Source of the DNA: Actinomycetota bacterium | GTDB lineage: Bacteria > Actinomycetota > Thermoleophilia > Solirubrobacterales > Solirubrobacteraceae | Assembly (NCBI GenBank): GCA_009699505.1 | Contig: WLOB01000006.1 | Location: forward strand, 1 to 33,330 | DNA length: 33,330 nucleotides | Direction: 5' to 3' | Part shown: piece by piece, positions 1 to 33,330 of the stretch | Numbering within the stretch: position 1 is the stretch's first letter | How the letters are laid out: every line of letters starts with the position of its first letter | Notes under the pieces: model-generated | The model's database searches: none | What the model saw: the letters and a program-made list of their open reading frames with translations, nothing else | Told to the model about the DNA's origin: nothing | Made by a program: the position numbers and the translations under genes

Positions 1-3000
1 ACGGCGATCGGCCCGTCGTCGGAGCCTTCCTCGAGCTGCCACCAGGCACCGAGGGCCTGTTCGAGCTCGCCTATCTCGGCGATGCCTTCGAGCTGCTCGA
101 GCTGTCGAACGAGCTCGTTGCGTAGGCGCGTCAGCCCTGGGAGGCGAACCCACCGTCGGCGGCCGCGGCCGATGACGTCGGCGACGTCGGTTCGCGAGGC
201 GCCACTCGTGCTCGCGACCTCTGCCGGACCCGGCCAGATCGACGACGGGTCGTCGACGGGGTCCAGCGTGAGGAACCGCCGCAAGACGTCGAGGTCCGGG
301 GCGCCCTCCGTGACCCGCCGCGGCAGCAGCTGCTCGCAGAGATCGACGAGGCGATGGACGTCCTGCTCAGCGGTGGTCGTCGTCGCCGTGGCGAGCCGCT
401 GACGGAGCGCTCGCTGAGCATCGCCGAGGACGCGCCGCGTGTCGAGACTGACCCCGCGCAACTGGTTGATCCAGAGGGGCGGTAGGTCGAGGAGCTGCGC
501 GACGGTGTCGACGCCGGCTCGCTCCAGGGCGTCGACCGCCCGGGGGTCGAGTCCGAGGCCGCGGACCGGGGTCGCCGTGGTCGCGGCTGTGAGGAGCCGG
601 GCGCGCTCGTCGTCGCTGGTGCCCGTCGTGGTGCCGGCCCGGTCGAGGTCGGCGAAGACCAGCCGCCAGGCGCGGAGCAGGTCATCGGCGGTATCGAATC
701 GCTGCGAGGCGTCGCGGTGGAGGGCCTGTCGCAGGAGTTCCGTGAGGGAGTCCCGGATGGGCTCTGGGAGGCCCCGGCCGTCGATGGTGACGTCCGCGTC
801 GGTGAATCGGGGGTCGGTGGCGCGGTCGCCCCAGAACGGCAGCGTGCCGGCGGCCATCTGGTGCAGGACGACCGCGGCGGAGAAGCGCTCTGCCGAGAGG
901 TCCCAGCGGTCCCGGCCGCCGGTGCCCAAAAACGGGTCTAGGTAGGGGCGGGTGCCGGCCTCTAGCTGGTCGGTCGGCGCACGGGAGAGTGAGAAGTCCA
1001 GGAGCACCAACCGCGGCTGTTTGCGCGGGCCGACCTCGGCGATCCCGAGGTTCTCGGGCTTGATGTCGCGATGCGCGATCCCCTCGCGCTCCAGGTACGC
1101 GACGGCGGAGAGGAGGTCGGTGCCCCAGTCCTCGAGCTTCTCGAGCGAGACGCTGCCCTCCTTGCTGAGCCACCGCGCGAGCGTCCCGTTGCCCGCGTAG
1201 CCGAGGACGAGTGCGGCGTGACCACCGAAGTCGAGCGGGCCGTCGCGCAGCGGGATGATCGTGCTGTCGCGAAGCTTGCTGAGGACCTCGCCCTCCTCGC
1301 GGATGCGGGCGCTGTGATCCGGGGTCGCGGCAATTTTCAGCACCTGCTCGCGGCCATCCGCGTCGTGCGTAAGGACAGCAACCGCGGTCGACCCCCGGCC
1401 GAGGCGGCGCTGCACAATGAACGGGCCGATCCGGTCGTCCTTTGCGAGCTTCAGGGGATCTACTTCGGGCTCATCGGGCTCAGGTGGCCTGGTGAGCTCA
1501 TCTTCGGCGAGGTCAAGGTGCTCGAGGAGGTCCGCCACCGTCGGGTAGCGATGCGACGCGTCGGCAGCCGACGCGCTGCGGATGAGCTCGGCGATCCCGG
1601 CAGAAGCGCCGTCGAGGTCGGCGGCGATCTCCAGCCCCTTGTCGCGCTGGAGGCGTGCGGTGAGGCCCCCGAGCGTCGCAGCGGGCTGCACGCCGGTGAG
1701 GACGTGATAGCCGATCGCGCCGATCGAAAAGACGTCGAGGCGCTCCGGGTCGGCCTCGACCAACGACACCGCCTCGGGCGCAACGTACGGCGAGGACTCG
1801 TCGTCGACGAGGTCCAGGACGTGCTGGGTCCCGGCGATTGCGCTCGTGAGCGTGCCGCCCTCGAGCCGGACGCCGGTCTGCCAACCGCCGATGCGCAGGT
1901 GCTGGCCCTCGGTCCGCGGGCGGACGACCAGGACGTTGCGGGGTGAGAGCGAGCGGTGGTAGATCCGTCGCCCGTGCGCCCAGGCGACGGTCTCGCCCAG
2001 TGAGCGCAGCAGGCTGAGCCGGTCGTACAGGTCGAGCTGGGTGCCGTGCTCGGCGAGGAAGTGGTCGAGCCGCTGCTCGGACGGGTCGCGCTCGAAGACG
2101 ACGGCCGCGCCGAGCTCGTGCTCCTGCGCATCGACCGGGTGCATCAGGTTCGGGTGCTGCAGCGGCCCGAGGATCTTGAACTCGCGGTCCGCCGCCCGGA
2201 CAACCCGGTCGCGCTCCTCTGGGTCCGACGACGGCAGGCCGTAGATCCGCACGCGTCGCTGCGTGCGCTGGTCGCGCGGGTGGGTGGCGGCGAAGTCCTG
2301 GTAGCCGACGCCCTCGTCGAGCAGGTCTCCCAGCTCGAGCTCGCCGACCTTGCGGGAGCGCTGTGCGGGGCGCAGGCCGATCTGCTCCATCGCGGTCGCG
2401 ATGCGCTTGGCCATAGGTCGGTCGATGCGCCGCTTGCCGAGGGAGCGGTGCTCCTCGGGCGAGACGGTGATGAGCCCGTCGATGACGCTGGGAAGACCGC
2501 CCCGCTGAGTGATCGTTCCGTCCTGCTCGGCGCCGCGACCAAAGATGCCTTGGCGCCCCTCGGCAGTGAGCTTGCACTCGAGCTCGGGGCTCGAGAGGAA
2601 GACCGCCGGCGCGATGTACGGGAGGGATTGGTTGCGGAACGCCTTCTGCCGGCCGAGCAGCGACTTGAGCTTCTTCGCCTTCCGGTTCGTGAGGAGCAGC
2701 GGATTGTCAAAGGTACGGACCGCGCCATTGGGCCGGGTGTTGCGCCACGTCTGCCCGCTGTCGACGAGCGAGCCGGGCCAGCTCTTGATCTCGACGAGGA
2801 AGACCCCCTTCGGCGAGCAGATGAGCAAGTCGATCTCGCTGATCGACCCGTCACTGATGACCTCGAAGTTCGCCCACGCGCCGTAGGGCTCCGTGGTCGG
2901 CAGCGCCTGTTGCACGAACGAGAGGGCCTCCTGCTCCCACGGGAACTCGGAGGGGGTGACTTGGACCCAGTTGGACGGCACCACGGGCGATGGTACGGGT

Positions 3001-3020
3001 GGGGTCGGGCGGGGCGTCAT
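1..3020 (-). CDS. PglW-like NERD / pseudokinase / kinase protein (C-terminus off the window)
   Basis: The reading frame is open from ATG at 3020 to the left edge (1006 codons), so the 3' end is missing. Residues ~55-80 form a NERD (PD-(D/E)XK-like) core: D64, then E77-I-K79. A first protein-kinase-like domain (~residues 255-470) looks dead: the usual HRD is HRS (355-357) and the DFG region reads IGGW around 378-380. A second kinase domain (~540-800) keeps a glycine loop, Lys562, HRD (650-652, HRDIKPEN) and DFS (675-677), so it is probably active. Residues ~805-870 resemble a helix-hairpin-helix/RNAP alpha-CTD module. This order matches PglW, the Ser/Thr kinase of BREX type 2/Pgl phage defence; the assignment is by architecture. 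Its ATG overlaps the mcrC stop (ATGA), so it is translationally coupled to mcrBC. Partners may lie beyond the left edge. It could also be a PglW relative of a non-BREX system. Confidence 0.85.
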   Translation of the reverse strand, partial: MTPRPTPPVPSPVVPSNWVQVTPSEFPWEQEALSFVQQALPTTEPYGAWANFEVISDGSISEIDLLICSPKGVFLVEIKSWPGSLVDSGQTWRNTRPNGAVRTFDNPLLLTNRKAKKLKSLLGRQKAFRNQSLPYIAPAVFLSSPELECKLTAEGRQGIFGRGAEQDGTITQRGGLPSVIDGLITVSPEEHRSLGKRRIDRPMAKRIATAMEQIGLRPAQRSRKVGELELGDLLDEGVGYQDFAATHPRDQRTQRRVRIYGLPSSDPEERDRVVRAADREFKILGPLQHPNLMHPVDAQEHELGAAVVFERDPSEQRLDHFLAEHGTQLDLYDRLSLLRSLGETVAWAHGRRIYHRSLSPRNVLVVRPRTEGQHLRIGGWQTGVRLEGGTLTSAIAGTQHVLDLVDDESSPYVAPEAVSLVEADPERLDVFSIGAIGYHVLTGVQPAATLGGLTARLQRDKGLEIAADLDGASAGIAELIRSASAADASHRYPTVADLLEHLDLAEDELTRPPEPDEPEVDPLKLAKDDRIGPFIVQRRLGRGSTAVAVLTHDADGREQVLKIAATPDHSARIREEGEVLSKLRDSTIIPLRDGPLDFGGHAALVLGYAGNGTLARWLSKEGSVSLEKLEDWGTDLLSAVAYLEREGIAHRDIKPENLGIAEVGPRKQPRLVLLDFSLSRAPTDQLEAGTRPYLDPFLGTGGRDRWDLSAERFSAAVVLHQMAAGTLPFWGDRATDPRFTDADVTIDGRGLPEPIRDSLTELLRQALHRDASQRFDTADDLLRAWRLVFADLDRAGTTTGTSDDERARLLTAATTATPVRGLGLDPRAVDALERAGVDTVAQLLDLPPLWINQLRGVSLDTRRVLGDAQRALRQRLATATTTTAEQDVHRLVDLCEQLLPRRVTEGAPDLDVLRRFLTLDPVDDPSSIWPGPAEVASTSGASRTDVADVIGRGRRRWVRLPGLTRLRNELVRQLEQLEGIAEIGELEQALGAWWQLEEGSDDGPIA

Positions 3021-4315
3021 GCGTGCGTCATCGCGAGTTCGGGCGCGAACGCGCGGAGAGCCGCGACGCACGACGCTTCGTCGGTCGGGAAGCGCGTGAA
3101 GCGCGCGGTCTGACCACTGGAGAGCGTCCACCGGCCGCCGAGCTCCTCAAACGCGCTCGCCTCTGGCGCGTCGGCAGTCTCGACGTAGCCGAGCGCCCCG
3201 AAGCGGGCGGTCTCGTCATACGCGGAGAGGTAGCTCGTCAGCTGGTAGAGGTCCTCACGAGCAACCCGGGTCCCGCCGCTCAGGCGCTTGTACTTCGCGT
3301 CGAGGATGAGCTCCGGCGCTCCGTGGGCGCCGACCATGATGTCCGGGAACAGGCGCCCCATCGTCCCGTCGGGACGGTCGAGACTGGTGAGCAGGTGCTT
3401 CCGGGTCGTGTCGGTCGTGCCGTGCACGACCTGCTCCGCCCCGAAAGCACGCCGCGCGCAATGCACGAGGAAGAGCTCCCAGAGCTCGGCGACGTCGATG
3501 AGGAATCCCTCGGCGGACTCGCCTGTCGCATGCGTGAGTGGGCCCTGCCCCTTAGCGATGCGCCAGGACAGATCGGCGGCGCGCTTGTACGCCATCGTGA
3601 TCGGCGTGTACCGGACCCGATGCAGCTCGCGGCGGGAGGGAAGCGTCGGGTGCCGGCCGACGGCGGCCCGCAGCGCCGTTAGGTACGCCTCTAGGCGCGG
3701 GCCGCGCCAGTCAGGCCGGCCGATGCGTCGATCGAGCGCTTCGTCGGCGCGAACGATGCTCCGGACGGCCGGGTTGTCGAGCAGCTTCGGGCGGTCCTTC
3801 GAAGCCACGGCCGGAGTTCCCGCGGCTCGAAGCCGAACCGTGCCCGGAACGTCGAGGCGACCGTGAACCGAGGTGCCGACGTGCGTTCTAGCGGCACGGA
3901 ACCCGGGTGCTCCGTGTCGCATGGCGTCGGCCATCGTGGATCGCCAGATCGCGGCGACGAGCTCGGCGATCACCGGCCCGAAGCCGCCGGCCTCGCCGGC
4001 TCGGGGCACGACCTTGACGCCTATGGCCGCGCTCATCCATGCGGCGATCGTGTCGATGCCGAGTCGTGGCTCGATACGCAGCGTTCTGCCGTCGCGTCGC
4101 AGCTCGCCGACGTAGCGTCCCGCCCGCCACGAGCCGTCGAGCTCACGGGTGAGCAGCGGGTTGGGCTCGTCCCGCGCGTGCGACGCACCTGCGGACACCA
4201 GGAAGTCGGCGACCGCGACGTCGTTCACGATGCCGACGAGCCACTCGTTGTCGGAGCGCGTGGTGCTGCCACCGAGCGGCGAGAGGTCGCGGAACGTGAG
4301 GGTCTTGTCCTTCAC
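3017..4315 (-). CDS. mcrC: McrC-like 5-methylcytosine restriction subunit
   Basis: A 432-residue McrC-family protein, expected to supply the nuclease of a modification-dependent (type IV) restriction complex with McrB. The C-terminal half holds the PD-(D/E)XK signature: PD with D325 in LFPDIMVG, then D339-A-K341 in LILDAKYKR. The N-terminal region (DNEWLVGIVN, RYVGELRRDGRTLRIEPR) has the character of the McrC domain that contacts McrB. GTG at 4315 is preferred as the start because it overlaps the mcrB stop as GTGA; the frame stays open upstream to 4426 but that Arg-rich extension lies inside mcrB. The gene is longer than E. coli McrC (about 350 residues). Its stop overlaps the start of the NERD-kinase gene. 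The substrate modification cannot be read from the sequence. Confidence 0.88.
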   Translation of the reverse strand: MKDKTLTFRDLSPLGGSTTRSDNEWLVGIVNDVAVADFLVSAGASHARDEPNPLLTRELDGSWRAGRYVGELRRDGRTLRIEPRLGIDTIAAWMSAAIGVKVVPRAGEAGGFGPVIAELVAAIWRSTMADAMRHGAPGFRAARTHVGTSVHGRLDVPGTVRLRAAGTPAVASKDRPKLLDNPAVRSIVRADEALDRRIGRPDWRGPRLEAYLTALRAAVGRHPTLPSRRELHRVRYTPITMAYKRAADLSWRIAKGQGPLTHATGESAEGFLIDVAELWELFLVHCARRAFGAEQVVHGTTDTTRKHLLTSLDRPDGTMGRLFPDIMVGAHGAPELILDAKYKRLSGGTRVAREDLYQLTSYLSAYDETARFGALGYVETADAPEASAFEELGGRWTLSSGQTARFTRFPTDEASCVAALRAFAPELAMTHA

Positions 4316-6192
4316 GCGGGCGAGGCACCGTCCAGGAAGACCGACCGCAGGCGCTTCAGCTCCGCGTCGCGAACGTCGGAGCCGGCGAGATACTGCTCGA
4401 GGAGAGGACCGAGCGACCACGACCACAGGTCGGTCAACGCCGGTTGTGGCTTGCCCTTGCCGGTCCAGAGGTAGGTCCCCAGCTGCACCGACTTGCGGCT
4501 TGCGAGGGACTTGCCGAGGAAGAACGTGACCTCCGCGAACTGGGAGTGTCCGATCTCGTACGGACGCCCGAGCTCCGGTGAGCTCGCAATGGCCTCGTTC
4601 AACGCGACGGCTCGGTCGCCGAGTTGCCGCACTTGCTCCTCTGCGTTTACGAACTTGAATCGCGACGGGACGAGTTTCCCCCAGGCCCCGCGGATCATGT
4701 CGTAGAGCGCGTCGGCCTCGAACCGACAGTCCTTCCAGAGGAATCGGCGGCGGAGGGCGAAGTCGAGCGCTTCGACCGACTGATCAATCTCGTTCATCGT
4801 CCCGATGACGTAGAGGTCGCCCGGGAGCGCCAGCGTCGCCGCCGGCTCGCCCTTGTTCTGGCCAGGCAGGACGAGGACCTTGTCTCGCTTGTCACCCTCG
4901 AGCAGGCTGAAGGCCTCGCCTAGCATGGCACTCAGATCGGTGCGGTTCATCTCATCGAGGACCAAGACCACCGGGAACCGCTGATCTTCAGGCTGGGCGT
5001 GGTAGTGCTCGACGATCTGCGGGAGCAGCCCGGGCTCGTACCGGGTGGTGTTGCCTTCAAGTCGCAGCCCGCGGACGAACTCGGAGTAGCCATACGCCGG
5101 GTGGAGCTGCACCCAGAAGACGTTCGACGGCGGGACGCCCCCTGCCGTTTCGAGTCCTCCTGCGCCCACCGACTGGCGACTCACCAGAGCCGTCAGTTCG
5201 TCTTCGCTGGCGAAGTACCGCGCCGGACCCCACGCCTTCAGTGCCGCCCGCCGGATCAGTGCCCCGCCGAGCTCTTCCGCCTCACGAGTCTTTCCGGTGC
5301 CGGGAGGTCCGTGGAGGACGATCTGCTTCTTCCACTCGAGGGCCTCAATGTCGGACGCGCCCTCTCCGCCTGCGAGCCCGCCGCCGCGCCACATCTCCTT
5401 GAGTGGCGAGTAGTAGAAGTCCGGGCCGGCCTCGTGGTTCATCCCGGGGGCGCCCGGCACGTACTCCGCGACCCTCTTCCGCAGCGCAAAGAGTCGCTCG
5501 TCGTTGTCCGCGGCTTCGACGTCCTCCAGCATGCCGTCAAACGCGCTCACAATCGCCGACTTGTGCGCCCCATTCGCGATCCGCTCGAACTCATCGGGCC
5601 GGAGCAGGTGCAGCAGGACGTGGCGCATCGCGTGCGTGGGCTCGCCCCCGTCATCGATCACCGCGGCGAGCTCCCACGGCGACGCCAATAGCCCCTGCAG
5701 CTCGTCCGAGGGACGATCCTTCAGACGTCGAGCGGCGTCGAGTAGGAAGCGCAGGTGCACGTCCCGACCGAGGTTGAAGTGCATGCCGGGGTCGCCGATG
5801 CCCTGGTCAAGCGCCGCGAGCACGTCCGCGGCCGGCGCCGAGTCCCCCGCCGCATCACCGAGACTGAGATCAACCAACTGCCGCTTCTTCTCCCCGCTGA
5901 CCGCATTGGTGAAGAGGAAGTAGACGACCATCACGTCGGCTGCGAGAACGCGCTGGTCCGGCGATGCCGATTCGAGTTGCAGCTTCCACTTGGAGTCGAA
6001 CTTCCCACCACCCGCGGTGCCAACAAGCGCGCCGTCTTTAAGGGCTGCGAACACCCAGGCAAGGTTTGCTCCGGTCCAGACATGTGCCCGGTCCGGGAAC
6101 AGCAGCGACCGGTCGTCAAGGATGCACCGTTCCACCCACTGTCCGACGACGAGGTCGACCTGGTCGCGGGGTCCTTCTGCGTATCGGGCCAT
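4312..6192 (-). CDS. mcrB: McrB-like AAA+ NTPase
   Basis: A 626-residue McrB-family AAA+ motor, presumed to form a ring that recognises modified DNA and activates McrC. Walker A is GPPGTGKT (295-302) and Walker B ends DEMNR (413-417), the form typical of McrB. A GTMNEID segment (around 464-470) corresponds to the McrB MNxxD signature usually tied to GTP preference; here Arg after Asp is replaced by Gln (MNEIDQS). The first ~280 residues are a specificity domain I do not recognise. ATG at 6192 is preferred because AGGA lies just upstream; ATG at 6222 in the same frame is possible and would add ten residues. The gene heads the mcrB-mcrC-kinase operon and is divergent from the PD-(D/E)XK gene at 6367. 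Confidence 0.9.
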   Translation of the reverse strand: MARYAEGPRDQVDLVVGQWVERCILDDRSLLFPDRAHVWTGANLAWVFAALKDGALVGTAGGGKFDSKWKLQLESASPDQRVLAADVMVVYFLFTNAVSGEKKRQLVDLSLGDAAGDSAPAADVLAALDQGIGDPGMHFNLGRDVHLRFLLDAARRLKDRPSDELQGLLASPWELAAVIDDGGEPTHAMRHVLLHLLRPDEFERIANGAHKSAIVSAFDGMLEDVEAADNDERLFALRKRVAEYVPGAPGMNHEAGPDFYYSPLKEMWRGGGLAGGEGASDIEALEWKKQIVLHGPPGTGKTREAEELGGALIRRAALKAWGPARYFASEDELTALVSRQSVGAGGLETAGGVPPSNVFWVQLHPAYGYSEFVRGLRLEGNTTRYEPGLLPQIVEHYHAQPEDQRFPVVLVLDEMNRTDLSAMLGEAFSLLEGDKRDKVLVLPGQNKGEPAATLALPGDLYVIGTMNEIDQSVEALDFALRRRFLWKDCRFEADALYDMIRGAWGKLVPSRFKFVNAEEQVRQLGDRAVALNEAIASSPELGRPYEIGHSQFAEVTFFLGKSLASRKSVQLGTYLWTGKGKPQPALTDLWSWSLGPLLEQYLAGSDVRDAELKRLRSVFLDGASPA

Positions 6193-6217
6193 TGGTTCCT
6201 GGTCGAGCGGGGGACGG

Positions 6218-6227
6218 GACATCTGAC
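6218..6227 (-). promoter_or_regulatory. Partial copy of the GTCAGATCCG motif before mcrB
   Basis: The minus strand reads GTCAGATGTC, matching the first seven bases of the motif, and ends 25 nt before the preferred mcrB ATG. Its spacing equals that of the exact copies before addB and two plus-strand genes, but the match is incomplete. Confidence 0.25.
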
Positions 6228-6271
6228 AGCGTGGTCGACGAACGCCGACGGCACACGCAGCCGTTGAGGGC

Positions 6272-6300
6272 AGCCAACATGGCGGGCGGACGTCTGTCAA
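6272..6300 (-). promoter_or_regulatory. Candidate promoter of the mcrB operon
   Basis: On the minus strand a perfect TTGACA (-35, positions 6300-6295) is followed after 17 nt by TTGGCT (6277-6272) as a weak -10. Transcription would begin near 6265, leaving a leader of about 70 nt before the ATG at 6192. The -35 match is strong and the -10 is poor, so this is tentative. Confidence 0.4.
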
Positions 6301-6353
6301 CGCTCGGAGGACGGATGACCGCGAACCCGTGGACGCCGCCCCCTGCGACGACC

Positions 6354-6359
6354 TAGCAT
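6354..6359 (+). promoter_or_regulatory. -10 box for a leaderless transcript
   Basis: TAGCAT fits the actinobacterial TANNNT -10 and ends 7 nt before the ATG at 6367, so the start of transcription should coincide with the start codon. No Shine-Dalgarno sequence is present, which agrees with leaderless translation. Confidence 0.55.
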
Positions 6360-6366
6360 CGCCAGC

Positions 6367-7509
6367 ATGTGCGCGATCTACCTGAAGCAGGGCGCGGAGC
6401 TCGTCGCGATGGTCGAGCAGCCGTATGACGCTGAGAGCGTCCTACAGCAACTGCTCGCTGACTACCCCGGGCTGCTCGCGGGGGAGGAAGACGAGCGCGA
6501 AGGACGGGACTGGCTGCTCGTTCAGCGCGAGATGGGCGTCGCGGGCGAGGAGAACGGCGCGAACCGATGGAGCCTCGATCACCTCTTCATCGACCAGGAC
6601 GGAGTCCCGACGCTCGTCGAGGTCAAACGCAGTTCCGACACCCGGATCCGCCGAGAGGTCGTTGGCCAGATGCTCGACTACGCCGCCAACGCATCGGCGT
6701 TCTGGAATGTGGCGACGATCCACGCTGCGTTTGAGAAACGCCACACGAACGCAGACGCCGCGGCCGATGCTCTCGCCAAGGTCCTGGGCCCGGATGCCGA
6801 TCACGAACAGTTTTGGTCAAAAGTCGGGGAGCATCTCGCCGCTGGACGCCTGCGACTTGTGTTCGTCGCCGACGAGATCCCGAAAGAGCTGCGACGAATC
6901 GTGGAGTTCCTCAACGAACAGATGCAACGGACTGAGGTACTGGCTCTCGAGGTTCGCCAGTACGTCGAACGTGGCGGTGACCGCCTCACGCTGGTCCCAC
7001 GACTGATCGGTGCGACGCAGGCGGCACAGATCGCGAAGGGCACTGGCGGCGTCACGACTCGCCGGAAGCTCACCGAGGCAGACATCCGCGCGGGAATTAC
7101 CGCCAGTCTTCCTGGTGACATGGGCCGGCGGCTCCTTGGGCTCTACGAGTTCCTGCAGTCCCATGGTCGGGCGTCGTTCGGCACCGCAAGCGTCACGATG
7201 TGGCTCGGCGAGGATCGGGACCCTGCGAAGTCGAACCCGATCTCCCTATCGGTCTACCGTGACGGTGGGGTGGTCCTTAACTGGCGGTTCTTGTTCGACC
7301 GACGCAGTCCCGACGAGCTGGATCGCCTCGCAGATCTGCTGAGTGCGATGCCCGCTCTCCGCGAGAGCATTGACGCCGCCCGACAGTCCGGGTATCGCGC
7401 CTATACCACCCTGCCTGCGGCTGCGATCCTTGCGTCTGACGAGGGCCTCCGTGATTTCGAGCGGCTGCTTCTGGAAGCGTGTCGCCCGTCGAGTCAGCCG
7501 ACAAGCTGA
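6367..7509 (+). CDS. Stand-alone PD-(D/E)XK nuclease-like protein
   Basis: A 380-residue protein with an N-terminal restriction-endonuclease-like core: D71 (SLDHLF), E85-V-K87 (LVEVKRSS) and, after a short helix, Q101-M-L-D-Y105, the QxxxY helix seen in RecB-like nucleases. The second half (from about residue 215) is of unknown fold and may bind DNA or a partner. It is transcribed away from mcrB with a 174-bp gap and probably from a leaderless promoter. The position beside McrBC suggests a defence role, but the substrate is unknown. Composition is less GC-rich than the right part of the window. It converges on the zinc-ribbon gene ending at 7573. A housekeeping nuclease of the same fold cannot be excluded. 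Confidence 0.8.
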   Translation: MCAIYLKQGAELVAMVEQPYDAESVLQQLLADYPGLLAGEEDEREGRDWLLVQREMGVAGEENGANRWSLDHLFIDQDGVPTLVEVKRSSDTRIRREVVGQMLDYAANASAFWNVATIHAAFEKRHTNADAAADALAKVLGPDADHEQFWSKVGEHLAAGRLRLVFVADEIPKELRRIVEFLNEQMQRTEVLALEVRQYVERGGDRLTLVPRLIGATQAAQIAKGTGGVTTRRKLTEADIRAGITASLPGDMGRRLLGLYEFLQSHGRASFGTASVTMWLGEDRDPAKSNPISLSVYRDGGVVLNWRFLFDRRSPDELDRLADLLSAMPALRESIDAARQSGYRAYTTLPAAAILASDEGLRDFERLLLEACRPSSQPTS

Positions 7510-7572
7510 ACGAGAGCGCGCCGTTCATAAGGCGGTCGGGAGCGGGCCCGTTCACCTACCTGCGGGCCAAGC

Positions 7573-8952
7573 TCATCGTTTCCCGCCCAAGGCGCTGGGA
7601 GCCTTCCACCCAAAGTGCAAACTGATGCCCGGTGGCATCCCCCGGACGTGCGGCGACACCCACGTCTCTCCTGATCGCAGAGAGATGCCCGCCGCGGACG
7701 CAGCAGTGATCGCGTCGTCGCTCGCAGCGTGGCCTGGTGGTAGCTGTCGTCGGTGCCCGGCGACGTATGAGGACATCCAACGCGACGTCTCGCCAATAGG
7801 TTCGAACGCGCGTGGTGCGACAGATCGACTGGCAGGCGGCCTCCGACGCTCGGCCGTGGTCAAGCGCGAAGCCACGCCGGACCGTGCCGGCTGCCGTGCC
7901 GCGACCCGGGCAGGAGTTGCGGGACGAAGGTGGTCGAGGTCGGGTGGACAGGTCAGCTCAGCGAAGATCAGCAAGGCACAGACCCAGGCCCGGTCGACCC
8001 TGGAACTCCCGGAACCCGCAGGCACCTGAATGGCGAGCGGATCGCTTCTTCCTGCGACGCGCATTCTCAGGGAGATTCGGCCCTTCGCGTCTTGGTAGGC
8101 CACACCGACTTCGGGCCGCCCCCTGTCCTGCAGGACCGGCGAGAACGCAAGCTCGAAGCCGGACTTCGCTCGGACGTGTACGACGTGCCCAAAGGCAAGG
8201 CTGCGCTCCGATCTGATGCGTCGGCTCGCGGACTCACCGAGGAATTTCAGCTGCGGCTGCAGGGTGTCCGAGAAGGCGTACCGCATCGGCAGCGCCGGTT
8301 CGATGTCGAGACCCTCTAGCGCCTGAAGGAGGTCCGCCCCGTACGCCTCATCCGTACTCGAGGCGAGGCTTGGCCCGTGGACGTGCTCACGGACTGCATC
8401 CCACTGGGGCCCGGCTGTCACGAAGTTGCCGGTCCCGGAGGCCCTACGGCCGGGGTCCTCCCACCAGCGGCTGGCACTGACCCGGGCGACGAGGTGACCG
8501 CGGACTCGCAGGTCCACCGCCGCGACTCGACGGTTGAGGTCGATCGTCATGCCGTCACGACGGGCCCCGAGTTGCGAATCCACGGTGCGGAGGAGCCGGT
8601 CAGCAAAGTGCTCCATCACGACGGAGTCGATTGCGCGCTCCGCGGCACCATCGCCTACGAACTGAGGCACCTGCAAGACGCGGTCCCCCACTATCACCGC
8701 CCCACCGTGAATCCCCACAGTGCATCCGAAACCTTCCAGGTGACGACGCACCTCTTCGAGACGCTTTGTCGCTCGAGTCTTCGCAGCTCCAGACGCTACA
8801 GGCCTCGGTGACGCGGATCGTTTCGGTGCTCGATCGATAATTAGCCGCGCACCGCACTTACCGCAGCCACCGGTTCCGCGCACCGGACCCAGCCGTCGCG
8901 AGCGTGCCCCGCAGTCAGGGCACCGGAGAGAGATGACCGGCGTCGGCTTCAC
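7573..8952 (-). CDS. Zinc-ribbon protein of unknown family, paralog 2
   Basis: A 459-residue protein I do not recognise by family. It starts with one zinc ribbon (C11-x2-C14, C30-x2-C33), then an Arg/Lys-rich linker. A middle alpha/beta region and a central block (SLAFGHVVHVR...SGFELAFSP) follow, then a C-terminal block from residue 383 with YVAGHRR and SGETWVSPHVRG. All these are shared with the upstream neighbour; by eye 47 of 70 residues are identical without gaps in the C-terminal block. GTG at 8952 is chosen because it overlaps the stop of paralog 1 (GTGA); an upstream in-frame extension to 9075 would lie inside paralog 1. It is the last gene of the addB-addA operon and ends convergently 63 nt from the nuclease gene. 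A nucleic-acid-binding role is inferred from the zinc ribbon only. Confidence 0.8.
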   Translation of the reverse strand: MKPTPVISLRCPDCGARSRRLGPVRGTGGCGKCGARLIIDRAPKRSASPRPVASGAAKTRATKRLEEVRRHLEGFGCTVGIHGGAVIVGDRVLQVPQFVGDGAAERAIDSVVMEHFADRLLRTVDSQLGARRDGMTIDLNRRVAAVDLRVRGHLVARVSASRWWEDPGRRASGTGNFVTAGPQWDAVREHVHGPSLASSTDEAYGADLLQALEGLDIEPALPMRYAFSDTLQPQLKFLGESASRRIRSERSLAFGHVVHVRAKSGFELAFSPVLQDRGRPEVGVAYQDAKGRISLRMRVAGRSDPLAIQVPAGSGSSRVDRAWVCALLIFAELTCPPDLDHLRPATPARVAARQPARSGVASRLTTAERRRPPASRSVAPRAFEPIGETSRWMSSYVAGHRRQLPPGHAASDDAITAASAAGISLRSGETWVSPHVRGMPPGISLHFGWKAPSALGGKR

Positions 8953-10568
8953 GCTTGCACTCCACGAGCTCTTGCGACGGCGCCCGCGCGAGGGTCCGAG
9001 AACGCCTTCGGTGCGTTCCAGGCGAAGTGCAAACGGATTCCAGGGGGTACTCCTCGAGTGTGTGGTGATACCCAAGTCTCGCCGGACCGAAGTGCGATGC
9101 CAATTGTTGCCGCATTCGCTGCCGCCGATGCGCTGGCCTCTTGCCCGGCCTGCAGCTTGCGTCGATGGCCGGCGACGTACGAAGCGAGCCAGCGGGCGGT
9201 CTCGCCAGTCGGCTCAAAAGTTCTCCGCCGCCCGCTGGGTTCCCGCGACATTCGCCGCTCCGGGTCAGTAGTTCGAGACGAAACTCCTGACCTACCGGGA
9301 GCAGTCGACGACGCTTGGCGGCTGCCGCCGGACGTACATGGCGATGCCCGTAGGTGGTCTAGCGTCGGCGGGCACGTGAGTTCCGCAAATGCCACAAGGG
9401 CGAGTGCCCACCCCCGCGCCAGGCGCTCGTGTTCGGTGGTGGCCTCGGGCGCCCACACCGGGAGCGGGTCTCCAATCGCAGAGACCCTCATCCGGAACGC
9501 CTGGGCAACCGCCTCTTCGACGAACACCACTTCAACCTCGGGCCGGCCCCTAGGCGCAGCAATCGGCGCGAACGTGAGCTCGAAACCGCTGGCACCTCGC
9601 ATGTGAACGGCGTGCCCGAACGCGAGGCTTCGCCCTGTCCGAATCTTCGCGCTGGCCGACTCGGCTAGGTCCCGCACTTCTGTCGACAGATCGAACGGGA
9701 AGTCGTAGTGATTGAACCCGACGCCGTCTCGGATCGGCGGCCGCCGTGCCTTCGGCGCGCTCGCCGCCGCCTCCCCCTTGGGAGCCGTATCCGTCGCTAG
9801 TCCTTCGGCCGGTTCGAGGCCGGCGAGGACCCGCAACTCTTCCCACTGTGTACCTGTCGTCAGGAAGTTCCCGACCCCTGACCGTTCATTTGACGGAGAG
9901 GTCCACCCAGCCGCACTGACGAACGCGACGTTGCTTCCCCGGTAGCGCACCTCGACCACCGGGCTCTTGGGTTGATGCCGAAGTTCGAGTCCGTCACGCG
10001 GGTGCTCCAGCGACGCCTGCGCGGCTTCGAGCAGCCGGTCGGAGAAGTAGCGCGCAACAACGGCGTTCAGCGTGCGCTGTTCGACTCGCTGTCCGCTTAG
10101 CACCCGCAGCGAGATGCGCTGTCCGTTCAGCTCGAGATCGTTTCCGACGACCGAGACCTCTATGCCCGCGGCTTGAAGGAAGGTGGCGATACGGTCAGCG
10201 ACGCTCTGCGCCTCGGCTACCACTGAGTTCTCGGTAGTGCCGCGCTTCGTACCAGCCGCCGTCGGCCCTTTCTCCGTCTTCGGCCTGCCAGGGATGCGGA
10301 TGTCCGGGCCTGTGACCCGAAGGCGGTCGGTCCCACAGGCATCGCATGCATAGGTCGGCCCATCCGACCAGAGTCGACTACCCCCTCGGTGGCATCGAGT
10401 GCACTCGATCGCAACCTTTGCAGTCCCAGCCGCTTGCGACATCGTTTGTCCGCAGCACACGACCGATTCGACTCGTAGTGGGCGTACCAGGACACGCTTG
10501 CGACAGACGGCGCACGCGACAGGGACCCGGGGGTCCTTTGCCCTCTTCTTCGTTTTGCTCTTCGCCAT
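8949..10568 (-). CDS. Zinc-ribbon protein of unknown family, paralog 1
   Basis: A 539-residue protein of unknown family, paralogous to the next gene. It has two N-terminal zinc ribbons (C19/C22 with C38/C39, and C56/C59 with C75/C78) behind a Lys/Arg-rich tail. Next come a middle region (VVARYFSDRLLEAA, GVGNFLTTGTQW) and a central block (SLAFGHAVHMR, SGFELTFAP). A C-terminal block (451-522) carries GHRR and SPHTRG. Conserved His and Arg residues in both copies (GHAVH, GHRR, PHTRG) could form an active or binding site. The ATG lies 19 nt after the addA stop, so it is almost certainly co-transcribed with addBA. It could be an accessory or effector subunit of the helicase-nuclease, or a passenger. 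Confidence 0.82.
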   Translation of the reverse strand: MAKSKTKKRAKDPRVPVACAVCRKRVLVRPLRVESVVCCGQTMSQAAGTAKVAIECTRCHRGGSRLWSDGPTYACDACGTDRLRVTGPDIRIPGRPKTEKGPTAAGTKRGTTENSVVAEAQSVADRIATFLQAAGIEVSVVGNDLELNGQRISLRVLSGQRVEQRTLNAVVARYFSDRLLEAAQASLEHPRDGLELRHQPKSPVVEVRYRGSNVAFVSAAGWTSPSNERSGVGNFLTTGTQWEELRVLAGLEPAEGLATDTAPKGEAAASAPKARRPPIRDGVGFNHYDFPFDLSTEVRDLAESASAKIRTGRSLAFGHAVHMRGASGFELTFAPIAAPRGRPEVEVVFVEEAVAQAFRMRVSAIGDPLPVWAPEATTEHERLARGWALALVAFAELTCPPTLDHLRASPCTSGGSRQASSTAPGRSGVSSRTTDPERRMSREPSGRRRTFEPTGETARWLASYVAGHRRKLQAGQEASASAAANAATIGIALRSGETWVSPHTRGVPPGIRLHFAWNAPKAFSDPRAGAVARARGVQA

Positions 10569-10587
10569 CGAGGTTTGCGGTATCGGG

Positions 10588-14126
<3,539 letters not shown>

Positions 14127-14130
<4 letters not shown>

Positions 14131-14201
14131 GCGGCGGGGTCCGACGGGAGGTCGGTCGCAGGAGTCGCGTTCTGACGGGGACTGCGGGCCGGGGCGCTCA
14201 T
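14127..14201 (-). CDS. 24-codon coupling ORF between addB and addA
   Basis: An ATG at 14201 overlaps the addB stop (ATGA), and the TGA at 14129-14127 overlaps the addA ATG (ATGA). The 24-residue product is Pro/Ala/Ser-rich with no recognisable domain. It exactly bridges the gap between the two large genes, so ribosomes leaving addB could be handed on to addA. This may be its only function. Alternatively the ORF is a chance opening in GC-rich DNA. Confidence 0.4.
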
Positions 14202-17200
14202 GCGTCCTCCCCCTGGCGCTCCCAGAACCGCGCCCGTGGGTCGTCGGCCTTCAGGCGGCGCATCGCCTCGCGCTGGGGGTGGCAGAGCGGCTCGAAGTCG
14301 CAGTAGCCGCAGTTGGATCGGGGGTCGGGGTCGCCGTTCTTCTTGCGGCCGTGGAGCGCGACGGGCTCGCGGTGGAAGTCGCCGCCATGGATGCCGTGGG
14401 CGAGGTGCTCGACGACCCCGCGGATCTCGTGCTCCTGCTCGCCCAGGACGGCGCCGTGGAACGGGATCCGGCTCCCCGCGCCGGGGTGGCGGAAGTGGTC
14501 GTACTCGGCGGTGCCGGTGGTCGAGTCGACGCCGAGCGCGCGGGCGGCGGCCCACAGATAGATCGGCAGCTGGAGCTTGCGGCCGAACGCGATGTCGTTC
14601 GGGTCGGCCCGCGGCTTGCCGGTCTTGTAGTCGACGACGCGAAAGGCGCTGCCGTCGGCGGTCGCGCGCACGCGGTCGATACGCCCGTGGACGAGGAGCG
14701 GCGGGCCGTCGCCGGGCAGCTCGAGCGGCTCGTCGCGGCTGAACGGCCCGCCGGCTGCCGGGTCCTCTCCGGGGCGCAACGCTCCGAAGCGGACCTCCTG
14801 CCCGCGCTCGAGGAACGGCATGGGCGGGGTCAGCGGGGTGCCGTCCGCGGCGTCCTCGCCGGCCTCGAGCCGCTCCTGGAAGTCGGCGAGTGCGCGGTCG
14901 TCCTCCTCCAGCTCGGTCTGCAGCCACAGCGCGAGGTCGCGGCGCATGGCGTGGCGGTCCTGCTCCAGCAGCACGGGGTAGCCCGTGAGGCCCTGGGCGG
15001 AGAGCGCGTCGAGCTCCTCGTCGAGCAGGTCGTGCAGCCGCCCGCGGTGGTCGTCCGGGTCGCCGTCGCGGGCGCCCCGCTCGCCGAGCTCGGTGAGGAA
15101 CCGCTCGAGCACGTGGTGCAGCACCGACCCCGTGTTCAGCGCGTCGAGCCGGAGGACGTCCTCAGGGTCCTCGCGCGGCTTCAGCCCCAGGATGTCCTTG
15201 AGGAGGGTGCGCTGGGGGCAGGTCGCGTAATTCTCGAGGGCGGTCGGCGAGAACGGCCGCTGCAGGCGCGGCATCGCGCGCAGGTCGTCGAGGGCCTCGT
15301 GGCTGAGCGCCCCGTCGTACGGGGTGAGGTCCGTCGACCAGCGGGCGGCGTCGGCGGCCGTCGCCCGCACGTAGGCGGGGCGTTCACTGCTGAGGACGCC
15401 GGCTGCGGCGGCACGGGTGGCCGGGTCGTCGGACTCCAGCGCGGTGATGAGCCACTCCTCGGCGTTGCGCGCCTCGGCCGGGGTCTGCGCCCCGAACTGG
15501 GCGGTCCGGATGCGACGGAGCCACGGCTCGGCGGCAGTCGCGAAGTCCTCGATCTCGGCGCGATCGCCCGTGAGCGCATCCACCACGCCGCGGATGAAGG
15601 TCGACGGGAGCGCCGGACGGTCGGCGGTGCCGTCGGTGCGGGCGTAGCCGACGGCGAGTCGCTCGGGCCCGGCCCCGAGGAGGCCGGCGAACTGGAGCGG
15701 CTCGGGGTCCGGGGCGTCGGCGCGCAGCGGCAGGTCCCAGCCGTGGGCGGCGTTCAGGTCGCGCCGGTCGGCGTCGAGCAGCAGCGGGTCCTCGGCCGGG
15801 GCGGCGGGGAAGCGTCCGTCGACGAGGCCGACGATCGCCATCGCGCGGACGCCGACGTGGCGGAGCGAGAGCGCGTCGGCGACGATCACGCCGCGCTGGG
15901 CGAAGGCGCCCTCGCCGTGCTCGTTCGCGCGCAGGCGCTCGAGGGCATCGGCGACGAGGCCGTCGACGCTGGAGGCGGGGAGGTCGTCGGTCAGGACCGT
16001 GAGCGACTCGAGCTCGTCGAGGACGCCCTCGGCGCCGATGACGTAGCGGTCGACGGCGTCGCGGAGGAACGCGAGGTGCTCGGCCCACGGGGCGTTCTCG
16101 GGGCGCCGCTCGGCGAGCGCGCGGAGGTCGCCCACGAAGCGCTCGAGCTGGTCGGCCTGGGCGAGGCGGTTCGTCGCCCACTCGGGCCGGTCGTCGTCGG
16201 GGTGCCGGGCGCGGAGCGCGTCGCGGAAGGCCGCGAGGCGGTCGCGCCACTGGTCGGGTCCGGCAACGATGCCGGCGTCGCGCGCGATGCCGTCCCACGC
16301 GGCGGTGGAGATGCCGCCGTACTCGTGGAACGTCGCGTCGGGCAGGAACGCGTCGGCGAGGAACGCGGAGACATCAGCGCGCTGGAGCCGGCCGTCGAGC
16401 AGGCGCAGCAGCGCGGTGATGCGCCGGCCGAGCGGCCGCTCGGCGATCGTCGGCGCGTCGTGGAGGTAGACCGGCACGTCGGCCTCGCGCAGCGACGTCT
16501 CGATCAGCGTGCGGTGCGGCTCGGTGTGGCGGTACGCGATCGCCATCTCGTGGAACGGGATGCCGTCGTCGGCCCAGCGCAGGACGGTGCGCACGACCTC
16601 GTCGACCTCGCGGGTCGGGTCCGGCGCCTCGATGACCGTGACGGTGTCGTCGGTGGGGCTCGGGGTGAAGGGGACGGTGGCGGTGGTGCCGGTCTCGGCG
16701 GGGGCCGGCGGGCCGTCGAACGGGGCCCACGGGGTGTTGTCGGCCGTCGTGGCCGAGACCAAGCTCGGGACGGTCGCGTCGGCGGCGTGGGCGGCGTTCG
16801 TCGTGGCCGAGGGGTTGGCGACCGTCGACCAGGTCGCGTCGGCGGCCGCGGCCCACGCGCGCATGGTCGTGGTCGCGGCGTCGGCCGGGCCGTCGACCGC
16901 GGGGAGGAAGACCGTGACGGGGACCCGCTCGGCCAGGCGGTCGAGGAGCCGGCGCTGGATGACGGTCGGGGTCCACAGGGCGTGGACCAACAGGTGCTCC
17001 CCGTGGAGCTTCGTCGGGTCGGCCGCGAGGACGGCGTCCTCGACGGTGAACCAGTCGTGCCGACGGGCCTCGACCGCGGCGTAGAGCGTCGCGAGATCCA
17101 GGAGCCGCTCGTCGTCGACCGCGGCGCCGGCGGTCGTCAGCGCCTCGGCGTCGATCCCGGCGCCGCGGAGGTCTCGCAGCGTGCGGATCATCGCGTTCTC

Positions 17201-17569
17201 GAACCCGGGCGTGTGGACGACGTCGCCGAAGCGCTCCGGCGGGCCCGCCGTGGCCTGCCTGACGAGCACCGGGTCGACGAGCGGCGGCATGGGCTGCCGG
17301 CCCGCTGCGAGCAGCGTCGGCGCGCCGAGCGTCATCGCGAGCTCGCCGGGGGTGACGATCTCGACGTTGACGTGCCCGCCGAGGATCTCGGCGATGCGAC
17401 GGCGCAGGTACGGCCGCAGCAGCGTCTCCCCCACGAGCACCGTCACCGCGGCGAACGGGTCGCTGGCCTTGGCGTTCTTCACGGCCTGCGCGAGGGCGAG
17501 CTCGAGCGCGGCTCGAGGGCCGGTGATCAGGCGGTGGGACGGAGGCACGCGATGCGGGGACGGCGTCAC
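14198..17569 (-). CDS. addB: AddB-like PD-(D/E)XK nuclease with Fe-S cysteines
   Basis: A 1123-residue AddB/RecC-like subunit. The N-terminus has the AddB layout (HRLITGPRAAL, then VTVLVGETLLRPYLRRRI) but the usual GKS/GKT of the Walker A loop is missing, so it is an inactivated helicase fold. The motif VGLVDGRFP...DPLLLDADRR is typical of this family. The C-terminal nuclease has VVDYKTGK, and four cysteines (C in ATCPQR, and three in NCGYCDFEPLC) match the iron-sulfur staple of AddB-type nucleases. It should pair with AddA. GTG at 17569 is taken as start; an in-frame GTG at 17548 is an alternative, and neither has a strong ribosome site. It heads the addB-addA-zinc-ribbon operon, and an exact GTCAGATCCG lies 25 nt upstream. 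Confidence 0.88.
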   Translation of the reverse strand: MTPSPHRVPPSHRLITGPRAALELALAQAVKNAKASDPFAAVTVLVGETLLRPYLRRRIAEILGGHVNVEIVTPGELAMTLGAPTLLAAGRQPMPPLVDPVLVRQATAGPPERFGDVVHTPGFENAMIRTLRDLRGAGIDAEALTTAGAAVDDERLLDLATLYAAVEARRHDWFTVEDAVLAADPTKLHGEHLLVHALWTPTVIQRRLLDRLAERVPVTVFLPAVDGPADAATTTMRAWAAAADATWSTVANPSATTNAAHAADATVPSLVSATTADNTPWAPFDGPPAPAETGTTATVPFTPSPTDDTVTVIEAPDPTREVDEVVRTVLRWADDGIPFHEMAIAYRHTEPHRTLIETSLREADVPVYLHDAPTIAERPLGRRITALLRLLDGRLQRADVSAFLADAFLPDATFHEYGGISTAAWDGIARDAGIVAGPDQWRDRLAAFRDALRARHPDDDRPEWATNRLAQADQLERFVGDLRALAERRPENAPWAEHLAFLRDAVDRYVIGAEGVLDELESLTVLTDDLPASSVDGLVADALERLRANEHGEGAFAQRGVIVADALSLRHVGVRAMAIVGLVDGRFPAAPAEDPLLLDADRRDLNAAHGWDLPLRADAPDPEPLQFAGLLGAGPERLAVGYARTDGTADRPALPSTFIRGVVDALTGDRAEIEDFATAAEPWLRRIRTAQFGAQTPAEARNAEEWLITALESDDPATRAAAAGVLSSERPAYVRATAADAARWSTDLTPYDGALSHEALDDLRAMPRLQRPFSPTALENYATCPQRTLLKDILGLKPREDPEDVLRLDALNTGSVLHHVLERFLTELGERGARDGDPDDHRGRLHDLLDEELDALSAQGLTGYPVLLEQDRHAMRRDLALWLQTELEEDDRALADFQERLEAGEDAADGTPLTPPMPFLERGQEVRFGALRPGEDPAAGGPFSRDEPLELPGDGPPLLVHGRIDRVRATADGSAFRVVDYKTGKPRADPNDIAFGRKLQLPIYLWAAARALGVDSTTGTAEYDHFRHPGAGSRIPFHGAVLGEQEHEIRGVVEHLAHGIHGGDFHREPVALHGRKKNGDPDPRSNCGYCDFEPLCHPQREAMRRLKADDPRARFWERQGEDA

Positions 17570-17594
17570 GAGACCAGGGTCGGTCTCGTGGGGA

Positions 17595-17604
17595 CGGATC
17601 TGAC
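17595..17604 (-). promoter_or_regulatory. GTCAGATCCG motif upstream of addB
   Basis: An exact 10-mer co-oriented with addB and ending 25 nt before its start codon. Identical copies stand upstream of the genes starting at 27319, 29345 and 32574. Likely a promoter core or a regulator site; which one is unknown. Confidence 0.45.
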
Positions 17605-17858
17605 GCTCGCAGGGCGGCGGCCGGGGGTCAAGGTTCGTCGGCGACGAGCCGGGTGCGGAGCGGCCCTCGTCCCGGCGTGACGAGCGTCCGAGTTGGGACC
17701 GGCAGAGGCCGGCGGAGCAGGATCCGGACGATCCTCGTATCTGTCCCGCAACGGTCGCCGCCGCCGCTTACGGTGTGCCCGCCGCGGGGCCCATCACCGA
17801 GATCCCCGCGCACCGTCCCGACGCGCGAGCGTCTAACACCTCCACCAGGAGCATCCGC

Positions 17859-18218
17859 ATGAAGAAGTTCTTCGCCCTGACCCTCGTCGTCCTGTCCGGC
17901 GTCGTCCCCGCCAGTTCAGCCCACGCCGCCACGTCCGGCCAGCGCAACGCACTGCACAGCGCCCAGGCGTACATCGCGATGGCCGGGTTCTCGAAGGCCG
18001 GCCTCACGAAGCAGCTCGTCTACGAGCGCTTCTCGAAGTCTGAGGCCCGGTGGGCCGTCAACCACGTCCGCGTCAGCTGGAACGCCGAGGCCGTGCAGTC
18101 GGCGCGGGCGTACCTGAAGATGACATCGTTCTCGCGTGAGGGCCTCATCACCCAGCTGGAGTACGAAGGCTTCACGCACTCGCAGGCCGTCTACGGCGTC
18201 CGGAAGGCGTACCGCTAG
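17859..18218 (+). CDS. Secreted protein with two Ltp repeats
   Basis: A 119-residue exported protein. Residues 1-23 are a signal peptide ending SAHA. The mature part is two copies of the Ltp-type helix-turn-helix repeat (about 27-72 and 75-119), each with a pattern like SAQAYIAMAGFSKAGLTKQL. This family (host cell surface-exposed lipoprotein) includes the Ltp protein of a Streptococcus phage, which blocks phage DNA injection, but most copies in actinomycete chromosomes are uncharacterised. No lipobox cysteine is present, so it is secreted rather than lipid-anchored. ATG at 17859 is chosen because AGGAG lies 7 nt upstream and the signal peptide begins there. It is divergent from addB. A role in superinfection exclusion is possible, but so is a cell-wall role. 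Confidence 0.85.
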   Translation: MKKFFALTLVVLSGVVPASSAHAATSGQRNALHSAQAYIAMAGFSKAGLTKQLVYERFSKSEARWAVNHVRVSWNAEAVQSARAYLKMTSFSREGLITQLEYEGFTHSQAVYGVRKAYR

Positions 18219-18277
18219 GCCGTAGCCCGGACGGCGCCCGTCACCCAGCCCGGCCGACAGGTCGGGCAGGACGTGCG

Positions 18278-18625
18278 TCAGTCCCACCAGCCGCCGTGCC
18301 GGAACGCCAACTGCGTGCCGCACCGAGGGCACGACGGTTCGACCTCCCCGAGAGGGTCGTCAGCATCACCGTTCGGCGAATCCGTTCGCGATTCGGGGAC
18401 CAGTCGCCGCAGCGCCTGGCTCCCGCACTCCGGGCAACGCCCCCGCCCCGACGCCGGCTCCGGGCCGTCGGGTCCGGGACGGACGGTGAGGACGGTTGTC
18501 AGGCCTCCGCACGCCGCGCAGGACCGCAGCTCGCGATCGGAGATCATGCCCGGCCCGATCGCGAGCCACGAGCTCTCGTAGTCGCAGGCGGTGGCCGGAC
18601 ATTCGTAGCTGCCGATGATTCCCAT
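18278..18625 (-). CDS. Small multi-zinc-ribbon protein
   Basis: A 115-residue protein with four cysteine knuckles: C9/C14, C36-x2-C39, C64-x2-C67 and C99-x2-C102, enough for two zinc ribbons. It lacks a signal peptide and is probably cytoplasmic. The ATG at 18625 begins exactly where the conserved-looking sequence starts (MGIIGSYECP); further upstream the frame is Arg/Pro-rich shadow. It is divergent from the gene at 18706 and convergent with the Ltp gene. Function is unknown; nucleic-acid or protein binding is the usual role of such ribbons. Confidence 0.75.
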   Translation of the reverse strand: MGIIGSYECPATACDYESSWLAIGPGMISDRELRSCAACGGLTTVLTVRPGPDGPEPASGRGRCPECGSQALRRLVPESRTDSPNGDADDPLGEVEPSCPRCGTQLAFRHGGWWD

Positions 18626-18705
18626 GGGCCGAGGTCGTCGGCGAGATGGCGTTCCTGACGGTCGCTCGAGCGTCAACTTCGACGTGCTGCGGCCGACCTT
18701 CCCTC

Positions 18706-19215
18706 GTGAGCCACCGCACTCCGCGCCAAGACCTGCCTCCTTCGTTCCGGCTCGCCAAGCCGCCCGCGGTCGATCTCGCCGCTCCGGGACCGCCGGCTGG
18801 CGCGCCCGAGTGGGAGGACCTCGTCGAGGCCCTGCCGGTCCCGGTCGGGTTCTGGTCGATCGGCGACGACCGGCAGGGGGCGTTCGTCGACTGGCCCGGG
18901 TGCGCCCTGGTCGTCGAGGTGACCGACGGGGAGCTCGTCGTCCGCGGCCACGTCGGCAGCGGCGGCGACCACTGCCCCGACATCGACGTCGACCTGGACG
19001 ACGTCGTGTCGGCCGATCTCGGTGACCTGCACCTCGACTATCAGGAGCCCCATGAGCAGCTGTGGCTGACGGCTCCCGAGGGCGCCCCGCTCGCGGAGGC
19101 CTGCGCGCGGGTGGCGGCGCTCGTCCCGGTGCTCGCCGGGGAGCTGGAGCGCAGGATCGAGCTGGATCCGGGCGTCTGGACCCTCGACGGGCTGGAGCAG
19201 CGGGGGCCATGGTGA
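18706..19215 (+). CDS. Hypothetical acidic protein
   Basis: A 169-residue protein that I do not recognise. It is acidic in the middle (GGDHCPDIDVDLDDVVSADLGDLHLDY) and has a hydrophobic beta-rich core (CALVVEVTDGELVVRGHV). No signal peptide, membrane helix or known catalytic motif is seen. The start is uncertain: GTG at 18706 is preferred because the segment between an ATG at 18646 and this point is low-complexity and would leave only 20 bp for two divergent promoters. It ends 5 bp from the convergent gene at 19221. Confidence 0.6.
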   Translation: MSHRTPRQDLPPSFRLAKPPAVDLAAPGPPAGAPEWEDLVEALPVPVGFWSIGDDRQGAFVDWPGCALVVEVTDGELVVRGHVGSGGDHCPDIDVDLDDVVSADLGDLHLDYQEPHEQLWLTAPEGAPLAEACARVAALVPVLAGELERRIELDPGVWTLDGLEQRGPW

Positions 19216-19220
19216 GCCGG

Positions 19221-19673
19221 TCAACGGCCGTCCACCGTCACGTCGTCCGAGGTGGCGGGCTCACCGCCCCCGTCCTCGTCGGGGTCGAAGCGGCGGCCGC
19301 CCGGGGCTCGCTCCCTCGCGTGCCGTTCTGCCTCGCGGCGCGTCGACGCGAACGCGAGCGCCGGGTCGCGAGGGCGGACCCAGGAGCGGAGCTCGTCGTC
19401 GGTTGCTCGCTCGACGGCCAGGGCCGTCGCGACCGCGTCGTCCGGCGCCGTGGCGGGGTCGACGCGGCCGGCCGCGGTGCGAAGGGCGCTGAGGAAGAGC
19501 CTCTCGACGACCTGCGGGTCCCCGGTGAGGGCCTCGCCGACACCGAGGGCCGGGCACGCGTAGAGCACGTCGTCCGCGAACTCGAGGACCCACAGGTACG
19601 GCTCGCCGTCGCGGAACTGCCGGGCCTCGCAGCGCGCGACCGCGAGGTCGTGGGCGATCCCGCGCCGGCTCAT
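19221..19673 (-). CDS. Hypothetical protein
   Basis: A 150-residue protein of unknown family. The first ~60 residues (PYLWVLEFADDVLYACPALGV) look like a folded alpha/beta domain; the C-terminal ~45 residues are charged and probably disordered. Its ATG lies 9 nt after the stop of the secreted-protein gene at 19683-20051, and an AGGA with good spacing overlaps that stop codon, so the two are likely an operon. No function can be assigned. Confidence 0.65.
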   Translation of the reverse strand: MSRRGIAHDLAVARCEARQFRDGEPYLWVLEFADDVLYACPALGVGEALTGDPQVVERLFLSALRTAAGRVDPATAPDDAVATALAVERATDDELRSWVRPRDPALAFASTRREAERHARERAPGGRRFDPDEDGGGEPATSDDVTVDGR

Positions 19674-19682
19674 CCCGTCGTC

Positions 19683-20051
19683 CTACAGCCGGTACGCCAC
19701 GAACCGGAACGCCGTGTTCGTCGTGTACTCGTCGCAGCGCCAGCCGGTGCGACCCGTCTTGCCGCAGTACCAGGTGACGTAGCCGTCGAAGAAGCGCGTC
19801 GGCAGGTTGTGGCTCGAGGTGCGCGTCCAGGCGCGGCGCAGCCACCTGTTCATGACGTAGCGGGCGCTCGCGCAGTTCATGCCGCGGGCGGGCTGCAGGT
19901 TCTTGAAGACCGCCGCCTCGCCGTTGCGGTTGTAGCTCACGCCCGACCCGCCGATGGAGCAGGCGGCCTGGGCGGCGCCGGGTGACGCGACGAGGAAGAG
20001 GGCGCAGACGGCGACGAGGGTCGCGGCGAGACGGCGGAAGCGGGACGGCAT
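19683..20051 (-). CDS. Small secreted cysteine-containing protein
   Basis: A 122-residue exported protein. The signal peptide covers residues 1-29 (hydrophobic core LAATLVAVCALFLVA, cleavage after AQA). The mature domain of about 93 residues has four cysteines, two near its start and middle (CSIGG, NCASAR) and two close together (WYCGKTGRTGWRC), suggesting two disulfides. It is rich in aromatic residues and Arg. AGGAG eight nt before the ATG at 20051 supports this start. A short palindrome, CGAACGAGTTCG (20125-20136), lies in the 245-bp upstream gap and might be an operator. Function unknown. Confidence 0.75.
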   Translation of the reverse strand: MPSRFRRLAATLVAVCALFLVASPGAAQAACSIGGSGVSYNRNGEAAVFKNLQPARGMNCASARYVMNRWLRRAWTRTSSHNLPTRFFDGYVTWYCGKTGRTGWRCDEYTTNTAFRFVAYRL

Positions 20052-20296
20052 GGTGGGACTCCTGGGTTGCGTGGCCCGCGAGGTGCGGGGTGCAGAGGGG
20101 TCGCCGGGCGGGAGGCCGTTCTGACGAACGAGTTCGCCCGAGTGCGTGTGCCTCATGCGGGAGACGGTCGCCGTCGTCGTTCCTCGGGCCTTGAAGGTCG
20201 AGCCACAGCCTCCGCCCGATTGGCCGCGGCGCCGTCCGCAGTGCTGGGCGTCGCCGGCACCTGGCCCGTGACGTGCCCGGTGCCGTCGCCGACGAG

Positions 20297-21850
20297 CTAC
20301 ATCCGGCTCGCCGCGCGCGCAGTCACCGCAGGTGGAAGCTCCCGCTCGAGCGCCACCGTCACGGCGTCGATCGCGGCGGCGTCGAGGTCCGCGCCCGTGT
20401 CGGCGCGCCGCAGGACGCCGGTCGCGTCCAAGAGCGGGACGCCGTGGGGTGCCAGGCAGCCGCTCAGGTCGACGCCGGTCGTCGTGGTCCAGTGCAACGC
20501 GCCGGAGACGGGCACCCCGACGAAACCTGCCCGCTCGAGCGCCCCACGGACCTTCGCCATCTGAGCGAGCACGTCGAGGGGCGCCTTGGTCTTCCGACGC
20601 CCGTTCACGAACAGGTCGCCGCCGCGCACCGCGACGCTCCCGCTCCACGCCTTCGTGTCGGCGACGACGACGCCGGCCGGCCCGACCAGGACGTGGTCGA
20701 TGTTGGCGCGCGCCCGGGTCGACTCGCGACGATCGTGCAGCACGACCACGCTCGGGAACGACTCCGAAAGCGCGGCGAAGCGAGCGGCTGCTGTCGCCTC
20801 GCCGTCGGCGCCGATCTTCCAGGCCGCGATGTGCTGCGGAACGGGCTCGTCGGGGTCGTACGGCTCGCCGGCCGCCTCGGCCTCGGCGCGCCGTCTCGAA
20901 CGCCACCTCGCGACCTGGCGGTCGTACTGGTGCCGGGCGCTGCCCCCGGCCGCGGGGTCGGGGGTCCGACCGGTCGACTCGGCGTCCGACGCACCCCCGT
21001 TCCTGTTCGGACCGCGTGCCGGGGCGCTCCTCCGCGGCGCCCGGTCGGGCGGTGTGTCCGGCACCCGGACGCCCGGGGGCATCGGAGGGAGGTCGGTCGA
21101 CGGGGACGGTCCCGCGGGCGGCGCCTCCGGCACCCGCATGCCCGAGGGCATCGGCGGGAGGCCGGTGCCGTCACCGGCGATCCGTCGCCGCACGGCGCCC
21201 ACAGCCCGCCGGACGACGAGCGCCACGGCGAGGAGCACCCCGATCGCCGCGATCCCACGGATCCACGGCAGCAGGGCGTCGACGATCGGGACGACGGCGA
21301 CGGAGAGCGGCGTCCTCCCTTCGCGGCTCGGGACGACCACGCGCTCGGTGCGCAGCAGGGCCGGGCGGTCGCCGGCCCGCAGCAGGTGGACGCAGAGCCT
21401 GAGGGCGTCGCCCGCGGGGAGCGCGACGGACCCCGTGCTGCGGAAGACGCGACCTCGACGGAGTGCGACACCCGGGCGCGCCCCGCCTGCTGGACGCCAG
21501 CCGACCCGGACCGACCCGGCGGGCGGAGCCACGACGCCGGTCGACGTCGCGGTGGGTGCAGGACAGGGTGCAGCGACCGACGGCCGGCCGAGCACGCGGA
21601 ACACCACCGGGGCGTCGGACCTGGAGCGGCGGACCCGGCCGGTGATCGTGAGGGTCGCGCGGTCCCCGTCCCGGTCGGCCTGCACCCGCAGCGTGGTGCC
21701 GGTCGACGCCGTCGGTGCCGAGCCGGCGCTCCCGAACGGCGGCGCGTAGGTGAGCCAGACCGTCAGCCCGACGGCGAGCGCGAGGACCGGACCGAGCAGC
21801 GACGACACCGCGCGCGTCGAGGATCGTCCTGGTCGTCCACGCGCGGCCAC
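20297..21850 (-). CDS. Membrane-anchored NERD-domain protein (paralog 1)
   Basis: A 517-residue protein: a membrane segment near the N-terminus (LLGPVLALAVGLTVWL), an extracytoplasmic-looking beta domain with a few cysteines, a second membrane helix (WIRGIAAIGVLLAVALVV), a Pro-rich linker, and a C-terminal NERD domain. The NERD core reads IDHVLVGPAGVVVADTK with D385, D398 and K400, the spacing of a PD-(D/E)XK site with Asp replacing Glu. NERD domains are predicted nucleases; here it would face the cytoplasm. GTG at 21850 is chosen because GAGAGG stands 8 nt upstream. A paralog of the same layout lies at 24368-25756. Role unknown; DNA handling at the membrane or defence are guesses. Confidence 0.8.
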   Translation of the reverse strand: MAARGRPGRSSTRAVSSLLGPVLALAVGLTVWLTYAPPFGSAGSAPTASTGTTLRVQADRDGDRATLTITGRVRRSRSDAPVVFRVLGRPSVAAPCPAPTATSTGVVAPPAGSVRVGWRPAGGARPGVALRRGRVFRSTGSVALPAGDALRLCVHLLRAGDRPALLRTERVVVPSREGRTPLSVAVVPIVDALLPWIRGIAAIGVLLAVALVVRRAVGAVRRRIAGDGTGLPPMPSGMRVPEAPPAGPSPSTDLPPMPPGVRVPDTPPDRAPRRSAPARGPNRNGGASDAESTGRTPDPAAGGSARHQYDRQVARWRSRRRAEAEAAGEPYDPDEPVPQHIAAWKIGADGEATAAARFAALSESFPSVVVLHDRRESTRARANIDHVLVGPAGVVVADTKAWSGSVAVRGGDLFVNGRRKTKAPLDVLAQMAKVRGALERAGFVGVPVSGALHWTTTTGVDLSGCLAPHGVPLLDATGVLRRADTGADLDAAAIDAVTVALERELPPAVTARAASRM

Positions 21851-21983
21851 GCCGGCATCCTCTCGTTGGAACGGCCGATCCGTCAGGTGTGGAGGACGGA
21901 TGGCCGAGCCCCGAATGCGCCTTCGCACCGGGCGGCCGCGTCAGCCGACTCGACGCTCGGGAACGCGCCGTCAGCCGACGATT

Positions 21984-22004
21984 CGCACGCCTCAGCGGCG
22001 TGCG
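21984..22004 (-). terminator. Hairpin downstream of the lipoprotein gene
   Basis: CGCACGCC and GGCGTGCG form a perfect 8-bp stem around a 5-nt loop, starting 33 nt beyond the stop at 22037. There is no T-tract, so this is a weak terminator candidate or another RNA structure. Confidence 0.3.
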
Positions 22005-22036
22005 ACGCTGAGCGACCGGCCTTCGGCCATCCCCCC

Positions 22037-22390
22037 TCAGAACGAGCTCTTGCTCTCCAGCCGGTCCGTGTTGACGTCGAAGCAGAACTGGTAGCCCGAG
22101 AGGATCTCGCCCTTGCGGCCGTAGAAGATGCAGCTCGAACCGACGGGCTCGTCGAGGCCCTCGACCTCGGAGGAGAACTCGTCCGCGCTCTCCGGGGCGC
22201 CGAGCTTCGCCTCGACGTCGGCCTTGCGGTCGCCGGTCTTCACCGAGCGGTACTGCGAGGCGGTGATGGCTGTGCGGTCGCTCTCGTCCTGGACGTCGTC
22301 GGCGGCGCTGCCGACGAGGGCGACGCAGCCGCCGATGAGGATCGTGAACGCGATGAGGATGCCGAGGGTGACCTTGACGACGGTCTTCAT
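22037..22390 (-). CDS. Small lipoprotein with BamE/SmpA-like fold
   Basis: A 117-residue predicted lipoprotein. A hydrophobic N-terminus ends in the lipobox-like IGGC (Cys22). The mature part contains ITASQYRSVKTGDRKADVEAKLG, the helix pattern of SmpA/OmlA/BamE-like and BLIP-like small domains, followed by a beta region with two cysteines (SSCIFYG, FCFDV). In Gram-positive bacteria such domains are mostly uncharacterised surface lipoproteins. GGAG seven nt before the ATG at 22390 supports the start. Family assignment is by motif only. Confidence 0.7.
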   Translation of the reverse strand: MKTVVKVTLGILIAFTILIGGCVALVGSAADDVQDESDRTAITASQYRSVKTGDRKADVEAKLGAPESADEFSSEVEGLDEPVGSSCIFYGRKGEILSGYQFCFDVNTDRLESKSSF

Positions 22391-22520
22391 GAGGGACTCC
22401 GTGGAACTCGTCGCGCCGGACCGGGCGCGGGGCGGACCGGTCCTGGTGGTCCGGCGGGTTCCAGGTCGGGCTCGCGGCGTCCGGTCTGACAGCGGGCCGC
22501 GAGGAACGGCTCGCGGAGGA

Positions 22521-22622
22521 CTCGCGGCCCGACTGCCGTGGCCTCGGAGTCCGTGTGCGTCGGACCGGCCGCGAGACCCGGACGCGAACGCGGCTCGCGA
22601 CCCGCCTGCCGTGGTCCCGGAG
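22521..22622. repeat. Imperfect 29-bp direct repeat
   Basis: Two copies at 22521-22549 and 22594-22622 match at 25 of 29 positions (core CTGCCGTGG). They lie in the 298-bp gap upstream of the lipoprotein gene, which otherwise shows GC-rich low-complexity sequence and no credible ORF. Confidence 0.6.
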
Positions 22623-22688
22623 CCGGCGAGCCGGGACGCGGCGTGCCGTGGCCGGGGCGAGCCTCGACCCCGCCCCGACCCCCGTCCG

Positions 22689-23165
22689 TCAGCGGTGGCG
22701 GCGGTGCACGCTCGCGGAGTACGAGCGTCCGTCGACGGTGATGCGGTAGGTCCAGCGCAGGCACTGGCCCGCCCCGACGCGGAAGCCGGTGCTGATCGAC
22801 CGGAGGGGGAAGAACTGGGTGCTCTGGCTCTCGGCGATGCAGCGGCCGCCGCGCAGCCGGTAGAAGTCCGCGCGCCATCGGGCCTGGACCTGACGGCCGG
22901 GCACGCGGATCCGCAGGCAGTGCGCGTTGCGATCGGCACGCTGGCGGGTGACGGTGATGCCGGCGTTCGCCAGCCGTCGGCCGCCGTCGGTGAACGGGAC
23001 GACGACGCGGCTGCCGCCGTCGAGGCGGGCGTTGCACGGGGCCCCGCTGCTCGCCGCGGCCGCCGGGTGCGGGACGGTCAGGACGCCCGCGGCGACGACG
23101 GCCGCGCCGAGCGACGCGCGGTGGAGGGGGCTGGATCCGGGACGGCGTGCGGGGGTCGGGTGCAT
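22689..23165 (-). CDS. Secreted basic protein with four cysteines
   Basis: A 158-residue exported protein with a twin-part basic N-terminus and a hydrophobic signal core (SLGAAVVAAGVLTV) ending near AAAA. The mature domain is basic and beta-rich, with four cysteines spaced along it (PCNARL, HCLRIR, GRCIAE, QCLRWTY), likely two disulfides. A TAGCTT box at 23225-23230 on the minus strand is a possible -10, giving a leader of about 50 nt. I do not recognise the family. Confidence 0.7.
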   Translation of the reverse strand: MHPTPARRPGSSPLHRASLGAAVVAAGVLTVPHPAAAASSGAPCNARLDGGSRVVVPFTDGGRRLANAGITVTRQRADRNAHCLRIRVPGRQVQARWRADFYRLRGGRCIAESQSTQFFPLRSISTGFRVGAGQCLRWTYRITVDGRSYSASVHRRHR

Positions 23166-23652
23166 CGGGAGGCTCTCGGGGGACGGCCGGGACGTCGGCG
23201 GGACGGGACGCTGGGGGACCCGAAAGCTACCGGCAGAGGTGGCGCGTCCGGCATCGTCCTCACGCGGATCTCATGGGCGATCCGCCGCCGGTGGCGGCGG
23301 ACGGCGGCACCCGGCGGCACCCGGCGGCAGCCGCCCGCCGGACGCGACCAGCGCGGTACGTCCCGTCGGCGGCCTCTCGGCACCCCCATCTCCGACCGCA
23401 CGCCTGCGGTGTCAGACCGCGCGCCTGCGGTGTCAGGCCGCACGCGCGCGAGGTCAGGCCACGCGCCCGCGACGTCAGACCGGACGCCGGCGATGTGAGA
23501 CCCGGCCGCCGGTGGAGGTCCGTGTCGCCGGTGAGGTGGAGCTCGGGCAGGAGGGCCCGCCCTGACAGGCCGTGGTCACACCTGGCCGCCGGCGATGTCA
23601 GACCCGACCGCCCGGGCCCGACCCCGGGACACCCGACCCGGAGCCGACCACC
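23166..23652. other. 487-bp intergenic region with repeats
   Basis: This gap separates the divergent genes at 23165 (minus) and 23653 (plus). It holds the five-unit 21-bp repeat array (23395-23499) and a further similar GTCAGACCCG copy at 23597-23606. ORFs that cross it on either strand consist of repeat-derived peptides and are not credible genes. Confidence 0.7.
23395..23499 (+). repeat. Five tandem 21-bp degenerate repeats
   Basis: Units begin at 23395, 23416, 23437, 23458 and 23479, each exactly 21 bp. The first two units differ at a single position; the others are degenerate. Each ends in GTCAG (GTGAG in the last) followed by (A/G)CC, which resembles the GTCAGATCCG motif found upstream of several genes. 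A 21-bp period is about two helical turns, so the copies would lie on one DNA face. Confidence 0.75.
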
Positions 23653-23838
23653 ATGTCCCACGACCACCTCGACCCGTACGACGAGACCTGCCACTGCTGG
23701 TCCGGCGAGCCGGTGCCCGTCCGGATCGTCCGCGGCGATCCCTACGCGGGGCCCGACGGGCAGACGCGCCTGGCGTTCGAGGCGGGGGTCCTGAAGGTCC
23801 TCGTCGTCCTCTACGTGGTCGGCGCGATCTTCTTCTGA
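23653..23838 (+). CDS. Small membrane protein with CHC motif
   Basis: A 61-residue protein: a His/Asp-rich start (MSHDHLDPYDETCHCW), a short soluble region, and a C-terminal membrane helix (VLKVLVVLYVVGAIFF). C13 and C15 with nearby histidines could bind metal. ATG at 23653 is chosen over an upstream in-frame start because the upstream part is derived from repeats. A GTCAGACCCG lies 46 nt upstream. Function unknown. Confidence 0.6.
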   Translation: MSHDHLDPYDETCHCWSGEPVPVRIVRGDPYAGPDGQTRLAFEAGVLKVLVVLYVVGAIFF

Positions 23839-23862
23839 GCGCGGGCGCGATCCGGTCCCACC

Positions 23863-23927
23863 CGACACGACACGACACGACGCGACACGACCCGACGCGA
23901 CCCGACCCGACCCGACGGGACGCGACG
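23863..23927 (+). repeat. Pentanucleotide microsatellite (CGACN)13
   Basis: Thirteen consecutive 5-bp units of the form CGACA, CGACG or CGACC (one starting GG) run without interruption from 23863 to 23927 in the 220-bp gap after the small membrane protein. Confidence 0.85.
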
Positions 23928-23990
23928 CAGCGTCACCCGGCCGGCCCCGGACCTCGCCCCCGGACCCCGCCGCCGCGCAGCGCGGCGGCG

Positions 23991-24063
23991 GCTCGCTCCT
24001 CAGGCCCGACAGCTCGTTCCTCAGGGGCGGCTCGCACCTCAGGGACGACAGCTCGTCCTCAGC
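23991..24063 (+). repeat. Four spaced copies of GCTCGNNCCTCAGG
   Basis: Copies start at 23991, 24012, 24030 and 24051 (the last one base shorter), spaced 21, 18 and 21 bp. The last overlaps the stop codon of the convergent gene at 24059. Confidence 0.6.
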
Positions 24064-24295
24064 GACGGCGGCTTCCGGCCCCGCCCCCGCCCTTCCGCTG
24101 CTCCGCCTCGACGTTCTCGGCCATCCGCGCGGCCGCCCACCGCCGGCCGACCGCGCTGACCGCCAGGGCGACGCCGAGGGCCAGACCGACGACCGGGCCC
24201 TCGAGGACGATGCCCACGACGAAGCCGATCACGAAGCCGATCAGCGCCGGGCCGATCATCGACGGGTTCAACGGGGACGGGCGACGGTCGGGCAT
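24059..24295 (-). CDS. Small two-helix membrane protein
   Basis: A 78-residue protein with two closely spaced hydrophobic helices (MIGPALIGFVIGFVVGIVL and VVGLALGVALAVSAV) and a charged Gly/Arg-rich cytoplasmic-looking tail. The Gly-rich helices resemble small glycine-zipper membrane proteins. ATG at 24295 is supported by a leaderless-type TAGGGT box 7 nt upstream. Function unknown. Confidence 0.65.
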   Translation of the reverse strand: MPDRRPSPLNPSMIGPALIGFVIGFVVGIVLEGPVVGLALGVALAVSAVGRRWAAARMAENVEAEQRKGGGGAGSRRR

Positions 24296-24302
24296 GTCGG
24301 CG

Positions 24303-24308
24303 ACCCTA
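24303..24308 (-). promoter_or_regulatory. -10 box for a leaderless transcript
   Basis: TAGGGT (TANNNT) on the minus strand ends 7 nt before the ATG at 24295, the geometry of a leaderless promoter. No ribosome-binding site is present. Confidence 0.5.
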
Positions 24309-24367
24309 GTGGCGCGCCGACGCTCGCGACGCATCGAGGCACCCGCCGCGGATCAACCCGCCGCCCC

Positions 24368-25756
24368 TCACGCCGGCGGCAGCCGCCGCTCCAGCGCCAC
24401 CACGATCGCGCGCACGCCCTCGTAGCTCAGGACGGGCCGGTCGACCGCGCGGCCCATCGTGCCCAGGGCGTCGAGGAGCGCGACCTCGCGCAGCTCGAGG
24501 GCGCCGTTCAGGAGGACGTCCTCCGTCACCACGCAGTGCAGGACGCCGCGGACCGGGACGCCCGCGAAGCCCGCTGCCGCCAGGTTGGCGCGGACGGCGG
24601 TGACGCGGCCGACGACGCCGTCGATCGCGCGCGTGCGGTTCTTCCCGTCGACGAGGAGGCGGTCGCCGACGACCTCGACGAAGCCCTCCCAGCGGCTCGA
24701 GCTGGCGACGACGACGCCCGCGGGGCCGACGAGGACGTGGTCGATCGTCGCGCCGCGCGGGCCCGGGACGCGGCGGTGGTGCAGGGCCTCGACCTCGGGG
24801 TGCAGGTCGCGCAGCGCGCGGAACCGCTCCGTGGCGATGCGACCGGCGCCGTCGCCGACCCCCCACAGCGCGACGTGCCACGGCGGCCGCTCGTAGGGAT
24901 CGAAGAGCTCGCCCGCCTCCGCCGTCTCGGCACGCCGGCGCTCCCGCCAGCGCTCGAGGCGCGCCTCGCCGGTCCGCCGCACCCAGGCCCGGGGGCGGGA
25001 GGCGCCCTTGCGGGGGTCCTCCGTCGGCACGACGTCCGGGACGCGGACGTCGGCGGGCAGGGCGGGCAGCGCCCACGAGCGGCCGCGACGCCGTGCCTCG
25101 ACGACGAGGATCGCCAGCGTCCCCGCGACGACGGCGACGACCATCGCGACGATGAGCGCCAGGACGATCGCGTCCTCCAGGAGCGGCGTGCCGACGCCCG
25201 CGCCGCCCGACGACGACGCGTCGGGGGTGGCGACGGCGAGGGTGCGCAGGACCGCCGGGTCCGTCCCGCCGCGGACGAGGTGGACGCAAAGGGTCCGCGC
25301 CGCGACGCCGGGGGTGGTGACGTCGCCGAGCATGCGGATCGGCTCGCCCGACGGCAGGCGCCCGCCCGGCGCGGGGCCGACGTCGACGCGCCAGCGGACC
25401 GGCGTCGCCCCGGCGGGCACGGCGATCGTGCGGTCGGGACGGACCTGCGGGACGGGGCAGGCGCCGTAGTCCTCGGCCCGGGCGAGGACGTGGATCGCGG
25501 CGCCGTCGCGGGCCTCCGCGGGCCGCACCCGGCCGGTGACGGTGACGCGGATCGTGCCGTCGTCGCCCCGCGCGGTCGAGGCCCGCAGCGGGGTCTGCCG
25601 GGGTCCGCCGCCGCCGGCGACGTCGCCGTCGGCCCCAAGCGGTCCGACGACGATCGCGATCCCGGCGATCCCGATCGCCACCACGAGGGCGACGACGAGC
25701 GCGATCGTGACCGACGGGTTCTCCCACGGCAGGCGTGGGCGTCCCGGTCGGCGCAT
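24368..25756 (-). CDS. Membrane-anchored NERD-like protein with degenerate active site (paralog 2)
   Basis: A 462-residue paralog of the protein at 20297-21850, with the same layout: an N-terminal membrane helix (VTIALVVALVVAIGIAGIAIVV), an outer beta domain, a second helix (AIVLALIVAMVVAVVAGTLA), and a C-terminal NERD-like domain. The NERD core IDHVLVGPAGVVVASSS keeps D339 but has S352 and S354 where the acidic residue and Lys should be. It is therefore probably not a nuclease and may bind DNA or regulate the active paralog. The ATG overlaps the stop of a 19-codon upstream ORF (TGATG). Confidence 0.8.
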   Translation of the reverse strand: MRRPGRPRLPWENPSVTIALVVALVVAIGIAGIAIVVGPLGADGDVAGGGGPRQTPLRASTARGDDGTIRVTVTGRVRPAEARDGAAIHVLARAEDYGACPVPQVRPDRTIAVPAGATPVRWRVDVGPAPGGRLPSGEPIRMLGDVTTPGVAARTLCVHLVRGGTDPAVLRTLAVATPDASSSGGAGVGTPLLEDAIVLALIVAMVVAVVAGTLAILVVEARRRGRSWALPALPADVRVPDVVPTEDPRKGASRPRAWVRRTGEARLERWRERRRAETAEAGELFDPYERPPWHVALWGVGDGAGRIATERFRALRDLHPEVEALHHRRVPGPRGATIDHVLVGPAGVVVASSSRWEGFVEVVGDRLLVDGKNRTRAIDGVVGRVTAVRANLAAAGFAGVPVRGVLHCVVTEDVLLNGALELREVALLDALGTMGRAVDRPVLSYEGVRAIVVALERRLPPA

Positions 25757-25815
25757 CAGGTGCGGGCCGCCGGGGTCGGGCGGTGCCCGGAGGCCGTCGA
25801 CCCGTCGGCGTGCAT
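25756..25815 (-). CDS. 19-codon upstream ORF of the NERD-like gene
   Basis: ATG at 25815 begins a 19-residue frame whose TGA (25758-25756) overlaps the ATG of the next gene as TGATG. A near-consensus TACAAT ends 6 nt before this ATG, so the transcript is probably leaderless and translation would enter here before re-initiating on the NERD-like gene. The peptide (MHADGSTASG...) has no known motif; it may only serve coupling. Confidence 0.45.
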   Translation of the reverse strand: MHADGSTASGHRPTPAART

Positions 25816-25821
25816 GGCGGG

Positions 25822-25827
25822 ATTGTA
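25822..25827 (-). promoter_or_regulatory. TACAAT -10 box
   Basis: TACAAT on the minus strand is the best -10 match noticed in this GC-rich window and lies 6 nt before the ATG of the 19-codon ORF, indicating a leaderless start. No clear -35 was noticed. Confidence 0.55.
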
Positions 25828-25942
25828 GGGCGTGCCGTCCCGGGCTCCGAGGGGTGACGCGGGCCGTGCGGGGCGGGACCGTCCCGGGCCCGGGCCGTGC
25901 CGCCCGCCCGTCGGCCCGCCCGCCCGCTCGCCCCTCAGCCCC

Positions 25943-27319
25943 TCAGCCGAACTTCCCCTCCCCCGGCTCGTCGTCGGTCGCCGTGTTCCGGTCGGCCCGG
26001 CCCGCGGCGCGGCGACGCTCCTCGTCGCGCTGACGGCGCAGCTCCTCGCGCGCCTCCATGTTGGCCATCGACCGGCGCTTGCTCGTCTTGTCGTGGTACT
26101 GCGCCCGCTGGTTCTTGACGGACCGCTCGACGGGGGCGTACAGGGCCTCGTCGGCGTCGGCCCGCAGCCCGTCGGCCTCGGCGGCCATCTCCGCCGCCAT
26201 CGCGGGCGGCGCCGCCGCGGCCGCGTCCGTCAGGTCCATCGCGGCGAGGCGCATGATGTCGCTGCCGCCCCGGACGTCGCCGTGGCGGAGCGCGTCGGCG
26301 GCGTCCTTGCGCGACCGCTGCGCCTTCTGGAACGCCGCCTCCGTGCGCACGACGGGGTTCGGGACGCGGCCGGCGGCCTCGTCGCCCGGGACGATCCCGA
26401 CGTGGACCGGCACCTCGACGGTCTGCCCCTTCAGGGTCGCGGTCTCGGTCCAGCGCATCGTCAGGCCGCAGACCTCGGCCAGGCCCAGGTCGCGCAGCGC
26501 GGGGATCGTGGCCTGCAGCAGCAGCTTGCGCTCCTCGCCCGCGACGAAGTTGCCCAGCTCGACCACGAAGCCGCCCTCGACCTCGCTCACGGGCAGGTCG
26601 TTGAAGAGCGTCACGGTCTGGATCGCGGGACCGGGCCTGACGGTCAGGGTCGCGGCCTGCACGACCTGGTCGAGCAGCCCGTCGACCTCGGCCGACAGCG
26701 CGCCGACGACGCCGTCGGCCTGCTCGGCGAAGTGCACGTTGCCCGCGCCGCCCGCGGCGAGCGCCGACAGCAGGTCCTCGTCGTAGTGCAGCCCGATGCC
26801 GATGACGCCGACGGTGATGCCGTCCCGGCGCGCACCGCCCGCGAACCCGCCGAGGATCTGGTGGTCGGTCAGGCCCTGGTTGGCGTGCCCGTCGGAGAGC
26901 AGGAGGACGGTCGCGCCCCCGTCGCCCTTCGTGCGCTGCGCCTCCTGCACGCCGCGGATCAGCCCGCTCGACAGGTCGGTGCTGCCCCGGGGGTGGACCC
27001 CGGCGATGGCCTGCCGGACGGCGTCGCGATCCGTCAGGGGTGCGCTGGGCACGACGACCTCGACCTCGTGGTCGAACGCCACGAGCCCGAAGCGGTCGTG
27101 CGCGTCGAGCCGGCCGATCAGCTCGATCAGCGCGGCCTTCGCGGCGTCGAGCGCGCCGCCGCCCATCGAGCCGCTGCGGTCCAGGACGACCTGCAGGGTG
27201 TGGGGCGGGCGGGCCGCCTGCGTCTCGGACTCCGGGGCCTGCAGCTCGAGGAGGATCGACAGCTCGTCCTTGGTCTCGACGGCGATCAGGTCGACGTCGA
27301 GCAGCGTGTTCAGGTGCAT
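25943..27319 (-). CDS. Von Willebrand A domain protein
   Basis: A 458-residue protein with a vWA domain at about 38-215. The metal-ion-dependent adhesion site is complete: D47-R-S49-G-S51, the Thr in GSTDLSSG, and the Asp in LLLSDGHANQG. After it comes a beta-rich domain (about 215-320), then a long charged alpha-helical tail rich in Arg/Glu, probably coiled-coil or disordered. No signal peptide or membrane helix is seen, so it is likely cytoplasmic. GAGGAG before the ATG at 27319 is a strong ribosome site. VWA proteins often partner with MoxR-type AAA+ proteins, but none is adjacent here. The ligand is unknown. Confidence 0.85.
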   Translation of the reverse strand: MHLNTLLDVDLIAVETKDELSILLELQAPESETQAARPPHTLQVVLDRSGSMGGGALDAAKAALIELIGRLDAHDRFGLVAFDHEVEVVVPSAPLTDRDAVRQAIAGVHPRGSTDLSSGLIRGVQEAQRTKGDGGATVLLLSDGHANQGLTDHQILGGFAGGARRDGITVGVIGIGLHYDEDLLSALAAGGAGNVHFAEQADGVVGALSAEVDGLLDQVVQAATLTVRPGPAIQTVTLFNDLPVSEVEGGFVVELGNFVAGEERKLLLQATIPALRDLGLAEVCGLTMRWTETATLKGQTVEVPVHVGIVPGDEAAGRVPNPVVRTEAAFQKAQRSRKDAADALRHGDVRGGSDIMRLAAMDLTDAAAAAPPAMAAEMAAEADGLRADADEALYAPVERSVKNQRAQYHDKTSKRRSMANMEAREELRRQRDEERRRAAGRADRNTATDDEPGEGKFG

Positions 27320-27345
27320 GGCGATTCTCCTCGGGTGGTGTGCGT

Positions 27346-27360
27346 GGACCACGGTGGTCC
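27346..27360. promoter_or_regulatory. Short palindrome upstream of the vWA gene
   Basis: GGACCA-CGG-TGGTCC is a perfect 6-bp inverted repeat 27 bp before the ATG at 27319. It could be an operator or a leader hairpin. Confidence 0.3.
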
Positions 27361-27391
27361 GGCGCTGAGGAGGAGGTCGCCGTCGGCGGGG

Positions 27392-27401
27392 CGGATCTGA
27401 C
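27392..27401 (-). promoter_or_regulatory. GTCAGATCCG motif upstream of the vWA gene
   Basis: Exact 10-mer, co-oriented with the vWA gene and ending 72 nt before its ATG, further than the other copies. Confidence 0.4.
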
Positions 27402-27493
27402 AGGACGGGCCGCACTCGCGGCGTCGCCGAGCGCGGCGCGGGCCGGGCCGGCGCGCGAGCCACAGGGTGGTGCGCGGGTCGCGGGGATGCTGA

Positions 27494-27540
27494 CCGGGTC
27501 GCAGGTTGGTGCCCGGGTCGCAGGTTGGTGCCCGGGTCGC
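27494..27540 (+). repeat. Tandem 19-bp repeat
   Basis: Two identical copies of CCGGGTCGCAGGTTGGTGC (27494-27512 and 27513-27531) are followed by nine matching bases of a third. They lie in the gap between the vWA gene and the gene at 27567. Confidence 0.85.
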
Positions 27541-27566
27541 GTCGGGGGCACCCCTTGCCTCGACGC

Positions 27567-28220
27567 TCAGGCCGCGGGGGCGTCGCGCAGCCGGTCGACC
27601 TTCGCGGCCACCCGCTCGTCGAAGACCGGGTCCCCCGCGTCGAACCGGCGACCGAGCTCGCGGTAGAGCGGTCCGAGGTCCCCGTTGGCCCGGTCGACCA
27701 CGAGCTTGCGCCCGTCGTGGTCGCGGAGCACGAGGACCCGGACCGTGATCGTGATCGGACTGTTCGGGCCGCTCTTCGTCGCGAGCGGCTCGAGTCGCGC
27801 GCTCGCGAGACGCTCGAGGTCCACCGGTGACCGCCAGACGAGGGTGCGGTGGTGCAGGAAGCGTCCGTGCAGGACGACCCGGTGGCGGAGCACGTAGAGC
27901 GCGAGGACGGCGAAGAACAGGGCGCATCCGCCGAACAGCAGCCGGTTCTCGACGGCCTCGGTCGAGTCGGCGGCGCCACCGTCCCCGGTCAGCGCGGCGT
28001 ACGCGAAGCCCACGGCGAGGAGGACCCAGGGGACGAGCAGCAGGAGCCGCGGGGAGGCGAGCGGGACCCCGCCCGTCGGCGGCCGCGGGTCGGGGGTGTC
28101 CGACCGGGCGGGGAGCGGCTCGCCGTGGTGGTCCGTGAGCGGCGGGGGGACGCGCCGGACCTCGAGCGGGTCGGCCACCCCCTCGAGGGTCCCGGGCTCG
28201 TCGTCGGCCCGGGGGGACAT
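27567..28220 (-). CDS. Two-helix membrane protein, PH-like domain possible
   Basis: A 217-residue protein with a charged N-terminal ~50 residues, two membrane helices (LLLLVPWVLLAVGFAYAAL and LLFGGCALFFAVLALYVL), and a C-terminal beta-rich domain (VVLHGRFLHHRTLVWRSPV, ITITVRVLVLRDHDGRKLVV) that looks like the bacterial PH-like domains of small membrane proteins. The family is not certain. A CATGCT box 6 nt before the ATG at 28220 could be a leaderless promoter. Confidence 0.65.
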   Translation of the reverse strand: MSPRADDEPGTLEGVADPLEVRRVPPPLTDHHGEPLPARSDTPDPRPPTGGVPLASPRLLLLVPWVLLAVGFAYAALTGDGGAADSTEAVENRLLFGGCALFFAVLALYVLRHRVVLHGRFLHHRTLVWRSPVDLERLASARLEPLATKSGPNSPITITVRVLVLRDHDGRKLVVDRANGDLGPLYRELGRRFDAGDPVFDERVAAKVDRLRDAPAA

Positions 28221-28330
28221 GCCCCCAGCATGGCGGTCCCGGTTTCGGCTGTCGAGGGGGACGGCGGTGCGGACGGCACCCGACCGACCGGGCGCCCGAC
28301 GGACGCGGCCGGCCGGCCGCGCGCACGTCG

Positions 28331-28385
28331 GACGCGGGTGGCCGGCCGGGCGCCCCACGGACGCGGGCGGCCGGCCGGGCGCCCC
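28331..28385 (+). repeat. 26-bp direct repeat, period 29
   Basis: Copies at 28331-28356 and 28360-28385 differ at one base and share the core GGCCGGCCGGGCGCCCC. A partial third copy precedes them. They occupy the gap between the membrane-protein start (28220) and the SGNH hydrolase stop (28392). Confidence 0.75.
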
Positions 28386-28391
28386 GTCGCC

Positions 28392-29183
28392 CTACCCCAG
28401 GATCGCCCGGGCGACCGGGAGGTAGCCGCTGCGGTGGCCCGCGACGTTGGGGTGGTAGGACTCGCCGATCGGGTTGGAGAAGCCGTTGATCCACGCCGAC
28501 GTGTCGCACACCGCGTGGCCGACGAAGCCCGGGATGACGTCGCCGAAGGAGAAGCCGTACGCCTGCGCGCGACCGCGGATCGTGGTGCGCATGAGGTCGG
28601 CGGTGGCGTTCAGGCTCGTCTCGTCGGACGGCGAGAAGAACGTCGCGGCGTTGCAGTCCTCGCCGTTGAAGATCCGCGGGTAGCCCAGGACGGCGACCTT
28701 CGCGGTCGGCGCGCGGCTCCTGATCTGCGCGTAGACGCTGTTCAGCTTCGCCGGCAGCGTGTTGCGGATGTAGTTCTGGGCGGTCGTGACGGCGGCGGCG
28801 CAGTTCGACGCCCAGGCGGGCAGCGCGCACTCCGTCAGGACGTCGGCGAACCCGGCGTCGTTGCCGCCGACCGAGATCGACACGAGCTTCGTCGTCGAGG
28901 TGACGGACGCGATCTGGTTCGCGAGGACGTCGCCGGTCGTCGCGCCGCTGCACGCGACGAACGTCAGCGCGGTGTTCGGACGCGCGGCGGCGAGGAGCGA
29001 CGGGTAGGCGCTCGCCGACCGCTGGCACGTGGTGTTCGTGTAGGTGCGGGTGCCGGTGCCTGATGAGTAGGAGTCGCCCAGGGCGACGTAGCGGTCGGCC
29101 GCGGACGCGACGGCTGGTCCGCCGACGAGGACGGCGAGGAGGGTCGCCAGCGCGAGGGCTGCGCGGCGGGCGGTGCGGGACAT
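28392..29183 (-). CDS. Secreted SGNH/GDSL hydrolase
   Basis: A 263-residue exported esterase/lipase. The signal peptide is about residues 1-28 (ALALATLLAVLVGGPAVASA). Block I is GDSYSSG with the nucleophile S38; block III is VGGNDAG; block V has H244 in YHPN, preceded by DTSAWINGFS. These are the marks of the SGNH family close to Streptomyces secreted lipases and phospholipases. Several cysteines in the mature part probably pair. It would hydrolyse an ester substrate outside the cell; the exact substrate cannot be told. It is divergent from the gene at 29345. Confidence 0.9.
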   Translation of the reverse strand: MSRTARRAALALATLLAVLVGGPAVASAADRYVALGDSYSSGTGTRTYTNTTCQRSASAYPSLLAAARPNTALTFVACSGATTGDVLANQIASVTSTTKLVSISVGGNDAGFADVLTECALPAWASNCAAAVTTAQNYIRNTLPAKLNSVYAQIRSRAPTAKVAVLGYPRIFNGEDCNAATFFSPSDETSLNATADLMRTTIRGRAQAYGFSFGDVIPGFVGHAVCDTSAWINGFSNPIGESYHPNVAGHRSGYLPVARAILG

Positions 29184-29310
29184 CGGAGGGGACCTGTTCT
29201 CGAGCGGTGATCGGGGAGCCCGATCCTCTCCCTCCCGTGGGATCCCTCCGTGACGATTCGGTGGCCTTGAGGCGGGTTCACGGGCGAGCGGCGGCGATCG
29301 CCCCGCCTCC

Positions 29311-29320
29311 GTCAGATCCG
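29311..29320 (+). promoter_or_regulatory. GTCAGATCCG motif upstream of the 29345 gene
   Basis: Exact 10-mer, co-oriented, ending 24 nt before the ATG at 29345. The sequence continues as CCCGCC, as in other copies. Confidence 0.45.
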
Positions 29321-29344
29321 CCCGCCCCGGCCCGACCCCGTGCC

Positions 29345-29689
29345 ATGTCGCCCGACCCGTCCGTCCGACCCGGTGCCCCGTCGCCCGACGAGCCCGCGCG
29401 CTACCTCGACCACGACTTCCCGGAGGTCTTCACGGTGTGGGCGTGGAGCACGCGGAGCCGCGAGTGGTGGCACGACCGCACCTGTCGCGCGGACGAGCTG
29501 GAGCGGCTGGACGGCGGCGCGTACGTGCACGCGACGATCGGCTCGCCGCTGTACCTGCGCATCGTGAGCCGGCGCGGCGGGGTGCTGGGGATCGAGGACG
29601 GCGGCGGTCGCCGGTGGCGGTGCCTCGTCCTCCCCGACGTCGGCGGCACGTACGAGAACCCCTGGGGCACCGCGCCGGTCGACGGATGA
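29345..29689 (+). CDS. Hypothetical tryptophan-rich protein
   Basis: A 114-residue cytoplasmic protein of unknown family. It is rich in Trp and Arg (VWAWSTRSREWWHDR) and has a beta-rich middle (AYVHATIGSPLYLRIVSRRGG). No signal peptide or membrane helix. Its stop overlaps the start of a 44-residue membrane protein (ATGA), so the two are an operon and may interact. Confidence 0.65.
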   Translation: MSPDPSVRPGAPSPDEPARYLDHDFPEVFTVWAWSTRSREWWHDRTCRADELERLDGGAYVHATIGSPLYLRIVSRRGGVLGIEDGGGRRWRCLVLPDVGGTYENPWGTAPVDG

Positions 29690-29820
29690 GCACCGTCGTC
29701 CTCGTCGTCGCGATCGGGCTGCTCGTCCTCGTCGCCCACGACGGCGGGTGCGGCGGCGGCCCGCCCCCGACGAAGGAGGAGCTCGACGAGGAGACCGCGT
29801 TCATCGCGCGGACGTTCTGA
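29686..29820 (+). CDS. Small single-helix membrane protein
   Basis: A 44-residue protein: an N-terminal membrane helix (VVLVVAIGLLVLVA), a GGCGGG turn and an acidic tail (KEELDEETAF). The ATG overlaps the stop of the preceding gene (ATGA), so translation is coupled. Function unknown. Confidence 0.55.
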   Translation: MSTVVLVVAIGLLVLVAHDGGCGGGPPPTKEELDEETAFIARTF

Positions 29821-30004
29821 GGGCAGATCCCGATCGTCACCGCCCGGGCCCGCGGTGCGGTCGTGACGGGCTTCGCCGTGGGGGTCGGGGCGGCGGGCGA
29901 CCGACCCGCGGATCGGGCACCGTCGGACGGCCCCCGACGACCCGGACGGCAGCCGACCGACCGGGCCACCCACATCCCGGAACGGTCGACGGACCCGCGG
30001 CCCG

Positions 30005-30010
30005 TAGCCT
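30005..30010 (+). promoter_or_regulatory. -10 box for a leaderless transcript
   Basis: TAGCCT (TANNNT) ends 7 nt before the ATG at 30018, and no ribosome-binding site is present, as expected for a leaderless mRNA. Confidence 0.5.
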
Positions 30011-30017
30011 CCGCCCG

Positions 30018-30392
30018 ATGGCGCGCCTCATCGTGGACGGGTCGAACGTCATGGGCGCCCGGCCCGACGGCTGGTGGCGCGACCGCACGGGCGCGCGGAT
30101 CCGGCTGACCGTCGAGATCGACGAGGCCGCCGACGAGCTCTGCGGCCGGCTGCTCGACGACCGCGCCGCCGAGGTCGTCGTCGTCCACGACGGTCGGCCC
30201 ATCGAGATGCAGCTCCTCCGGGTCCACGCCCGCTTCGCCGGGCACGCCGACGACCTGATCGCCGAGCTGGCCGGTCCGGGCGACGTCGTCGTCACCTCGG
30301 ACCGCGAGCTGGTGGCGCGCTGCGAGGCCGAGGGCGCGACCGCGGTCGGGGCGGGACGCGTGCTGCGGGCGTTGCGCGGACGGGAGGACTGA
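30018..30392 (+). CDS. NYN/YacP-like PIN-fold protein
   Basis: A 124-residue protein with the NYN/YacP ribonuclease-like fold. The N-terminus LIVDGSNVMGA holds the first acidic residue (D7); further acidic positions fall in VVVVHDGRPIEM, HADDLIAEL and VVTSDRELV, the usual order for this PIN-like family. Related proteins (YacP/Rae1) cleave RNA at the ribosome in Bacillus; whether this one does is not known. It is shorter than YacP. Confidence 0.75.
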   Translation: MARLIVDGSNVMGARPDGWWRDRTGARIRLTVEIDEAADELCGRLLDDRAAEVVVVHDGRPIEMQLLRVHARFAGHADDLIAELAGPGDVVVTSDRELVARCEAEGATAVGAGRVLRALRGRED

Positions 30393-30493
30393 GGCGGACC
30401 GGCCGGGAAGGGTGTCCAGGCGGGCCGTCGACCATCAGTCCGTCCTGACGCCCGACGTGGTCGCCGCGGCCCGCCGGCGTCGATCCACCTGCC

Positions 30494-31468
30494 ATGTCCG
30501 TCCCTTCGCGCGTCCGCACGCGGAACGCCCGCCGCCCGGTCGCCGCGGCGTCCGCGGTCGGCGTGGCCGTCCTCGCGTCGCTCGCCGCCGCCCCGGGCGC
30601 CACGGCCGCGACCGTCTGCGCCGACGCCGACGCCGCGCCCGCCACCGTCGGCGGGGCCCGGGCGGCCGCGGCGGTCGGGTGCCTCGTCGACCACGAGCGG
30701 CAGGCCGCCGGGCTCGCCCCGCTGAACCGGGAGTCACGGACGGCGCAGGCCGCGGGGTGGCACGCGGACGACATGGCCGCCCGCGGGTACGTCGCGCACG
30801 ACGCCCCGATCGGCGCCCCGCACGGGACCGACGTCGGCGACCGCCTCACGAACGCCGGGTACGTCTGGACGCTCGTCGGCGAGAACATCGCCCGCGGCCA
30901 GAGCACCCCGCGCGCCGTGATGACCGCCTGGCTGGCCAGCGCCGGGCACTGCGCGAACGTCATGCGGCCCGGCTTCACGGACGCCGGGTTCGGGATCTCG
31001 ACGGCCGGGAACGGCCCGTACTGGACGCAGGTCTTCGCGCGCCCGATGGGCGTCGCCGCCCCGAGCGGCCCCGCCGTGAGCTGTCCGCGCGCCCCCGCGA
31101 GCCCCGCGCCCGCCGGCAGCACCGCGGTCCCCGAGCCCGTCCCCGCGTCGACCGCGCCGCCGGCCGCCACGCCCGCGCCCGCCGTCGCGCCGGCCCCCGG
31201 GTCCGCCGCCGGGCCCTCCGGCTCCGCGGCCCCGAGGGTCGCGGCCGTCCGGCAGCGCTGTCGCCTGACGGTCCGGGTGACCCTCCCGGCCGGCACGGCG
31301 CGGACCCGCGTGGTCGTCCGCGTCCGGCAGCGCGGCCGCGTCGTCCGCACCCGCACCGTCACCCGCGCCGCGGGCACGCACCGCCTGACCGTCGCCCTCC
31401 CGGCCGCCCGGGCCGGTCGGCTCAGCGTGCGCGTCGGCGCCCGCACCGTCACGGCGGCGTTCCGATGA
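30494..31468 (+). CDS. Secreted CAP-domain protein 1
   Basis: A 324-residue exported protein. A basic start and hydrophobic signal (AAASAVGVAVLASLAAA) end near ATAA. The CAP (SCP/PR-1-like) domain spans about 55-190, with HADDMAARGYVAH, GENIARG and GHCANVMRPGF, the usual CAP signature order. A Pro/Ala-rich linker leads to a C-terminal ~70-residue beta domain with repeated Val/Arg strands. Its stop overlaps the start of a paralog (ATGA). Bacterial CAP proteins are extracellular and mostly of unknown function. No good ribosome site precedes the ATG. Confidence 0.85.
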   Translation: MSVPSRVRTRNARRPVAAASAVGVAVLASLAAAPGATAATVCADADAAPATVGGARAAAAVGCLVDHERQAAGLAPLNRESRTAQAAGWHADDMAARGYVAHDAPIGAPHGTDVGDRLTNAGYVWTLVGENIARGQSTPRAVMTAWLASAGHCANVMRPGFTDAGFGISTAGNGPYWTQVFARPMGVAAPSGPAVSCPRAPASPAPAGSTAVPEPVPASTAPPAATPAPAVAPAPGSAAGPSGSAAPRVAAVRQRCRLTVRVTLPAGTARTRVVVRVRQRGRVVRTRTVTRAAGTHRLTVALPAARAGRLSVRVGARTVTAAFR

Positions 31469-32394
31469 GCCCGACGACCCTCGTCGCCGCGGTGCGATCG
31501 ACCCGTCGCCGCACCCGGTGGTCCGCCCTCGTCGCCACCGTCCTGGCCGCCGGCGGCCTCGCGGTGGGCACCCCGGCGGCGTCCGCGGCCTCGCCGTGCC
31601 CGGACGTCGACCTGCAGCCGTCCGTCATCGGCGTCGAGCGCAGCGCCGCCGCGATCGGCTGCCTCGTCAACCGCGAGCGGTCGCTGGCCGGGCTGGGCAC
31701 CCTGTCGGTGGACCCGAAGGTCCGGATCGCCGCGCAGCGCTACGCCGAGGACATGGCCGTCCGCGGCTTCTTCGCGCACGAGTCGCCCGAGGGCACGGAC
31801 CCGGGCGTGCGGCTGCAGATCGCCGGCTTCGCGTGGTCGGCGTTCGGCGAGAACATCGCCTCGGGGCAGCGGACCGCCCGCGAGGTGATGACGGCGTGGC
31901 TCGACAGCAAGGGCCACTGCGAGAACCTGATGACGCCGATGTTCACGGTCGCCGGGTACGGCATCGCCGCGGGTGCCGACGGGCCGTACTGGGTGCAGGA
32001 GTTCGCCCGACCGATGGCGTCGGGCACCACCGTGTCGGCCCTGCGGCCGCCCGCGTGCCCGCGGCTGCCCGCCCCGGACGACGCGGCGATCCAGACCGCG
32101 CCGCCGTCGACCGGCCCCGTCGCCGCCACCGCCGCGGCTCCGGCGACGATGGCCGCGCCGTGGACCCGACGGACCGGCCGCCGCCTGCGCGTGAGGCTCG
32201 CGCTGCCCGCCGGGGACGGGACGCTGACCGTCACCGTCCGCGTCCGGCAGGCCGGTCGGGTCGTCCGCACGACGACGATGCAGCGCCGCGCGGGCAGCAC
32301 GCAGCGCCTCACCGTGCGGCTGCGCACGGCGCGCGGCGGGCGGCTGACCGTGAGCGCCGGCGCGGCGCCGCCGGTCGGCGTGTCGTTCCGCTGA
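31465..32394 (+). CDS. Secreted CAP-domain protein 2
   Basis: A 309-residue paralog of the preceding gene with the same three-part layout: signal peptide (to about residue 42), CAP domain (about 50-190; AEDMAVRGFFAH, GENIASG, GHCENLMTPMF) and a linker plus C-terminal beta domain (RLRVRLALPAGDG). It starts inside the stop of copy 1 (ATGA), so both are translated from one mRNA. The pair probably arose by tandem duplication. Confidence 0.85.
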   Translation: MSPTTLVAAVRSTRRRTRWSALVATVLAAGGLAVGTPAASAASPCPDVDLQPSVIGVERSAAAIGCLVNRERSLAGLGTLSVDPKVRIAAQRYAEDMAVRGFFAHESPEGTDPGVRLQIAGFAWSAFGENIASGQRTAREVMTAWLDSKGHCENLMTPMFTVAGYGIAAGADGPYWVQEFARPMASGTTVSALRPPACPRLPAPDDAAIQTAPPSTGPVAATAAAPATMAAPWTRRTGRRLRVRLALPAGDGTLTVTVRVRQAGRVVRTTTMQRRAGSTQRLTVRLRTARGGRLTVSAGAAPPVGVSFR

Positions 32395-32424
32395 GCGGGT
32401 GGGCCGCGGGCGGACCGGGGCGCC

Positions 32425-32496
32425 CCGCCACACGCCTGCGCCCCCAACCGCCCCGTCCCGCCACACGCCTGCGCCCCCAACCGCCCCGTCCCGCCA
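32425..32496 (+). repeat. Perfect 33-bp tandem repeat
   Basis: Two identical 33-bp units (32425-32457 and 32458-32490) plus the first six bases of a third, in the gap between the second CAP gene and the HD hydrolase. The unit contains CACACGCCTGCGCCCCCAAC. Confidence 0.85.
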
Positions 32497-32537
32497 GGGA
32501 TCGGATGGGCCGCCCGTCGCCGCGGTCGCCACCGTCC

Positions 32538-32547
32538 GTCAGATCCG
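32538..32547 (+). promoter_or_regulatory. GTCAGATCCG motif upstream of the HD hydrolase gene
   Basis: Exact 10-mer, co-oriented, ending 26 nt before the ATG at 32574. Confidence 0.45.
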
Positions 32548-32573
32548 CCGCCCCACCCGCGACCCTGACGGTG

Positions 32574-33179
32574 ATGCCCGAGACGTTCACCGACGACCCC
32601 CTGACCACGGAGCGCTTCGACGAGGCGCTCGTCTACGCGTCGCGCCACCACCGCCGGCAGCTGCGCAAGGGCGGGCGGATCCCGTACGTCGCGCACCTGC
32701 TCGCCGTCGCGGCGATCCTCCTCGAGATGGAGACGTCCGAGGACGAGGCGATCGCCGGGCTCCTGCACGACGTGATCGAGGACGGCGGCGGCATGGCCGC
32801 GCACGCCGAGATCACGGAGCGCTTCGGTGCCGACGTCGCCCGGATCGTCCTGGCGAACTCCGACTCGACCACCGGCGAGGCCGAGAAGGCGCCGTGGCAC
32901 GACCGCAAGCGCGAGTACCTCGCCTCGATCGCCCACGAGCAGCCGGACGAGCTGCGCGTCTCGCTCGCCGACAAGCTCCACAACGCCCGCTCCATCGTCC
33001 AGGACCACCGCAACGTCGGCAACGACCTGTGGTCGCGCTTCTCGACCGGCAGCGCCGAGGACGTCCGCTGGTACTACCGCGGTCTCGCCGACGCGTTCGG
33101 CGCCCGCGCCGACGACCTGGGCCCGGGCGGCCGGCGCGCGCTGGCCGAGCTCGAGCGCACGGTCGACGAGCTGGGCTGA
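32574..33179 (+). CDS. HD-domain hydrolase of the SpoT/MESH1 type
   Basis: A 201-residue single-domain HD phosphohydrolase. The motif series matches the (p)ppGpp hydrolase half of RelA/SpoT and the small alarmone hydrolases: H25/H26 with RKGG, PYVAH41, H65-D66 (LLHDVIEDGG), and D133 in SLADKLHNAR. No synthetase domain is present. It may degrade (p)ppGpp or a related nucleotide, with a metal bound by the HD residues. ATG at 32574 is chosen; GTG at 32571 is one codon away. Confidence 0.85.
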   Translation: MPETFTDDPLTTERFDEALVYASRHHRRQLRKGGRIPYVAHLLAVAAILLEMETSEDEAIAGLLHDVIEDGGGMAAHAEITERFGADVARIVLANSDSTTGEAEKAPWHDRKREYLASIAHEQPDELRVSLADKLHNARSIVQDHRNVGNDLWSRFSTGSAEDVRWYYRGLADAFGARADDLGPGGRRALAELERTVDELG

Positions 33180-33243
33180 GCGGCGCCGCGGCACGTCGGA
33201 CGTCGGCGCCGTCCGGCGGGCGCCCGTGAGGGCGTCCCAGGGC

Positions 33244-33327
33244 CCGCCCGCGGTGCAGAACGTCGATCCCGCACGGGGCCCGCCCACGAGGACGACAGAA
33301 CGTCCGCCCGCGGTGCAGGCCGTCGAC
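33244..33327 (+). repeat. Direct repeat at the right end
   Basis: CCGCCCGCGGTGCAG occurs at 33244 and again at 33304, 60 bp apart, each followed 2 bp later by CGTCGA. The remaining sequence to 33330 shows no ORF. Confidence 0.6.
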
Positions 33328-33330
33328 CTC

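Follow-up and report, generated by a model that had tools for sequence, protein, structure and literature searches.

The stretch of DNA analyzed here (the window, 33,330 nucleotides) is contig C490 of a Thermoleophilia (Actinomycetota) genome bin made up of 533 contigs and 75% complete. At its left end, the sequence and the ORF calls reveal three minus-strand open reading frames arranged in a chain, each start codon overlapping the preceding stop codon (Table 1). They encode the two subunits of an McrBC enzyme and a protein with a NERD domain and two kinase domains resembling PglW of the BREX type 2 (Pgl) system. The GTGA and ATGA overlaps described in the original prediction are indeed present in the sequence, and Pfam, PDB, and PADLOC matches uphold the McrB, McrC, and PglW-like identities that it had proposed. 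However, the genes overlap and are not “fused” as had been written, and the proposed trio, although its three genes are present, is only a partial view of the locus, as pglW reaches the contig end at position 1 without a stop codon. The intergenic region separating mcrB from a divergent gene is the sole non-coding space ahead of mcrB-mcrC-pglW. It is presumed to be the promoter region of the operon; no match to a sigma-70-type promoter was found within its 174 bp.

Table 1. Features of the mcrBC-pglW locus in the window and of its continuation on two further contigs of the bin.
Feature	Contig	Position	Strand	Details
mcrB	C490 (window)	6192-4312	-	626 aa, ATG start
mcrC	C490 (window)	4315-3017	-	432 aa, GTG start
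pglW (NERD/double-kinase gene)	C490 (window)	3020 to beyond 1	-	1006 aa visible
GTGA overlap	C490 (window)	4312-4315	-	mcrB stop and mcrC start, from sequence
ATGA overlap	C490 (window)	3017-3020	-	mcrC stop and pglW start, from sequence
Divergent intergenic region	C490 (window)	6193-6366	.	174 bp
Divergent 380-aa gene	C490 (window)	6367-7509	+	PADLOC candidate PDC-S11, E=3e-13
pglW, C-terminal part	C237 (L096)	5411-4191		PglW profile 1004-1398, 275 bits
pglX	C237 (L096)	4096-437		1428 bits
pglY/brxC	split C237/C505			177 bits (N-part) and 1188 bits (C-part)
pglZ	C505			713 bits
brxD	C505			672 bits
brxHI	C505			913 bits

The first two proteins display two features of a type IV restriction enzyme, namely an McrB with an NxxD GTPase signature and, in operon with it, an McrC with a PD-(D/E)xK nuclease. 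McrB matches the Pfam family AAA_5 (1e-13) and the E. coli McrB chains in the PDB (7e-23, 6hz4). It contains a Walker A motif GPPGTGKT (residue 295), followed by DEMNR (413), MNEID (466), which holds the canonical NxxD signature (NEID), and ALRRRF (479). Its N-terminal half has no significant Pfam match and is apparently helical in a low-confidence structure model (pLDDT 53) that offers no clue to specificity. McrC matches PF10117 (E=1.1e-19), and its nuclease motif is intact (PD-x14-DAK, from residue 324). The E. coli McrBC enzyme likewise associates an NxxD McrB GTPase with the McrC nuclease, but the McrB of the window aligns with it only over the GTPase domain. The substrate of McrB is probably modified cytosine. 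CoCoNuT systems belong to the McrBC family, and superoperons joining them to BREX and to other systems have been reported (PMC11090510). The present pair was nevertheless rejected as a CoCoNuT member: CoCoNuT McrB is characterized by an NxD deletion, whereas the canonical NxxD is kept here.

The third protein has a NERD domain (2e-15) in which the E-I-K motif is kept (E62..E77-I-K79). The first kinase domain is pseudokinase-like, with HRSLSPRN in place of a motif carrying the catalytic Asp, and the second is intact (HRDIKPEN, DFS). This succession of NERD, pseudokinase, and active kinase agrees with the PglW architecture published in a large BREX survey (PMC12839542). The PADLOC profile PDLC02512 matches with 1076 bits over positions 5-984 of 1403. 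The profile is covered no further because the contig ends within the gene; the window carries the N-terminal ~1006 of the ~1410 residues of PglW. Throughout, only full-profile matches to PglW were counted, the profile matching every genome via its kinase domains.

The remainder of the operon was found by searching the bin with an intact BREX-2 locus carried by another of its contigs, C523. Two contigs, C237 and C505, were recovered with 82-90% identity. In C523 coordinates, position 1 of the window corresponds to 6546, C237 covers 6554-14580, and C505 begins at 14581. The gaps are therefore 7 nt between C490 and C237, which preserves the PglW reading frame, and 0 nt between C237 and C505. The remaining part of pglW lies on C237, where it is followed by pglX and by the N-terminal 120 residues of PglY; PglY is completed on C505, ahead of PglZ, BrxD, and BrxHI. 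Hence, the BREX type 2 set (PglW, PglX, PglY/BrxC, PglZ, BrxD, and BrxHI) is complete in the bin and in order, and the whole bin contains exactly two PglX and two PglZ. From the tiling on C523, the matching PglW and PglY parts, and these two copies of each gene, we therefore infer one operon spread over three contigs. Since the ends of C490, C237, and C505 share no overlapping sequence, one could also suppose that pglW does not run on into C237 and C505, and that the locus consists of mcrBC and a lone PglW. This is highly improbable: the chance of both junctions tiling the C523 locus so closely is roughly 1e-6, and what PglW and PglY lack is exactly what the ends of C237 and C505 encode. Directly downstream of brxHI, C505 also encodes a PLD-family nuclease resembling NgoFVII (L100:3380-4603, minus strand).

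If the three contigs are contiguous, as their abutment on C523 suggests, the sequence to the left of position 1 belongs to a BREX type 2 locus of the standard kind, an outcome that the original prediction had named as counting against it. The kinase had been proposed as a dedicated partner of McrBC; it would instead be accounted for by this complete set. As in BREX type 2/Pgl (Streptomyces coelicolor pglWXYZ; type 2 set of PMC12839542), all six proteins occur, and in order. The present locus differs in that McrBC is chained before pglW and in that it is distributed over three contigs. Thus, an ordinary BREX operon can take on the look of a new three-gene system when it is broken over contigs.

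The C523 locus (L006) offers a natural comparison within the bin, with two BREX-2 loci having the same core but different PglX recognition regions and accessory genes. Its order is pglW, pglX, an opposite-strand ABC ATPase gene, pglY, pglZ, brxD, and brxHI. The proteins of the two copies are 83-98% identical, except for PglX (76% overall). In the alignment of the latter (L096:437-4096 vs. L006:7863-11555), identity falls to 26-28% in columns 550-700; therefore, the two copies probably methylate different sites. The two pglW genes are 88% identical at the DNA level, and homology ends ~7 bp upstream of the window pglW ATG. Upstream of C523 pglW, mcrBC is absent and a non-coding leader is found, the place of which is taken by mcrC in the window. 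Conversely, the ABC ATPase of C523, of AAA_15/AAA_21 type (OLD-like; L006:11591-13936, minus strand), located between pglX and pglY, is absent from C237, that is, from the BREX-2 locus of the window. Similar BREX-2 cores are thus accompanied by different accessory genes, McrBC in one case and the ABC ATPase in the other. In the C523 PglW (L006:3527-7774), E-Q-M replaces the E-I-K motif retained by the window copy, so its NERD nuclease domain may be inactive. The two copies could come from co-binned strains and not from one chromosome. Heavy strain mixing is made less likely by the addAB region of the window, of which the bin contains a single copy, although it could still have occurred.

The association of mcrBC with pglW was then considered across genomes. 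PglW loci were compared from GTDB genomes (41 loci), from further Actinomycetota, and from four annotated plasmids. Where the downstream sequence is long enough, pglW precedes pglX, together with pglY/pglZ, in nearly all cases. mcrC adjoins pglW in none of the 51 other PglW-bearing genomes examined, so the three-gene neighborhood is not conserved, which the original prediction had likewise named as counting against it; the trio is also absent beside the nearest McrC relatives. The McrC family itself occurs in 7 of the 52 PglW-bearing genomes, the present one included. Individual candidates were discarded: in G420, McrC lies ~1 Mb from pglW; in G734, G759, and G769, the McrC matches are at odds with the contigs or positions of pglW; and in G790, McrC and pglW are far apart if they share a contig. 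In G791 (L076), the genes upstream of pglW form an E1/JAB-type cluster and not McrBC; by eye, the region preceding the pglW remnant (L076:3595-9303, minus strand) encodes a ThiF/E1-JAB-like protein, a metallo-beta-lactamase-like protein, and an HTH/peptidase pair. Close relatives of McrC are rare, being found in 3/399 genomes of the class and 2/376 of a phylum sample, each count including the window's genome. Scans of viral contigs with McrC and with PglW gave no matches; with McrB, six full-length relatives were obtained, McrBC pairs without PglW. A related pair, also without PglW, is carried by a Mycobacterium gordonae plasmid. An independent mcrB-mcrC-pglW system devoid of a BREX core thus finds no support, either in the 51 other PglW genomes or here, where the BREX core is present.

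These data bear on the idea, put forward in the original prediction, that the kinase senses phage or switches the McrBC nuclease. PglW would gate McrBC, by phosphorylation or otherwise, the whole forming a sensor-nuclease unit; McrB or McrC might, for instance, be phosphorylated when a phage infects the cell. The 4-nt overlaps do couple the three genes, and in Streptomyces Pgl the kinase activity of PglW is essential for resistance, and a role in relaying a phage signal through phosphorylation has been proposed (PMC4365076). However, a complete set of BREX partners is available to PglW, no McrBC lies beside pglW in the 51 other genomes or at the C523 copy, and related McrBC pairs occur without any PglW. 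Moreover, a small HTH gene overlaps pglW by 4 nt on Polaromonas and Sphaerotilus plasmids, so that such an overlap is not specific to mcrC. (A crude motif scan for genes overlapping pglW starts missed many loci and was set aside.) With the BREX partners of PglW present and the trio unconserved, a kinase-switch partnership with McrBC is not supported; it is conceivable but very improbable, and nothing specific speaks for it.

Another genome of the same order, G256, carries McrB and McrC proteins 45 and 47% identical to those of the window. There (L122:877-11576, minus strand), McrBC is followed, after 48 nt, by hsdM, hsdS, a ymh-like gene, and hsdR. It thus precedes a complete type I restriction-modification operon, with no PglW. 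A homologue of the divergent 380-aa gene (44% identical) lies directly upstream of mcrB (L122:12729-11584), so the more persistent companion of McrBC may be this gene rather than the kinase. Judging from two loci only, the 380-aa gene is a possible companion of this McrBC subfamily. Its product carries an LVEVKR motif in the window. The two loci are therefore alike in their homologous 380-aa neighbor and in the position of McrBC before a methylation-based restriction operon, but the downstream operon is of type I (hsdM-hsdS-ymh-hsdR) in G256 and BREX-2 at the locus of the window.

The sporadic occurrence of McrBC, the homology boundary at the pglW start codon, and the further defence-like genes of the flanks would also suit an incidental juxtaposition within a defence island, in which McrBC and the BREX-2 genes behind it would share only their location and have no functional link. 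We consider this unlikely, because joint expression is implied by the precise ATGA overlap and by the loss of a separate leader for pglW, and because the same McrBC subfamily is placed immediately ahead of a type I restriction-modification operon in G256. The locus is best explained, with good confidence, as a BREX type 2 (Pgl) operon of order mcrB-mcrC-pglW-pglX-pglY-pglZ-brxD-brxHI, with an McrBC type IV module at its 5′ end and an ordinary PglW as the kinase. As mcrC overlaps pglW and replaces its leader, McrBC and BREX probably share a transcript that starts upstream of mcrB, and their translation is probably coupled.

McrBC enzymes cut DNA carrying modified bases, and N6-adenine methylation, such as that introduced by PglX, should leave them unprovoked. 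In the operon proposed here, PglX would methylate host sites at N6-adenine, and BREX, with PglW as kinase or sensor, would block unmethylated phage. McrB would sense modified DNA, probably containing modified cytosine, and with GTP drive cleavage by McrC, thereby stopping phages that escape BREX through their modified bases. McrBC is thus most likely a co-transcribed accessory type IV enzyme providing a layer complementary to BREX, by analogy with BrxU in BREX type 1. On the plasmid pEFER, a BREX type 1 operon is likewise combined with a modification-dependent restriction enzyme, BrxU. The two protect against different, complementary ranges of phages, because base modification that evades BREX exposes the phage to BrxU (PMC8565348); the same division of labor is the simplest reading of the present locus. 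The two pairings are nonetheless built differently, since BrxU is a single-chain DUF262/DUF1524 enzyme of the GmrSD family, whereas the present locus combines an AAA+ GTPase and a PD-(D/E)xK nuclease (McrBC) with BREX type 2. The E. coli hsd/mcr immigration control region is also comparable, as McrBC adjoins an adenine-methylating system there, but this partner is HsdRMS and not BREX-2.

In the literature found, no McrBC heading a BREX-2 operon is described, and McrB and McrC go unmentioned in the main text of the large BREX survey (PMC12839542). Of the papers found, only one, on a Salmonella BREX, mentions both pglW and mcrB. The combination of McrBC with BREX-2 therefore appears undescribed, although each component is known. 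It adds BREX type 2 with McrBC to a pattern, BREX accompanied by a type IV enzyme, that is already represented by BREX type 1 with BrxU.

Finally, further genes are found beyond the 380-aa gene. Two tandem paralogues on the minus strand (7573-8961 and 8949-10568) are 38% identical, overlap by 13 nt, and carry CxxC pairs near their N-termini; neither matches a Pfam family. The neighbors of the defence genes also include genes for AddA- and AddB-like helicase-nucleases, at 10588-14130 and 14198-17569, likewise on the minus strand.
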